From the NCBI RefSeq assembly GCF_030689645.1, contig NZ_JAUYFU010000048.1, positions 124,001 to 188,000 of the forward strand: a DNA stretch of 64,000 nt, in the 5' to 3' direction. The DNA is from Humidesulfovibrio sp. Lineage in GTDB: Bacteria; Desulfobacterota; Desulfovibrionia; Desulfovibrionales; Desulfovibrionaceae. The notes under the pieces were generated by a model that was given only the letters and a program-made list of their open reading frames with translations, ran no database searches and was not told where the DNA came from. A program made the translations under genes and the position numbers. Below, piece by piece: positions 1 to 64,000 of the stretch (position 1 is the first letter of the stretch; each line of letters starts with the position of its first letter).

Positions 1-246
1 TACATAGTGCGCAGCACCAACACCGGACTGTCCGCGTTCATCGATCCTCTCGGCAGGATCAAGCTTGCCGGACCACAGTTTCAGCAACTTGCCACATCCG
101 GCATGGTGCACACGCGCACGGAACTGACGCAGTTCCACGTCCTCTATGGCTACCTGCTCATGGGCCTGGGGGCGCTGGCCGTCTTGTTCGCCATACTCAT
201 CATCCGGGGCGTTGGCCGCCCTGGCCAAAACCACAGCCTGCGCTAA
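1..246 (+). CDS. lnt: Apolipoprotein N-acyltransferase, C-terminal end (partial)
   Basis: The reading frame is open from base 1, so this is the 3' end of a gene that begins before the window; the GTG at 7 is internal. The residues RSTNTGLSAFIDPLGRI match the conserved C-terminal block of Lnt, which transfers the third acyl chain to the N-terminal cysteine of lipoproteins in the inner membrane. After this block comes a hydrophobic stretch (about residues 45-67 of the visible part) that fits the last membrane helix. It ends in TAA 22 bases before prfB on the same strand, so the two may be cotranscribed. The identification rests on one motif plus the helix. Confidence 0.85.
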   Translation, partial: YIVRSTNTGLSAFIDPLGRIKLAGPQFQQLATSGMVHTRTELTQFHVLYGYLLMGLGALAVLFAILIIRGVGRPGQNHSLR

Positions 247-268
247 CAGCGCTGCACAAGACACGAAA

Positions 269-1397
269 ATGCTGCAATTCGCCGATCTCAAGACCCAGGG
301 CCTGTCCCTGCAGGAACAGTTCGAAACGCTCTGGGGGCGTCTTTGACTCCGCGGAATCCCGCGAACGCCTTTTGGAAATCGAGGCCCAGCTCTCCAAACC
401 CGGTGCCTGGGACAAGCCTGAACTTCTGACCCCAGTCCTGCGCGAAAAGAGCGCCCTGGAATTCAAGCTCGGCATGTTCCGAGACCTGGAACAAGCCAAG
501 ACCAATGTTGACGAATGGCTGCTGCTCGCCCAGGAGGACCAGGGTCAGGACGCCCTGGAGGCCCTGAACGAAAACCTGGCCCTGCTGCAGAAGCGCCTTG
601 ACGACACGGAGCTGGCCACCCTGCTGAACGGGCCAGACGACAACACCCCTGCCATCCTTGAAATCCACCCTGGGGCAGGCGGGGTCGACGCCCAGGATTG
701 GGCGGAAATGCTCTTGCGCATGTACCTGCGCTGGGCCGAGTCACGCGGCTTCCAGGTGGTCGAGCTGGACCGCTTATATGGCGACGAGGCAGGCATCAAG
801 AGCGTCACACTTCAAATCACAGGTCCGTATGCCTACGGTCTGCTCAAGGGCGAGGCGGGCATCCACCGGCTCATCCGCATATCCCCCTTTGACGCCTCAG
901 GGCGACGGCACACGGCCTTTGCCTCTGTTGACGCATACCCGGACATTGATACCAACATCGAAATCGACGTCCGCGAAGAGGACTTGCGAATCGACGTTTT
1001 CCGTGCAAGCGGACCCGGCGGACAGCACGTGAACCGCACCAATTCCGCTGTGCGCATCACCCACCTGCCCTCCAATATCGTGGTGCAGTGCCAGAACGAA
1101 AAGTCACAGCTCAAGAACAAGATTCTTGCCATGAAGGTCCTGAAGGCGCGTCTCTACGAGCGTGAGATAAAGGAACTGGAGGCCAGCAAAAAGGCCGATT
1201 ACGCCAGTAAGGACGCCATCGCATTCGGCAGTCAAATCCGAACGTACACGCTCCAGCCCTACCGCCTGGTGAAGGACCACCGCTGCGGCCATGAGGACTC
1301 AAGTGTGGACGCCGTGCTGGACGGACGCCTTGATGAGTTCCTGCGCGCCACCCTGCTGCATGTGCACGGCGGGAAGAAGAGCGGCCATGGAGGATGA
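269..1397 (+). CDS. prfB: Peptide chain release factor 2, expressed by +1 programmed frameshift
   Basis: RF2 releases finished proteins at UGA and UAA codons. Translation starts at ATG 269 and meets an in-frame TGA at 344-346 after 25 codons. Skipping one base (T344) continues the frame at 345 and gives a 375-residue protein. With this shift the SPF codon-recognition tripeptide falls at residues 205-207 and the catalytic GGQ at 250-252, the same numbers I know for E. coli RF2, which supports both the start and the shift. The N-terminal helical domain, central SPF domain and GGQ domain are all present. The end overlaps the next gene by 11 bases. Confidence 0.96.
333..347 (+). promoter_or_regulatory. 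prfB +1 programmed frameshift site
   Basis: The slippery sequence is CTTTGAC: CTT at 341-343, stop TGA at 344-346. A GGGGG Shine-Dalgarno-like run at 333-337 lies three bases before CTT, the same spacing as in the E. coli prfB site. In the known mechanism, slow decoding of UGA when RF2 is scarce lets the ribosome slip forward by one base, so RF2 limits its own synthesis. Confidence 0.95.
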
Positions 1398-2082
1398 CGA
1401 TTTGCTGCGCGAGCTTAGCTGCATAAATTCTGCCTTCGAAAATAGGGGCCCCGGTGTAAGCAACAGCTCCTTGTGCCTCTACCGGGTTGTCAGCGGTCTT
1501 TCACCAGAAGCCTGGCTGGAGCTCAAGCAGCAGCTTGATTTGGACGCCTGGAGCGCCGCGCCGCCTGACGCAGTGCCTGCTGTTTCCAGCGAGGCCCGCC
1601 TGAAGCGCTTCCTGACGCGCGAGATGGACCGCGCCAGGCTGTGCCAGCTTCCCCTCGCCTTGGCTTTGGTGGAGCCGGAGCACACAGACATTTCCGACAC
1701 GGTGTTCGATCTTGCACGCGCGCAACTTCGCAGCTTCGACCACGCAGCCTGCCTTGACAGTGGCATTATCGCGGTGGTGCTCTCCGGCACCCCGCTTGCC
1801 TCAGCAGAACGGCTCCTCGGTGCCATGCTGCGGCGCATCCGCCAAGTCTGTGAGCCGTCACTGGTTTGCTCCGCCGGGCTGGTGGGCTATGGCGGGCTGA
1901 TGCAGCTCACAGCCGAGGCGCTCCTTGCGTGCGCAAACGATACCCTTGAGGGCGCGCGCCGCATGGGGGGAAACCGCCTGGAGGTTGCACCCAGCGCAGA
2001 TGCCGTGCTGGCCTCGCGCGAGACCCTGGTGCGCGCAAGCGAGAAGCATTTCCTTTTTACCGGCAGAAAGCTGCCAGAGTAG
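1387..2082 (+). CDS. Degenerate GGDEF-domain-like protein
   Basis: This 231-residue protein has an N-terminal region of about 80 residues without a clear domain, then a fold resembling a diguanylate cyclase: a helix with LKRFLTREMDRAR, strands around LALALVEPEH, and a C-terminal RRMGGNRLEV, typical of the end of GGDEF domains. The catalytic GG(D/E)EF loop is replaced by a sequence around SGIIAVVLSGT, so cyclase activity is unlikely. ATG 1387 lies inside the last codons of prfB, implying translational coupling, and the MinD-like gene follows 16 bases later. A scaffold or sensor role is a guess. The domain assignment is moderately sure, the function unknown. Confidence 0.65.
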   Translation: MEDDDLLRELSCINSAFENRGPGVSNSSLCLYRVVSGLSPEAWLELKQQLDLDAWSAAPPDAVPAVSSEARLKRFLTREMDRARLCQLPLALALVEPEHTDISDTVFDLARAQLRSFDHAACLDSGIIAVVLSGTPLASAERLLGAMLRRIRQVCEPSLVCSAGLVGYGGLMQLTAEALLACANDTLEGARRMGGNRLEVAPSADAVLASRETLVRASEKHFLFTGRKLPE

Positions 2083-2098
2083 CAGGATCGATATAATC

Positions 2099-2920
2099 AT
2101 GGACGCCATCAACCCCGGCAAGACTGTCAGCCTCTGCATCATGAGCGGCAAAGGCGGCGTGGGCAAAACGAATCTATCCTTAAATCTTGGTTTTGCCCTG
2201 CGCGACATGGGCCACAAGCTGCTGCTCATGGACTGCGACCTGGGCCTGGCCAACCTGGACGTGCTTCTGGGGCTGGCGCCGGACAAGAACCTTCAGGACA
2301 TGCTGGCAGGATCTGCCCACTTCTCCGAGGTGGTGCAGACCGTTGAGCCTGGATTGGACATCCTGCCTGCCGCAAGCGGCGTGCCAGAAATGGTCGAGAT
2401 GGACCAGAACCAGCAGAGCGCGCTTTTTGACAAGCTCACCGACCTGATTTCGGCCTATGAATTCCTGATTCTGGACCTTGGCGCAGGCATCAGCGGCACG
2501 GTCTTGTCCCTTGCGCGCATGGCGCAAATGCGGGTGGTTCTTGTCACGCCCGAACCAACGTCCCTCACTGATGGCTACGCCATCATAAAGGTGCTGCACT
2601 CGCGCTACGGCGTTCGCGACTTCCTTGTTGTGGTAAACCAGGCCACAGCCCAGGAGGCCAAAGAGACATTCCAGCGCCTCAACCTGGCCTGCAAGAACTT
2701 CCTGGGCTTTGAACTGGTGAACCTAGGGCACGTCCGGTTGGACCGCACCATGACCGACGCCGTAATCCACCAGACCCCGCTGGCGCGACACGCCCCGAAC
2801 TGCGGCGCTGTGAAGGACATCACAGCTCTGGCTGGACGAGTGGCGAGGTATCGCGAGGACAATCTCGAAGCCATTTCCGGACGCAGGGCGCTTAAGCAAA
2901 TTCCTCTTCCCCCAACCTAA
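2099..2920 (+). CDS. MinD/ParA-type ATPase (FlhG-like)
   Basis: The 273-residue protein has a deviant Walker A motif SGKGGVGKT at residues 16-24, followed by the MDCDLGLANLDVLLG block typical of MinD, FlhG and YlxH proteins. Such ATPases dimerise on ATP and position machinery such as the division site, flagella or chemosensory arrays. No MinC, MinE or flagellar gene is adjacent, so the cargo cannot be read from context. The usual C-terminal amphipathic membrane-targeting helix of true MinD is not obvious, which favours an FlhG/YlxH-like or other orphan. ATG 2099 is chosen because the Walker motif then sits at the normal distance. The gene lies in a run with prfB and hup. Confidence 0.8.
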   Translation: MDAINPGKTVSLCIMSGKGGVGKTNLSLNLGFALRDMGHKLLLMDCDLGLANLDVLLGLAPDKNLQDMLAGSAHFSEVVQTVEPGLDILPAASGVPEMVEMDQNQQSALFDKLTDLISAYEFLILDLGAGISGTVLSLARMAQMRVVLVTPEPTSLTDGYAIIKVLHSRYGVRDFLVVVNQATAQEAKETFQRLNLACKNFLGFELVNLGHVRLDRTMTDAVIHQTPLARHAPNCGAVKDITALAGRVARYREDNLEAISGRRALKQIPLPPT

Positions 2921-3036
2921 CGAAACCCTTGACGGAATACCTACTTTTTCGGCATAGGAGGGATACATGTTTCTAAGTACCCCCCACAGAGCCTGTGGCA
3001 CGGTGCCACGAACTGCCCAACAATAGGGAGCGGTCC

Positions 3037-3312
3037 ATGAATAAAAGTGAACTTATCAAGGCACTGTCGGAAGAGAAAAAGCTGCACGTCGACGATGCTA
3101 CCAGGGTTGTCAGTGCTTTTTTCGACTCCATCAAGGATGCCCTTGTCGCTGGCGACAGGGTCGAAATCCGTGGCTTTGGAAGCTTCAAGGTCAAAGACTA
3201 CGAAGGTTACACAGGACGCAATCCCAAGACCGGAACTGTGGTCGAGGTTCACCCCAAGCGACTGCCTTTCTTCCGTCCGGGCAAAGAACTCAAGGAGTTC
3301 ATCAACGACTAA
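3037..3312 (+). CDS. HU/IHF-family DNA-binding protein
   Basis: This 91-residue protein is the normal size for the HU/IHF family of DNA-bending nucleoid proteins. It carries the family signature around GFGSFKVKDYEGYTGRNPKTG (residues about 47-67) and ends with the FRPGKELKEFI helix. The GRNPKTG loop is the DNA-inserting arm. HU and IHF subunits are hard to tell apart from sequence alone. The ATG follows a GGGAG at short distance. The stop codon TAA shares its last A with the ATG of the selenoprotein gene, so the two are probably coupled. A TTGACG at 2929 could be a -35 box, but no good -10 follows. Confidence 0.93.
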   Translation: MNKSELIKALSEEKKLHVDDATRVVSAFFDSIKDALVAGDRVEIRGFGSFKVKDYEGYTGRNPKTGTVVEVHPKRLPFFRPGKELKEFIND

Positions 3313-4193
3313 TGATCAGATCACTGTTTTTTCTCATCATATTAACTCTGGCTGCAGCAACGCAAGCCATAGCGGGTGGGCCTAGGCTCACCTTGCTTTT
3401 TTGTGCGAACACAGAAGGTGAAGTTCGCCCCTGCCCCACTTGAGGTGGCAAGACCTCGGGGGGACTGGCCCGGCGGGCCAGCGCGCAATCAACCTTCAAG
3501 AAAGGTGCAACCAGAGAGTCTCCCGTCTATTTTTTGGCCGGGGCCTTCGAATTTGTCCAGCCTGAGGCAGCAACTCCACCATCGCGCAAGCGTCTTGAGT
3601 TCATGGCAAAGGCCTTTGATCTGCTACACCACGACCTGCTCTTCGTGACCCCTTACGAACGCAGCGTTTTGGCAAAGGCGGGCGTAGCTCCCAGAGCTTC
3701 ATGGCGAGGCTCTGGGCGTTTGGAGCAACACATCCTGCAGACTGCTGGCGGTCCCAGAATCGCAGTGCTCCTGCTGCCGCCACTGCCCAAAGGCGCCAAG
3801 GACGTGCCGCAGAACCTTATTCATCAAGTAGAAAACGCTGTGCATGGTCTGCGAGGCACGGTGAAGCTTATTGTGGCCATGAGCCCCTGGGGGTATGCGC
3901 AAGAGCAGGAGCTTTTGAAGGCCAAGGGCCCCCTTCCAGACGTCCTGCTGGGGTCCGGGCCGGGCATCGGCCTTGTGGGCACGCTGGCCAACGGCAGCAA
4001 GACCGCCTGGGTGCGATCATTTGCTCAAGGCAAATCCGTGTTGCGCATTGAAGTGCTGGCCTGGCCTGATGAGATTTCCACTTTCAAATGGACGGAAGAG
4101 CAAAATATTCGTATGACCCTTTTCGGGCTCACTGATCAGTATCAGGAAAACCCGCAGTTGCTGACGCTTATGCAACATATGGGCACAGACTAG
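3312..4193 (+). CDS. Probable UshA-like selenoprotein with in-frame TGA (Sec44)
   Basis: From ATG 3312 the frame runs through a signal peptide (hydrophobic residues about 4-20, ending AIA-GG) to TGA at 3441-3443, then stays open in the same frame to 4193. Reading TGA as selenocysteine gives 293 residues. The join reads PCPT-U-GGKTSGGLARRA, and GGLARR is the hallmark I associate with UshA/5'-nucleotidase-like proteins, where a Cys-rich segment sits at this point. C41-P-T-U44 forms a CxxU redox-type motif. The protein is probably periplasmic. Its start overlaps the HU stop by one base, and dapA follows after 12 bases with a strong ribosome site. Its reaction is unknown. If TGA were a true stop, the downstream part would lack a signal peptide and a good start. 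Confidence 0.82.
3441..3481 (+). promoter_or_regulatory. Candidate bacterial SECIS element after Sec TGA
   Basis: Behind the TGA lies a perfect 7-bp stem, CTGGCCC (3465-3471) and GGGCCAG (3475-3481), with loop GGC. The loop starts 28 bases after the TGA, inside the 16-37 base window reported for bacterial SECIS elements. A G occupies the first two loop positions, as the SelB-binding consensus requires. This supports UGA recoding by SelB. Confidence 0.7.
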
Positions 4194-4205
4194 AAGGAGG
4201 ATTGA

Positions 4206-5084
4206 ATGAGTTTTCGCGGCGCGTTTACCGCACTGGTGACGCCGTTCAAAAACGGCGCAGTGGACGAGGAGGCTTACAGAGCCTTCATCGAATGGCAGAT
4301 CGAACAAGGCATCGACGGAGTCGTCCCTTGCGGCACTACCGGCGAAGCTGCCACCCTGTCTCATGCCGAGCAGGGTCAGGTCATCAAGATCTGCGTGGAC
4401 CAGGTAAAAGGTCGGGTGCCTGTCATCGCTGGCGCCGGGTCAAACAACACCCGTGAGGCCATTGAACTGGTAGCTTTGGCCAAACAGGCCGGTGCCGACG
4501 CCGTGCTGCTCATCACTCCGTACTACAACAAACCCACGCCCGATGGCCTGGTGGCCCACTTCAAGGCCATCGCCGCCGAAGCGCCCATGCCATCAATCGT
4601 GTACAATGTGCCCGGACGCACAGGCCTGAACATGCTTCCAAAGACCCTTGCGCGCATCGCAAAGGAAGTGCCTGAGGTCATCGGCGTCAAAGAGGCCACG
4701 GGCGACATCAAGCAAGGCACTGAAGTCATTGAGGCCATGGGACGGGACTTCATCGTCCTGTCCGGCGACGACTTCACCGTGCTGCCGCTTTTGGCTGCCG
4801 GCGGCCATGGCACCATCTCCGTCACATCAAACGTCATGCCGGGAAAAATGTCGGGCATGATCGCGGCGTTCAACAAACGCGACACGGCTCGCGCCCAGGC
4901 CTTGAACCTGGAGATGATGCCGGTGAACCGGGCCATGTTCCTTGAAACCAACCCGATTCCGGTCAAGACCGCCCTCTCGCTCATGGGCAAGATGAACCTG
5001 GAGTTCCGCTTGCCCCTGGTTCCCCTTGAACCGTGCCACCTGGATCAGCTCAAAAAGATCCTGGCTGAAAGCGGCCTGATTTAA
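4206..5084 (+). CDS. dapA: 4-hydroxy-tetrahydrodipicolinate synthase
   Basis: DapA condenses pyruvate with aspartate semialdehyde, the first committed step of lysine and diaminopimelate synthesis. The 292 residues match the family length. The Schiff-base lysine is K162 in GVKEATGD, the catalytic tyrosine is Y133 in IVYNVPGRTG, and T44/T45 lie in CGTTGEA, all at the positions of the E. coli enzyme. A strong AAGGAGG lies just before the ATG. It is the last gene of the plus-strand group and is closed by a terminator. The next pathway enzyme here, dapB, is about 18 kb away. Confidence 0.97.
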   Translation: MSFRGAFTALVTPFKNGAVDEEAYRAFIEWQIEQGIDGVVPCGTTGEAATLSHAEQGQVIKICVDQVKGRVPVIAGAGSNNTREAIELVALAKQAGADAVLLITPYYNKPTPDGLVAHFKAIAAEAPMPSIVYNVPGRTGLNMLPKTLARIAKEVPEVIGVKEATGDIKQGTEVIEAMGRDFIVLSGDDFTVLPLLAAGGHGTISVTSNVMPGKMSGMIAAFNKRDTARAQALNLEMMPVNRAMFLETNPIPVKTALSLMGKMNLEFRLPLVPLEPCHLDQLKKILAESGLI

Positions 5085-5119
5085 ATGTAGGGCGAAACAA
5101 AGCCCCCCGAACACTCGAA

Positions 5120-5150
5120 CGCCCTGGCCGCAAGACCAGGGCGTTTTTAT
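5120..5150 (+). terminator. Rho-independent terminator of dapA
   Basis: An 8-bp stem CGCCCTGG (5120-5127) and CCAGGGCG (5136-5143) with an 8-base loop is followed by TTTTTAT. It sits 35 bases after the dapA stop and touches the end of the convergent gene. Confidence 0.9.
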
Positions 5151-5383
5151 TACTGTGGCGGGCAGGAACAGGTAGCAAAAAGGCGTTGGACCACGGGCAG
5201 CATGAGGAACATGACCGGATAGGCCACGGCCCAGGAAATGAGCCAGGGCAAGGGCCATGTGTCCCAGAATGCGACTAAGCCCACGGCGCGGAGAGTTTCG
5301 ATGGCCGAGACGAGGCACGTCATACAGCAACTGACAATAAGCGGCACAATCATCCGTGCATACTTCTCGTGCAGACGTTTCAT
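5150..5383 (-). CDS. DUF2798-like small membrane protein
   Basis: This 77-residue protein has two hydrophobic segments (about residues 11-36 and 45-68) and a pattern resembling DUF2798 proteins: a KYAR opening, a Ser-rich first helix, a W-x-x-SW-A-x-x-YP turn and a closing LP-V-x-R-L. Such proteins are short two-helix inner-membrane proteins of unknown function. The C-terminal CSC is notable. It ends inside the dapA terminator and is convergent with dapA. It lies downstream of ppaC but behind that gene's terminator, so it is probably transcribed separately. Confidence 0.65.
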   Translation of the reverse strand: MKRLHEKYARMIVPLIVSCCMTCLVSAIETLRAVGLVAFWDTWPLPWLISWAVAYPVMFLMLPVVQRLFATCSCPPQ

Positions 5384-5436
5384 TGCATACGCTTAGGATC
5401 TGTCTCCCAAAACTGTCAATGAAGGGTGCCGAGCCG

Positions 5437-5466
5437 CAAAAAAAACGGGCCCCCGAAGGAGCCCGT
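5437..5466 (-). terminator. Rho-independent terminator of ppaC
   Basis: On the minus strand, an ACGGGC/GCCCGT stem with a short loop is followed by a run of eight T (A run at 5438-5445 on the plus strand). It lies 26 bases after the ppaC stop. Confidence 0.85.
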
Positions 5467-5491
5467 CTGAATAATCAATCGCGCCGTGGAA

Positions 5492-6415
5492 CTAGGCGAA
5501 AGCCTTTTCCATGGGGGGCACGACCTGCTTCTTACGGCTCATGCAGCCGTCAACCCACATGGAGTTGAGCGCGCCGCCGAGCTTGGCGCCGAAGGCGTTC
5601 TCAACCAGGGAACCGTCCTGGGAGACCACGAGGATCTCGGAGCCTTCCTTCATGATGTCGGTGAGCAGCAGCATGACGGTGTGACGGCCGTCAGCCTGCA
5701 GCTTCTTGCACTCTTCAACCAGAGCGGGCTTGATCTTGTCGAGCAAGGTCAGGTCGAGCACTTCAACCTGGCCGATGCCGACCTTCTTGCCACCCATGTT
5801 GAAATCCTTGTAGTCGCGGTTCATCAGGTCGACAGCGGGGATGCCCTCGACGGAACCCTTGATCTTCAGCATGTCCATGCCCAGGGCCTTGTAGTCGGCA
5901 ACGCCGGCGATCTTGGCCAGAGCCTCGACAGCCTTCTTGTCGGCGTCGGTGCAGGTGGGGGACTTGAACAGAACGGTGTCGTTCAGGATGGCGAGCATAA
6001 TGGCGCCGGCGATGTTCTTCGGAATTTCGATGCCGTAGAACTCGTACATGGCCTTGATGACGGTGCCGGTGCAGCCCACGGGCCAAACCCACATTTCAAG
6101 CGGGTTGGAGGTGGTCACGTCGCCCAGCTTGTGGTGGTCGACGACGAGAACAACTTTGCCCTTGTCAAGGTTGTCCAGGGCCTGGGACAGCTCGGTGGTG
6201 TCGACCAGGGCGATGTCCTTGCCGGTGGCGTCGGTCTCAATGGCGGGAGCGGCCAGACCGAAAGTCTTCAGCACGAACTCGGTGTCCGGGGTGCAGGGGC
6301 CCTGGGCCACGGCCACGGCTTCCATGCCGCGCTTGCTCAGCAGATCGGCAACGGCGATGGCGGCGGTGATGGTATCGCAATCCGGATTTTTGTGACCAGC
6401 AACGATAATAGCCAT
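5492..6415 (-). CDS. ppaC: Manganese-dependent inorganic pyrophosphatase
   Basis: This 307-residue family II pyrophosphatase hydrolyses PPi to phosphate, which in sulfate reducers pulls ATP sulfurylase forward. The DHH-phosphoesterase motifs are visible: GHKNPDCD (H8, D12, D14), VDTTE (D72) and DHH at residues 93-95. A C-terminal DHHA2 domain ends with SRKKQVVPP, the substrate-binding block of the family. No CBS or DRTGG insertion is present, so it is the short, unregulated form. AGGAGGA precedes the ATG. It follows the PTS EIIC gene after 92 bases and has its own terminator. Confidence 0.97.
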   Translation of the reverse strand: MAIIVAGHKNPDCDTITAAIAVADLLSKRGMEAVAVAQGPCTPDTEFVLKTFGLAAPAIETDATGKDIALVDTTELSQALDNLDKGKVVLVVDHHKLGDVTTSNPLEMWVWPVGCTGTVIKAMYEFYGIEIPKNIAGAIMLAILNDTVLFKSPTCTDADKKAVEALAKIAGVADYKALGMDMLKIKGSVEGIPAVDLMNRDYKDFNMGGKKVGIGQVEVLDLTLLDKIKPALVEECKKLQADGRHTVMLLLTDIMKEGSEILVVSQDGSLVENAFGAKLGGALNSMWVDGCMSRKKQVVPPMEKAFA

Positions 6416-6507
6416 GAATGTCCTCCTAAAAAATTATGTGTATGCCACGAATGTCCATTCCTCACGGACGATTGTTCCATTTATCACAAGACAATTTGTT
6501 TGCCAAG

Positions 6508-7182
6508 TCAGAAGATGCCGAGGAAGCGTAAAATTCCCAAGGCAAACGCGCCCGCAGCAACGGAAAGATACAAACTGCGGAGTCGTAGCGCCAGTAGTCC
6601 GCCGACGCTTGAAGCAATAAGAAGCTGGCTCCAGGTGAGCTTGAGCGATGCCAAATCCGGACCATACTGGCGCAGGGCAAACCCGGTCAGCAGGGCAAGG
6701 CCCCCTGCCCCAACCATAAAGAACAACCAGTTCATCATAACCTTGCTTGCAAGGGTTCCAATCAGAAGTCTGCCTGGAACGCCGGTGTCAAGTGGCTTGC
6801 GAACCCATTGCAGCACGCCCCCGTATGAACGGTTGAGGCGATCGCGCATGGTCCGCTCAAGCCGCGTACCGAACCAAGCCATGGGCAGCCCCGCCAAAAG
6901 AGCCAAGCTCACCAGCGGGAGAGTGTCAAGACCGTAGTAGTTGCTGATGAGCAAGGCTGTAAAGGTCGCAGCCGTCATATGAGGAGGAATGAAGGTCCCA
7001 ACGGGTATGAAGTCGAGCCAGAGCAGCTCGTAAAAGATGGCGACCTGGAGGCTTGTCTCCAGGTCGCCCACAAAAACTCCCCAAAGAAGGCCGACAACAA
7101 GAGGCCGTTCAAAAAGGCCGATGCTTACCGAAAAACGAAAGAGCGAGAACAGGGCAAAAAAAAACCAATCGTGGCGAACCAC
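6508..7182 (-). CDS. PTS mannose-type EIIC subunit, start uncertain (possible frameshift)
   Basis: The protein is hydrophobic with several membrane segments and carries GLFERPLVVGLLWG and LDFIPVGTFIPP, typical of EIIC of the mannose/sorbose PTS class, which forms part of the sugar channel. In its own frame the first start is GTG 7182, with no ribosome site. An ATG at 7211, overlapping the EIIB stop as ATGA and preceded by GTGAGG, looks like the natural start, but its frame ends after 28 codons. A one-base shift at the T9 run (A9 at 7156-7164) would join the two into MTDANMTGPLWFATIGFF plus the channel. It may be an indel, slippage, or a true GTG start. Confidence 0.75.
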   Translation of the reverse strand: MVRHDWFFFALFSLFRFSVSIGLFERPLVVGLLWGVFVGDLETSLQVAIFYELLWLDFIPVGTFIPPHMTAATFTALLISNYYGLDTLPLVSLALLAGLPMAWFGTRLERTMRDRLNRSYGGVLQWVRKPLDTGVPGRLLIGTLASKVMMNWLFFMVGAGGLALLTGFALRQYGPDLASLKLTWSQLLIASSVGGLLALRLRSLYLSVAAGAFALGILRFLGIF

Positions 7183-7207
7183 AAGGGGCCGGTCATGTTC
7201 GCGTCGG

Positions 7208-7669
7208 TCATGCGAACCTCACTGTGACGGGATCGTTTGGCACGCATCGGAAATCAAGTTCAACGCCATTCTCGTGCAGGAATCGAAGACAAGACTCGTC
7301 GTCTGGCCCCAAGGAAACACTGGGGGATATTTGCCGTTTGCCAGTGCTATAGTGCAAGTTGCCTACATTTAGGATTGAGATATCCAACCCCTTTTCGAAG
7401 GCGCGCCGGACGTCAAGGCAGGTTGAAAAGAGCAGCAAGGTGGATTCACGGCCAGGGGAAGCAAGACGCGCATCACCGGCAAGGGCGTCGATGGACAAAA
7501 AGGCGCTTTCTACGGCGCGCGGTATGGCCAGTGACATGATTTCCTGCTGCAATTCATCCTGGGCCAAGTCGTCGTTGCCCACAATGATGCTCCGGACGCC
7601 CATGTAGGGCACCCAGGCCTCCACCACTTGGCCATGGATGAGTCTGTTATCCACTCGAACCCAGAACAC
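7208..7669 (-). CDS. PTS mannose-type EIIB subunit
   Basis: This 153-residue cytoplasmic phosphocarrier has the EIIB(Man) signature RVDNRLIHGQV, whose H12 is the phosphorylated residue. It accepts phosphate from EIIA and passes it to sugar in the EIIC/EIID channel or to a regulatory target. It is the normal length for a free EIIB. The stop TGA at 7208-7210 overlaps a good ATG for EIIC. EIIA lies 10 bases upstream of its start. No EIID gene is seen nearby, which leaves transport in doubt. Confidence 0.93.
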   Translation of the reverse strand: MFWVRVDNRLIHGQVVEAWVPYMGVRSIIVGNDDLAQDELQQEIMSLAIPRAVESAFLSIDALAGDARLASPGRESTLLLFSTCLDVRRAFEKGLDISILNVGNLHYSTGKRQISPSVSLGPDDESCLRFLHENGVELDFRCVPNDPVTVRFA

Positions 7670-7679
7670 TTGCCCTCTC

Positions 7680-8117
7680 CTAGGCTTTTTTGCGGAGCAT
7701 CTCGCCCGGCACCACGATGCCCTGCAAGCCGGCCGCTTTGGCCTGGGCCGCCAGATCGGACAGAGACGCAGTGCGGGACTGCAGCACCTTAAGCAACATG
7801 GGCAAATTCACTCCGGCCACAACCTCGATATTGCCGAGCTTTCGCAGGGACAGGCTCAAGGTGGTTGGCGTACCGCCAAACAAATCCGTAAGCACCAGCA
7901 CGCCTATGCCAGCCTCAAGTTTAGCAAGCGCGGCCTTGAGATCGCTCACGATTTCATCGACACCGCGAGAAACAAGCACACTTACTGGGTGGATGCCCTG
8001 CTGGGGTCCAACAATCATTTGGGCCGCATCTAGCAATGCGGCGCCGAATTCCCCGTGGGTGACAACAAGAACGCCCACCTGCCTGGAATCCGTTCGTAAT
8101 TCTGTAGTCTCGTCCAT
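7680..8117 (-). CDS. PTS mannose-type EIIA subunit
   Basis: EIIA(Man) takes phosphate from HPr. The phosphorylated histidine is H21 in VVTHGEFG, and TDLFGGTPTT is the second family motif. I chose ATG 8117 (145 residues) because the family normally starts just before the first beta strand. A longer in-frame version from 8183 would overlap the end of rapZ by 14 bases. The order rapZ, EIIA, EIIB, EIIC suggests one transcript with the PTS-Ntr genes. Confidence 0.9.
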   Translation of the reverse strand: MDETTELRTDSRQVGVLVVTHGEFGAALLDAAQMIVGPQQGIHPVSVLVSRGVDEIVSDLKAALAKLEAGIGVLVLTDLFGGTPTTLSLSLRKLGNIEVVAGVNLPMLLKVLQSRTASLSDLAAQAKAAGLQGIVVPGEMLRKKA

Positions 8118-8169
8118 TGTCTCGCCTGCGTGCGCATACTGATCACGCACATGGTTCTGGCACGACCGG

Positions 8170-9057
8170 TCAACCCAGGTCAAAGTGCCGATGCTCCAAT
8201 GTCACAGAATAGCCTGTGTCGCGCAACGAGGCGAACAACAGCTCGGACATGGCCACGGAACGGTGGCGGCCACCTGTGCAACCGATGGCAACGGCAATGC
8301 GGTAGCGTCCCTCGGCTGCGTACATTGGAAGAAGATACTGCAAAAATTCCAAAAGTTTCTGTTTGAAGGTCAGGCCTGGTTCCGATTGAAAAACATAGTC
8401 GGCAACCGGGGCGTCCTTACCAGACATCGGCCGCAGATCTGGAACAAAATACGGATTTGGCAAAAACCGGAGATCAAACACAAGGTCCGCCTCAGCGGGC
8501 ACGCCATACTTGAAACCGAAGCTGATGACATGCACCCGCATCCCCTGCCCGGCATGCTCTTTGGCGCTGAAGCGCTCCTGGATCATGCGGCGCAGATCAT
8601 GAATGGAATACTCGCTGGTATCAAGCACAAGCTCGGCATCTTTGCGTAGGGGCGCCAGCATGGCTCTTTCCTTCACCAAGGCATGCTCCAGGCCCATCTC
8701 CCCGTTTTCCAGGGGATGCGGGCGCCGGGTTGTTGCATACCGTCGCATGAGGGTCGACGCCTTAGCCTCCACAAAAAGCACGCGAACAAAAATACCCTTA
8801 ACTGAAAGCTCCTGTACAGCATCATTCCACTGATCCAGGAAATCGTGCTGACGCAAATCCATTCCAAGAGCAAGACCGCGGTGCTTGGAATCCTTGCCAA
8901 GAAACAGGGCCACCAGTTTGGGCAGCATGGAGGCGGGCAGACCGTCGACACAAAAGTAGCCCAAATCCTCGAAAACATTCAGTGCTGTACTCTTCCCCGA
9001 ACCGGAAAGCCCGGTGACTACTACGACAGAGAAGGATTCCGAGGGTGCTTGCGCCAT
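8170..9057 (-). CDS. rapZ: RapZ-family nucleotide-binding protein
   Basis: RapZ proteins have an N-terminal P-loop (GLSGSGKST at residues 16-24) and a C-terminal domain. In E. coli that domain binds glucosamine-6-phosphate and the small RNA GlmZ and recruits RNase E to tune cell-wall sugar synthesis. The C-terminal GCTGGRHRSV block is present. I prefer ATG 9057 (295 residues) over TTG 9072, because TTG would overlap ptsN and has no ribosome site. It sits between ptsN and PTS EIIA, the usual order next to rpoN. GlmZ itself is not expected in this group, so the target may differ. Confidence 0.94.
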   Translation of the reverse strand: MAQAPSESFSVVVVTGLSGSGKSTALNVFEDLGYFCVDGLPASMLPKLVALFLGKDSKHRGLALGMDLRQHDFLDQWNDAVQELSVKGIFVRVLFVEAKASTLMRRYATTRRPHPLENGEMGLEHALVKERAMLAPLRKDAELVLDTSEYSIHDLRRMIQERFSAKEHAGQGMRVHVISFGFKYGVPAEADLVFDLRFLPNPYFVPDLRPMSGKDAPVADYVFQSEPGLTFKQKLLEFLQYLLPMYAAEGRYRIAVAIGCTGGRHRSVAMSELLFASLRDTGYSVTLEHRHFDLG

Positions 9058-9068
9058 GGCCACATGCC

Positions 9069-9518
9069 TCAATACGACTGCAAAAGCCTGTAAAGAGCGT
9101 CGCTGTCGGCCGCCTCGAAGAAGTCCTTGCGGAAGGAGTCGTCCTTTATGAGGCGGGAAATGTGGGCCAGGATACGAAGGTGGATTCCGGTCATCTGCTC
9201 CGGCGCGAGAACCAGAAAGAAGATATTGCAGGGCTTGAAATCCAGGGATTCGAAGTCTACCCCGTGAAGACTGCGGCCGACCAGCACGATGATGCTGGAA
9301 AGGGCAGGAAGCTTCCCATGAGGGATCGCCACGCCGTCGCCAATGCCAGTGGTGCCGAGACCCTCCCGGTCCAACAGGACCGAGAGGGCGAGATCGGCAT
9401 CAAGATGGGGATGCCGGACCGCAATGGCTCCGGTCATCTCCCGCAACACCTCGGACTTGGTGGTGGACTTAAGAGTGGGCAGCACCAAGCCGGGATCAAG
9501 ATACTCGTCAAGCCGCAT
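9069..9518 (-). CDS. ptsN: PTS IIA-like nitrogen regulatory protein
   Basis: This 149-residue EIIA(Ntr) carries the phosphorylated histidine H67 in GVAIPHGKLP and the GVDFESLD and FFLVLAP blocks of the family. It is a regulatory phosphocarrier that in other bacteria controls potassium transport and sigma-54 or stress functions. It lies between hpf (2 bases away) and rapZ, as in the classic rpoN cluster. The partner kinase EI(Ntr) and NPr are not in this window. Confidence 0.95.
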   Translation of the reverse strand: MRLDEYLDPGLVLPTLKSTTKSEVLREMTGAIAVRHPHLDADLALSVLLDREGLGTTGIGDGVAIPHGKLPALSSIIVLVGRSLHGVDFESLDFKPCNIFFLVLAPEQMTGIHLRILAHISRLIKDDSFRKDFFEAADSDALYRLLQSY

Positions 9519-9520
9519 CG

Positions 9521-10063
9521 TTAGTTTCCAGGATCAATGAGACCGAAGTCTCCGTTCTTGGTGCGATAAATGACATTTACCCGAGAAGTATCCGCATTAC
9601 GGAAGACCAGGAATTCAAACTTGAGGCTCTCAAGCTGCATGGCGGCTTCATCAACGCTCATGGGCTTGGGCTCAAAGTTGTCCGTCTCCATGATGGTTGG
9701 CGCACGCCCGCCAGCATCTTCAACGAAGCTGATGACATCCATGCGGGCGGCGCGGGGCGTACCGGCGCGGCGACGCTCCTTGTGGCGTTCACGCATGCGC
9801 TTCAGCTGGGCCTCAAGCTTATCCAACACCTGGTCGATGGTGGCGTACATGTCTTCAGACTCTTCGTAGGCGGAGATGTGCAAATTGTCCGCGAGAAGCA
9901 CCACCTCAGCCTTGTGGCGGAACTTTTCAACGGTGAGATTGACCTGCAGCTCCGTCTCAACGGTATCGCCAATGAACTTGACCATCTTCTCGAACCGAGA
10001 AGATGCATATTCCTTCAAGTGATCAGAGGGTTCGAAATTCTTGAAGGCGAAAGCGATGTTCAT
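9521..10063 (-). CDS. hpf: Ribosome hibernation promoting factor, long form
   Basis: The 180-residue protein has an N-terminal S30AE/YfiA domain (residues about 1-95, with SDHLKEYASSRFEKM) that sits in the mRNA channel of the 30S subunit. A linker follows, then a C-terminal domain (about 120-178, with EFLVFRNADTSRVNVIYR) that dimerises 70S ribosomes into 100S particles. This is the long HPf form, which needs no RMF. GGAGG precedes the ATG. It is placed directly after rpoN, the normal position. Confidence 0.95.
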   Translation of the reverse strand: MNIAFAFKNFEPSDHLKEYASSRFEKMVKFIGDTVETELQVNLTVEKFRHKAEVVLLADNLHISAYEESEDMYATIDQVLDKLEAQLKRMRERHKERRRAGTPRAARMDVISFVEDAGGRAPTIMETDNFEPKPMSVDEAAMQLESLKFEFLVFRNADTSRVNVIYRTKNGDFGLIDPGN

Positions 10064-10102
10064 GCAATACCTCCAGGAGGCTTGATGGCGGGCGACGCCT
10101 GT

Positions 10103-11548
10103 TTAAAAAACTTGCTTACGCTTGGAGGAAGACTCGATGTTCATGGCCGTTCGATATTTGGCCACTGTGCGACGTGCGATGTTCACCTCCAGTTTCTGCT
10201 TGAGGATCTCGCCTATCTGCTCATCGCTTAAGGGGCGTTTAGGATTCTCCTCGCCGATGAGCTGCTTGATCAGCGCCTTGACGGACTCGGAACCGACCTG
10301 GGTTCCATCGTCAAGATCCAGCGCGCTGTTGAAAAAGAACTTGAGTTCATAGATGCCGTGCGGCGTTGCAACATACTTGCTGGTGGTGATGCGGCTGACC
10401 GTAGACTCGTGCATGCCGATATCCTCCGCCACCTCCTTCAGGATCAACGGCCGGAGCTTCGTAACGCCATTCTCAAAGAACTCGCGCTGGAATCGAACAA
10501 TGCTCTCCATCACCTTATACAAGGTCCGCTGCCGCTGGTAAAGACTCTTCATGAGCCACTCCGCGCTGCGCACCTTGTCTTGAAAATAATCCTTCTCAAC
10601 CGACGTCTTGGCCTTCAAGTTCTCGACATAGAAGGCGTTGAGCTGGAGCCTGGGCATTCCGTCCTCGTTCAACACAATGACAAAATCCTGGCCATGCTTG
10701 TACACAAAGACGTCTGGGCTCACGTATTGGGGATCGCCGGAGGAAAAATGCGCTCCAGGCATGGGTTCTAGGGTCTGGAGCAGGTCCAGATACTCCTTCA
10801 AATCCTCCATGCTGATGCGAAACTTCTTTGTCAGCGGCTTGTAGCGGTGCTTCTCGAGGTCTTCCAGGTGGTCCCGAACCAGGCTGACGAGAATGGGGTC
10901 GCGATCCATGCCCAGGACTTCCATCTGCACCAGCAGACACTCCTGAACGCTGCGCGCAGCAACACCAACCGGGTCCAGACGCTGGATGCGCCGGATGACG
11001 GCCTCGATATCTGAAAGATCCACATCGGGAAGCTGTTCGCGCATCTCCTCAGCAGTGGCCTGAAGGTACCCGCGCGAATCAAGGTTGCCGATGATCACAT
11101 CACCGACAGCAAGATCTCGTTCCGAGAAATTCGACAAACGCATCTGCCACGAAAGATGCCCGTCCAAGCTGGGCTTAGATGTGAGCCGCGCCTCGAAGGA
11201 TAGTCCCTCTTCAGGCACTTCCAGTTCACGCCCAAGAGACTGCTTCGTGACGCTCGAAAATTCGCCCAAATAGTTTTCCCAGTCGGCATTGCGCATCAGG
11301 TCTTCGTCGGCCCTGCTCTGCACGTCATTATGCGCTGATTCGTAATCATCGAGATTATCTGTGGCAGGCGCGGTATCAACGACATCGGGGTCCAGTTCCT
11401 CAAGGAAGGGATTCTCCATGAGCTCCTGCTGAATGGATTCAACAAGCTCCAGACGCGATAGCTGCAACAGCTTGATGGCCTGCTGCAACTGCGGTGTCAT
11501 GACCAGCTGTTGTGTCAGCTTGAGTTGTTGGCGAAGCTCAAGACCCAT
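10103..11548 (-). CDS. rpoN: RNA polymerase sigma-54 factor
   Basis: RpoN directs RNA polymerase to -24/-12 promoters and needs AAA+ activators. The 481-residue protein shows region I rich in Gln and Leu (LRQQLKLTQQLVMTPQLQQA), the acidic region II, the core-binding domain, the helix-turn-helix (DIGMHESTVSRITTSKY) and the RpoN box ARRTVAKYR near the end. I chose ATG 11548, giving the family start MGLELRQQ. ATG 11572 is also in frame but overlaps the GGAGG. The gene stands between lptB and hpf, as in proteobacterial rpoN loci. Confidence 0.96.
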   Translation of the reverse strand: MGLELRQQLKLTQQLVMTPQLQQAIKLLQLSRLELVESIQQELMENPFLEELDPDVVDTAPATDNLDDYESAHNDVQSRADEDLMRNADWENYLGEFSSVTKQSLGRELEVPEEGLSFEARLTSKPSLDGHLSWQMRLSNFSERDLAVGDVIIGNLDSRGYLQATAEEMREQLPDVDLSDIEAVIRRIQRLDPVGVAARSVQECLLVQMEVLGMDRDPILVSLVRDHLEDLEKHRYKPLTKKFRISMEDLKEYLDLLQTLEPMPGAHFSSGDPQYVSPDVFVYKHGQDFVIVLNEDGMPRLQLNAFYVENLKAKTSVEKDYFQDKVRSAEWLMKSLYQRQRTLYKVMESIVRFQREFFENGVTKLRPLILKEVAEDIGMHESTVSRITTSKYVATPHGIYELKFFFNSALDLDDGTQVGSESVKALIKQLIGEENPKRPLSDEQIGEILKQKLEVNIARRTVAKYRTAMNIESSSKRKQVF

Positions 11549-11766
11549 AGTAGAAAACTGCTGCCTCCACATTCATCGGCGAGGGAAACGCCAAAAAGTT
11601 ACTTTGTGCTTCAAGTTTGTGTGCGGACATGCTGCCACAGGCGCAAGCCTTGTGCAAGAATTTTCTGGTAACCCATCAAATACACGCACAATTTCAACAT
11701 GCCCCACGCCGCATGAAAAAAGTGTACCAACCTTCAGGTCTTGTGTAAATCCACAAAACCGAAGAT

Positions 11767-11791
11767 CGCCCCCCCAGAATACTGAGGGGCG
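11767..11791 (-). terminator. Hairpin after lptB, possible terminator or attenuator
   Basis: On the minus strand a GC-rich stem CGCCCCTCAG with loop TATT pairs with a G-rich right arm that has one bulged base. It is followed by a T-poor tail (ATCTTCGGTTTTG), so termination may be partial. It lies about 40 bases after the lptB stop and separates the lpt genes from rpoN. The 281 bases between lptB and rpoN hold no gene that I can see. Confidence 0.45.
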
Positions 11792-11829
11792 CACGCAATA
11801 CACTATGAAATCAGAGAGGTAATGGAAGA

Positions 11830-12552
11830 TCAGAGACTGAAGGACTCGCCCAGGTACAGCTTGCGGGCCTTGCTGCTCTGCACGATTTCGGTGGGGCTGC
11901 CGTCGAGAATGACCATGCCTTCATACACCAGGTACGCGCGGTCGCAAATGTTCAGGGTCTCGCGAACGTTGTGGTCGGAAATGAGAATGCCGATGCCCAT
12001 CCTTTTGAGCACGGCGATGATTTCCTGGATATCGATGACCGCAATGGGATCAATGCCTGCAAAAGGCTCATCGAGAAGGATGAACTTGGGGTTCACTATG
12101 AGCGCACGGGCGATTTCAAGCCGCCTGCGCTCACCGCCGGAGAGGAACATGGCGGGCTGGTTTGCAAGTCGACTGATGTTGAACATATCCAGCAACTCCG
12201 CCGCGCGGTCCTTGCGCTGGGCGCGAGTCATGGGCATCTGCTCCAGAATCACATCCAGATTCTTGCGCACCGAGAGCTTCTTAAAAATGGAGCTCTCCTG
12301 CGGCAGGTATGAAAGCCCCAGACGGGCGCGCTCATGAAGGGGCATCTCCGTCACGTCCTGACCGTCGAGCACGACTTTGCCTGTGGTCGGGTTCACAACG
12401 CCAACGAGCATGTAAAACGTGGTGGTCTTGCCTGCGCCGTTTGGTCCAAGAAGGCCCACAACCTCGCTGTCGTGAATGGTCAGATTGATGTGCCGCACAA
12501 CCTCGCGGTCGCCATAGCGCTTGGATAGATTTGTGGCGGTCAGCTCAGCCAT
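11830..12552 (-). CDS. lptB: LPS export ABC transporter ATP-binding protein
   Basis: LptB powers extraction of lipopolysaccharide from the inner membrane with LptF and LptG. The 240 residues contain Walker A GPNGAGKTTT (about 35-44), the signature LSGGERRRLEIARAL, Walker B FILLDEPFAGIDP and the switch His in ISDHN. This combination is specific to LptB. It overlaps lptA by one base, and the order kdsC-lptC-lptA-lptB-rpoN matches E. coli. The membrane partners LptFG are not in the window. Confidence 0.97.
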   Translation of the reverse strand: MAELTATNLSKRYGDREVVRHINLTIHDSEVVGLLGPNGAGKTTTFYMLVGVVNPTTGKVVLDGQDVTEMPLHERARLGLSYLPQESSIFKKLSVRKNLDVILEQMPMTRAQRKDRAAELLDMFNISRLANQPAMFLSGGERRRLEIARALIVNPKFILLDEPFAGIDPIAVIDIQEIIAVLKRMGIGILISDHNVRETLNICDRAYLVYEGMVILDGSPTEIVQSSKARKLYLGESFSL

Positions 12553-13472
12553 TATTTCTTGTCCCCCTTAGGCGAGAAGAATATGGCCTCCACACGGCGC
12601 TGGGAGCCGCTCAGGACCTCACTGCGGTTCTCTTTCATGTAATACTTGATGATGTCGCCGCGCACAGTGTTTTGCCCTTCGCGCAGGATGGGATTCCCTT
12701 CCATGCGCAGCACGCCATCAGCCACATAATACGTCAGGGTGCTGCAAGCGCCCTCGTTCTTGCCAGCCACGAGACGCACATCGCCCTCGGCAACAATGCG
12801 GTCGATCTTGCTGTCGCCGCCGGGATCGCCGGGGCCCTTGTCCGCTCCGGGCTTGGGCTGAGCCTTTTGATCCTTGACGAAATAGGCCGTAACCTTGGCC
12901 GCCCAGATGGCCATGTCGGCCTGGGTGCCATGCACGTTCCCCTGGAAAACGACAGCGTTCTCAGTCTGGCTGTAAACCATTTTGTCAGAGGTGATGCGCA
13001 CGGGTTCCTGCTTCGCGCCCGCGGGGGCAGAACCGCCTTGTGATGCGGGCGCGCTCTTGACCTCGCTCTTGATTTCGCCCTTGGTCTCGGCTCTGGCGCC
13101 TGATGCGGAAGCGGCCCTGACAGCAGGACTGGCGGCCTGAGGACGATATTGGCTGGCCGGAATGAACAGGCCCGCCTCGGCGTAGCCGATGGCGCGCTTC
13201 ACGTCGCGCACGGGTTCAGTCATATCGAACAGTGCGATCCATCCGTTTGCCTGCGGAAAATCAACGCGCACGTGGTCGCCAGCCTTGAGGGTTCGCACAA
13301 GGGTGGAGGCGGCATCTGGCTTCAGACGGACGCTGACAGCCTTTTCGGCAATTCGCTCCTCGCCCCAGGCCACAGCGACGGGCGCTTCTGCAAAAACCTG
13401 CGCACACAGGCACACGAGCAGGAACACGGCTGCACATGCCGTGATGAAAAGCGGTTTCCTGCGTTGCCTCAC
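12552..13472 (-). CDS. lptA: LptA-type LPS transport protein with N-terminal SH3-like domain
   Basis: LptA bridges the periplasm and carries lipopolysaccharide to the outer membrane. This 306-residue version is longer than E. coli LptA (about 185). It has a signal peptide (1-28), an SH3-like segment (about 35-105, with VSVRLKPDAASTLVRTLKAGD), an Ala/Lys-rich linker (about 110-155) and then the OstA beta-jellyroll (about 157-300, with VRITSDKMVYSQTENAVVFQGNV). The fusion might let it bind peptidoglycan or another Lpt partner; that is inference. It overlaps lptC by four bases and lptB by one, so expression is coupled. Confidence 0.92.
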   Translation of the reverse strand: MRQRRKPLFITACAAVFLLVCLCAQVFAEAPVAVAWGEERIAEKAVSVRLKPDAASTLVRTLKAGDHVRVDFPQANGWIALFDMTEPVRDVKRAIGYAEAGLFIPASQYRPQAASPAVRAASASGARAETKGEIKSEVKSAPASQGGSAPAGAKQEPVRITSDKMVYSQTENAVVFQGNVHGTQADMAIWAAKVTAYFVKDQKAQPKPGADKGPGDPGGDSKIDRIVAEGDVRLVAGKNEGACSTLTYYVADGVLRMEGNPILREGQNTVRGDIIKYYMKENRSEVLSGSQRRVEAIFFSPKGDKK

Positions 13473-14050
13473 TGCTTCTTCTCCTTATTGAGCGTTTTCA
13501 GGCTGGACGGAACCAGTTCCGCTGCCACTCCGCCCGCTGCTATAAACTCGCGCGTTTCGAGGTTGATCTCGACCGTTGTTGCGTTGACGGAGAAATCCGG
13601 CCGACTGATGATGACGCGCCCCTTGAAATATGCCTTTTTCATGGCCCCGATGTAATCAAAGACATCAGACGTGAGGGCGAAATCACCGTAGCGTCCTGCG
13701 ATATTGTCGCGCAAGGTCATGGTGTTGCCGGACTGGTTCACCTCGCCCGTGTCGGACTTGATGAACACTTCCTCGCGGTCAGATCCAACGTAGGCCGAGA
13801 GTTGCGGCCTAATGACCTGCACAATGCGCTGATCCAGACTGTACTCTGCGCTTTTGGCCCGGATTCGCCACAATTCCTTGCCATCGCTGCCCTGCACAAG
13901 CTCCAGATCCTCGGCCAGCACATCAGGCTCGACCTTGGTTGCGGGTTTTTCAGCAGTGACGCTGCGGGTCGCGCGCTGCTGGTTGACCACCAGACCGATG
14001 GCCAAGCCGAGCAGAAAAATCACGACCACAGTGACAAGAGGCTTGCGCAT
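13469..14050 (-). CDS. lptC: LPS export protein LptC
   Basis: LptC is anchored in the inner membrane by one N-terminal helix (residues about 5-22) and passes lipopolysaccharide from LptB2FG to LptA. The 193 residues show the jellyroll pattern ELWRIRAKSAEYSL and the repeated beta strands of the family. The four-base overlap ATGA with lptA implies translational coupling. Sequence conservation in this family is low, so the call relies on size, topology and the locus. Confidence 0.92.
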   Translation of the reverse strand: MRKPLVTVVVIFLLGLAIGLVVNQQRATRSVTAEKPATKVEPDVLAEDLELVQGSDGKELWRIRAKSAEYSLDQRIVQVIRPQLSAYVGSDREEVFIKSDTGEVNQSGNTMTLRDNIAGRYGDFALTSDVFDYIGAMKKAYFKGRVIISRPDFSVNATTVEINLETREFIAAGGVAAELVPSSLKTLNKEKKQ

Positions 14051-14053
14051 TCA

Positions 14054-14581
14054 TCAGCTCCACTTCTCCCAGGCTGCGTCGTATTGTCCGCGACAGCGCA
14101 GGATGAACATGATGGCCTCGCGGACCGCCCCCTGCCCGCCAGGGCAACGAGAGACCCATTTGGCCAAGGGGAAAATTTCTGGTTGGGCGTTGGGCACAGC
14201 CATGGGCAAACCGACAGCGCCCATGATGCCCACATCCACCCAATCATCGCCAAGGTAGGCGACTTCCGAGCGCTCCAATCCAAGTCTTTCACGTATGGCA
14301 TCCATCAGGGGCACCTTGTCCACGTGTCCTGCGTGGTACTCCGTGATGCCCAGCTCCTGAACCCGCAGTTCCACCGCCCTATGCTTGAGCCCGGTGATGA
14401 CGGCGATATCCAGCCCGAAGGATTGTGCAATTTTGATTCCAAGGCCGTCCTGAACGTTGAAACGCTTGGTAACATTGCCTTCGTGGTCGTAGTACAGCCC
14501 CCCGTCCGTCAACACACCGTCCACGTCCAGGATCAGAAGTTTGACGCCGGAACCTAGGGCAAGAAGTGCATCATCAGGCAC
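14054..14581 (-). CDS. kdsC: 3-deoxy-D-manno-octulosonate 8-phosphate phosphatase
   Basis: KdsC removes phosphate from KDO-8-phosphate on the way to CMP-KDO, the inner-core sugar of lipopolysaccharide. This HAD-superfamily enzyme (175 residues) has motif [13 protein letters not shown] with D19 and D21 and the late acidic motif [15 protein letters not shown]. It is the small C0-type HAD without a cap, as expected for KdsC tetramers. It overlaps kdsA by eight bases and precedes lptC by three. Confidence 0.96.
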
Positions 14582-15389
14582 TGGGCACGCTCCAGATGGC
14601 GATAAGCCGCTTTAAAAGCCCTTCAAGTTGCGCCAGGGGAAGACTGTTTGGCCCATCGCACAGGGCGCGGTCCGGATCCGGGTGGACCTCCAGAAACACG
14701 CCGCTGGCGCCTGCCGCAACGGCTGCGCAGGCCAGGGGCCCGACGAATTCGCGCTGCCCACCGGAACTGCCGCCCTGTCCGCCCGGCAGTTGCACGGAAT
14801 GGGTGGCGTCGAACACCACCGGCGCGCCGAAGCCGCGCATGATGGGGATGCTGCGCATATCCACTACCAGGTTGTTATACCCGAAGCTCGTGCCGCGTTC
14901 CGTGAGCCAGAAGCGGCCATTGCCTGTGGAGCGCAGCTTTTCCGTTGCGTTTTTCATGTCCCAGGGGGCGACAAACTGCCCCTTCTTGACGTTGACGATG
15001 CGGCCAGTTTCGGCAGCGGCCACCAAAAGATCGGTCTGGCGGCAGAGGAAGGCCGGAATCTGGAGCACATCGGCCACCTGGGCCACGGGCTCGGCCTGCT
15101 CCGGCAGGTGGATGTCGGTAACAATGGGCAGGCCTGTGGCTTCACGCACCTCCGCAAGCCAGGACAGCCCCATATCCATCCCAGGACCCCGGAAACTTGT
15201 CACCGAGGTCCTGTTGGCTTTGTCGAACGAACTTTTGAAAACGATGGGCAGATCAAGGCGCTTGGAGATAACCGCAAGCTCGCGCGCCACATCAAGGGCA
15301 AGCTGACGGCTTTCAAGCACGCACGGGCCAGCCAGGATGAAGGGTCCAGTCAGGCTTTTGGCGTAAAGGGCTGAGCTGTCCTGCGCCAT
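14574..15389 (-). CDS. kdsA: 2-dehydro-3-deoxyphosphooctonate aldolase (KDO-8-P synthase)
   Basis: KdsA condenses phosphoenolpyruvate with arabinose-5-phosphate. The family blocks [29 protein letters not shown] and [13 protein letters not shown] are all present, as is the C-terminal [16 protein letters not shown] chose ATG 15389 (271 residues), one base after the pyrG stop; a longer start at 15407 would overlap pyrG. It feeds KdsC, encoded next. Confidence 0.96.
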
Positions 15390-15390
15390 G

Positions 15391-17043
<1,653 letters not shown>

Positions 17044-17074
17044 TCAAGTCTGCTCAGGTTCTATTTCCCGTGTG

Positions 17075-17103
17075 TTGACGACTGTAGCCTGCACACGTAT
17101 TCT
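17075..17103 (+). promoter_or_regulatory. Sigma-70-type promoter of purQ
   Basis: TTGACG (17075-17080) and TATTCT (17098-17103) are separated by exactly 17 bases and point toward purQ. An AGGAGG ribosome site follows near 17154. The same two hexamers recur in front of clpP. Confidence 0.6.
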
Positions 17104-17164
17104 TGTCGTTTGCGGGACCGGAATTGTGAACGGTTCCCGCGTCCATCGCCGCAGGAGGACGATC

Positions 17165-17974
17165 ATGGCCCGCGTCAAAGCACTTGTTCTTACCGGATAC
17201 GGCACCAATTGTGAACAGGAATCCGCACACGCAGCCCGGCAATCCGGGGCAGACGAAGCGGATATCGCCTATTTCTCAGACATTTCCTCCGGCCATGTGC
17301 GGATGGAAAGTTATAACTTCCTCATTTTTCCCGGCGGATTTCTTGATGGCGACGATCTGGGATCGGCCCAGGCCGCGGCTTTACGCTGGCGTTTCGCCAA
17401 AACAGCCACGGGCGAACCGGTCATAGACCAGCTGCGCGCCTTCTTTGAGGCTGGCGGCATCATCCTCGGCATTTGCAACGGGTTCCAGCTTCTTGTGAAG
17501 CTGGGTCTTTTACCCGCCCTGGAAGGGAAATACTTCGAGCGCCAAGTATCACTTTCCAACAACGATTCCGCACGCTTTGAAGACCGCTGGGTGCACCTGA
17601 GCGTAAACCGCAACAGCCCGTGCGTATTCACCAAAGGCTTGGACAACCTGTACTTGCCCGTGCGCCACGGCGAGGGCAAAATCGTGCCACTCGACCAAGC
17701 CACACTGGACGCGCTGGAGGCCAACAACTTGGTGGCCCTGCGCTACGTGGATCCTGAAAGCGGACAGCCGACCCAAGAATACCCGCTGAACCCCAACGGT
17801 TCGCCCAACGCCATCGCCGGCCTCACCGACCCCACGGGCCGCATTCTGGGTCTCATGCCCCACCCCGAAGCCTACAATCACCCGTGCAACCACCCAGGCT
17901 GGACACGCGGCGAAACCTCGGCACTGGGCTTGACCCTACTGGAAGCCGGGGTGCGCTACCTGAAAGCCCTGTAA
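17165..17974 (+). CDS. purQ: Phosphoribosylformylglycinamidine synthase, glutaminase subunit
   Basis: PurQ supplies ammonia from glutamine for the fourth step of purine synthesis. The 269-residue protein is a class I amidotransferase with FPGGF, the nucleophile C104 in GICNGFQLL and the His/Glu pair in MPHPEAYNHP. It resembles the glutaminase end of large PurL more than the short Bacillus PurQ. No purS or purL is adjacent in this window. The ATG has a strong AGGAGGAC. tadA begins three bases after its stop, so the two form an operon. Confidence 0.93.
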   Translation: MARVKALVLTGYGTNCEQESAHAARQSGADEADIAYFSDISSGHVRMESYNFLIFPGGFLDGDDLGSAQAAALRWRFAKTATGEPVIDQLRAFFEAGGIILGICNGFQLLVKLGLLPALEGKYFERQVSLSNNDSARFEDRWVHLSVNRNSPCVFTKGLDNLYLPVRHGEGKIVPLDQATLDALEANNLVALRYVDPESGQPTQEYPLNPNGSPNAIAGLTDPTGRILGLMPHPEAYNHPCNHPGWTRGETSALGLTLLEAGVRYLKAL

Positions 17975-17977
17975 ACC

Positions 17978-18487
17978 ATGCGCCCCGCGCCAACCCCGCC
18001 AGCCCTGCCGCCTGGACATGAGAACGGCCAGACCTGGCGCTCCCTCATGGCCCTGGCCTTTGACGAGGCCTGTCTGGCCGCGGCGGAGTCCGAGGCTCCA
18101 GTTGGCGCGGTGCTCATTGATGCCCAAGGCGCAGTGCTGGCGCGCTGCCACAACAAGTCCATCGCTCTCAATGATCCCACGGCCCACGCGGAGGTGCTCT
18201 GCCTCCGCGAGGCCGGTGGCAAAATCGGCAACCATCGCCTAAGCGGCTGCATCCTGGCAGTAACCTTGGAGCCCTGCATCATGTGCCTTGGCGCGCTGCT
18301 GCACGCGCGGGTGGCGGGGATAATCTTCGCCGCGCACGACCCCAAGGCCGGAGCTCTGGTGTCAAATCTCAACGGTGCCAACCTCCCCTTTTCCAACCAC
18401 CGCCCCTGGGTCCTCCAGGGCGTTATGGCCGAGGACTGCGGCGCACTCCTGAAACGCTTCTTCCTTGCCCGTCGCAAACCCCTCTGA
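17978..18487 (+). CDS. tadA: tRNA(adenine-34) deaminase
   Basis: TadA converts A34 to inosine in tRNA-Arg(ACG). The cytidine-deaminase-fold zinc site is complete: H70 and E72 in TAHAEV, and C100 and C103 in LEPCIMC. The DPKAGAL and SNHRPWVLQGVMAEDCGALL blocks are typical of TadA. It has an extra proline-rich N-terminus of about 20 residues if ATG 17978 is used; a later start near residue 24 (Met) is possible. The 173 bases after it hold no gene that I can see. Confidence 0.93.
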   Translation: MRPAPTPPALPPGHENGQTWRSLMALAFDEACLAAAESEAPVGAVLIDAQGAVLARCHNKSIALNDPTAHAEVLCLREAGGKIGNHRLSGCILAVTLEPCIMCLGALLHARVAGIIFAAHDPKAGALVSNLNGANLPFSNHRPWVLQGVMAEDCGALLKRFFLARRKPL

Positions 18488-18603
18488 CCTTCTCTCAGGC
18501 TTCCCCGGCAGATCGATTCGTAGGATCTTCCACTCTAGATAAATGATAGAGTTTGTCTACATATCGATATTTAAGCACATTTAAACAGGATCTTTGCTCC
18601 AAC

Positions 18604-18639
18604 AAAAAAATCGGCTGCGCACCACTCGATGCGCAGCCG
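18604..18639 (-). terminator. Terminator of the rsfS-gpmI-zinc-ribbon operon
   Basis: A perfect 10-bp stem (CGGCTGCGCA 18612-18621, TGCGCAGCCG 18630-18639) with an 8-base loop is followed on the minus strand by seven T. It lies just after the 77-residue gene and may also slow plus-strand transcription from tadA. Confidence 0.9.
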
Positions 18640-18660
18640 CAAATTTCATAGGACAAAGAG

Positions 18661-18894
18661 CTAGAGAAAATCAGGGTCGATGGCCGCTTTTCCGCCCGCC
18701 AGCATGATCTTATAGTAACGCAAGGCGCGCTCATCCACAGGCACGATGGGGAAATTCTTCCGGCAGGCGTCGCACTGAGCCATGGCCGGCCTTGTGGGCG
18801 CGATGAGTGTGACTTCCCGGGCGCAGTGGGGGCACTGATAAAGGAATATAATCTCCATGCCCGCAGGGCGCACGGGCGTAATGGGCTTGGACAT
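18661..18894 (-). CDS. Small zinc-ribbon protein of unknown function
   Basis: This 77-residue protein contains two CxxC pairs, CPHC (about residues 21-24) and CDAC (about 41-44), spaced as in a zinc ribbon. It has no membrane segment. The tail ALRYYKIMLAGGKAAIDPDF has no motif that I recognise. It lies 20 bases downstream of gpmI and before the operon terminator, so it is cotranscribed with rsfS and gpmI. I do not know its role; a binding partner of a larger complex is possible. Confidence 0.75.
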   Translation of the reverse strand: MSKPITPVRPAGMEIIFLYQCPHCAREVTLIAPTRPAMAQCDACRKNFPIVPVDERALRYYKIMLAGGKAAIDPDFL

Positions 18895-18914
18895 GGCTCT
18901 CCCCTGCTCCGCGC

Positions 18915-20447
18915 CTAGTCGGCGAAGAGGCTTTCACCGCTCATGGCGGCAGATTTGTGGAGGCCCCAGGAGGCCAGAATGGTGGGCGCGATGTCGCCCA
19001 ACTTGCCGGGGCTGAGCCTGCGCCCGCCCTTGGCGTCGATGTGCAACAGGGGCACCGGATTAGTGCTGTGCGCGGTCTGCGGGCCGCCAGATGCGTCAAG
19101 CATTTCCTCAGCATTGCCATGGTCAGCCGTGAGGAATACCTGGCCGCCAGCGTCCAGAAAAGCCTTCACGAGCCTGCCGACGCACTCATCAACGGTCTCG
19201 CAGGCCGCAATGGCAGCCGGGATTATGCCTGTGTGCCCAACCATATCCAGATTGGCCAAGTTGCAGACGCAAAGGTCGAATTCGGCCCGGCGCTCAAGCA
19301 ATGCCTCGGTGACCTCGCGGGCGCTCATCTGCGGCTTATGGTCGTAGGTGGGAACCTCGCGTGGCGAGGGGATCAGAACGCGCTGTTCACCAGGAAGTGC
19401 TTCTTCAACGCCGCAGTTGAGAAAATAGGTCACGTGGGCGTACTTTTCCGTCTCTGCGATGCGTAGCTGCGTAAGTCCGTTTTCGCTCACCACCTGGCCC
19501 AGAAATCCATCCAGGGGTTGGGGGCCAAAGGCCGCAGGCAAGGGAAAGGTGGATTCGTACTGGGTCATGGTCGCAAAGGCTGAAAGCTTGGGGCAGTAAG
19601 GACGCGCAAATTCCTTAAAGTTCTGCTCGAAAAAAGCTCGGCAGATCTGACGAGCGCGATCCGCACGAAAATTGAAGAAAAACAAGGCGTCGCCGTCGCC
19701 GATCTGCCCGAGGGGAACGCCAGCCTCATCCACCACAACGCGCGGCTTCACGAACTCGTCCGTCTCGCCCGAATCATAGGCTGCCTGGATGGCGCTCACA
19801 GCGTCGCGCACCGGCACGCCCTGCCCACAGGCCAGGCCGAGGTAAGCCAGTTCGTTGCGCTCGTAGTGCTTGTCGCGGTCCATGGCGTAGTAGCGTCCAG
19901 TGACGGTAGCCACCCTGCCCGCTCCGATCTCGCCAAGCTTGGCTTCAAGGGCCTGCACGTAGGTCAGGCCGCTTTTGGGCGGTGTGTCGCGTCCATCCAA
20001 AAATGCATGGATGAAGATATCCTTGACCCCTTGGCTGCTGGCCAAGGCAACGAGGGCATGGATGTGATTCTGATGGCTGTGAACGCCGCCATCGGACACC
20101 AGCCCCATGAGATGCAGGCGGCCGCCGCAAGCCTTGGCCTTGGCGCAAAGGTCAAGCAGCACAGGGTTGGCGGCGAACGAGCCGTCCTCCATGGCGATGT
20201 CGATGCGCGTCATGTCTTGGTAGACGATGCGCCCAGCGCCGATGTTCATGTGCCCCACTTCCGAATTGCCCATGAAGCCGTCCGGCAGGCCCACGGCCCG
20301 GCCAGCACAGGCCAGGCTCGTATGCGGATAAGTGGAGAACAATCCGTCAAGGACCGGGGTTTTCGCCATGGATACGGCGTTTCCCAGCCCGGCCGGAGCC
20401 AGGCCGAAACCATCGAGAATAAGCAGCAGCGTAGGCGCGACGGACAT
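18915..20447 (-). CDS. gpmI: 2,3-bisphosphoglycerate-independent phosphoglycerate mutase
   Basis: GpmI interconverts 3- and 2-phosphoglycerate with two manganese ions and no cofactor. The 510 residues match the family. The N-terminal metal motif LLILDGFG and the nucleophilic serine S62 in MGNSEVGHMNIGAGR are present, and the C-terminal ADHGNAEEM block completes the metal site. Its start ATG shares one base with the rsfS stop (TAATG), so translation is coupled. Confidence 0.97.
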   Translation of the reverse strand: MSVAPTLLLILDGFGLAPAGLGNAVSMAKTPVLDGLFSTYPHTSLACAGRAVGLPDGFMGNSEVGHMNIGAGRIVYQDMTRIDIAMEDGSFAANPVLLDLCAKAKACGGRLHLMGLVSDGGVHSHQNHIHALVALASSQGVKDIFIHAFLDGRDTPPKSGLTYVQALEAKLGEIGAGRVATVTGRYYAMDRDKHYERNELAYLGLACGQGVPVRDAVSAIQAAYDSGETDEFVKPRVVVDEAGVPLGQIGDGDALFFFNFRADRARQICRAFFEQNFKEFARPYCPKLSAFATMTQYESTFPLPAAFGPQPLDGFLGQVVSENGLTQLRIAETEKYAHVTYFLNCGVEEALPGEQRVLIPSPREVPTYDHKPQMSAREVTEALLERRAEFDLCVCNLANLDMVGHTGIIPAAIAACETVDECVGRLVKAFLDAGGQVFLTADHGNAEEMLDASGGPQTAHSTNPVPLLHIDAKGGRRLSPGKLGDIAPTILASWGLHKSAAMSGESLFAD

Positions 20448-20857
20448 TATTGCTCCAGGGAAGGCTCCGAGCCTGCTCCCAGGGCAACGGGAAGGCGCTT
20501 GCCTTCAGACCAGAGGCCTTCGATGTTGTAAAACTTGCGCAAGTCTTCCTGGAACACGTGGACGATGATGTCGTTAAGATCCACCAGAATCCAGGAGCCG
20601 GTGTCGTAGCCCTCCATGCCGAAGGACACGAAGTTCTTCTCCTTGGCCAAATGCAGAGCAGCGTCCGCAAGGGACTGGGCGTGGCGCTGTCCGCGTGCGC
20701 TCACAACGATAATGTGCTCTGCAATGGGGCAAATTCCGGTAACGTCGAGCACCACAATGTCTTCTCCCTGCTTCTCGTACAGGCTCGCCGCCATGAGCTG
20801 GCTCTTCTGCTCAGTGGGGAGGGAAGGGGTGGTGGGAAGGGTCGATTTTTTCTTCAT
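20447..20857 (-). CDS. rsfS: Ribosomal silencing factor RsfS
   Basis: RsfS binds ribosomal protein uL14 and blocks joining of subunits in starvation. The 136-residue protein shows the family blocks KQGEDIVVLDVTG, HIIVVSARGQRHAQSLAD and the C-terminal DIIVHVFQEDLRKFYNIEGLW. I chose ATG 20857, which has GAGGAACC before it; the frame stays open further upstream without family similarity. The gene starts the rsfS-gpmI operon and is divergent from paaK. Confidence 0.95.
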   Translation of the reverse strand: MKKKSTLPTTPSLPTEQKSQLMAASLYEKQGEDIVVLDVTGICPIAEHIIVVSARGQRHAQSLADAALHLAKEKNFVSFGMEGYDTGSWILVDLNDIIVHVFQEDLRKFYNIEGLWSEGKRLPVALGAGSEPSLEQ

Positions 20858-21256
20858 GGTTCCTCTGGCCGCGATGGGCGGCGGATGCTTGGCTTCGCTT
20901 GTACTGAAAACAGGACGCGAGCGCAATGCGCTTAAACCTACCCATCCTGAACCAGTAACGAACCCATGCGCGCTTACGAACAAACGCGCTGCAACCCACC
21001 CCAATGCCGCCTGTTCCTTGACGGGCACAGGGGATTCAGGCAAGAAATTTACATGCTGTATCATCCCCGAAGCCACACTCTCTCCCTCTGGACGAGCTTT
21101 TAGCAGCCAAGGCCGTGGTGGGGTTTCAGCGGGGCGGTACGCGAATCCTGGGCCATGGACGAGATAAACCTGGCTTCCCGTTGCGGGTGTTCGCCCGCTT
21201 ACCTGAATACGCCGACGCAGTTCGCCCCCTGCGTGCCCTTGTAAGGAGGACAGGCC
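20858..21256. other. Intergenic region between divergent rsfS and paaK
   Basis: These 399 bases contain no gene that I can support. A possible -10 TATCAT lies at 21059-21064 with a poor TTCAGG 18 bases ahead, pointing to paaK. A small hairpin GCGGG-TGTTCG-CCCGC lies shortly before paaK. I recognise no riboswitch. Confidence 0.5.
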
Positions 21257-22564
21257 ATGATTTTTGACGTGGAACACGAGACCTTGCCCCGCGAGGAGTT
21301 GGAGGCCCTACAGCTCCGCCGCCTGCAAAATGTCGTTGCGCGCGTGTACGAAAACGTGCCTTTTTACCGCAAAAAGCTTGATGAACTTGGCGTGAAGCCC
21401 ACACACATCCAGAAGCTTTCGGATGTGACTCTCCTGCCCTTCACCGAAAAGCAGGACCTGCGCAACCACTACCCCTTCGGCCTCTTCGCCGTCTCACGCG
21501 AGAACATCGTACGCCTGCATTCCTCGTCCGGCACCACCGGCAAGGCCACGGTCGTCGGCTATACCAAGCGCGACATCAAGAACTGGGGCCAACTTGTGGC
21601 CCGCAGTCTGGCGGCGGCTGGCGTCACCACCGGCGACTTCATTCACAACGCATACGGGTACGGCCTGTTCACCGGCGGCCTGGGCGTTCACTACGGGGCC
21701 GAAGAGCTTGGCGCAACAGTGATCCCCATTTCCGGCGGCGGAACACGCAGACAGGCAATGCTCCTGCGCGACTTTGGCGCAACGGTCATCACCTGCACCC
21801 CATCCTACAGTCTTCACCTTTTTGAGGCTGCCAAGGAAATGGGCATCGACATCAAGGAACTACCCGTGCGAATCGGCATTTTCGGCGCCGAGCCCTGGAC
21901 CGACTCCATGCGCGCCGAAATCGAGAGCAAGCTCGGAATCACAGCCATCGACATCTATGGTCTGTCAGAAATAATGGGCCCCGGCGTAGCCATTGAATGC
22001 GCCAAGGTCAAAAAGGGCCTGCACATCCAGGAAGACCATTTCCTGGCCGAGATCATCGACTCTGACACCGGCGAACAGCTCAAGCCCGGCGACAAAGGCG
22101 AACTGGTCATCACCACGCTGACCAAGGAAGGCATTCCGCTGCTGCGCTACCGCACCCGCGACATCAGCCGCCTGAACACCGCGCCTTGCCGTTGCGGCCG
22201 CACCACGGCCCGCATGGAGCGCGTCACCGGCCGCAGCGACGACATGCTGATCATTCGCGGCGTCAACGTGTTCCCCTCGCAGATCGAAACCATTCTGCTG
22301 GAAACCGATGGCCTCACCCCGCACTACCAGCTCATCGTCGGACGCATCAACAACCTCGACACGTTGGAAGTCCGCGTGGAGATCGACGAAGCGGTGTTCT
22401 CGGATCAGATCAAGAATTTACAACGCCTCGAATCCAAGATAGAAAAAAACATCAAGGAATTCCTGGGCGTCACCGCCAGATGCAAGCTGGTGGAACCCAA
22501 GAGCATTGAGCGCAGTGAAGGCAAGGCCAAGCGCATAATAGACATGCGCCAGAGCCAGGCATAG
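21257..22564 (+). CDS. paaK: Phenylacetate-CoA ligase family protein
   Basis: This 435-residue AMP-forming ligase activates aryl acids to CoA thioesters. The ATP motif [15 protein letters not shown] and the [15 protein letters not shown] core are present, as are the [10 protein letters not shown] hinge and the C-terminal [18 protein letters not shown] block. AAGGAGG precedes the ATG. The next gene encodes a double ACT protein, a pair common in anaerobes that ferment aromatic amino acids, often beside indolepyruvate ferredoxin oxidoreductase, which is absent here. The real substrate (phenylacetate, indoleacetate or another) cannot be read from sequence. Confidence 0.9.
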
Positions 22565-22616
22565 CCCGCCTGGAACCACACCGGGCACGAGCAAAAAAAA
22601 CCAAGCGAGGAGAATC

Positions 22617-23048
22617 ATGAAGGTCGATCAACTCTCCATCTTCCTGGAAAACCGCGCCGGTCGCCTGGCCGAGGTAACCCGCATCCTGGCCGACTCCGGC
22701 GTGAACATCCGCGCCCTTTCCCTGGCCGACACTTCTGACTTCGGCATCCTGCGCCTCATCGTCTCCGACTTCGAAAAGGCCAAGGAGAATCTCAAGGCTG
22801 GCGGCTTCACCGTTGGGCGCACCACCGTCGTCGCTGTGGAGGTCACGGACAAGCCCGGCGGCCTCAACAGCATTCTGGAGATGCTGCGCGACGCCAAAAT
22901 CAACGTGGAGTATATGTACGCGTTCGTTAACCAGTCCGGAGCAAACGCAGTCATCATCTTTCGCTTCGACCGCACGGATCAGGCAATTGAGCTGTTGCAA
23001 AAGAACAACATCGCCATGGTGCCCGGCGAAACGCTTTACAAAATGTAG
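22617..23048 (+). CDS. Tandem ACT-domain protein
   Basis: The 143-residue protein consists of two ACT domains (about 1-68, with [19 protein letters not shown], and about 70-140, with [17 protein letters not shown]). The GxL turns with Asn/Gly bind amino acids in such domains. It probably senses an aromatic amino acid or its product and regulates the upstream PaaK, 52 bases away. A terminator follows the stop at once. The function is inferred from family and pairing. Confidence 0.88.
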
Positions 23049-23052
23049 TCTA

Positions 23053-23082
23053 CAAGAGGAGCCTTCTGGCTCCTCTTGTTTT
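23053..23082 (+). terminator. Terminator after the ACT gene
   Basis: An 11-bp stem CAAGAGGAGCC (23053-23063) and GGCTCCTCTTG (23068-23078) with loop TTCT is followed by TTTT. It ends four bases before the HPt start codon. Confidence 0.88.
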
Positions 23083-23086
23083 AACC

Positions 23087-23440
23087 ATGAAAGATACACG
23101 GCCACCCATCAACGCAGAATGGCTTGCGCGCATGCGGGCAACCAAGCCAGACCTTTTGCGCGAACTCTTCGCCATGTATCTGGCCGATGAGCCCAAGCGC
23201 CTGGCAGCACTATGCGATGCGGTGGCCAAGGGCGACCTGGAGTTGATGCGCTATCAAGCCCACTCCCTGAAGGGGGCGGCTGCGACAATGGGTATGGAGC
23301 GCTTATGCGATGCTTGCCGCGAACTGGAAGATGCGGCCAGGATTGGCTTCGGCGAGGCCCTGTCCCAAAGCTGCGCGAATGTCGAGCGGGAGGCTGAAGC
23401 CGTTTTCGCCGTCATGCGCGAGGATTCAGAACAAAGTTGA
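23087..23440 (+). CDS. HPt-domain phosphotransfer protein
   Basis: The 117-residue protein is a single HPt domain. The phospho-accepting histidine is H59 in YQAHSLKGAAATMG, the canonical motif, inside a four-helix pattern. Such proteins relay phosphate between receiver domains and a hybrid kinase. No kinase is adjacent. The start ATG lies four bases after a terminator T-run and has no Shine-Dalgarno sequence, so expression may need readthrough or a leaderless transcript. A bidirectional terminator follows. Confidence 0.88.
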   Translation: MKDTRPPINAEWLARMRATKPDLLRELFAMYLADEPKRLAALCDAVAKGDLELMRYQAHSLKGAAATMGMERLCDACRELEDAARIGFGEALSQSCANVEREAEAVFAVMREDSEQS

Positions 23441-23462
23441 CCCCTGACTGGCTGTAAAAAAA

Positions 23463-23494
23463 AACGCCGGACCTTTGCGGAGGCCCGGCGTTTT
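23463..23494. terminator. Bidirectional terminator between HPt gene and dapB
   Basis: A 12-bp stem AACGCCGGACCT (23463-23474) and AGGCCCGGCGTT (23481-23492), with one mismatch, has an A run before it and a T run after it, so it serves both convergent genes. Confidence 0.9.
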
Positions 23495-23517
23495 ACGTTC
23501 AAGAAGGGTGAAGTCCC

Positions 23518-24309
23518 TTAAAGCGTATCGCCGATGCCGAAGAGGCGCTCAGGCTCCCTCTTGACCAGCCACTTGGCGGCGCGCAGCGCTCCCTGAGCGA
23601 AGTTCTCACGGGAATGCGCGCGGTGCGTCACCTCGATACGTTCGCCCGGGCCAAAAAAGTAGGCAGTATGGTCGCCAACGACATCGCCGCCGCGCAAAGC
23701 CATGACGCCGAGTTCCTTCTCCTGACGCTCGCCGATGATGCCATCGCGGGAGTGCTTCTTGACCTCGTCGTACACCCAACCGCGCGCCTGGGCCATACAT
23801 TCGGCCAACTTCAGGGCCGTTCCGCTGGGAGAATCCTTCTTGCGGTTGTGGTGGATCTCCATCATCTCCATGTCGTAGGCCGGTCCCAGCATCTGGACCA
23901 GCATGGGCAGAACCTTCAGGAGCACGTTGACGCCCACGCTCATGTTTGGAGCGAACAAAATTGGCACACGGGTAGCGGCTTCCTCCACAATGGCAAGCTG
24001 TTCTGGCTTCATGCCCGTGGTGCCGATGACGATGGGGTTTCCGTGGCGCTTGCATATGTTCACGTGGTCCAGAGTAGCCTCGGGCGACGTGAACTCCACC
24101 ACCACTGCGCGTGGATACTGAGGCAGCACCTCATCCAAATCGTCGGAAACGAGGCAATCCAGGTTCTCCAGTTCGGAAAGCCTATCCGCGCGCTCGATGA
24201 CGGCTTTAAGATTCAATTCAGGGTCGCTCTGAGCAAGGCGCACCAGGGTGGAGCCCATGCGGCCGCAGCCGCCCATGATGATGACGTCGGTGATGAGATC
24301 GTTGGCCAT
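23518..24309 (-). CDS. dapB: 4-hydroxy-tetrahydrodipicolinate reductase
   Basis: DapB reduces the DapA product with NAD(P)H. The 263 residues include the Rossmann motif [10 protein letters not shown], the VEFTSPEAT and GTTG blocks, and the substrate motif [13 protein letters not shown] with the catalytic His. It is the usual length. It lies after ligA in the same direction with 15 bases between them, so both may share a transcript from uvrB onward. Confidence 0.97.
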
Positions 24310-24324
24310 ATTCAGCCCTCCGTT

Positions 24325-27698
<3,374 letters not shown>

Positions 27699-29702
27699 TT
27701 ACTCTCCCAGTTGCAGCAGCCGTTCACGCAGCGCGAGCACTCGGTCACGCAGGGTCGCAGCCCGTTCAAACTCCAATTCCTTTGCAGCTTCGCGCATTTC
27801 GCGCTCCAAGGCACCTATTTCTTTCTTGATCCGCTTAGGGTCGAGCTCGCGCAACAGCTCGTCTGGCGACAGGTCCTGGCCTCCAACCGACACATGGGCG
27901 GCAAGAGCGCCAAGGAGATTGTCCAGTCCCTTGATGATGGTCTGCGGAATGATGCCGTGCTCATCATTGTACAGAAGCTGCTTCTCGCGTCTACGGGCCG
28001 TCTCGTCAAGTGCCACACGCATGGAAGGCGTAGTTGAGTCGGCATAGAGCAGCACATGCCCACCAGCATTCCGCGCTGCGCGCCCAAACGTTTGGATAAG
28101 GGAGCGGGCGCTGCGCAGAAACCCCTCCCGGTCCGCGTCCAGAATGGCCACAAGGGACACCTCTGGGATGTCCAGCCCTTCGCGCAGCAGGTTGATGCCC
28201 ACCAGAACGTCGAACTCGCCGGTGCGCAAGGCCTGGATAATAGCCATACGCTCAAGCGTCTCCACATCGGAGTGCAGGTAGCGCGCGCGGACGCCCATCT
28301 GGTTCAGGTAATCGGTGAGATCCTCGGCCATGCGCTTAGTGAGGGTGGTGACGAGCACGCGCTCGTTGCGCGTCATTCGGATCTTGCACTCCCCCAACAG
28401 GTCGTCCACCTGCCCGGATACAGGGCGAATCTCGATCTCGGGGTCCACCAGGCCGGTGGGCCGGATGACCTGCTCCACCACGAGCCCCTGACTGCGCTCA
28501 AGTTCCCAGGGACCAGGCGTGGCCGAGATGTACACCGCCTGGCTAAGCCGTCCCTTGAACTCCTCGAAGTTGAGCGGACGGTTGTCAAGTGCGCTGGGCA
28601 GCCGGAACCCGAAGTCCACGAGGGTGCTCTTACGCGAGAAGTCGCCATTGAACATGCCCCCCACCTGAGGAATCGTGATGTGGCTCTCATCGAGAAAGAA
28701 CAAGAAATCGTCGGGAAAATAATCGATGAGAGTGGCCGGAGGCTGGCCTGGTGTGCGACCGTCCAAGTGGCGCGAATAGTTTTCGATGCCGTTGCAGTAG
28801 CCCAGTTCCTCAATGGTCTCCAGGTCGAACATTGTGCGCTGTTCAAGGCGTTGCGCCTCAACCAGTTTGCCTTGGGCGCGAAACTCGGTCAGGCGCAGTT
28901 GCAGTTCGTCGCGGATGGCGTCGGTGGCGCGCTTCAGGTTGTCCTGGTCGGAAACATAGTGGCTGCCGGGATAGATGACCGTCTTGCGCAGGGTCGCCAG
29001 CACCTGCCCGGTGAGCGGGTCGGTCTCCTGGATGCTCTCGATTTCGTCGCCGAAAAAGCTCACGCGCAGTGCCTTTTCACGGGCATAGGCCGGTATGAGC
29101 TCAAGGGCATCGCCGCGCACTCGGAAGGTTCCGCGGTGAAAATCCATATCGTTGCGCTCGTAGTGAACCTCAACCAGCCGTTTGATGAGCGCCTCAAGGC
29201 TCATCTGCTGGCCCGTCTCAACGGGGATGATCATCTTGGAGTAGTACTCCGGCGATCCAAGACCATAGATGCAGGACACCGAAGCCACGATGAGCACGTC
29301 GCGCCGAGTGAGCAGCGCATGGGTCGCTGCGTGGCGAAGTTTGTCGATGTCGTCGTTGATGGACGAGTCCTTCTCTATGTAGGTGTCCGAGTGCGGCAGG
29401 TAGGCTTCCGGCTGGTAATAGTCGTAATAACTAACAAAATACTCAACGGCGTTATTCGGGAACAATCCCTTGAACTCGTTGAACAGCTGGGCCGCCAGAG
29501 TCTTGTTTGGCGCAAGCACAAGGGCCGGGCGGTTCAGCCGGGCCACAAGATTGGCCACGGTGAATGTTTTGCCCGAGCCGGTGACGCCCAGAAGCACCTG
29601 GTCGCGCACGCCAGCTTTAACGTTGGCTTCAAGCTCTGCGATGGCCTGAGGTTGGTCGCCCTGGGGCACGAAATCGCTGACAAGTTCAAATGCTTTGGAC
29701 AT
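27699..29702 (-). CDS. uvrB: Excinuclease ABC subunit B
   Basis: UvrB is the damage-verifying helicase-like subunit of nucleotide excision repair. The 667 residues show the P-loop GVTGSGKT (39-46), the beta-hairpin block [12 protein letters not shown], helicase motifs such as FLDESH and the QTFGRAARN block. A C-terminal UVR domain ([18 protein letters not shown]) binds UvrC. I chose ATG 29702, giving [11 protein letters not shown]; the frame is open to 29726 but without a ribosome site. It starts the minus-strand run uvrB-channel-ligA-dapB. Confidence 0.97.
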
Positions 29703-29790
29703 GATACCCGTTCCTTGAGCGCCCATGCCCCTTGTGCAGGGCGGACGAACAGACTACATTGGCGTATACAAAAAACGCCGGAGGCCAGCT

Positions 29791-30282
29791 GTGGAAATCA
29801 ATATCATCGCGCCTGAACAGTCTTTACCCATTGATCGGGCCTATGCCCTGTCCATGACCATAAAAAGCTTCAAAGGACGCCGCGATGTTGAAGTGCATCT
29901 GTTTCGGCACATCTGGGACCCTGAGGAAGAAGAAGCAATCGACTGGGACAAACTTCTTGCCGCCCCCGGCATGAGCGAGGCCCCGGAAGCTTGTGGAAGC
30001 CGCAGGGTCGTGCTGGAATCCCTTAGCGAGGAAGAACGCGACAAAATCATCTGCTATTTGAATGAGCACTACGCCAATCGGCTTTCTGGCATCTTCTCAA
30101 CACCCATCCCCTTCCCTGTGCCCATCGGGCTCATGGCCCTGTCCGACATAAGCGAGGGCAAGAGCATCGGATTCATACACTTTGAGCGCATTCCGCACTT
30201 TGATCTTGGCATCGCCCTGCGCGGGTTCTATGACTTGGGCCAACACCGGCCAATAGTTGAAACCGAGGCGGCGGCTGGATAA
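29791..30282 (+). CDS. Conserved-looking hypothetical protein
   Basis: I do not recognise this protein of 163 residues. GTG 29791 is chosen because GGAGG stands six bases before it; an ATG at 29725 is in frame but nearly abuts the divergent uvrB start and adds a basic, unstructured segment. It has no signal peptide or membrane segment, and the middle is acidic (DPEEEEAIDWDKLL). A hydrophobic stretch IFSTPIPFPVPIGLMAL lies near residues 108-124. It is divergent from uvrB and is closed by a hairpin. Confidence 0.7.
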   Translation: MEINIIAPEQSLPIDRAYALSMTIKSFKGRRDVEVHLFRHIWDPEEEEAIDWDKLLAAPGMSEAPEACGSRRVVLESLSEEERDKIICYLNEHYANRLSGIFSTPIPFPVPIGLMALSDISEGKSIGFIHFERIPHFDLGIALRGFYDLGQHRPIVETEAAAG

Positions 30283-30284
30283 TA

Positions 30285-30330
30285 GCAATGGCAAAGTGGG
30301 AGAGCCACCTTGTAGCCATTGCGGTTTTGA
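30285..30330 (+). terminator. Hairpin terminator between convergent genes
   Basis: Arms GCAATGGC (30285-30292) and GCCATTGC (30315-30322), with further pairing inside, are followed by GGTTTTGAT. It lies directly after the hypothetical gene and before the crcB stop on the other strand. Confidence 0.6.
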
Positions 30331-30331
30331 T

Positions 30332-30709
30332 CTAAAATAGTCGCCCGAGAGCCAAACCGGCGAGGACACAGGCCAATCCCAGCACGGTCTGCCCAACGAG
30401 GTTCACCGAAGCCGCCAGCCACAGCCCGTTCTGCATGAGCGCCACAGACTCGAACATGTAAGTAGAGAAAGTCGTGTAAGCGCCCATGAACCCTGTGAGC
30501 GCATAGAGACGCATATCTCCGGGCAGGCCGCTGCGACTTTCCACAAGGGCGTACACCAGGCCAAAAAACAGGCACCCGCTTAAATTCACCAGGAAATTCC
30601 CCAAGGGAAAACCTTCGCTCGCAAGGCGTTGCGCGAAACCGCTGACCCAGAACCGGGTAAGGGTACCGGCGGCCCCGGCAAGACCAAGAAACATATATTT
30701 CTGGAGCAT
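30332..30709 (-). CDS. crcB: Fluoride exporter CrcB/FluC
   Basis: CrcB forms a dimeric fluoride channel that protects the cell. The 125 residues form four membrane helices. The family motifs AGAAGTLTR (11-19), GNFLVNLSG (37-45) and GFMGAYTTFSTY (73-84, with the fluoride-lining Phe and Ser/Thr) are present. It is a single full-length subunit, so a homodimer is expected. The 71 bases before it hold GATGGCG but not a full fluoride riboswitch. It is convergent with the hypothetical gene and divergent from the CYTH gene. Confidence 0.95.
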   Translation of the reverse strand: MLQKYMFLGLAGAAGTLTRFWVSGFAQRLASEGFPLGNFLVNLSGCLFFGLVYALVESRSGLPGDMRLYALTGFMGAYTTFSTYMFESVALMQNGLWLAASVNLVGQTVLGLACVLAGLALGRLF

Positions 30710-30780
30710 GCACTATCCCCGCAAGCGCCATCGGACGCCACAAGACCCTAGCAGCATGGCCCAAAGGAGAAAAGCGGAAA

Positions 30781-31374
30781 ATGGCGTTGGAAACAGAGAT
30801 CAAGTTCCTCAACGTAGACCACGATGCCCTGCGCCTTCGGCTTGTCGAGCTTGGCGCGCAACGCCTGAGCTACGGGTTTGAGTCCAATGTCGTTTACGAC
30901 GATGCGGCAAGAACGCTCAAGGCCCAAGGCACCTTGCTGCGCCTGCGCGAAAAGAACAGCCGCTTCGTGCTCACCCTCAAGACCGCCTCGGCCCAAACCT
31001 CCAATCTGGCCAAGGTCTACGAGGAATCCGAGACCGAAGTGCTGGACGCGCCAGCCATGCGTGAGATCCTTGCAGGACTAGGCTACCTGCCTGCGCTCTG
31101 CTACGAGAAGGTGCGCGAGGAATGGTCGCTGCTTGGATGTGAGGTTTGCCTGGACACCCTGCCCTTCGGGTGCTTTGCAGAGATCGAAGGCGACGAGGCG
31201 GACATACAAGCTTGCGCCGCCGCCCTAAGCCTGCCGCAAAGTGCAGCATCCAAGGCCACCTACCACGATCTGAACCGCCAACACCGCACCGCCCAGGGCC
31301 TGTCTGTAGACGAGTCTTTCGTCTTCAACGACACGGACAAAGCCCTTGTTTTGTCCCGCATGACTACAGACTGA
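30781..31374 (+). CDS. CYTH-domain protein (class IV adenylate cyclase-like)
   Basis: The 197-residue protein starts with ETEIK (residues 4-8), the ExExK signature of CYTH enzymes, and has the tunnel pattern LLRLREK and FVLTLKT. CYTH proteins act on triphosphates: class IV adenylate cyclase, thiamine triphosphatase or tripolyphosphatase. The late CFAEIEGDE block supplies metal-binding acids. Sequence cannot separate cyclase from phosphatase. It precedes clpS by 83 bases, perhaps by chance. Confidence 0.85.
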   Translation: MALETEIKFLNVDHDALRLRLVELGAQRLSYGFESNVVYDDAARTLKAQGTLLRLREKNSRFVLTLKTASAQTSNLAKVYEESETEVLDAPAMREILAGLGYLPALCYEKVREEWSLLGCEVCLDTLPFGCFAEIEGDEADIQACAAALSLPQSAASKATYHDLNRQHRTAQGLSVDESFVFNDTDKALVLSRMTTD

Positions 31375-31457
31375 GCACTATCCCCCCTCGACAAAACTCG
31401 GTGAATGTCTACCATGTGCGATATGAAGAGAACATCATCAAATCGGAACGGAAAAGC

Positions 31458-31769
31458 ATGAGCGGCAACACGGACACTCGCCAGTCGCCGGGCCTGGATT
31501 ACGCCAGCGAAACCCGGGAACCGAGGAGATTCAAGGTTCTGCTCCATAACGACGACTACACAACCATGGAGTTCGTGGTGGACGTGCTCAAGCGCGTGTT
31601 CCACAAGGCCGAGCCCGAGGCCATGCGCATCATGCTGGCCGTGCACAAGCAGGGGCTGGGCATGTGCGGCGTGTTCACCGCCGAGGTGGCTGAAACAAAA
31701 GTTGACACAGTCCATACCATGGCCAAAGCTGCGGGATACCCCCTGCGCGCCAGCCTTGAGGAGGTCTGA
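31458..31769 (+). CDS. clpS: ATP-dependent Clp protease adaptor ClpS
   Basis: ClpS delivers proteins with destabilising N-terminal residues to ClpAP. The 103-residue protein has a flexible N-terminus (about 1-22) and then the ClpS core with VLLHNDDYTTMEFVVDVL, whose Asn-Asp-Asp contacts the N-degron. HKQGLGMCGVFTAEVAETK follows. I chose ATG 31458 for size; the frame is open upstream without similarity. clpA starts five bases after the stop. Confidence 0.96.
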   Translation: MSGNTDTRQSPGLDYASETREPRRFKVLLHNDDYTTMEFVVDVLKRVFHKAEPEAMRIMLAVHKQGLGMCGVFTAEVAETKVDTVHTMAKAAGYPLRASLEEV

Positions 31770-31774
31770 CCCAT

Positions 31775-34150
31775 ATGTTGAGCAAGGGACTTGAAGCCGT
31801 CCTCACCAACGCGTTCCATGAGGTCCGGCGTCGCCGCCACGAGTACCTGACCCTGGAGCACCTGCTGTTCGCCATGATCCACGAACCCGTGGGCAGCAAC
31901 ATCCTAGACGCCTGCGGAGCCAACGTGGAACGTCTGCGCGGACAGCTTGAGGGATTTTTCCGCGACCACATGGACCCCCTCCCCGCTGATACCGACACCG
32001 AGGTTGTGCAGACCTTGAGCGTTCGCCGAGTCATGCAGCGCGCGGTGTGGCAAAAGGAATCCTCGGGTAAGGACCTGGTCGAAGTGGGCGACGTCATCGC
32101 CGCAATGTTCGAGGAGGAAGACTCCTTTGCCGTGCACTTCCTGAGCAGCCAGGGCGTTTCGCGCCTGGATGTGCTGGAGTACATCTCCCACGGCTTGCGC
32201 GAGCCTGGCGGTTCAAGCGGCGGCACGGAAGGGAGTGGCGACGGGTCTGGCGAGGAGGATGCTCCTGAGCGTCCAGGCCAGCGTCAGGACGGCCCGCAGC
32301 GCAAGAACCCGCTGGAGGAATTCACTCGTGAGCTGACCGCCAAAGCAAAGGCAGGGGAGATCGACCCCATCATCGGACGCGCGGCCGAACTGGAGCGCAT
32401 GATCCAGGTGCTGGCGCGCAGGCGCAAGAACAACCCCATCCTGGTGGGTGACCCCGGAGTGGGCAAGACGGCCCTTGCCGAGGGTCTCGCCCTGATGATC
32501 GCCCAGGGAAAGGTTCCAAAGCAGTTCGCGGAGGCCCATGTATTCGCCCTGGATATGGGTGCGCTTTTGGCTGGCACAAAGTACCGCGGCGACTTCGAGG
32601 CCCGGCTCAAGGGCGTGCTTGCCGAACTTAAGCGCGTGCCCGGAGCCATCCTCTTCGTTGACGAAATCCACACAATCGTCGGAGCAGGCTCTGTTTCCGG
32701 CGGCAGCATGGACGCCTCCAATATCCTGAAGCCTTTCCTGGCTGCGGGCGAGGTGCGCTGCATCGGCTCCACAACCTTTGAGGAGTACCGCAACAGTTTT
32801 GAAAAGGACCGCGCCCTGTCGCGCCGTTTCCAGCGCATCGACCTGGTGGAGCCCAGCGTAGACGAAACCGTAGAGATCCTAAAGGGGCTCAAGCCCTACT
32901 ACGAGGACTTCCACGGCGTAGTGTACACGCCCCCTGCCCTGCGTTCCGCGGCGGAGCTGTCCTCGCGCTACATCACCGAGCGCTTCCTGCCCGACAAAGC
33001 CATCGACGTGCTGGACGAGGCCGGGGCGCAGTTCAAGCTCTCCACCCGCCCCCGCAAAAACCAGCGAATCACGGTGCAAGACGTGGAGCGCGTGGTGGCC
33101 CGCATGGCCCGCATCCCGGCCAGGCGGCTCACTGGCACGGACAAGGACCGCTTGCAGGGCCTGGAGGATGAGATCAGGAAGGCTGTGTACGGCCAGGACG
33201 CTGCCGTCGGCATCCTGTGCAAGGCCATCCGCCGCTCCCGCGCCGGCATGAAACAGCCCGGCAGGCCCCTTGGGGCGTTTTTGCTCACCGGCCCCACGGG
33301 CGTGGGCAAGACTGAGCTTTCCAAGCAGTTGGCTCAGGTCATGGGGGTGCAGTTCCTGCGCTACGACATGAGCGAATACATGGAGAAGCATGCGGTATCG
33401 CGCCTCATCGGAGCGCCTCCGGGCTACGTGGGATTCGACCAGGGCGGCCTGCTCACAGAGGCTGTGCGCAAGAGCCCGCACTGCGTGGTGCTGTTCGACG
33501 AGATCGAAAAGGCTCACCCGGACGTGTTCAATATCCTGCTGCAGGTGATGGATTATGCTACGCTCACGGACAACACGGGCCGAAAGGCCGACTTCCGCCA
33601 CGCCATCCTGCTCATGACCTCCAACGCAGGCGCCCAGGACCTGGCCAAGAGCGGCCTGGGCTTTACGCGCAACGCGGAAAGCGATCGCAAGAGCGGCTCG
33701 CTCAAGGCCATTGAGCGGCTGTTCAGCCCGGAATTCCGCAACCGCCTCGACGCCATAGTGCCCTTTGACGCCTTGAACCGTGAGATCATGCTCAAGGTGG
33801 TGGACAAGCACATGAGCGAACTGGCTGAGCAGCTGAAAGAGCGCCGCGTCAGCGTGCGCCTCACCGTAGCCGCGCGCACGCGCCTGGCCGTGCTGGGCTA
33901 CGACCCTGCGTACGGCGCACGGCCCATGGCCCGCGTGGTGCAGGTGGAGATCAAGGACGCCATCGCCCCGGAATTGCTCTTCGGCAACCTGCAGAAGGGG
34001 GGCACCGTGCTGGTGGACCTTGCTCCGGGCATTGATCCAGAGGCGGCGGCCAAATCCGGCGGCTCCTCCGGCGGCGAGAGTTCAGGCGGATTCGCGTTCC
34101 GCTACACGGCGCTGGAAACCCAGCCTAGCGAACCGGCTCTGGTGGAATGA
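31775..34150 (+). CDS. clpA: ATP-dependent Clp protease ATP-binding subunit ClpA
   Basis: ClpA unfolds substrates for ClpP. The 791 residues show an N-terminal ClpS-binding domain (about 1-140), D1 with Walker A GDPGVGKT, D2 with GPTGVGKT, and the I/LGF-type loop region near GLGFTRN that docks on ClpP. A Gly/Ser/Glu-rich linker between N-domain and D1 and a Gly/Ser tail near the C-terminus are longer than in E. coli. It lies between clpS and aat and overlaps aat by four bases. The peptidase ClpP is encoded at 57139-57741. Confidence 0.97.
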   Translation: MLSKGLEAVLTNAFHEVRRRRHEYLTLEHLLFAMIHEPVGSNILDACGANVERLRGQLEGFFRDHMDPLPADTDTEVVQTLSVRRVMQRAVWQKESSGKDLVEVGDVIAAMFEEEDSFAVHFLSSQGVSRLDVLEYISHGLREPGGSSGGTEGSGDGSGEEDAPERPGQRQDGPQRKNPLEEFTRELTAKAKAGEIDPIIGRAAELERMIQVLARRRKNNPILVGDPGVGKTALAEGLALMIAQGKVPKQFAEAHVFALDMGALLAGTKYRGDFEARLKGVLAELKRVPGAILFVDEIHTIVGAGSVSGGSMDASNILKPFLAAGEVRCIGSTTFEEYRNSFEKDRALSRRFQRIDLVEPSVDETVEILKGLKPYYEDFHGVVYTPPALRSAAELSSRYITERFLPDKAIDVLDEAGAQFKLSTRPRKNQRITVQDVERVVARMARIPARRLTGTDKDRLQGLEDEIRKAVYGQDAAVGILCKAIRRSRAGMKQPGRPLGAFLLTGPTGVGKTELSKQLAQVMGVQFLRYDMSEYMEKHAVSRLIGAPPGYVGFDQGGLLTEAVRKSPHCVVLFDEIEKAHPDVFNILLQVMDYATLTDNTGRKADFRHAILLMTSNAGAQDLAKSGLGFTRNAESDRKSGSLKAIERLFSPEFRNRLDAIVPFDALNREIMLKVVDKHMSELAEQLKERRVSVRLTVAARTRLAVLGYDPAYGARPMARVVQVEIKDAIAPELLFGNLQKGGTVLVDLAPGIDPEAAAKSGGSSGGESSGGFAFRYTALETQPSEPALVE

Positions 34151-34839
34151 CAATCTACCGCCTCTTCGACGACCCGGTGTTCCCCGACCCGGAAGAGGCG
34201 GACCCGGACGGCCTGCTGGCAGTAGGCGGCGATCTGTCACAACAACGCCTCATCACGGCGTACTCACGGGGCATATTCCCGTGGTACGCTGAGGGGTCGC
34301 CCATCCTCTGGTGGTCGCCTGATCCACGCCTTGTGCTTTTTCCTAATCGCCTGCACGTTCCGTCGAGCCTCAAGCGCACGCTCAACTCCGCTCGTTTCAG
34401 CTTCACCCTGGACCAGGCCTTCAGGCAGGTCATCCGGGGCTGTTCTCGTGCCACACGCCCAGGGCAGGACAGCACATGGATTCTGCCCGAGATGGTGCAC
34501 GCCTATGAGGCGTTGCATGCCCTAGGCATTGCGCACAGCGCCGAGGCCTGGCTGGATGGGAAACTTGCGGGCGGCATCTATGGCGTGGCACTGGGCGGGG
34601 TGTTCTTCGGCGAGTCCATGTTCCACGCCGCGCCAGACGCCAGCAAGGCGCTCTTCGTCACCCTGGTTCGCTGGCTTGGCGCTCGCGGCTGCAAGCTCAT
34701 CGACTGCCAGCAGACCACAGCGCACCTGCTGCGCTTCGGAGCGCAGGAGATCTCGCGCAAGGAGTTCCTGCGCCAGTTGGCGGATGGATTGGATTCAAAC
34801 ACCCTGGCGGGAGGGTGGAATATTGAAGGCGTCAGCTAA
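34147..34839 (+). CDS. aat: Leucyl/phenylalanyl-tRNA-protein transferase
   Basis: Aat adds Leu or Phe to proteins starting with Lys or Arg, creating N-degrons for ClpS and ClpA. The 230 residues carry the family blocks [45 protein letters not shown] and DCQQTT. The ATG overlaps the clpA stop as ATGA. Writer (Aat), reader (ClpS) and unfoldase (ClpA) are thus one operon. The end overlaps the convergent cheB end by four bases, with no visible terminator between them. Confidence 0.97.
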
Positions 34840-35912
34840 GCCTTACAATACCGAACGACCTCGGCGGCGATGGAAGTCAGCGGCATGACCTTATGCACGC
34901 CGCCATGCTTGATGGCTTCCTGCGGCATGCCGAAGACCACGCACGAAGCCTCGTCCTGGGCGATGGTGTAAGCTCCGGCATCGAACATCTCGCGCATGCC
35001 CTTGGCCCCATCGTCTCCCATGCCGGTCATGATGACACCGAGAGCATTCTTTCCAGCATAGCGCGCACCTGAACGGAAAAGCACGTCAACGGAAGGCCGG
35101 TGGCGCGACACCAGGGGACCGTCCTTGACCTCCACATGATAGCGGGTTCCGCTGCGTTTGAGCAGCATGTGCTTGCTGCCCGGCGCTATGAGCGCCTGGC
35201 CGCGCAGCAGCGTATCGTTGTCCTTGGCCTCCCGCACGTTGACGCGGCAGATGCCGTCCAGACGCTTGGCAAACGCTGCCGTAAAGTGCTCCGGCATATG
35301 CTGGACAACGGCAATGCCTGGGCAATCCAGCGGCAAGGCCTGCAAAAAGGTCAGCAACGCCTCGGTGCCGCCGGTGGAGGCTCCCACCAGCACGACTTTC
35401 TCCGTGGTGCGAAAATTAGGAGCACCTGGCATGGCCTTGGCCAGCATCACGTCGGCATCAAGTTTAGGCGTGATCTTCAGCACTGAGGAACTAGAAATCT
35501 GCCGCACTTTAGCCTGAGCTGCGGCCCGCACTGCATCAATAATGCGGATGCGCGACTCCTCAAGAAACTGCTTCGTGCCGACCTTGGGTTTCGTGATTAT
35601 CTCCACAGCGCCATATTCAAGGGCGCGAAAAGTCGTCTCGTCGCCCTCCTCCGCCAGTGAGGAACAAATGACCACCGGGATGGGGTGCTGGCTCATAAGC
35701 TTGCGCAGAAAGGTCAGGCCATCCATGCGGGGCATTTCTATATCCAAGGTGATGACGTCGGGCACCACCTCGCGCATCTTTTCAGCAGCAGCAAGCGGGT
35801 CGGCGGCCGAACCGACAACAATAATGCCAGGGTCAGAGTTCAGAATATCGATGAGCGTTTGCCGCACCAGGGCAGAATCGTCCACGACAAGGACTTTAAT
35901 CTGCTTGCCCAC
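34836..35912 (-). CDS. cheB: Chemotaxis protein-glutamate methylesterase
   Basis: CheB demethylates and deamidates chemoreceptors. The 358 residues have a receiver domain (1-125, phosphorylated D57 in [11 protein letters not shown]) and a C-terminal esterase domain. The catalytic Ser lies in [12 protein letters not shown], the His in VVQHMPEHF and the Asp in GMGDDGAKG. The linker of about 45 residues is Ser/Lys-rich. It is the last gene of a cheA-cheR-cheB operon. Confidence 0.97.
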
Positions 35913-35940
35913 TACTGTGCTCCTTCAAGGGACTGCATAA

Positions 35941-36828
35941 CTAAATCTTCCTGTATACTGTCGGAGCAACAGGCTCAAGAGGCAAGTTCATTCCAGCAAG
36001 GCTCTCAGAATGGCCGATGAAGAGGTATCCCCCAGGCGCAAGCTTGCGGCAGAACCGTGAAAACAGCATCTCTTGCGTCGGGCGGTCAAAATAGATGACC
36101 ACGTTGCGACAAAAAATAATGTCGAGCATGCCGTCGAACGAGAACTCCTCCATGAAATTCAGTCTGCGAAAGCGCACGTGATTGCGCGCATCAGGCCCGA
36201 TGCGCACCAATCTGCGGGTGCGGTCCTTGCTGCGCAAGAGATAGCGTTTGCGGTACTCTTGTGGAATTGGGCCGATCTTCGTTTCGGGGTACACGGCGCG
36301 CACGGCCATGCGCAACACCTGGGTGCTGATGTCCGTGGCGAGGATTTTGAACGTGAAGCCTGCGTTCTGGCGGGCGAACTCGCTCATGACCATGGCCAAG
36401 GTGTAGGGTTCCTCTCCAGAAGAACATCCGGCGCTCCAGATGCTCATGGTGCGGCTGGCGCCGCCCCGTGCAAAGAGTTCTGGCAGCACCTTCTCCTGCA
36501 TCAAATCAAAATGCTTGGGCTCGCGGAAGAAGTCCGTAGTGTTGGTGGTCACAACATCCACCAGATTCACCAGCTCATCCTCCATGCCCTGCGGGCTGAA
36601 GAGATAGTCGCAGTATTCCTCGTGGGTGGACATGCAAAGCTCGCGCAGGCGCTTCTGCAGCCTGGCCTCAAGAAGCGTCTTCTTCGAGGCGGGCATCTTG
36701 ATGCCCAGTTCGGCCTTGATGAACTCGCTGAAGCGCTCGAAGATGCGATCGTTCATGCGCGTCAGGTTCGACGCTTCCGATGTGCTTTGCCCGGATTTGG
36801 CTCTTGCTGATCTGGCGTGTTCAGTCAT
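35941..36828 (-). CDS. cheR: Chemotaxis protein methyltransferase
   Basis: CheR methylates receptor glutamates with S-adenosylmethionine. An N-terminal helical domain (about 25-100) is followed by the SAM fold with IWSAGCSSGEEPYTLAM, LATDIS and DIIFCRNVVIYF. The gene could start at ATG 36828 (295 residues) or at ATG 36756 (MNDRIF), since neither has a clear ribosome site. The extra N-terminus is Ser/Lys-rich. It lies 20 bases after cheA. Confidence 0.95.
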   Translation of the reverse strand: MTEHARSARAKSGQSTSEASNLTRMNDRIFERFSEFIKAELGIKMPASKKTLLEARLQKRLRELCMSTHEEYCDYLFSPQGMEDELVNLVDVVTTNTTDFFREPKHFDLMQEKVLPELFARGGASRTMSIWSAGCSSGEEPYTLAMVMSEFARQNAGFTFKILATDISTQVLRMAVRAVYPETKIGPIPQEYRKRYLLRSKDRTRRLVRIGPDARNHVRFRRLNFMEEFSFDGMLDIIFCRNVVIYFDRPTQEMLFSRFCRKLAPGGYLFIGHSESLAGMNLPLEPVAPTVYRKI

Positions 36829-36848
36829 GGTGCGCTGGCAGTCCTGCG

Positions 36849-39062
36849 TCAGGGGGTGTTGTCGGCGGCCACGGAACGCACTAGCCGGGGCACGTCCAGA
36901 ATGAGCGCCAGACTGCCATCGCCCTTGATGGTGGCGCCGGAAATTCCTTCCACGTCGCGGTAAACCCGGCCCAGGCTCTTGATGACCGTCTGATGCTCGC
37001 CGATGACATGATCCACGACTATGCCGATGCGCCGACCTTCAACCCCAGTGATGACGATCTGTTCGATTTCCGGGGATTCGCCTTCCATCTCGAACCAGCG
37101 GCGCAGGTTAATGTAGGGCACCAGTTCGCCTCGAAGGTTGATAATGCGCTTACGGCCCGTGGGGTCCACATCCTTTTGATGCAACTCAACACACTCCTCC
37201 ACCAATGAGAGGGGGATGACGAAGAAGCCATCGCCAACCTGCACCTGAAGCCCCTCGATGATCGCCAAGGTAAGGGGCAGACGAATGGTGATGGTTGTGC
37301 CGTGGCCGAGTTCACTCGAAATCTCAATGGCCCCGCGCAGGGAATCGATGGCCCTGTGGACCACATCCATGCCCACCCCCCTGCCGGAAATGCTGGTCAC
37401 CTTGGCTGCGGTGGAGAAGCCAGGCAGGAAGATGAGCTTCAGCGCCTCTTTATCAGAAAGCTCGGCGTCCGGGGCGATGAGTCCTTTTTCCACAGCCTTC
37501 TGCCGGATGACGGTCGGGTCCATGCCCTTGCCGTCATCGGTGATGCGGATGAGCACTTCCGAACCCGAATGCTCTGCTTCAAGCAGTATGACTCCCTGCG
37601 GCTTCTTGCCAGCGGCCTTGCGCTCTTCGGGCATGTCGATGCCGTGGTCGAGGCTGTTGCGCAAAAGGTGCACCAGCGGATCAGCCAGGCGCTCCAGCAC
37701 CGTCTTGTCGAGTTCCGTCTCCTCTCCGCGCGTCAACAGTTCGATGTCCTTGCCCAATTCCGAAGACAGGTCTCGCACGAGCCTGCGGAACTTGCTGAAG
37801 GCCGTGCCAATGGGCAGCATGCGTATGCCCAGGGTGCTGTCGCGCAGATCGGCGCTCAAACGCTCCAACTGCTCGGCCAGGGCCGTAAGTTGCGCATCGC
37901 CGCGATCGGAAACCATCTGTGAAATCTGAGCCTGCACAATGACCAGTTCGCCCACCAGGTCCACCAGGGTGTCCAGCTTGTCCGCCGCGACGCGCAAGCT
38001 GTTGCCGGCATCCTTCGAAACAGACTTGGGGGGTGCTTCGCGTTGGGCTTGCCCCGTGGCTGGTGCAGGAGTTGGCCTTGGCGCGACCAAAGGCGTGGAC
38101 GGCGCTGCGATTGCCTGAGCGCTAGGAGCCGGCGCTGTATCTGGTTTGTCTGCAGGCGCAAGGGCTTGCTGCTCAAAGACTTGCGGCGCTTCAGATCCGG
38201 GCGGCCACGCAACATCTTCAGCGAACGCAACCGCCACCTCAGACTGAGCGGAATCTTCGGGGAATACCCCATCGGCATCAGCGGCGACGACTTCAACATC
38301 AAGATCGATGTCTGTGAAGAAAAACAAATCAAGTATCTCAGGGCGGGTAGCTGTGGTGACAAGGTTCACCTCCCAGCCAAGATACAGGGTCTGAGAGTCG
38401 ATGGCGCTCAGTGGCGGCAAATCTTGATCATTCAGCTGCACTATGCACTGGCCCAAAGAACGGAGATCCTCAAAAAGCGGGTCAAGGTTCAGGTCTTTAT
38501 CCACCTTGGGCTCACGCGGGCGAAAACGGATGCGATACGTCCCAGGCCCCACTGGATCCGATTCATGCAGGGCCGACTCGGCGGAAATGTCTTCAATCGT
38601 GTTGCGGGGAGCCTCGGCAATTTCTAGATTGTCAGGCTCAACAATAGCATCGCCCTGCGTCGCGGCTGGAGCCAAGGGCTTTCCAACCATTAACGCACGG
38701 GCATCAGCCTGGATGCTCAAGCCTTTCTCAGGCGAGCCATTCCCAAACTCGTCCTCACCATTCAGCAACCCCAGGATATGGTCGCGAGCTGCAAAGGAGG
38801 TGCTGACAAGCTCTCTGGTGACGACGAGTTCACCGTTGCGAACCTTATCAAACACGCTTTCGAGGGCATGGGTGAAGTCTGCGATGTCATCAAAGCCGAA
38901 CATGGAGCCGGAACCCTTAATGGTATGCAACGCACGGAACACCTGGTTCACAAGGTCCATGTCGTGTGGGCTGGCTTCCAGTTCCAGCAAAGTCGAGTCG
39001 AGTTCCGCCAGGAGGTCCAAGGCCTCTTCGCGGAATATCGCGCGGCTTTCATCGTCGGACAT
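36849..39062 (-). CDS. cheA: Chemotaxis histidine kinase CheA
   Basis: CheA autophosphorylates and drives CheY and CheB. The 737 residues contain an HPt domain (H46 in ALHTIKGSG), a FRPREP regulatory segment near 180-260, a Pro/Ala linker, then dimerisation (LRVAADKLDTLVDLVGELV), HATPase (N box NSLDHGI, G1 DDGKGMD, G2 GRGVGMDVV) and a CheW-like domain. I prefer ATG 39062, with GAGGAG nine bases ahead, over GTG 39065. No cheW, cheY or receptor is in the window, so it belongs to a split or accessory chemosensory system. Confidence 0.96.
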   Translation of the reverse strand: MSDDESRAIFREEALDLLAELDSTLLELEASPHDMDLVNQVFRALHTIKGSGSMFGFDDIADFTHALESVFDKVRNGELVVTRELVSTSFAARDHILGLLNGEDEFGNGSPEKGLSIQADARALMVGKPLAPAATQGDAIVEPDNLEIAEAPRNTIEDISAESALHESDPVGPGTYRIRFRPREPKVDKDLNLDPLFEDLRSLGQCIVQLNDQDLPPLSAIDSQTLYLGWEVNLVTTATRPEILDLFFFTDIDLDVEVVAADADGVFPEDSAQSEVAVAFAEDVAWPPGSEAPQVFEQQALAPADKPDTAPAPSAQAIAAPSTPLVAPRPTPAPATGQAQREAPPKSVSKDAGNSLRVAADKLDTLVDLVGELVIVQAQISQMVSDRGDAQLTALAEQLERLSADLRDSTLGIRMLPIGTAFSKFRRLVRDLSSELGKDIELLTRGEETELDKTVLERLADPLVHLLRNSLDHGIDMPEERKAAGKKPQGVILLEAEHSGSEVLIRITDDGKGMDPTVIRQKAVEKGLIAPDAELSDKEALKLIFLPGFSTAAKVTSISGRGVGMDVVHRAIDSLRGAIEISSELGHGTTITIRLPLTLAIIEGLQVQVGDGFFVIPLSLVEECVELHQKDVDPTGRKRIINLRGELVPYINLRRWFEMEGESPEIEQIVITGVEGRRIGIVVDHVIGEHQTVIKSLGRVYRDVEGISGATIKGDGSLALILDVPRLVRSVAADNTP

Positions 39063-39064
39063 CA

Positions 39065-39080
39065 CGTGAGGCTCCTCACG
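39065..39080 (-). promoter_or_regulatory. Palindrome covering the cheA ribosome-binding site
   Basis: CGTGAGG and CCTCACG form perfect 7-bp arms around a 2-base centre. The GAGGAG ribosome site of cheA lies inside. It could be an operator or an RNA structure that limits translation. The rest of the 216 bases between fusA and cheA holds a second imperfect inverted repeat at 39236-39260 and no gene. Confidence 0.4.
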
Positions 39081-39281
39081 GCAGACACACTACCCACCGG
39101 TTCAATCAGAAGAAGGCCGACCAAGCCGCCAGCCGAACCCAGGAATACTTGGCACGCTTGACAGTATGGTTCCGTAGACACACGTCCAGCACTATGGACC
39201 CTAGCCCCAGACGGGGAAAAATGCAACGCGATCAGACATTCATGTGCTCGCCATGAATATCGGCCCAGGAAACGTGAAGAG

Positions 39282-41330
39282 TTAGACGAGGACGTCAAAT
39301 TTAGCGAATTTCATGACAAAAGATGCGCGACCTTGTGTGGCGGACCGCAAATCCGTTGAAAATCCGAACATCTGTCGAAGAGCCGAGTAAGCCTGGACGA
39401 GCTTTTGCCCTCCCCGGTCCTGAATGTTCTCAACCTTTGCCCCCTTGGCGCCGAGCAGTCCAATAACCTCACCCACAAAGGCGTCCGGTACCCCCACCTC
39501 AACCCACATGATTGGTTCCAAGAGCATGGAGGGCGCATCAGCCAGGACGCGCTTCAGCGTCATGGCGGCGGCCATTCGGTAGCCTGCTGCGCTTGATTCG
39601 CCTTCGCGCCGGGGCAAGTCAAGAACTCGCAGCCGCACATCCTGCACAGGATAACCGCCCAGGACGCCACAAGCCAAGCCATCAGTGAGACCTTCGTTCA
39701 CGGCGTCGGTCCAGGCCTGGGGGAACTGGCTGCGGTCCAGCTCGAACTGGACCACGCGGCCCTGACCACGGGGAAGGGGCTCAATGGCAAGACGGACAGC
39801 GCCATAGTGCATGACCTCGCCCAACTCACGGTGGAACACCTCTTCGGCCTCGGCCTTGCCAACAACGGTCTCCTGATAGACGACCTGGGGCTTGCCGGTT
39901 CGCGGCTTAAGCCCATGTTCGCGGGCCATGCGCTCCAGCAGGACCTCCAGGTGCAGTTCGCCCATGCCGGAAAGCACCACCTGTCCGGTTTCCGCATCAC
40001 GCACAACGCTGAGGGTCGGGTCCTCCATCAGGTAGCGTTGCATCACTTCGTCGAGCTTGTCTGCCTCATCGGCATTCTTGGGCTCGATTGCCAGGGAAAT
40101 GACGGGCTTGTAATCAGCGATCTGCTCCAGAAGTATTGGGTTGTCCTTGCGCGCCAAGGTGTCGCCCGTGCGGCCAAAACGCATGCCTGCGGCAGCGACG
40201 ATCTCGCCAGCCCGAGCCACCTCGATCTTCTCGCGGCGATCGGCGTGGAGCCGGAACAAACGGGCCACGCGCTCCTCGCAGCCATGGGTGACGTTAAAAA
40301 CCGTCTCTCCTTCAGTCAGCTGGCCGGAATAAACCCGCACGAAAGACTGCTTGCGACCGGATTCCATCACAACCTTGAACACCAGGGCCGAGAGCGGAGC
40401 TTCGGGATCGACAGCAAAACTCTTGGGCAAGTGCGTCGTCGGATCCACGCCCGCCTGTAGCGGCGCCTCAAGGGGGCCTGGCAGGTAGTCGCACACTGCG
40501 TCCATCAGCGGCTGCACACCGACGTTCTTGAGGGCAGACCCCAGAAAAACGGGCACCAGCTTGAGGGCAATCACGGCCTCGCGGATGGCCTTTATCAGCG
40601 TTTCTGGCGAAATATCCTGGCCGGAGAGGTAGGCGTTCATCACCCCATCGTCGGTGTCGGATAGTGTCTCCAACATGGCTTCGCGCCAGGGGGCCAGGCG
40701 CTCACGCTCAGCAGTCGTTAAGGGTATGCGCTCGTACTCCACGCCACGGCTTTCGGCGTCGAATACAAGCCGCTCCATGCGCACCAAGTCGAACACGCCT
40801 CGAAACTCAGCGCCTTCGCCATCAGGCACCTGCAGAGCCAAGGGCTTGATGCCAAGCTTCTCACGCATGGATTCAAGCACTCCAGAGAAATCAGCGCCTA
40901 ACCTGTCTATCTTATTGACGAATGCAAGCTTTGGGACATGGTAGGACTCGCTCTGCCTCCACACGGTTTCTGACTGGGGCTCCACGCCGCTCACAGCGCA
41001 GAATACGCCAATGGCTCCGTCAAGCACACGCAAGGAACGCTCCACCTCAACCGTGAAATCCACGTGCCCCGGCGTGTCGATGAGATTCACGCTATTCCCA
41101 CGCCACAGGCAGGAAGTGACTGCCGAGGCGATGGTGATGCCGCGTTCTTGTTCTTCAGGCATGAAGTCCATGGTGGCTGTGCCCTCATGGACCTCGCCAA
41201 GCCGGTGGATACGGCCAGCGTAGAACAGGATGCGTTCAGACAGTGTCGTTTTGCCCGCGTCGATGTGCGCGATAATGCCGATATTGCGGATGGTGTGCAG
41301 ATATTTGGAGGAAATTGGCTTTTTGCTCAC
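39282..41330 (-). CDS. Elongation factor G-like GTPase (second EF-G type)
   Basis: The protein is a full five-domain EF-G of 682 residues with GTPase motifs AHIDAGKT (21-28), DTPGHVDF and NKIDRLGAD. The switch I region (RLGEVHEGTATMDFMPEEQERGITI) is canonical. It sits alone, away from rpsL, rpsG and tuf, which marks it as a likely second EF-G. In some delta-proteobacteria, spirochaetes and planctomycetes one EF-G translocates and another recycles ribosomes; I cannot tell which this is. The start is GTG 41330 with a weak AGGCGG. It follows an unknown gene after 37 bases. Confidence 0.88.
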   Translation of the reverse strand: MSKKPISSKYLHTIRNIGIIAHIDAGKTTLSERILFYAGRIHRLGEVHEGTATMDFMPEEQERGITIASAVTSCLWRGNSVNLIDTPGHVDFTVEVERSLRVLDGAIGVFCAVSGVEPQSETVWRQSESYHVPKLAFVNKIDRLGADFSGVLESMREKLGIKPLALQVPDGEGAEFRGVFDLVRMERLVFDAESRGVEYERIPLTTAERERLAPWREAMLETLSDTDDGVMNAYLSGQDISPETLIKAIREAVIALKLVPVFLGSALKNVGVQPLMDAVCDYLPGPLEAPLQAGVDPTTHLPKSFAVDPEAPLSALVFKVVMESGRKQSFVRVYSGQLTEGETVFNVTHGCEERVARLFRLHADRREKIEVARAGEIVAAAGMRFGRTGDTLARKDNPILLEQIADYKPVISLAIEPKNADEADKLDEVMQRYLMEDPTLSVVRDAETGQVVLSGMGELHLEVLLERMAREHGLKPRTGKPQVVYQETVVGKAEAEEVFHRELGEVMHYGAVRLAIEPLPRGQGRVVQFELDRSQFPQAWTDAVNEGLTDGLACGVLGGYPVQDVRLRVLDLPRREGESSAAGYRMAAAMTLKRVLADAPSMLLEPIMWVEVGVPDAFVGEVIGLLGAKGAKVENIQDRGGQKLVQAYSALRQMFGFSTDLRSATQGRASFVMKFAKFDVLV

Positions 41331-41367
41331 GGTCTGCCGCCTGCGCTGTTGGGCCTGTGGGATTATT

Positions 41368-42282
41368 TCAGCTTGAGACGAAAATCTGGCGCTCCTGAAT
41401 AAACAGGTCTGGGTGCAGCCCAGACCAGCGCCAAAGCCCCAGGCAGTCGCCGGAAACGGTCACCGCCGCACGGCCCTGCCCTGCCCGCGCAGCCGGAGTC
41501 AGCAGCAGATCGCGCGGAACGGCGTTGAAGGCTGCCCAGGCGTCCTCGTCCGGGGCCTTGCGAGAGCGCTGTCCGGGCATGGCCCCAGCCGCTTCAAGAG
41601 GCAGCGCGCCATAGAGCAACTCAATGTCCTCAACGGGAAAATCAAGGGAGGTATCGCGCCACAAGCCTGCCGCACGCGGGAAGCGCAATGGGATCATGCG
41701 AAGGCAAGAGGCGTCAAGGGCCTCACGGAGGGCTTTCTGAGCAAGCAGTCGACGGAATTCAGTCGTATCAGGATACAAAACCAGCCCAGACTCTCCGGTT
41801 TCCATGCAGCCAGAGGCGCAATCTAGAAGCAGTCGCTGCAACAGCACTGGGCCAAGCGCAGCCAACCGCTCCTGTCCGGAGAGTTCACAGGAAACGAGAA
41901 GCGCATCGGGGACGGAGCTGCGTTTGCCAAGGCGAACGACATGCACCTGCCCAACGCGTGCGCATAGGGCTGGCATCAGGGCCGACAAAAAAAACGCAGG
42001 CGCATCGATGCTGTCGTCGAGGAGCAGCAAGACAAAGGGCACTGGTTCCCTTGAGCACGTGCGCTCCATGAGATCGAACTGATCATTCGATTTTGAAGAT
42101 GCTACCAGTCTTGGCGGGTTTAAGGCGTAGTGCCTGGCAATGACCCCTTTGATTAATGCGCGCCGCTGATCCCCCAGTGCGTTATAAGCCCTGGCGAAGC
42201 GGGTATCGGCAATCAAATGAGGATCAAACCACGCCGGAGAAGACCAAGGGCTGGCCTCATGGCTGGGAATGAATAAATCCAT
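41368..42282 (-). CDS. Hypothetical protein
   Basis: I do not recognise this 304-residue protein. It has no signal peptide. The middle (about 80-170) alternates hydrophobic strands and helices (PFVLLLLDDSIDAPAFFLSA, VHVVRLGKR), suggesting a Rossmann-like fold, and the C-terminus has WRWSGLHPDLFIQERQIF. The vague likeness to histidinol-dehydrogenase-type folds is too weak to name it. It lies between bamD and the EF-G gene in the same direction, 30 bases after bamD. Confidence 0.65.
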   Translation of the reverse strand: MDLFIPSHEASPWSSPAWFDPHLIADTRFARAYNALGDQRRALIKGVIARHYALNPPRLVASSKSNDQFDLMERTCSREPVPFVLLLLDDSIDAPAFFLSALMPALCARVGQVHVVRLGKRSSVPDALLVSCELSGQERLAALGPVLLQRLLLDCASGCMETGESGLVLYPDTTEFRRLLAQKALREALDASCLRMIPLRFPRAAGLWRDTSLDFPVEDIELLYGALPLEAAGAMPGQRSRKAPDEDAWAAFNAVPRDLLLTPAARAGQGRAAVTVSGDCLGLWRWSGLHPDLFIQERQIFVSS

Positions 42283-42312
42283 GCCGCGGCGACTCCTGAT
42301 GCTGAAAGGATG

Positions 42313-43041
42313 CTAGAGCCACTTGAGCAGGCGCTTCCAAGTCCACTGCACCCGCTCGCGCTCCTCTTCGGACAAGACCTTCTGGTACTCAAAGTAGGAG
42401 TATTCCGCGCGTTTCCTCACGTAATCCTTGAACTCAACAACGTCGGCATAGTTCTCAAGGATGAACAGATAGCGATGCCAAGCAGCGCCGAACTGGTTGG
42501 TGCGCCAGAAGAAGTCAGCGACGAAGATCTCATGCTCGCACAGTATCTTGCGGCATTTGTAGATGTTCTGCTTAACAGCCTCGGAAAACTCCGAGTTGGG
42601 GTACGACTCCTCGAGACGGTAGAAGATTTCAAGCGCCTCCTTCACGTTGTCCTGACGCAGATCGATTGTCTTGAACTGGTTCAAGTTGCTCAGGCCCATC
42701 TGAAAAAGCACATAGGGAATTTGCGGGCTGCTGGGATGCAGCGTCTCGAACTCCTTGTATGCGTCCAAGGCCTCAAGGTACTTGGAGTCAAGAAAATAGG
42801 CGTCGCCCAGGGCTATTTCAGCCTTAGGAGTCAACGGACTGAAGGGGTACCTGTCCTTAAGCTTAAGGAAGTTTTCGGATGCCCGCGCATAACGCTTTTC
42901 CTGCATGTAATCCATGCCGGTTTCAAAGAGCTCTTGGGCGGTATCATCCGGGGGCGGCAGGAAATAATAGTCAATGAGGCCGCAAGAAGAAATCAACGGC
43001 AAGAGCAAGAGCAGAAGAACCGCAAGTGGGCGCTTAGGCAT
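42313..43041 (-). CDS. bamD: Outer membrane assembly lipoprotein BamD
   Basis: BamD is the essential lipoprotein partner of BamA in inserting outer membrane proteins. The 242 residues start with a signal peptide and lipobox LISSC (acylated C20), then several TPR helices (ELFETGMDYMQEKRYARASENF, with the YPFSPLTPKAEIALGDAYF block typical of BamD/ComL). It ends in a charged helix. The start overlaps the trxB end by eight bases. BamA is not in the window. Confidence 0.93.
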   Translation of the reverse strand: MPKRPLAVLLLLLLPLISSCGLIDYYFLPPPDDTAQELFETGMDYMQEKRYARASENFLKLKDRYPFSPLTPKAEIALGDAYFLDSKYLEALDAYKEFETLHPSSPQIPYVLFQMGLSNLNQFKTIDLRQDNVKEALEIFYRLEESYPNSEFSEAVKQNIYKCRKILCEHEIFVADFFWRTNQFGAAWHRYLFILENYADVVEFKDYVRKRAEYSYFEYQKVLSEEERERVQWTWKRLLKWL

Positions 43042-43963
43042 TCAGGTTTTCCAGGTAGGCGTGGGCCGCAGTGGCCGCAGTGGCGCCATCGCCCACCGCA
43101 GTGGCCACCTGACGGCAGTTTTTGCTGCGCACATCTCCCGCCGCAAAGAAGCCCGGCAGGTTGGTGCGCATTTCACAATCCGTGATGACAAAACCGGCCT
43201 TGTCACGCGTAAGATCCGCCGGGACGAAGGAAGCCACTGGCTCAAACCCGACGAAAACAAAAACACCGTCTACGGGCAGTTCCCGCTTCTCGCCAGTCTT
43301 GACGTCGGTCAAAGCCACGGCTGTCACCCCCTTGAAGGGGTCGCCCTTGATTTCATCCACGATGGTGCTGCGCAGAATGCTGATCTTGGGGTTGATCTCG
43401 CACTTATCCTGATAGCACTTGTTGCCGCGAAACTCGTCGCGACGGTGGATGAGGTAGATCTTCTCAACCAGTCGCGCCAAGTACAAGGACTCTTCAAGGG
43501 CGGAATTTCCGCCGCCGATGACGGCCACGGTTTTGCCTTTGAAGAAATTGCCGTCGCACAGGGCGCAGTAGGAAACGCCTCGGCCAAGGTACTTCTCTTC
43601 GCCTGGCGTGCCCACGCGCTTGTAACGAGCCCCGGTGCACAAAACCACCGATTTGGAGAACAGAGTATCATCACCCACCTGGATGACATACCCGCCGTCC
43701 TGGGCGGTGATGGTGCGCACCTCGTCGGAATGGCGTGCAAACTCGTAGCCCGAGAGGTGTTCAACGAACTTATCCACAAGCTCATAGCCTTTCACGGGTT
43801 TTGGGAAACCAGGATAGTTCTCGATTTCCTCAGTCATGAGCACCTGACCGCCAGGAGAAAGCTTCTCCAGGAGGGCGACGTTCACGCCGGCGCGCACGAG
43901 ATACAGGGCGGCGGTGAGCCCGGCAGGCCCACCGCCAATAACGACAGCGTCGTAAGTTTTCAT
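43034..43963 (-). CDS. trxB: Thioredoxin reductase
   Basis: TrxB reduces thioredoxin with NADPH through FAD. The 309 residues have the FAD motif GGGPAGLTAAL (10-20), the redox pair C133 and C136 in YCALCDG, the NADPH motif GGGNSALEE and the C-terminal FFAAGDVRSK block. The usual CATC motif is CALC here, a mild change. The gene follows trxA after nine bases, so the reductase and its substrate are coexpressed. Confidence 0.97.
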   Translation of the reverse strand: MKTYDAVVIGGGPAGLTAALYLVRAGVNVALLEKLSPGGQVLMTEEIENYPGFPKPVKGYELVDKFVEHLSGYEFARHSDEVRTITAQDGGYVIQVGDDTLFSKSVVLCTGARYKRVGTPGEEKYLGRGVSYCALCDGNFFKGKTVAVIGGGNSALEESLYLARLVEKIYLIHRRDEFRGNKCYQDKCEINPKISILRSTIVDEIKGDPFKGVTAVALTDVKTGEKRELPVDGVFVFVGFEPVASFVPADLTRDKAGFVITDCEMRTNLPGFFAAGDVRSKNCRQVATAVGDGATAATAAHAYLENLNA

Positions 43964-43972
43964 GGGGTCACA

Positions 43973-44290
43973 CTACGCCTTTTTGGCGATCATATCCTTG
44001 ATGCTGCTCTTGGAAACGGCACCTGTGGACTGGTCAACCACTTCGCCGTCCTTGAACATGATCAGGGTGGGAATGGCACGGATGCCAAAACGGCTCGGGC
44101 TGGCGGAGTTCTCGTCAACATTCATCTTGCAGATCTTGACCTTGCCTTCGAACTCGACGGCCAGCTCATCAATGATCGGGCCCATGGCGCGACAAGGGCC
44201 GCACCAGGGAGCCCAGAAATCGACAAGAACGGGCACCGGGCTTTTGAGAACTTCCTGCTCGAAATTGCCGTCAGTCACCTGAATAGCCAT
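43973..44290 (-). CDS. trxA: Thioredoxin
   Basis: This 105-residue classical thioredoxin has C30 and C33 in WAPWCGPC and the cis-proline block RAIPTLIMFKDGE. It donates electrons to ribonucleotide reductase and other enzymes and is reduced by TrxB next door. AAGGAGAGA stands before the ATG. It lies 90 bases downstream of tsaD, where a separate promoter is possible, though I find no convincing hexamers. Confidence 0.97.
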   Translation of the reverse strand: MAIQVTDGNFEQEVLKSPVPVLVDFWAPWCGPCRAMGPIIDELAVEFEGKVKICKMNVDENSASPSRFGIRAIPTLIMFKDGEVVDQSTGAVSKSSIKDMIAKKA

Positions 44291-44380
44291 ATTCTCTCCT
44301 TCGGCTCGGTAGTGTCTTATTTTTCAACTCAGTTTCAGCGGACAGGCCAGAAATCCAGGCCATGCCGCATTCTTATGAAA

Positions 44381-45511
44381 CTAGTTCTCCGCCCTTGTTC
44401 TGTCAAGCCGCAACCCTTCGGCATTGGGCGTTATCCGGTGCCAGTCCCGAGGAACGGCGCGACCACGCGGAACAGATTCCAGTCCCAGGTCATGACGATA
44501 TCCGGCCAACAGGGCCAAGGCCCCTGCATGGGCGATCATGGCCGCGTTGTCGGTGCACAGGGCAGGCCTGGGTATGCAAGCCGCAAGGCCGTGCATTCCT
44601 GCCACTTGGGCCATGGCTGCGCGCACATGGGAATTTGCGGCGACACCCCCGGCCACAACCAGGGACCTGAGCCCTTCTTCACGGCCCAGGGCACGCTCTA
44701 CTTTGATGCGCAAGGTCTCGGCCACCGCTCGGTTAAAAGAAGCCGCCACCAGGGCCAGCTCCTGCGGGTGTGCGGCCAAGGCCAGGGCTCCGCCGTTGCG
44801 CAAGGCGTCGGCTTCGGGCATTGCGGCATAGGGGAGGTGCGGGCGTTTGGACAGATACTCCGCAACAGCAGTCTTAAGGCCGCTGAAGCTGAAATCTAGA
44901 TTGTCGTTGTGAACATAGGCAAGGGGGAACAGAGTCTTATCCGGCTCAACGCCCTGGCTCAAGTCGTCAAGGTACCGGCCGCCAGGATAGGGAAGATTGA
45001 GGAGCTTGGCCACCTTGTCAAAAGCCTCGCCTGCGGCGTCATCCAGCGTGCGGCCCAGAAGCCGGAATTCCGTGGGAGAATCCATGCGGTAGATGTGCGT
45101 GTGACCGCCAGAAACAAGCAGTCCAAGCGCCGGAAAGCGCAATTCGTCTTCAAGTCCTGGGGCCAGCAAATGAGCATGCAGATGGTCGACGCCGATAAGC
45201 GCCGCTCCCGTCGCCAAGCACAGCCCCTTGGCAAAGCTCATGCCCACCAGCAGACTGCCGAGCAAGCCTGGCCCGCGCGCAACGGCCACAGCGTCGATAT
45301 CCTGAGCGGTCACAGCGGCTTTGGCCAGCAAGTCGGCAAAAAGGATGGGCAGCATCCGCTGGTGCTCACGGGAGGCGATCTCCGGCACCACGCCCCCGAA
45401 CACCGCGTGAATGTCCGTCTGAGAGGCCAGGGACTCGGCCAGAAAACAGCCGTCACGCACAAGTGCGACGCCGGTCTCGTCGCAGGAGGTCTCGACGCCG
45501 AGAACCAGCAC
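44381..45511 (-). CDS. tsaD: tRNA threonylcarbamoyladenosine transferase TsaD
   Basis: TsaD, with TsaB and TsaE, attaches threonylcarbamoyl to A37 of tRNAs that read ANN codons. The ASKHA-fold blocks LGVETSCDETG, the metal-binding His pair in HLHAH, SGGHTHIY and AGGVAANSHVR are present. I chose GTG 45511 (376 residues), four bases downstream of the fbp stop with AAGG ahead; a longer start would overlap fbp. The C-terminus extends slightly beyond the usual family end. Confidence 0.96.
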   Translation of the reverse strand: MLVLGVETSCDETGVALVRDGCFLAESLASQTDIHAVFGGVVPEIASREHQRMLPILFADLLAKAAVTAQDIDAVAVARGPGLLGSLLVGMSFAKGLCLATGAALIGVDHLHAHLLAPGLEDELRFPALGLLVSGGHTHIYRMDSPTEFRLLGRTLDDAAGEAFDKVAKLLNLPYPGGRYLDDLSQGVEPDKTLFPLAYVHNDNLDFSFSGLKTAVAEYLSKRPHLPYAAMPEADALRNGGALALAAHPQELALVAASFNRAVAETLRIKVERALGREEGLRSLVVAGGVAANSHVRAAMAQVAGMHGLAACIPRPALCTDNAAMIAHAGALALLAGYRHDLGLESVPRGRAVPRDWHRITPNAEGLRLDRTRAEN

Positions 45512-45515
45512 GGCC

Positions 45516-46535
45516 TTACGCCTGCTGGGCCGCAGTGTAAATTTCCTGCACCTTTTCCACATCCTGCTTGGAGCCCACAAAAAGAGGAACACGCTGGTGC
45601 AGATGCTCAGGCACTATATCCAGGATACGCCGGATCCCGTCAGTGGCGGAACCGCCCGCCTGCTCCACAATGAAGGCCATGGGCGCGGCCTCGCACATGA
45701 GGCGCAGCTTGCCTCCAGGATGACTGGGGTCGCGGTTGTCGGAGGGATACATGAAGATGCCGCCGTAGACGAGGTTGCGGTGAAAATCGGACACCAGCGA
45801 CCCAATGTAACGCAAGCTGTAAGGTTTCTTGCGGGTCATGCTTGCGGCCTTGAAGTGCGCGAGTATGTCCAGCGTGGGTTTGTCCCAGTAGTGGTAGTAG
45901 CCCTCGTTCACCGAATAGATGTTGCCCTGCTCCGGTATGCGCATGTTCGGATGCGAGAGCAGGAACTCGCCCACGCTAGGGTCGAGGGTGAAACCGTTCA
46001 CGCCATCGCCGGTGGTGAAGACCATCATGCACGACGAGCCGTAAAGGATGTAACCGGCAGCAACCTGCTCCGCGCCCCTTTGAAGGTAGTCGCTTGCAAG
46101 CAGTCGGGAATCGCTAGGGCTTTTGCGACGATAGATGGAAAAAATGGTGCCGATGCTCACATTAACGTCAATGTTGGATGAGCCGTCCAGCGGATCAAAG
46201 ATGACGAAGTAGTCGCCCGTGGGCAACCCGTCGGGAATCTCGATGATGTCGGCATTTTCCTCGGATGCCATCGCGCAAAGCGCACCGCATCTTGAAAGCC
46301 TGTGGATGAGCACTCTGTTGGCGAATTCGTCCAACTTCTTGACCTCTTCGCCCTGAACATTGACATCCCCGGTGAAGCCCAGCACATCAACAAGCCCTGC
46401 CTTGCTCACCTCGCGGTGAATGATCTTGGCCGAAAGGATGAGCTCGTTGAACAGGCGCGTGAAGCGGCCGGTAGCCATGGGAACCTGCTTCTGGTGCAGG
46501 AGCAGGTGTTCGGTGACGGTGATCTGCTGGGACAT
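45516..46535 (-). CDS. fbp: Class I fructose-1,6-bisphosphatase
   Basis: Fbp makes fructose-6-phosphate in gluconeogenesis. The 339 residues show the metal site in [12 protein letters not shown], an ASEENADI loop, the substrate-binding [16 protein letters not shown] and GGIFMYP blocks, and the C-terminal GGSATDG. AGGA stands before the ATG at 46535. The neighbours are a lipoprotein gene upstream and tsaD downstream; neither explains its role beyond cotranscription. Confidence 0.97.
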
Positions 46536-46574
46536 GAGGAATCCTCCGCAAGCGTGTCGACGCCGCAGTCCGTT

Positions 46575-47450
46575 TTACCAGTTTCCGCCGAAGAACGGCA
46601 CAGCGAAGCCTTTGTCCTCAAAGGTGGCGTTGGCGCTCTCCGTGGCATAGACGAAAAGATCGCGTCCGATGAACCGGGCGAGCCATGTATACTGCTTGTC
46701 ACCAGCCGTCACAGTGCCCTGGATCCTCTCCTTCATAATTTCCAGCCAAGGGAGCTTGACCAGCTCCTGCGCGCCATCGGGAACGGTCTCCCCAGCCACC
46801 CAAAGCTTCTGTGCGCGAGGATCGACGATGACGAGCTCTTCAGGGTTCGGACAAAAGGTGAATAGCACGCGAGGATCAAAGCTCACCACATGAAGCCCTT
46901 TGAATTCCGACCCCTCGAAGTTTGGGGTTCCGAAGTACAGCTCAGGCCCGAGTGGGGTATAGTCCACCACAGTCTTCACCAGGGTTTCACGCCAGATTGA
47001 CTCAAAAACGAGGGGTTCGGAGAAGCGCTTCAAGGGAACAGGCGGCTTGCGGGTCAGGATGTCGCCCTTTTCGTCGGCAATGATGACACCGTCAACCCAG
47101 GGGAAACGAAGCAGAAGCGCACTGACCCATTCGTCGCTCGGACGGTAGTCGATGCTGGACACGTAACGGGTAAGGGACATGACCTTGGCGTCCACAGGCG
47201 AAAACAGAAGCGCCAGCTTTTCCTGGTTGGGGTTGTCCCACTTGTAGCGGTTAACATCGACGCGCGGCGCGGGATTTATGAGATCCCTAGTGTCGCGCAT
47301 GGTGGACCGCACGGTGCTGGCGCTGTTGTCCCAGGAAGGGCCAAGGGCTCCGCAGCCAGCGATGACGGCAAAAGCGAGAAAGGACAGACAAAAAAGGCCG
47401 GGGCGACGCAGAGCGCACCACGGTCGGCGGAGGAAAATACGTGTGAACAT
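46575..47450 (-). CDS. Putative lipoprotein of unknown function
   Basis: The 291-residue protein has a signal sequence ending in lipobox VIAGC (acylated C33) and so is probably anchored in a membrane facing the periplasm. The following domain (about 75-285) has mixed beta strands, such as WVDGVIIADEKGDIL and GLHVVSFDPRVLF. This is reminiscent of a sensory PAS/Cache-like fold, but I cannot assign it. It lies between a TPR protein and fbp, 39 bases before fbp. Confidence 0.7.
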   Translation of the reverse strand: MFTRIFLRRPWCALRRPGLFCLSFLAFAVIAGCGALGPSWDNSASTVRSTMRDTRDLINPAPRVDVNRYKWDNPNQEKLALLFSPVDAKVMSLTRYVSSIDYRPSDEWVSALLLRFPWVDGVIIADEKGDILTRKPPVPLKRFSEPLVFESIWRETLVKTVVDYTPLGPELYFGTPNFEGSEFKGLHVVSFDPRVLFTFCPNPEELVIVDPRAQKLWVAGETVPDGAQELVKLPWLEIMKERIQGTVTAGDKQYTWLARFIGRDLFVYATESANATFEDKGFAVPFFGGNW

Positions 47451-47473
47451 CGTTGGGTGTCCTCGATCCGATG

Positions 47474-48316
47474 TCAGGCCTGGATGCGGGATTCGAGGCG
47501 TGCCGCCAGGGCTTCCAGGGTGCTCATAAGACGGTTCTTGGCGTGCTTGCCGAAGGGGTCCTCGCCCGGCGCAACATGCGGCGCTGCGGCCACAGCAGGT
47601 GCTGCGGTCAGATTGGCTTCCAGGGTTTTTATGCGGCTGGACAGATCAGTCTTCTCGCGTTCGTCAAGGGCGCGTCCCCAGAGCTCACGATATATTCCAA
47701 GAGCTGCGCCAAAGTCTCCCTGCGAAGCAAGCAGTTCGGCCATGGTGCGGGTGCGATAGCTACCCGCATCCGGCGCTGGTCCCTCATAGGGGGCGTCGGC
47801 GCCGTCAGACGCCTTCGAAACCTGTGCAGGAACATCAGCCATGAGCGGCGCGGCGCGATCCTGAGAATGTTCGCGCACTTTTCGGGCGCTGGCCTTCAGC
47901 GGGCCGATGAGCCGCTCAGTGAGGGAGTTCAAGCCCTCGATGACGACGTCGGTCCACTTAACTGGACGATCTGTAAAATGCGAGGCCACGAGCATCAAAA
48001 ACACGGCGAAGTCCCGGTCCTTGTCCGAGGTCTGGTGCGCCCACAACGACCAAAAGGCCGGATAGCGCTCCAAAGGCTTTATAACGGCCTGAAGCTGCTC
48101 CTGGGCTTCTTCAATCCGCTCCAGGCGCGTAAGCACCTGGATAAGCAGCAACCGGGCCTCCATGGAGTCCGGGTGGCGGTCAAGCCCTTGCCTCAGGGTC
48201 TTTTCCGCATCCTCCAACTGCCCGAACTCGACAAAGAGCTTGGCCAGTGGGAAAAAAATACGCGACCCTGGCTCAAGAGCCAGAACCTCTTGGTACCATT
48301 CAATCTTTCTTCTCAT
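47474..48316 (-). CDS. TPR-repeat protein
   Basis: The 280-residue protein begins with tetratricopeptide-like helices (about 1-90, with GSRIFFPLAKLFVEFGQLEDAEKTL and the DRHPDSMEARL repeat). A middle Ala/Pro-rich linker (about 160-200) follows, then another TPR unit (MAELLASQGDFGAALGIYRELW, about 205-228). It has no signal peptide, so it is probably cytoplasmic. The start overlaps the ftsB end by 17 bases. Its partner is unknown; the neighbouring lipoprotein and FtsB suggest an envelope-related scaffold, which is inference. Confidence 0.75.
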   Translation of the reverse strand: MRRKIEWYQEVLALEPGSRIFFPLAKLFVEFGQLEDAEKTLRQGLDRHPDSMEARLLLIQVLTRLERIEEAQEQLQAVIKPLERYPAFWSLWAHQTSDKDRDFAVFLMLVASHFTDRPVKWTDVVIEGLNSLTERLIGPLKASARKVREHSQDRAAPLMADVPAQVSKASDGADAPYEGPAPDAGSYRTRTMAELLASQGDFGAALGIYRELWGRALDEREKTDLSSRIKTLEANLTAAPAVAAAPHVAPGEDPFGKHAKNRLMSTLEALAARLESRIQA

Positions 48317-48620
48317 CGTCCACGGCCCCCTGGGCTACGTCGGTCCTATCGGAGAAGATATACAAAACCTCATTTTCCTTAACGTAATTCATGCGATCCC
48401 GAATGACCATCTCCTGGTAGGCGCGGTCCATTTTAAGCCTGCGGATCTCGTTGCTGAGGTCAAGGCTTCTTGTGTCTACATCGCGCAACTGGTTTTCAAG
48501 CTTAACAGAGCGGTTGCGCATGTTCATGTAGGCAATGACGCCGTGATCGCTCCAGATGAGGCGAAACAACAGAACAACATTGACCGCAATCAGTACGCCT
48601 AGCAGAATACGCCGGGCCAT
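48300..48620 (-). CDS. ftsB: FtsB-like septum formation initiator
   Basis: The 106-residue protein has one N-terminal membrane helix (about 5-22), then a coiled coil (about 35-75, with VKLENQLRDVDTRSLDLSNEIRRLK) and an ENEVLYIF end, the layout of FtsB/DivIC. FtsB joins FtsL and FtsQ in the divisome. Short coiled-coil proteins are easy to confuse, so the call is moderately firm. It lies near pgsA and a small unknown gene, and overlaps the TPR gene by 17 bases. Confidence 0.82.
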   Translation of the reverse strand: MARRILLGVLIAVNVVLLFRLIWSDHGVIAYMNMRNRSVKLENQLRDVDTRSLDLSNEIRRLKMDRAYQEMVIRDRMNYVKENEVLYIFSDRTDVAQGAVDDEKKD

Positions 48621-48629
48621 GGCTCCGTC

Positions 48630-48905
48630 TCACTGCAGGCGCGGCGCAAGGGGCCTGCCGGGACGAATCTTTGCTAATGGCGCGCGCAGCTCTTCAAGAA
48701 AATTGGCCGTAGCCGTCTCCACACGTTCCACGTCTTCCTCATTCAAGGTCACGGAGTCGATCCGCTGCAAAAAGTCCTTGAGCACATCGAACTCCTCAAG
48801 CAGACTCTTGCCCAACTCTATCTTTTCCAGTTCCGGCTCAAGCTCCAGAATTGTCTCAAGACAGTTGGATATGCGGGCCATATGGCTATTGTGCGGCCTG
48901 TTCAT
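48630..48905 (-). CDS. Small hypothetical protein
   Basis: I do not recognise this 91-residue protein. I chose ATG 48905 because CCGGAG stands seven bases before it; the frame is open further upstream but overlaps pgsA and is rich in Trp and Cys, unlike a real protein. It is predicted helical and acidic in the middle (ILELEPELEKIELGKSLLEEF), with a helix pair separated by a turn, possibly a coiled-coil partner. It is nine bases upstream of ftsB and 43 bases downstream of pgsA. Confidence 0.65.
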   Translation of the reverse strand: MNRPHNSHMARISNCLETILELEPELEKIELGKSLLEEFDVLKDFLQRIDSVTLNEEDVERVETATANFLEELRAPLAKIRPGRPLAPRLQ

Positions 48906-48948
48906 CACTCTGCTCCGGAAACCCGCTCCCACGCGCATGATTGCGTGG

Positions 48949-49509
48949 TCATTCAGCTTGTAACCAGTTTTTATAGAAATTGTACAGATAATTCCCACCA
49001 GAAAAAACCGTAAGCGCCAGGGCCACATACAACACGACTGTTCCGATGAGCGCCACATCCAGACCCAATATTGGATAATGCGCCAAAAGCGGCACCAGTG
49101 CAAGGCTCTGTGCAATGGTTTTCATCTTCCCGAAGTGGTCAGCCGCGATGACAACGCCTTTGTCCGCTGCAACGCCACGCATTCCGGTGACGGCAAGTTC
49201 ACGGCAGATAATGACCACGACAATCCAGCCAGCCACCCAGCCCAACTCCACAAGCATGATTAAAACCGAACTGATGAGAAGCTTGTCAGCCAAGGGGTCA
49301 AGGAACTTGCCAAGGTTGGTGATGAGGTTCTGCCTGCGGGCGATATATCCGTCAGCCATGTCCGTGAGCGAGGCCAGCGCGAACACACCAGCGGACACGT
49401 ACGCCAAGAGAACGGTCTGAAACGCCTGCTCCAGATAGAGAAGCACGACGATGACCGGCACCGCGAATACGCGCGCCAGGGTGAGCATGTTGGCCAAATT
49501 CAAGGTCAT
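48949..49509 (-). CDS. pgsA: CDP-diacylglycerol-glycerol-3-phosphate 3-phosphatidyltransferase
   Basis: PgsA makes phosphatidylglycerol phosphate. The 186-residue integral membrane enzyme carries the CDP-alcohol phosphotransferase motif D-G-x2-A-R-x8-G-x3-D-x3-D in MADGYIARRQ through LDPLADK. Membrane helices precede and follow the motif. Length and motif agree with PgsA rather than phosphatidylserine synthase. It is 18 bases downstream of mrp in the same direction. Confidence 0.94.
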   Translation of the reverse strand: MTLNLANMLTLARVFAVPVIVVLLYLEQAFQTVLLAYVSAGVFALASLTDMADGYIARRQNLITNLGKFLDPLADKLLISSVLIMLVELGWVAGWIVVVIICRELAVTGMRGVAADKGVVIAADHFGKMKTIAQSLALVPLLAHYPILGLDVALIGTVVLYVALALTVFSGGNYLYNFYKNWLQAE

Positions 49510-49527
49510 AAGCGTACTATCCCCAGC

Positions 49528-50412
49528 CTATCTGTGAACGGTGGAGGCGGCCTCCAGGCTTGTTTGGGCGGCCAAGGCAACGCGCTCGCCAAGGGCCAAA
49601 AGCGCCGCTTTCGCAGGGCAGTCTCCTTCCATAAGCACCACAGGGGTGCCAAGGTCGCCCGCCACAACTGAAGTGGGGTCCAGGGGAATGGCTCCCAAGA
49701 ACTCCAGGCCGTACTGCTCGGCCAGGGCCTTTCCGCCCCCCCTCTTGAACAAGTCGATGGACAAGCCGCAATGCGGGCAGGCCAAGCCGCTCATATTCTC
49801 AACAACTCCAAGAATATTGGCCTGGGCGTACTGTAGAAAGTTTATCGCCTTGCGCACATCGGCCAAAGAAACCTCTTGCGGGGTGGTGACCACTACCGCC
49901 AAAGCCTCTGGTATAAGCTTCAGCACGGTCATGGGCTCATCGCCGGTACCCGGAGGCGAGTCGATGACGAGAAAATCCAGTTCGCCCCACTGCACATCGG
50001 AGATAAACTGGCGGATGGCCGAGGTCTTCATGGGGCCACGCCAAAGCACAGCCTGGTCAGGATCGAGCAGCAGGGACTCCATGGAGACGACATGCAGATT
50101 ATCGTTATATTTCTTTGGCTTCACCAAGCTGCCCCGGTCCGGCTCAAGCTGACCGGTAAGCCCCAGCAAACGCGGCACACTGGGGCCGTGGATATCCACG
50201 TCCATGAGGCCGACCTTGTAGCCGCGTGCAGCCAAGGCTGCTGCAATATTGACGGACACGGAGCTCTTGCCCACGCCGCCCTTGCCGCTCATGACGAACA
50301 GTTTGTAGCGGATGCGCTCCAGGGTCATGGCAATGAGCTGGTCTTGCAAGGCCATCTTGGCGTTGGCATCGCCCGAGGAAGAGGGGCAGGAGCCTCCAGA
50401 ACATGAACTCAC
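49528..50412 (-). CDS. Mrp/ApbC-family iron-sulfur carrier ATPase
   Basis: The 294-residue P-loop NTPase has SGKGGVGKS at about 42-50, the MDVDIHGPSVPRLLG block and DSPPGTGDEP, all typical of Mrp/ApbC/Nbp35 proteins that carry [4Fe-4S] clusters. A CPHC pair after the Walker domains (near ENMSGLACPHCG) is the cluster-binding site. The N-terminus also holds two cysteines (SSCSGGSC), which could bind a second cluster as in Nbp35. There is no DUF59 domain. It lies between pcm and pgsA. Confidence 0.93.
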   Translation of the reverse strand: MSSCSGGSCPSSSGDANAKMALQDQLIAMTLERIRYKLFVMSGKGGVGKSSVSVNIAAALAARGYKVGLMDVDIHGPSVPRLLGLTGQLEPDRGSLVKPKKYNDNLHVVSMESLLLDPDQAVLWRGPMKTSAIRQFISDVQWGELDFLVIDSPPGTGDEPMTVLKLIPEALAVVVTTPQEVSLADVRKAINFLQYAQANILGVVENMSGLACPHCGLSIDLFKRGGGKALAEQYGLEFLGAIPLDPTSVVAGDLGTPVVLMEGDCPAKAALLALGERVALAAQTSLEAASTVHR

Positions 50413-50534
50413 GTTGCACTCTCCATTGTCTTGGGATCACGGCGGGAGCCGTTAAAAGAGAATTATGGCCGATTTTGGCCTGCGTGTAAATCTCGGAAAG
50501 AGGGTTGAGGTCAGGGGGAGATGCAGTGCGGGCA

Positions 50535-51179
50535 TCACCACCCGTGCTTGCCGACCAAATCCACGAAAGCCACAGGGCACACCTCGCTTTGCAAAACGCC
50601 CTGCGGCGTCTTCTCCACAAGCACAAGACGTTGCACCCGGCGCGATCCGCCCACGGGAACGACAAGCCGCCCCCCCATGGCCAACTGCTCCACCAGGGGT
50701 GGCGGAACCTCGGGACCGCCGGCGGTGACGATGATGCGGTCAAAGGGCGCTGCGCTCGGCCACCCCAGGGTGCCGTCGTCCTGCTTCACATGGACACTAA
50801 ACAGCCCCATAGACAGCAGCCGCTCCCGGGCGCTGGCGCAAAGTTTCGGAATGCGCTCAACAGTATGCACGTCCGCACCGAGCTTGGCCAGCACGGCAGC
50901 CTGATAGCCGGAGCCGGTGCCGATTTCCAACACCTTCATGCCGGGCTCGACCTGGAGAAGCTCGCTCATGAGAGCCACTATGTAGGGTTGTGAGATTGTC
51001 TGCCCCTCGCCGATGGGCAGTGGGCTGTCGAGGTAGGCCTGCCGGGCCATGGCCTCCTCTACGAACAGGTGGCGGGGCAGCTCGCCCATGGCGGCCAGAA
51101 CACGCGGATCAGTGATGCCGCGCGCTATAAGCTGGTCGTTCACCATGCGATCGCGCTGTCTTTTGGGGTCAACCCGCAT
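50535..51179 (-). CDS. pcm: Protein-L-isoaspartate O-methyltransferase
   Basis: Pcm repairs isoaspartyl damage using S-adenosylmethionine. The 214 residues have the [18 protein letters not shown] block, the SAM motif [14 protein letters not shown] and the FDRIIVTAG block. I chose ATG 51179, with GGAG ahead; the frame is open to 51248 but extends toward the divergent CBS gene. The 122 bases to mrp hold no gene. Confidence 0.95.
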
Positions 51180-51270
51180 CCTGTGCACTCCAGATCTGTT
51201 GTGGGATTCATTCGTGTCACGCCGTGCTGACCAGATTTCCATCGCCAAGTCAACACAGGCCTATGCGCTC

Positions 51271-51299
51271 TTGACACATTGCCCCTTTCCTTTAACAAT
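51271..51299 (+). promoter_or_regulatory. Sigma-70-type promoter of the CBS-domain gene
   Basis: A perfect -35 TTGACA (51271-51276) and AACAAT (51294-51299, four of six matches) are 17 bases apart, about 50 bases ahead of the start codon, in the gap between divergent pcm and the CBS gene. Confidence 0.6.
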
Positions 51300-51352
51300 C
51301 AAGGAAACAACCCGCAAAGCCCTGGAGCACCCTGAAAGCCGAGGAGATGCCC

Positions 51353-51790
51353 ATGTTCAAGATCAGAGAACTCATGACCACACCAGTTTACTCCCTGCGG
51401 GAAACGGATACCCTCCAGAGCGCGCGGGTGCTCATGGACAAGAAGCGCATCCGACACGTGCCCATCACCACCGCAGACACAATGTTCCGAGGGCTTATCA
51501 CCAATCGTGATGTGCTGGCGAACACCATCTCGCACCTGGCGAACATCGACCCCGCCACCCAGGACGAGATCGACGCCGGAATCCCCCTGCAGGAAATAAT
51601 GCGCACCGATGTGTGCGTCATCTCACCGGAACAGACCGTGCGCGAGGCCGCCCATATTCTATACAACCACAAATATGGCTGCCTGCCTGTTGTGGAGGAC
51701 GGGAAGCTGGTTGGCATCGTCACCGAAGCGGACTTCCTCCAGCTCACCATACAGTTGCTGGACGCCATGGACCAAGCCGACCAAGCCTGA
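51353..51790 (+). CDS. Tandem CBS-domain protein
   Basis: The 145-residue protein consists only of two CBS motifs (about 1-60, MTTPVYSLRETDTLQSARVLM, and about 80-140, VISPEQTVREAAHILY), forming a Bateman module that binds adenine nucleotides. A start at ATG 51353 is preferred over ATG 51347, because GAGGAG directly touches the latter. Such stand-alone modules regulate enzymes or channels by direct contact; the partner is unknown. The M23 peptidase gene follows after 97 bases. Confidence 0.9.
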   Translation: MFKIRELMTTPVYSLRETDTLQSARVLMDKKRIRHVPITTADTMFRGLITNRDVLANTISHLANIDPATQDEIDAGIPLQEIMRTDVCVISPEQTVREAAHILYNHKYGCLPVVEDGKLVGIVTEADFLQLTIQLLDAMDQADQA

Positions 51791-51887
51791 CGCCCCCATT
51801 TCATCATACGCGCATAGCGTGTTAAACCGGTAAATTCCGGCGTGATCTCGCGTCCTCCCCACAACCTTCAGCCCCCCAAAAGAGACA

Positions 51888-53225
51888 ATGAAAATACTTC
51901 CAGCGGAAAAGAAGAGCTCCGGCCACATGATGCGTACATTGGTTGCCCTGTGTGTCCTTGCGCTGTTTGGCCTTATCGTTTTCACTTTCCTTCGAGACGG
52001 AAGCGCCCCAGTGCTCAAGCTCACCCCGCAAACCGATGCGGCCTCCTACACCACAGACTTCAGCCTCAGCCTCACCTCAAACCGGGCCGGGCTCAAGGAA
52101 TGCGTCATCTCTGCGACCCAGGACAACAAACGTGTTGATTTTGTACGTAAAATCTTTCCAGACAAGCAGCTTTCACACACCGAGAATTTCCGCCTCCCGC
52201 GCGAGGCAGGATTCAAGGAAGGCCCCCTTGAGCTGAGCATCACCGTACGCGACAACGCCCTGCTCTCCTTCCTGGGACGCGGCAAGTCTCATTTGATTCA
52301 GAATCTTACCCTGGACTTCTCGCCGCCCAGGCTCAACGTAAATCCTGGCATCCATCACGTGAACCAAGGCGGCGTTGCCGTGGTCAGCTACACCGTGTCC
52401 AAACCCTTGGTGCACACTGGCGTGAATGTGGGGCAGCGCTTCTTCCCGGCCTTCCAGCAGCCAGGGGGTGAATGGGTGTGTTATTTCGGCATGCCCCACG
52501 ACATGGCTCCGTCTGACTTCAAGCCCAAGATCACCGCCCGGGACAAGGCGGGCAACGAAGGTTCCCAAACCATTTCGGTGCTGGCCATTCCAAAGGTCTT
52601 TAAGTCGGACAACTTGAACATTCCCGATGAATTTCTTAACGACAAGATGAGCCAGTACACAGCCATGTATCCAGCGGAGAAAACCCCGCTGGACATTTAC
52701 AAACGTGTGAACACCGAACTGCGCAAACAAAACGAAGCAGAACTTCTCAAGATCGGTCAGGACACCTCCCCCACCCCGCTCTGGTCCGGCCCATTCCTGC
52801 GTCTGCCCAACGCCGCTGGGCGTGCTGGCTTCGGCGACCAGCGCGATTACTATTACAAGGGTGAGAAGATCGACCACCAGACCCACATGGGCGTGGACCT
52901 GGCAAGCCTAGCCAATGCCCCCGTGCCTGCGGCAAATACCGGCCGCATTGTGTTCGCCGGGTTCTTTGGAATCTACGGCAATTGCGTCATTATCGATCAC
53001 GGCCTTGGACTGCAAAGCCTCTACTCACACTTGAGCGAAATCGCCGTGGCCAAGAACGCTCAGGTCAAGAAAGGCGACGTCATCGGCAAGACCGGAGTCA
53101 CCGGGCTGGCAGGCGGCGACCATCTTCACTTTGCAATGATTGTGAGCGGCCTACAGGTGAGCCCTACGGAATGGTGGGACGAGCACTGGATCAAGGACAA
53201 CGTCCAGAAGCACCTGAGCAAATAG
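51888..53225 (+). CDS. M23-family peptidase, membrane anchored
   Basis: The 445-residue protein has an N-terminal membrane helix (about 16-34) and a long periplasmic beta-rich region (about 40-280), then a LytM/M23 zinc peptidase domain with HMGVDLA (first ligand), the YGNCVIIDHG block and HLHFAM (last ligands). It probably cleaves peptidoglycan cross-links. All metal residues seem present, so it should be active rather than an EnvC-like activator. A palindromic terminator follows. Confidence 0.92.
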   Translation: MKILPAEKKSSGHMMRTLVALCVLALFGLIVFTFLRDGSAPVLKLTPQTDAASYTTDFSLSLTSNRAGLKECVISATQDNKRVDFVRKIFPDKQLSHTENFRLPREAGFKEGPLELSITVRDNALLSFLGRGKSHLIQNLTLDFSPPRLNVNPGIHHVNQGGVAVVSYTVSKPLVHTGVNVGQRFFPAFQQPGGEWVCYFGMPHDMAPSDFKPKITARDKAGNEGSQTISVLAIPKVFKSDNLNIPDEFLNDKMSQYTAMYPAEKTPLDIYKRVNTELRKQNEAELLKIGQDTSPTPLWSGPFLRLPNAAGRAGFGDQRDYYYKGEKIDHQTHMGVDLASLANAPVPAANTGRIVFAGFFGIYGNCVIIDHGLGLQSLYSHLSEIAVAKNAQVKKGDVIGKTGVTGLAGGDHLHFAMIVSGLQVSPTEWWDEHWIKDNVQKHLSK

Positions 53226-53251
53226 CAAAAAATGCGAAAAGTTGAATGATA

Positions 53252-53278
53252 AAAGGCCGGGATATCCCGGCCTTTTTC
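53252..53278. terminator. Bidirectional terminator between the M23 gene and lon
   Basis: A perfect 9-bp palindrome GGCCGGGAT/ATCCCGGCC (53255-53272) has A run before and T run after, so it can stop transcription from both strands. Confidence 0.92.
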
Positions 53279-53302
53279 TATTGCATGGTCGATGCGGACA
53301 GC

Positions 53303-55753
53303 CTAGTGCGTGGGCGGCAGGTACTCTTCCTTCACCAGCAGATTGCTCAGGGGTGAGATGTTGTCCCTTCCGCAAAACAGGGCGCCGGAACTGCCGCACT
53401 CAAGGGCCTGTTCAAGAACCGTGTCAACGGTCTCAACGGGCACAATTTTGAGATCCTTCAAGATCTCCTCAGGCACTTCCTTCAGATCCTTCTCGTTCTC
53501 AGCCGGGATGAACACCGTGCCCACAAGGCCGCGGTGAGCAGCCAGGAGCTTCTCTCGCAGACCGCCGATGGGCAGCACGCGCCCGCGCAGAGTGATCTCG
53601 CCGGTCATGGCCACATCGTTGCGCACAGGAATGTTGAGCAGGGCCGACACGATGGAGGTGACAAGGGCCACACCGGCCGAGGGACCGTCCTTGGGCGTCG
53701 CGCCCTCGGGCACGTGCACGTGGATGTCAATCTCCTTGTGGAAGTCGCGCTTGAGGCCGAAAAGGTCCGAACGGGAGCGCAGATAAGAGAGCGCGGCGCG
53801 GGCAGACTCCTGCATGACCTCGCCCAGCTTGCCGGTGATCTCCACCTTGCCGGATCCACTCATGAGCACCACTTCGATGAGCAACAGCTCGCCGCCCATT
53901 TGCGTCCAGGCCAGGCCGGTGGTGACGCCCACCTGCGACTTTTCCTCGCGCTCCTCATGGCGGTGCTTGGGCACGCCAAGATAGGTTGCGATGCTCTGCT
54001 TGCTCACAGCCACGGAGGTGACGGCCTTGTCCTCCACGATCTTCATGGCCGCCTTACGGCACACGGCGGCGATCTCGCGCTCCAGATTGCGAACCCCGGC
54101 CTCGCGGGTGTAGCGACGAATTATCTCCAGCATGGCATTATCGGAGACGTTCAGCGACTCCTCGGAAAGGCCGTGCAGCTCACGCTGCTTACCGAGCAAG
54201 AACTGCTTGGCGATCTTGAGCTTTTCTGTCTCAAGATAGCCCGGCAGGCGGATGATCTCCATGCGATCGCGCAGGGGCAGCGGGATGGAATCCAGCGTAT
54301 TGGCCGTGGTGATGAAGAATACCTTGGACAGGTCGTAGTCAAGGTCCAGGTAGTGATCGTTGAAGGCGTAATTCTGCTCCGGATCGAGGACTTCCAATAG
54401 CGCGGACGATGGGTCACCCCGGAAGTCCATGCTCATCTTGTCCACCTCGTCCAGGCAGATGACGGGATTGTTGAATTTACAGCGCCGGAGCGAATGGATG
54501 ATCTTGCCCGGCAAAGCGCCCACGTAAGTACGGCGGTGGCCGCGTATTTCGGCTTCGTCGCGCACGCCGCCAAGGGAAATGCGCATGAATTCGCGATCCA
54601 TGGCGCGAGCTATGGACTTGGCGATGGAGGTCTTGCCTACGCCCGGAGGCCCCACAAAGCACAGGATGGGACCCTTCATTGTTTTAACCAGGCTCTGCAC
54701 CGCGATATACTCAAGGATGCGCTCCTTGGGCTTTTCCAGGCCAAAATGGTCCTCATCAAGCACCACGCGCGCCTTGGAAATGTCGAGGTCCGTCTCCTTG
54801 AGCACGCCCCAGGGCAAGTCCAGCACCCAGTCAACGTAGTTGCGCACCACTGTGTACTCAGCTGAGGACGGCTGCATCTGCTTGAGCTTGCGGATTTCCT
54901 TCTTGACGCGTTCGCGGGACTCGTCGCTCATAACCTTGGCGTCCAGCCGCTTTTCAAGCTCCAAAGCCTCGGCGGCGGGGTCATCCTCGCGGCCCATCTC
55001 CTTGTGGATGGCCTTCATCTGCTCGTTCAAGTAATACTCGCGCTGGTTCTTCTCCATCTGGCCCTTGACGCGGCCCTTCACTCGCTTCTCGATGGTGGAG
55101 ATTTCGATCTCGCCCAGCAGAAGCTCGTACACGTATTCCAGGCGCTGCGAGGTCTCGGAGATTTCCAGAGCGCGCTGCTTGCGCAGAAAATCCACCTTGA
55201 GGTGCGGCATCACCGCGTCAGCCAGGGCGCCTGGCTCGCGCAGGGCGGCCATGGCCAGGATGGATTCCGGCGCCACCTTTTTGTTGTTGCGAGCATAGAC
55301 GTCAAGGGACTCGTTCACGGCGCGGATAAGCGCGTCGCCCTCGGACTTGTCGCCGTGGAGTTCGTCCACCCGGTCCACGCGCACCAGGGGGAAATCTCCG
55401 GCCTCGGCGGGATCAGATTCCAGAATGCTCCAGTTGGCACGGTACAGGCCCTCGAAGAGCACCTTGATGGTGCCATCGGGCAGGCGCAGCATCTGCAAAA
55501 TACGGCTCACTGTACCCACGGCGAAGAGATCTTCGGCCTCGGGCTTCTCTTTCTCCGGCGAGCGCTGAGTGACGAGAAAAATATGCTTGTCATGCAGGGC
55601 GATGGCGCTCTCAATGGCCTTGATGGAGGCCTCGCGCCCTACGAACAGGGGCACGATGGAGCGCGGGAACATCACCACTTCCCGCAGCGACATAAGCGGC
55701 AACACGGAATCGTCCGGCTGAATATCGCGCTCCAGAGCGTCGAAGTCGTTCAT
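53303..55753 (-). CDS. lon: ATP-dependent protease Lon
   Basis: Lon degrades misfolded and regulatory proteins. The 816 residues have the N-terminal substrate domain ([23 protein letters not shown]), a AAA+ module with GPPGVGKTS, and the protease domain with catalytic Ser in [10 protein letters not shown] and Lys in the late [12 protein letters not shown] block. AAGGAGCATCC stands before the ATG. It lies downstream of clpX, in the order tig, clpP, clpX, lon found across many bacteria. Confidence 0.98.
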
Positions 55754-55797
55754 GGATGCTCCTTAAAGGCCGAAGCCGGGCTGGTTCGGTGGTCGGA

Positions 55798-55840
55798 GGT
55801 ATGCTGGCCGCGCGTGCTTGGCAGTTGCGGTCAGCATACC
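55798..55840. repeat. Inverted repeat upstream of lon
   Basis: Perfect 9-bp arms GGTATGCTG (55798-55806) and CAGCATACC (55832-55840) extend to 14 positions with one mismatch, around a 15-base centre. It lies about 45 bases before the lon start in the 122-base clpX-lon gap and could be an operator or a 5'-leader hairpin. It is not the CIRCE element. Confidence 0.5.
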
Positions 55841-55875
55841 TTCCAGGCAACGAATGTAAAGGACGAAAGCGCGAA

Positions 55876-57129
55876 TTACGCGCTCTTGACCTCCTGATGG
55901 TACAAAATGAGGGGCTCCATGCCCTTCTCTATGACCGCGCTGTTGATGACGCACTCTTTGACGCCCGAAAGGGACGGCAACTTGTACATGATCTCCAGCA
56001 TGGTCGACTCAAGCACGTTGCGCAAGCCGCGCGCTCCGGTCTTGCGGATGATAGCCGCCTCGGCGATGGCCTTCAGCGCATTCTCGGTGAAGCGCAGGTT
56101 GACCTTATCAAGCTCGAACAGCTTCTGGTACTGCTTCACAAGAGCGTTCTTGGGCTCGGTGAGGATGCGCACCAGGTCCTCGCAAGTGAGCTCGTCCAGG
56201 GCGGTGACGATGGGGATGCGGCCCACGAACTCGGGGATCAGGCCGAACTTGATGAGATCGTTGGGCTGGCTCTGGGCGAGCAGCTCGCCCATGGCGATCT
56301 CCTTCTTCTTGTTCTCCATCTTGCCGCCGAACCCCATGCTGGTGCCCTGCATCCGCTGCTGGATCATCTTGTCGAGCCCGATGAAGGCGCCACCCAGGAT
56401 GAACAGGATGTTCGAGGTGTTCATCCTGATGAATTCCTGCTGCGGGTGCTTGCGTCCGCCCTTGGGGGGGATGTTGGCTTCTGTGCCCTCAATGATCTTG
56501 AGCAGAGCCTGTTGCACGCCCTCGCCCGAAACATCGCGGGTAATGGACGGGCTGTCGCCCTTGCGCGCAATCTTGTCGATCTCGTCGATGTAAATGATGC
56601 CGCGGCTGGCGGCCTCGATGTCGTAGTCGGCGTTCTGCAGAAGCGCCACAAGGATGTTTTCGACGTCCTCTCCCACATAGCCGGCCTCGGTCAAGGTCGT
56701 GGCGTCGGCAATGGCGAAGGGAACTTTCAACATGCGGGCAAGGGTCTGGGCCAGCAGAGTCTTGCCGGAACCCGTGGGGCCGATCAAAAGCACGTTGCTC
56801 TTGTCGATCTCCACGTCATCCTTGTTGTTCTGTGCGTAGAAGACGCGCTTGTAGTGGTTATGCACCGCGACAGAGAGGATCTTCTTGGCTTTGTTCTGGC
56901 CAATGACGTACTGGTCGAGCAGGGCCTTGAGCTCCTGCGGAGGCAGCAAACGCACATCGCCGACGGAGTCACTCACGTGCTCCTGGGCGATGATGTCGTT
57001 GCACAGCCCCACGCACTCGTCGCATATATAGACGTCCGGGCCTGCGATGAGGCGCTGCACGTCAACCTGGCTCTTGCCGCAAAAGGAGCAGGCAAGATCC
57101 GTGGGGGAGCCGGTTTTTTTCCTGTTCAT
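55876..57129 (-). CDS. clpX: ATP-dependent Clp protease ATP-binding subunit ClpX
   Basis: ClpX recognises and unfolds substrates for ClpP. The 417 residues have the N-terminal zinc-binding domain (CSFCGKS and CDECVGLC), Walker A GPTGSGKT, Walker [10 protein letters not shown], the pore loop and the GFGG-type ClpP-docking loop near TSMGFGGKM. The standard length is intact. It lies nine bases after clpP, so both proteins come from one message. Confidence 0.98.
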
Positions 57130-57138
57130 GAGCTTCCT

Positions 57139-57741
57139 CTAGGCCTTCTTTTCCGCGTCGCCGCGCTTGACCATGATGGTGTCGATGATGCCGTATTCCT
57201 TGGCCTCTTTGGCGGTCATGAAATAGTCGCGCTCGGTGTCCTTCTCAATGCGCTCCATGCTCTGGCCCGTGTGCCCGGCCAGGATCCCGTTCAGCTCCTC
57301 GCGCATGCGCAGGATCTCGCGAGCCTGAATGCCGATGTCTGTGGCCTGACCCTGGGCGCCGCCCAAGGGCTGGTGGATGAGGATACGGCTGTGCGGCAGG
57401 GCGTATCGCATGCCCTTCTCTCCCGCGCAAAGCAGCAAAGCCGCCATGCTGGCGGCCTGGCCCATGCACAGGGTGGCCACGGGCGGGGCGATGTACTGCA
57501 TGGTGTCGTATATAGCCATGCCAGCTGTCACGACGCCGCCGGGAGAATTGATGTACATGTAAATCTCTTTTTCCGGATCCTCAGACTCCAGGAAAAGCAG
57601 CTGGGCGCAAATCAGGCTGGCCACATGGTCGTCGATGGCGCTGCCGAGCAAGATGATGCGGTCTTTGAGCAGACGCGAATAAATGTCGTAGGCTCGCTCT
57701 GTGCGGCCTGTGGTTTCGATGACAATGGGCACGGCGGGCAT
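57139..57741 (-). CDS. clpP: ATP-dependent Clp protease proteolytic subunit
   Basis: ClpP forms the 14-subunit peptidase used by ClpX and ClpA. With ATG 57741 the protein has 200 residues and the catalytic S98 (GQAASMA) and H123 (ILIHQPLGG) fall within one residue of the E. coli mature numbering. AAGGAG stands six bases ahead. The frame is open to 57816, but that version starts far from a good ribosome site. clpX follows; the promoter lies at 57838-57865. Confidence 0.97.
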
Positions 57742-57837
57742 GGGCGGCTCCTTCATACAGGACGGGGTGGTGCGTCCATTCAAGTTGACTGCGCAGAATT
57801 CATCGGCAGATTTCATCAGTAACCATATGCCGAAAAG

Positions 57838-57865
57838 AGAATAAGGGCTCGTTTGCCCGCGTCAA
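57838..57865 (-). promoter_or_regulatory. Sigma-70-type promoter of clpP
   Basis: On the minus strand TTGACG (57865-57860) and TATTCT (57843-57838) are 16 bases apart, about 95 bases before the clpP start. These are the same hexamers as at purQ. Confidence 0.6.
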
Positions 57866-57914
57866 TAGTAGCGCGAACCTAACGAAAAAGACTGCCGAGC
57901 CCCAAAATCATAAC

Positions 57915-57942
57915 GCGGCGACCGGATTTCGCCGGCCGCCGC
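57915..57942 (-). terminator. Hairpin after tig, possible terminator
   Basis: An 11-bp GC-rich stem (GCGGCGACCGG and CCGGCCGCCGC, one mismatch) with loop ATTTCG lies 42 bases after the tig stop. On the minus strand TTATGATTTT follows, a modest T-tract, so some readthrough into clpP is possible. Confidence 0.55.
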
Positions 57943-57983
57943 GCGGTGTCTTCAGCCGTGCAGGTGGCGGGAAAGAGTCAAGA

Positions 57984-59357
57984 TTACTCCTTGGCCGTCT
58001 CAACCTTCTTGGCCCGGGGCTTCTTGGGCTTCGCAGTGGTCTCGGCGCTCTCATCATCCACGGGAGCGGCGGCCGCAACTTCGGTCTTGGCGGCGCGCGC
58101 GTAGACCAGCTCAATGGCCTTGTCGGCCAGGAGACGATCCTTCAAGGGATAGATGAGGTTATTCTCTTCGTAATACTGCTTCACGCTCAGCAGATCCTGG
58201 CCGTGCTGACGGGCAACCTGGGTAAGAGCGGCATCGATTTCCTCAGGCTTGACGTCCATATTCTCCTTCTTGGCGACAGCCAGAAGCAGAATTTCGCCAC
58301 GCACGGCCTCCTCGGCCTGGGTGCGGTGCCCTTCGCGCAGCTCTTCCATGGACTTGCCGAGCGCGCCAAGGCTCTTGCCCTGGCGGTCAAGCTTCTGCTC
58401 CAGATCGGCCAGCAGGCGGTCAATGCGATTCTCGACCATGCTGGGCGGCAGCGGGAAGTCCACCTGGGCCAGCAGCTGATCCAGCAGCTTCTTCTGGGCC
58501 ATGGACTTGTTCAGCTGCTCGCGGCTCTGCAGGTAGGACTTGGTGATCGCTTCGCGCATCTTCTCAACGGACTCGAAACCGCCGGCGCGCTTGGCCACTT
58601 CGTCGGTGAGTTCGGGCATGATGCGCTCCTTGATGGAGTGCAGCGTGGCGCGCATGGTCAGTGTATGGCCAGCCATGGCGGGATTGATGAAGTCTTCGGG
58701 GAAGGCGATTTCGCACTCGCCCTTCTCGCCGGTCTTGAGGGTCTTAATCATCTCCTCAAACTCGGGCAGAGCCTGCTTGTCGCCCAGGGTAAGCTCGAAG
58801 TTCTCAGCCTGGATGCCCTGGAACACCTCGTCGCCCTTGTAGGCGGCGAAGGTGATGACAACGATGTCGCCGTCCGTGGCGGCGCGAACGACTTCGATGG
58901 GCTTCACTGTGGCGGCGTTGGTCAGGATGCGCTTCTCGACCTCCTTGACCTCTTCTTCCTTCACTTCAGCCTTTTCGACATCAACGGCCAAGCCTTCGTA
59001 ATCAGGCAGGGCGAAATCAGGTGCAATCTCGAACTCAACAGAATAATTGAATTCCTGGTCACGCACCAGTTCTTTGGCGTCCACGTCGATGCGCGAAAGA
59101 GGCATGATGCCCAGACCGCCAAGAGCCTCGTTGATCTGGTAGTTCACCAGGTCAGTGGTGGCCTCGGGGTAAATCTGGGAACGGTATTTGCCCTCAACAA
59201 CGGAAGAAGGGGCCTTGCCGCGGCGGAAGCCCTTGATCTCGTAGCGATGGCGGTAGAGGGCGACGGCAGCGGAGAGGGCGGCGTTGACCTCTTCCACAGG
59301 CACCTGGATGTTGATCTTGCGCTTGACCGGAGAAAGTTCTTCAACCTTGTATTCCAT
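57984..59357 (-). CDS. tig: Trigger factor
   Basis: Trigger factor folds nascent chains at the ribosome exit. The 457 residues have the ribosome-binding domain with the signature block GFRRGKAP (about 44-51), a PPIase-like FKBP domain (about 150-235) and a long helical C-terminal domain. An Ala/Lys-rich tail after residue 430 is longer than usual. It starts 62 bases after tRNA-Leu and is followed by clpP, clpX and lon. Confidence 0.97.
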   Translation of the reverse strand: MEYKVEELSPVKRKINIQVPVEEVNAALSAAVALYRHRYEIKGFRRGKAPSSVVEGKYRSQIYPEATTDLVNYQINEALGGLGIMPLSRIDVDAKELVRDQEFNYSVEFEIAPDFALPDYEGLAVDVEKAEVKEEEVKEVEKRILTNAATVKPIEVVRAATDGDIVVITFAAYKGDEVFQGIQAENFELTLGDKQALPEFEEMIKTLKTGEKGECEIAFPEDFINPAMAGHTLTMRATLHSIKERIMPELTDEVAKRAGGFESVEKMREAITKSYLQSREQLNKSMAQKKLLDQLLAQVDFPLPPSMVENRIDRLLADLEQKLDRQGKSLGALGKSMEELREGHRTQAEEAVRGEILLLAVAKKENMDVKPEEIDAALTQVARQHGQDLLSVKQYYEENNLIYPLKDRLLADKAIELVYARAAKTEVAAAAPVDDESAETTAKPKKPRAKKVETAKE

Positions 59358-59419
59358 TGACTTGCCGTCCTCCTAAGATGTCAGCCCGCGGGTGTGCGCG
59401 GGTCGCGTTTTCTGTTTCG

Positions 59420-59503
59420 TGGTGCGAGAGGGGAGACTCGAACTCCCACGGACAGGCCGCTGGATCCTAAGTCCAGTGCGTCTACCAATTCCGCCACTCT
59501 CGC
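59420..59503 (-). tRNA. tRNA-Leu(UAG), CCA encoded
   Basis: The minus strand folds into a complete class II tRNA: a 7-bp acceptor GCGAGAG/CTCTCGC, a D arm, an anticodon loop CTTAGGA with anticodon TAG (reads CUA-type leucine codons), a long variable arm, and TTCGAGT in the T loop. The 3' CCA is encoded (TGG at 59420-59422). It stands immediately upstream of tig in the same direction. Confidence 0.97.
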
Positions 59504-59526
59504 CTTCAAGCTGCCAAAAGTCCCGT

Positions 59527-59555
59527 TAGATAAGCGGGGGGCGGCAAACTGTCAA
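59527..59555 (-). promoter_or_regulatory. Sigma-70-type promoter of tRNA-Leu and perhaps tig
   Basis: A perfect -35 TTGACA (59555-59550, minus strand) and TATCTA (59532-59527) are 17 bases apart. The start would fall about 15-20 bases before the tRNA. Confidence 0.65.
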
Positions 59556-59591
59556 CCGGGCCCACGCGTCGGCCCAAGCTCATACAATAAT

Positions 59592-60950
59592 CTACAGCAG
59601 ATCCAGTATGCGCCGGATCTTGCCCAAAAGCTCCTTGGAATCCTGCGCAAGAATGCGGATCATCGCCTCTTTGCCGGGACCTCCCATGTCCACCACGGCA
59701 TCGACCGTGCGCGGGGTGTTCGAGGCCTCAAGCGCCGCCTGGGTGCCCCAATCCATGGTGCCTCCCTCGCGGCCAAGACCATCGCTCGGTTCGTCGGCCC
59801 GGTCAAAGCCTGCGCAAGTCATCCCCGTGCGCTTAAGGGAAGCCAGGGTCTGGTCGTTGCAGGCGATGTTCAGCGAGCAGGTAAGACGAGCGTTATACTT
59901 ACGCGCCGCAAGCAGCACGCGCGCCATGTGCGAGGATGCGCCGAACTCCGGCCCGCCCGCGAGGATGACCTCGCCACGCCGGGTGCAGGTGATGCGTCCG
60001 CTGAAGGCGGCAATGTCCTGAGTGGTGGACGCATAGGGCAAAGCCAGCACCAGATTGGAGCGCACCTCGGGAATAAGCTTGGCGAAGCGCGGCAGTTGTG
60101 CAAGCACCCTGCCCGTTTCGGCCAGCTCGTCCAGGGTGCCCAGTCGCGCCTGCTCCTTGAGCAATGGCACGGCGTGGTTGGGCGAACCGCCGCCCGTGCC
60201 CACGGAGTAGCTGGATCGCAGAGCCGCATGAAGATAAAGCTGGGACTTGCGCACGCTGGCGAGCATGTCGTGCCCCTGGCCAAGGTGCGCGGCGATGGCC
60301 GCAGACAGGGTGCAGCCCGTGCCGTGGAGATTCTTGGTATCCACCCTGCTCTGCATGAGCGGAAGCGGCTTCTGGCCCGGCGTCACGTACCAGTCGGTGG
60401 AGGCCGGAGAGTCCATGTGCCCGCCCTTGATGAGCACGGCCTTGGGCCCCATGGCCAACAGCCGCTCGGCGGCCTCGCAGATGTCATGGGCGCTTTTGAG
60501 CGTAAGCCCGGTGAACAGCTCGGCCTCAGGGATATTCGGAGTAAGCAGGTCCGTTATTGGGAAGAGGTGGCGCACCATCTCGTTCACAGCTGACTCCTCC
60601 AACAAACGCGCGCCGGATTGCGCAACGCACACCGGGTCAACCACAAGCGGAAAGTCGCGGCGGGACAGTTGATCCGCCACTGCACGGATAATCTCGCCGG
60701 AGAAAAGCATGCCGGTCTTGGCGGCGCGCACTGTGAGGTCGGAGAGAACGGTGGCGAGCTGTTTGACAACAAAGTCCGGGGGCACGGCGTGAATGCCCGT
60801 GACGGCCACGGTATTCTGGGCAGTGAGGGCGGTGATGACCGAGGCTCCAAAGCCGCCCAGCATGTTGATTGTCTTAAGATCGGCCTGAATGCCGGCGCCG
60901 CCGCCGGAGTCAGACCCGGCGATGGTCAGAATGGTCGGACTATCGTGCAT
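59592..60950 (-). CDS. ThiD-ThiN fusion: HMP kinase plus thiamine-phosphate synthase
   Basis: The 452-residue protein joins two thiamin enzymes. The first part (about 1-260) is ThiD: TIAGSDSGGGAGIQADLKT, PNIPEAELFTG, ADP site and NLHGTGCTLSAAIAAHL, so it phosphorylates HMP and HMP-phosphate. The second part (about 275-450) resembles ThiN, a thiamine-phosphate synthase known from archaea and some bacteria, with the VRSNLVLALPYA and GSSHMARVLL-like blocks. It would replace ThiE. No TPP riboswitch motif is visible before it. The start is ATG 60950. Confidence 0.92.
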   Translation of the reverse strand: MHDSPTILTIAGSDSGGGAGIQADLKTINMLGGFGASVITALTAQNTVAVTGIHAVPPDFVVKQLATVLSDLTVRAAKTGMLFSGEIIRAVADQLSRRDFPLVVDPVCVAQSGARLLEESAVNEMVRHLFPITDLLTPNIPEAELFTGLTLKSAHDICEAAERLLAMGPKAVLIKGGHMDSPASTDWYVTPGQKPLPLMQSRVDTKNLHGTGCTLSAAIAAHLGQGHDMLASVRKSQLYLHAALRSSYSVGTGGGSPNHAVPLLKEQARLGTLDELAETGRVLAQLPRFAKLIPEVRSNLVLALPYASTTQDIAAFSGRITCTRRGEVILAGGPEFGASSHMARVLLAARKYNARLTCSLNIACNDQTLASLKRTGMTCAGFDRADEPSDGLGREGGTMDWGTQAALEASNTPRTVDAVVDMGGPGKEAMIRILAQDSKELLGKIRRILDLL

Positions 60951-61061
60951 GGGAATGCTTCCTCAGAAATTGTGCGGCCGAAACCCTGTGCCCAGTGTCG
61001 GACGCAAGAATACTTTGGCCGGATTAAAGGAATTGGAAGACCGAAGATATAGCAGCCCGGT

Positions 61062-61496
61062 CTAATTGCCGGTGCAGGTCAGCTTGACGTAGTCATCAAG
61101 GGATACGCCCCCCCAGGCCTTGCTGGTCCAGTAAGCAGTAGCCCAGATCATCAGCGCCGTGGCCTGCAAATCACTAAGGCGGCGCAGTTTGATCTCAAGA
61201 TTGCTGCGGCTGGCGCCCTGCATGATGTGCGCTTCACGCTCGTCACATGCGCTTTCAACCCGAAGCAGCAGGTACGCCTGTTTCGATTGATTCGGCAAAA
61301 GCCGCACATCTCGATGTGCTTCAAGGATGGTTTTGAGCTCAGCCGTGGTGAACTCCACAGACACGCCCCGGATCATCTTGAAAAAAACGTCCACGGCCCA
61401 CGGTAGGATAAATTCCGCACCCGCGCTCTTGGTCTTAAAAAAGTCCTTGAGCCACTTCTCGTGGTCGGTGCTAATCCTGGCGGCGACTTGCGGCAT
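61062..61496 (-). CDS. Hypothetical protein with possible RHH-like N-terminus
   Basis: I do not recognise this 144-residue protein. The first 32 residues (RISTDHEKWLKDFF, then a helix) faintly resemble a ribbon-helix-helix DNA-binding motif. The remainder is helical with basic segments and ends with VSLDDYVKLTCTGN. GGAGGAG stands close to the ATG. A palindrome overlaps its probable promoter, which would suit autoregulation. The ThiD-ThiN gene lies 111 bases downstream. Confidence 0.65.
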   Translation of the reverse strand: MPQVAARISTDHEKWLKDFFKTKSAGAEFILPWAVDVFFKMIRGVSVEFTTAELKTILEAHRDVRLLPNQSKQAYLLLRVESACDEREAHIMQGASRSNLEIKLRRLSDLQATALMIWATAYWTSKAWGGVSLDDYVKLTCTGN

Positions 61497-61534
61497 GTCT
61501 GCTCCTCCGGATAACTCGCGGGAGATGTATTCTC

Positions 61535-61562
61535 CCTATACTATATGGATAGCATCTATCAA
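61535..61562 (-). promoter_or_regulatory. Promoter with overlapping palindrome before the RHH-like gene
   Basis: TTGATA (61562-61557, minus) and TATAGG (61540-61535) are 16 bases apart. The inverted repeat GATAG-CAT-CTATC (61548-61560) overlaps the -35 and spacer, as expected for a repressor site. Confidence 0.45.
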
Positions 61563-61583
61563 GAGTAAATCTAGAGCAAATCC

Positions 61584-62330
61584 TCAATCTTCCTGCAAAC
61601 TGTCTCGCAACTGGCGAAACATCTGAACAACAAACTCTTGGGGGACTGGATCTCCGTCCACGCGCATCTCGGTGAGCTGAGTCACTTTATTGCCGTTGGG
61701 GGTGCGCAGCGCACGGGTCTCAAGAACATAGCATTTTCGGACCAGCGGACCGGAGATGGAAAGAGTGAGGCACCAACCGCCAAGGCACGCCTCCCAGCAT
61801 GAAGCGACTACGCGGGAATTTCTCGCTACAGTCTGGCCCACACCCTCGACGAGGCGCAAAAACCCAAAGAGGCTCAAAGCCTGTCCGGCGAGGTCAGTAA
61901 CGCCGAGAAACTCACCTTGTTGCGAACGCAACACCAGCGGTCGACTCAAGTGATCGTCAGGAGGAAAATACGGCGATTCATCGACAGCGAGTTTAGCGAG
62001 GGCCACAGTTACGCGGCCACGCTCCTCGTCCAAAGCGCGGCGCAAGGCCGCGACATCGGCTTCAAGCATTTGGATGCGCTCCGCTTGCGCCGCCTGCGCA
62101 AGACGCGCTTCCTCCCGCAACAGGGCCAGCTCACGTTGAAGGCGGCCCTGGGCCTCAAGGCTTTCGGAAACCTTCAAAAGCGCGCCATTCATGCACTGAA
62201 GGACGCCTTCAGCCAGAGCCGTAGACTCGCCAACCTCAATCCCGCCAGCCTGCTCAAACCGGCCCAACTGAGCAAAGCCAGCGGCGAGGTCGCGCTCAAG
62301 GTGGTCAAGGGACCAGTCAGCCTTGCCCAT
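61584..62330 (-). CDS. Hypothetical coiled-coil protein
   Basis: I do not recognise this 248-residue protein. A coiled coil spans about 50-115 (LEAQGRLQRELALLREEARLA, then more heptads). A globular C-terminal region follows (about 125-245), with cysteines in SCWEACLGGWC and a beta pattern CYVLETRALRT. It has no signal peptide. It lies between the HD-GYP regulator (166 bases upstream) and a promoter region, in the same direction as both neighbours. Confidence 0.65.
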   Translation of the reverse strand: MGKADWSLDHLERDLAAGFAQLGRFEQAGGIEVGESTALAEGVLQCMNGALLKVSESLEAQGRLQRELALLREEARLAQAAQAERIQMLEADVAALRRALDEERGRVTVALAKLAVDESPYFPPDDHLSRPLVLRSQQGEFLGVTDLAGQALSLFGFLRLVEGVGQTVARNSRVVASCWEACLGGWCLTLSISGPLVRKCYVLETRALRTPNGNKVTQLTEMRVDGDPVPQEFVVQMFRQLRDSLQED

Positions 62331-62495
62331 GCCAGCTCCCTCGGCCTAGACTGGGCGCAAAAGCCGCACACCTAAGCCTGCCTGCAAGAATTAATCGTGC
62401 ATACCGCATGCGACAGGTGATGTCTAGAGTTTTTATAAATTCTGGAGCTGTGTCTCAGCCAGATAGATCGGCAAAGGGGCAGGGAGGACTTGGCG

Positions 62496-63596
62496 CTACT
62501 CTTCTTGGTAACTTCGCTGAATCTCCAACACGAGGTCATAGTTGGCGATAAACACGTCATAAAGATCCGGATCGAAATGCTGGCCGCGGCCTGCGGCCAT
62601 TATTTCAAGTGACCGCTCGTTGCTCAGGGCCTGCTTGTAAGGACGCCGTGTGGTCAACGCGTCGAACACATCAGCCAGGGCGCAGATGCGGCCCGAGAGG
62701 GGAATCTCATGTCCGGAAAGCCCGTTAGGGTACCCGGTCCCGTCCCATTTTTCGTGGTGCGAAAGGGCAATCTCAGCTCCGGCGTCGAGATACTTTGAAG
62801 ACCCTCCACGCAAAATAGAGGCGCCGATCAAGGTGTGCCGCCGCATGACCAACCATTCGTCCTCGGTAAGCTTGCCGGGTTTGAGCAGGATGGCGTCGGG
62901 AATGCCCATTTTGCCGATGTCGTGCATTGGACTGCTGTTCAAAATGAGGTCAACCTGCTCCTCGTCAAGCCCGTGGCCTTTGGCGATGACGGCGCAATAC
63001 CGACTCATGCGCATGATGTGGCTGGCCGTGTCCTCGTCCTTGTATTCCGCTGCAGCCGACAGTTTATGGATGGTTTCCATATGGGCCTGGACTGTGGCCT
63101 GCCGAGCGCGCTCAAGGTCCGCCAGGGCCGAACGCAAGGCGCTGGTCTTTTCGGTGACCATCTGCTCAAGGTGAAGTTGATACTCTTTCACCTCGGAGTG
63201 GTATTTCTTCATGCGTAAAAGCGAAGCCATGCGAACACCTAGCTCGGTGGCGTCGATGGGCTTGGCGACAAAGTCATTGGCTCCTGCCTGGACAGCCTTT
63301 AGCCGGTCTTCTTTGGCGGAGAGGGCTGTCACCATGACGATGGGCAAGTCCGCGAACTCCGGCACTTCGCGTATGGCTCGCGCCACTGCAAAACCGTCCA
63401 TGCCGGGCATCATTATGTCGAGGAGAACAAGATCAATGCTCTTGTCAAGCAGTTGCAGGGCGGTCGGACCAGACTCCGCAGAAACGCAATCAAGCCCGTG
63501 GGCCTTGAGCAGACCCTCTAGGACCTTGCGATTAATCAATTCATCATCAACAACCAAAATACGATCGCGTCTCGCCTCGACAGTAAGTGATGTCAT
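62496..63596 (-). CDS. HD-GYP response regulator (c-di-GMP phosphodiesterase)
   Basis: The 366-residue protein joins a receiver domain (about 12-125, phosphorylated D60 in LLDIMMPGMDG) through a coiled coil (about 135-175) to an HD-GYP domain. The HD pair and lysine are in HDIGKMGIPDAILLKPG, the HHEKWDGTGYP block is complete, and the late DVFDALT is present. It should hydrolyse cyclic di-GMP in response to phosphorylation. ATG 63596 is chosen because GGGGTGAA stands ahead; 63629 is an upstream option. The kinase is not in the window. Confidence 0.95.
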   Translation of the reverse strand: MTSLTVEARRDRILVVDDELINRKVLEGLLKAHGLDCVSAESGPTALQLLDKSIDLVLLDIMMPGMDGFAVARAIREVPEFADLPIVMVTALSAKEDRLKAVQAGANDFVAKPIDATELGVRMASLLRMKKYHSEVKEYQLHLEQMVTEKTSALRSALADLERARQATVQAHMETIHKLSAAAEYKDEDTASHIMRMSRYCAVIAKGHGLDEEQVDLILNSSPMHDIGKMGIPDAILLKPGKLTEDEWLVMRRHTLIGASILRGGSSKYLDAGAEIALSHHEKWDGTGYPNGLSGHEIPLSGRICALADVFDALTTRRPYKQALSNERSLEIMAAGRGQHFDPDLYDVFIANYDLVLEIQRSYQEE

Positions 63597-63742
63597 TTTC
63601 ACCCCGGGATTAGTTCTGCTCGTGGGCATCTTTAATTGTTATGATAAATAATCAATTTTTGCACCCGGAATCAACCCCCTACGTACGACACAGGAAAAAC
63701 TCCTGCAAATCCGCTGGACGAATAGAGTATCAGCATAGTATA

Positions 63743-63755
63743 TCGTTTGAAACGA
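63743..63755. repeat. Short palindrome upstream of the HD-GYP gene
   Basis: TCGTTT-G-AAACGA is a perfect inverted repeat with a one-base centre in the 277-base gap between the divergent HD-GYP gene and the gene at 63874. It might be an operator. I find no strong promoter hexamers there. Confidence 0.3.
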
Positions 63756-63873
63756 ACGGGCTTCCCCTTTGCTCATGAATACTAAATCCAGGGCCGCACC
63801 TTTCTGCCCACCAAAATCCTAATATGGGCTTCCTTCCCCTGCCCAAGAAAACGCTCACAAACCTGGTGGAAGA

Positions 63874-64000
63874 ATGTTAGAAATTACCAAGATCGAAGTC
63901 GCGGAAGGCATTTTTTACATCACAATTCCCGACGCAGATGTGAACATTCTTTGCGGTTGCCCAGCGGACAGCGTCAAGCACTTAATGAAGCGCGGCCTCA
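63874..64000 (+). CDS. Unidentified protein, N-terminal part (cut by window end)
   Basis: ATG 63874 follows GGTGGAAG and opens a frame that runs past base 64000. The visible 42 residues contain VAEGIFYITIPDADVNILCGCP and SVKHLMKRGL. The ILCGCPADSVKHLM stretch reminds me of the N-terminus of metallo-beta-lactamase-fold or cyclic-nucleotide-linked proteins in sulfate reducers, but this is memory of low certainty. No domain can be assigned from so little sequence. Confidence 0.5.
   Translation, partial: MLEITKIEVAEGIFYITIPDADVNILCGCPADSVKHLMKRGL

What the first reader, a model, noticed from the sequence alone, without database searches (positions are those of the whole stretch)
3312..4193. Probable UshA-like selenoprotein hidden by an in-frame TGA
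The frame from ATG 3312 (signal peptide, CANTEGEVRPCPT) hits TGA 3441 and stays open in the same frame for 750 more bases, without any other stop. The residues just after TGA, GGKTSGGLARRA, continue a recognisable UshA-like motif, so the stop sits inside a conserved site. A Cys at the CxxU position supports Sec rather than nonsense mutation. A standard caller would give either a 43-residue peptide or a truncated gene from about 3534. Desulfovibrio-type bacteria commonly have Sec machinery.
Basis: partly seen in the sequence, partly recalled or inferred. Interest (0 to 1): 0.85.

Follow-up and report, generated by a model that had tools for sequence, protein, structure and literature searches.

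The report
UshA-like selenoprotein beside HU/IHF gene
The stop codon inside this gene is almost certainly read as selenocysteine: the gene belongs to a named family of probably exported selenium proteins that look like a phosphatase stripped of its metal site, so the finding is real but the family is already listed.

Summary
The frame runs from ATG 3312 to TAG 4193 with one in-frame TGA at 3441-3443 (residue 44), after C41-P-T. Read through, the product is a full-length member of NCBIfam NF049981 'UshA-like (seleno)protein family 2' (295 bits, cut-off 140), listed in a 2026 review. For selenocysteine (Sec): residue 44 is TGA in 96 and TGC (Cys) in 28 of 124 distinct sequences; dN/dS after the TGA is 0.13-0.25 against five congeners; a SECIS hairpin (3465-3481) keeps its core pairs in 73 of 75 distinct Sec but 7 of 25 Cys sequences; Cys-only genomes are 10 of 19 without selA, 4 of 157 with it; the genome has tRNA-Sec, selB and selD. 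Against: selA in this assembly has an in-frame TAG where two congeners read Leu. The fold resembles the N-terminal metallophosphatase domain of 5'-nucleotidases, but all six metal-ligand positions are replaced: probably an exported selenol/thiol redox protein, not a phosphatase. Its ATG overlaps an HU/IHF-family gene, a neighbourhood kept in 101 of 124. New member of a known kind; substrate unknown.

The parts
3312..4193 (+). UshA-like selenoprotein family 2 gene, 293 aa with TGA read as Sec
   Evidence: NF049981 at 3.9e-88, 295.3 bits; purifying selection on both sides of the TGA
3312..3377 (+). probable signal peptide, residues 1-22 (read by eye; no signal-peptide program was run)
   Evidence: hydrophobic N-terminus in the translation; helix 2-18 in the model; a hydrophobic stretch precedes the domain in 110 of 124
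3432..3443 (+). C41-P-T-U44 (CxxU) motif; TGA 3441-3443 = Sec44
   Evidence: column 44 is TGA in 96 and TGC in 28 of 124 distinct sequences; the partner Cys is present in 122 of 124
3465..3481 (+). SECIS hairpin, 7 bp stem with GGC loop, formed by the codons of LARRA and two bases of the next codon
   Evidence: -12.1 kcal/mol, z -2.76; five core pairs intact in 73 of 75 distinct Sec sequences against 7 of 25 Cys ones; helix probability 0.80 against 0.16 in synonymous shuffles
3459..3476 (+). codons of GGLARR, a motif shared with 5'-nucleotidases
   Evidence: profile alignment to PDB 5h7w; R54 and R55 are Arg in 58 of 58
3037..3312 (+). HU/IHF-family DNA-binding protein gene; its TAA overlaps the ATG of the selenoprotein gene (TAATG)
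   Evidence: PF00216 at 4.7e-32; nearest NCBIfam model is IHF beta, 100 bits, below its cut-off of 115; a homologue lies just upstream in 101 of 124
4206..5084 (+). dapA, 12 bases downstream
   Evidence: TIGR00674 at 348 bits, cut-off 206; a homologue was found downstream on the same strand in 64 of 124 loci, some of which are cut short

Best explanation
A genuine selenoprotein gene. Ribosomes, probably entering by coupled translation from the overlapping HU/IHF-family gene, meet UGA at codon 44; a SECIS hairpin 28 nt downstream, formed by the codons of the conserved LARRA, recruits SelB with Sec-tRNA, and Sec is inserted. The product is probably exported and folds as the N-terminal calcineurin-like domain of UshA/CD73/SoxB, without their C-terminal domain. 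All six di-metal ligand positions are replaced, so it is probably not a phosphatase; C41 and U44, in the loop after the first strand where the metal site used to be, would form a selenol/thiol redox pair. Shown: open frame, purifying selection, Sec/Cys exchange, TGA-linked hairpin, association with selA, family and fold match. Inferred: Sec insertion in this strain, coupling, export, redox chemistry. The substrate is unknown.
For: NF049981 at 295.3 bits against a cut-off of 140. Column 44: TGA in 96, TGC in 28 of 124 distinct sequences, the window's own included. dN/dS after the TGA 0.13-0.25 against five congeners. SECIS: five core pairs in 73 of 75 distinct Sec but 7 of 25 Cys sequences; mean helix probability 0.798 against 0.163 in synonymous shuffles, Cys forms 0.25 against 0.10; CGG at the two Arg codons in 84 and 81 of 96 Sec forms against 21% of Arg codons elsewhere in those genes. 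Machinery: tRNA-Sec 84.3 bits, named tRNA-SeC with anticodon TCA by ARAGORN; selB 374 bits, cut-off 242; selD 318 bits, cut-off 125, itself with an in-frame TGA; selA 596 bits, cut-off 268. Among 176 family-bearing class genomes, with selA: 153 TGA form, 4 Cys only; without: 9 TGA form, 10 Cys only (Fisher p 1.2e-8). Fold: CD73 Z 11.2, SoxB Z 11.1, E. coli UshA Z 10.5. Ligand positions replaced.
Against: selA of this assembly has an in-frame TAG at L034:2089-2091; if real, this strain makes no Sec. Nine TGA-form genomes show no selA (drafts, 79-96% complete), and four genomes with selA have Cys only. In 18 of 96 Sec forms the predicted helix probability is under 0.5. The structure model is weak: mean pLDDT 58.8, residues 31-50 (with the CxxU) under 50; Mre11 nucleases score Z 10.4 as well, so the Z-scores show the superfamily and do not single out UshA. 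Ligand mapping rests on about 15% identity, and Asn or Glu at the first two positions could in principle still bind a metal. No expression or mass-spectrometry data.
Confidence: 0.88

Rival explanations
1. The TGA is a recent nonsense mutation or sequencing error in a Cys-containing gene, so this is a pseudogene.
For: Relatives with Cys at this position exist: 28 of 124. selA of the same assembly also carries an in-frame stop.
Against: The same codon is TGA in 96 of 124 distinct sequences and in further members. The codons after the TGA are under purifying selection like those before it.
Confidence: 0.02
2. The gene is a true selenoprotein gene of the lineage but is silent in this strain, because selA is broken here (in-frame TAG) and UGA acts only as a stop.
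For: TAG at L034:2089-2091 in selA where congeners G001 and G006 have CTG, Leu.
Against: The rest of selA matches the model over all 455 positions. selB, tRNA-Sec and selD (with its own in-frame TGA) are kept and the SECIS here is intact, so any loss would be very recent. The assembly is in 111 contigs and a base error is possible.
Confidence: 0.12
3. The protein is still a metallophosphatase or nucleotidase like UshA and the Sec is an accessory or structural residue.
For: Fold and GGLARR motif shared with 5'-nucleotidases.
Against: At the positions aligned with the six ligands of CD73 (ligand identity recalled) the ligand residue is found in 4 (D, 33), 3 (H, 35), 3 (D, 79), 0 (N, 114), 2 (H, 192) and 0 (H, 216) of 58 members. 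No second UshA domain: 293 aa and no Pfam family for this protein.
Confidence: 0.08
4. UGA is decoded as another residue, such as Cys or Trp, by an unusual tRNA or by near-cognate read-through.
For: Cys occurs naturally at the position.
Against: The hairpin is tied to the TGA form, and Cys-only genomes are concentrated among those without selA; Sec decoding explains both.
Confidence: 0.02

Closest known systems
NCBIfam NF049981, UshA-like (seleno)protein family 2
   Same: Full-length match above the curated cut-off; CxxU as listed for the family in PMC13188914 (passage)
   Different: Nothing found that removes it from the family; this is a member
NCBIfam NF041198, UshA_like_PCGU (COG0737 UshA-like selenoprotein of the GOS survey, CxU)
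   Same: 29 bits over residues 7-99; a U-containing motif near the N-terminus
   Different: Far below the 275-bit cut-off; model of 519 positions against 293 aa; motif CxU (passages) against CxxU
5'-nucleotidases UshA and CD73
   Same: N-terminal domain fold (Z 10.5 and 11.2), GGxARRA motif
   Different: Metal-ligand positions replaced, no C-terminal domain, a CxxU loop after the first strand
SoxB thiosulfohydrolase
   Same: Fold (Z 11.1); 1 of 58 members matches TIGR04486 at 5.6e-6
   Different: SoxB is a two-domain di-manganese enzyme (recalled); ligand positions replaced here, and the window protein itself does not match TIGR04486

Membership tests
NF049981 UshA-like (seleno)protein family 2 | Whole-protein score above 140 bits over the 262-position model | tested here: met
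   295.3 bits, model 1-262
NF049981 UshA-like (seleno)protein family 2 | CxxU/CxxC motif | tested here: met
   C41-P-T-U44; motif given as CxxU in PMC13188914 (passage)
NF041198 UshA_like_PCGU | Score above 275 bits over 519 positions | tested here: not met
   29 bits, positions 3-94 only
Bacterial selenoprotein gene | bSECIS: loop of 3-9 nt, stem of 4-16 bp, G in the first two loop positions, 16-37 nt from UGA, energy -7.5 kcal/mol or lower (constraints from a passage of PMC13188914) | tested here: met
   loop GGC, 7 bp stem, -12.1 kcal/mol; 28 nt between UGA and loop, counted from the coordinates
Bacterial selenoprotein gene | Genome encodes tRNA-Sec, SelB and SelD | tested here: met
   (the Rfam search alone also rings in the 14 control genomes, over its cut-off in 5; ARAGORN names this one tRNA-SeC)
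Bacterial selenoprotein gene | Genome encodes an intact SelA | tested here: inconclusive
   full-length match at 596 bits but one in-frame TAG
Bacterial selenoprotein gene | Sec shown in the protein | not testable with these tools
   needs mass spectrometry or selenium labelling
UshA/CD73 5'-nucleotidase | N-terminal metallophosphatase fold | tested here: met
   CD73 Z 11.2, rmsd 4.2 over 210 residues; UshA Z 10.5, 4.2 over 221; Mre11 Z 10.4, so the superfamily rather than the family is shown; weak model
UshA/CD73 5'-nucleotidase | Six conserved di-metal ligands | tested here: not met
   all six positions replaced in this protein; the ligand residue is kept at a position in at most 4 of 58 members (mapping, ligand identity recalled)
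UshA/CD73 5'-nucleotidase | C-terminal nucleotide-binding domain | tested here: not met
   293 aa; no Pfam family; the matched part of CD73 (about 520 residues) ends near its residue 313
SoxB | NCBIfam TIGR04486 match | tested here: not met
   no match for the window protein at 10 or less; 1 of 58 members matches at 0.001 or less

The most novel reading that the evidence does not exclude
A metallophosphatase fold that has lost its whole metal site and become an exported selenol oxidoreductase, perhaps acting like a metal-free counterpart of SoxB on a sulfur- or selenium-loaded cysteine of a partner protein, and kept in a translationally coupled unit with an HU/IHF-family nucleoid protein across a class of sulfate reducers.
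Probability: 0.2. Interest if true: 0.65.

Novelty: new member of a known kind. Interest (0 to 1): 0.42.

Why it matters
A standard gene caller cuts this protein at residue 43 or loses its first quarter. The family is common in this class of bacteria (177 of 328 genomes), and I found no assigned function for it in the papers searched. The exchange of Sec and Cys, part of it in genomes where no selA is found, plus one genus with Cys and Sec copies side by side, makes it a good natural test of what Sec adds. If the metal-free reading holds, it is a phosphatase fold turned into a redox protein.

Tried and rejected
Pseudogene, sequencing error and non-Sec decoding were considered and rejected (see the rivals). 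Free energy of the whole 51 nt after the codon separates Sec from Cys forms only weakly (mean z -0.89 for 96, -0.32 for 28, Mann-Whitney p 0.013), and for the window's 60-mer 19 of 200 shuffles fold as well; the specific hairpin is the better test. Rfam on 2500-5200 gave one hit, an snoRNA at E 0.053 and 19 bits, far below its gathering score of 39. A terminator-like stem at 3374-3393 lies inside the gene, and such hits are below chance here (1 found, 2.3 expected); no promoter-like site was found at 2900-4300. Pfam gave no family for the window protein and only scattered matches, none in more than 5 of 58 members. Foldseek alone gave one match at 0.001 or less, a Thermus hypothetical protein; realignment of its top 1000 chains put 5'-nucleotidases and SoxB first. 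A scan of the whole window for TGA codons flanked by Cys with long open frames gave 10 candidates, this one included; the other nine were judged by eye to be chance frames and not followed up.

Papers: listings and passages only were seen, no whole text. PMC13188914 (passages), PMC9312934 (passage), PMC2398784 (passages), PMC1794560 (passages), PMC12013277 (passage). Searches: 'UshA-like' with 'selenoprotein', three papers; 'NF049981', one; 'selenoprotein', 'Desulfovibrio', 'UshA', one unrelated review; 'selenoprotein' with 'SoxB', three, unrelated by their titles; 'selenocysteine', 'nucleotidase', 'selenoprotein families', 'sulfate-reducing', none; two wider searches seen as listings only. 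In this open-access library I saw no functional study of family 2; the 2007 Olavius algarvensis paper is not held.

Full report
What is there. The frame from ATG 3312 to TAG 4193 is open but for TGA 3441-3443, residue 44, directly after C41-P-T. Table 11 leaves in this frame only a 43-aa ORF and a 219-aa TTG ORF from 3534. Read through, the 293-aa product matches NCBIfam NF049981, UshA-like (seleno)protein family 2, at 3.9e-88 and 295.3 bits against a cut-off of 140, over the whole model; NF041198 (UshA_like_PCGU) is a weak second at 29 bits against a cut-off of 275. The window lies in a 3.19 Mb draft genome of 111 contigs. Public contigs that encode near relatives are labelled Humidesulfovibrio, Desulfovibrio and the like, and contig lengths tie some of them to genomes of the window's genus.

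Relatives. In the genus, 13 of 15 genomes (this one included) have the gene, each with one in-frame TGA, and four also have a second, 31-32% identical copy with a TGA. In the class, 177 of 328 genomes match the family, 173 above the cut-off. From loci fetched up to I aligned 128 distinct stretches, the window's own included; column 44 read U 97, C 29, V 1, gap 1. Four of these are broken fragments (three of L144, one of L145) and were dropped; of the 124 left, 96 have TGA and 28 TGC. The partner Cys is present in 122 of 124; the two exceptions, L093 and L142, keep the TGA. The 22 further genomes have each a best match with one TGA. In 394 genomes drawn from the phylum, 153 match, but only 6 pass the cut-off, and all six are of the window's own family; of the 14 sub-threshold loci fetched (L185-L198), 11 show a TGA at the same place before GG[LIM]xRR and 3 were not resolved by the pattern used.

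Translation past the TGA. Against five congeners (L010-L014) the 247-249 codons after the TGA have pS 0.53-0.70 and pN 0.13-0.24, dN/dS 0.13-0.25; the 43 codons before it are similar. The region is thus translated in this frame.

SECIS. The codons of LARRA and two bases of the next form a hairpin at 3465-3481, CUGGCCC-GGC-GGGCCAG, -12.1 kcal/mol. It meets the constraints given for bacteria in PMC13188914 (passage), including the loop pattern N1-G-[G/U]-N-N2 (C-GGC-G here) and 16-37 nt from UGA (28 here). Among Sec forms the mean helix probability is 0.798 against 0.163 when synonymous codons are shuffled by each gene's usage; observed exceeds control in 84 of 96. Cys forms have 0.25 against 0.10, with 9 of 28 above control. 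CGG is used at the two Arg codons in 84 and 81 of 96 Sec forms, against 21% of other Arg codons in those genes. The five core pairs hold in 73 of 75 distinct Sec sequences, with changes on both sides at two pairs, but in 7 of 25 Cys ones. The helix is thus tied to the TGA rather than to the protein sequence. In 18 of 96 Sec forms the predicted probability is under 0.5.

Sec machinery. tRNA-Sec scores 84.3 bits and ARAGORN names it tRNA-SeC, anticodon TCA; selB 374 bits; selD 318 bits with an in-frame TGA of its own; selA 596 bits over all 455 positions. But selA has an in-frame TAG at L034:2089-2091 where congeners G001 and G006 have Leu. It may be an assembly error or a very recent mutation; I cannot tell.

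Co-distribution. Of the 177 family-bearing class genomes, 158 show a selA match and 19 do not. Taking the form of each and setting aside G149 (a match at 7.7e-4), those with selA have a TGA form in 153 and Cys only in 4 (G075, G076, G077, and G187, whose selA match is partial); those without have a TGA form in 9 and Cys only in 10; Fisher p 1.2e-8. 'Cys only' means no stop inside; the Cys itself was seen by alignment for each of the 14. The 153 include three fragmentary genes (G065, G208, G265), and for many TGA rows the place of the TGA was not checked beyond the alignments. Genomes are related, so the p value overstates the evidence. The 9 exceptions are drafts of 79-96% completeness and the 10 Cys-only ones of 74-97%, so some missing selA may be gaps in assemblies. 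On a tree of 99 sequences the label needs at least 6 changes, 2 of them forced by well-supported branches. In all 13 genomes of one genus (g38) a Cys copy and a Sec copy occur side by side; the two sets are neighbouring clades on the tree, and the Cys copy is the one next to the HU/IHF-family gene.

Neighbours. The ATG overlaps the TAA of an HU/IHF-family gene (PF00216 at 4.7e-32; nearest NCBIfam model IHF beta, below its cut-off), and dapA follows 12 bases downstream. A homologue of that DNA-binding protein lies within 700 nt upstream on the same strand in 101 of 124 (74 of 96 Sec, 27 of 28 Cys), within 23 nt or overlapping in 84 of these; of the 23 others, 12 are second tandem copies, 6 belong to the second-copy clade and 5 are elsewhere or lack room. 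Most Sec and Cys forms are thus the same gene in the same place. Why it travels with a nucleoid protein is not explained.

Fold and mechanism. A profile of 58 members finds snake-venom 5'-nucleotidase first among solved structures (7.6e-5), SoxB far weaker (0.43). AlphaFold2 on 9 sequences gives a weak model (pLDDT 58.8, pTM 0.61; residues 31-50 under 50). Its best structural matches are CD73 (Z 11.2, rmsd 4.2 over 210), SoxB (Z 11.1) and E. coli UshA (Z 10.5), but Mre11 scores up to Z 10.4, so Z alone shows the superfamily; the sequence profile is what points to 5'-nucleotidases. Through the printed alignment and a by-eye match of the first strand, with ligand identities of CD73 recalled, the six metal ligands fall on N33, E35, F79 (or A78), P114, P192 and G216; in 58 members the ligand residue is found in 4, 3, 3 (0 at 78), 0, 2 and 0. 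Other residues are nearly fixed instead: R54, R55 and G216 (58 of 58), E80 and G194 (56), S191 and W193 (55). The simplest reading is a phosphatase fold without its metals and with a redox pair C41/U44 in the loop after the first strand. Export is inferred from the hydrophobic N-terminus (110 of 124). The substrate is unknown.

Novelty. NF049981 is listed, with CxxU and the mark 'GenBank annotated', in a 2026 review (passage); no functional study of it turned up in the searches made. The finding is a correct detection of a member of a recently named family.

Noticed in passing
L034:2089-2091 (G000:C60, same genome): In-frame TAG in an otherwise full-length selA; congeners G001 and G006 have Leu there.
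   Followed up: partly
window 269-1397: Release factor 2 gene (TIGR00020, 458 bits over residues from 372 on) split in two frames, with GGGGGC at 333-338 and CTTTGAC at 341-347: looks like the classic programmed +1 frameshift of prfB (motif recalled).
   Followed up: partly
L076-L089 (genus g38): The 13 genomes of this genus carry a Cys copy and a Sec copy of the gene side by side, Cys copy first.
   Followed up: partly
L093 and L142: Two Sec forms without the CxxU partner Cys (PLRAU and PEAGU), so the partner is not always kept.
   Followed up: partly
L022-L025, L096, L105: A second Sec-containing clade of the family without the HU/IHF-family neighbour; the four congener copies are 31-32% identical to the window protein.
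   Followed up: no
window 3037-3312 and relatives: HU/IHF-family gene overlapping or directly upstream of the selenoprotein gene in 101 of 124; no functional link known to me.
   Followed up: partly
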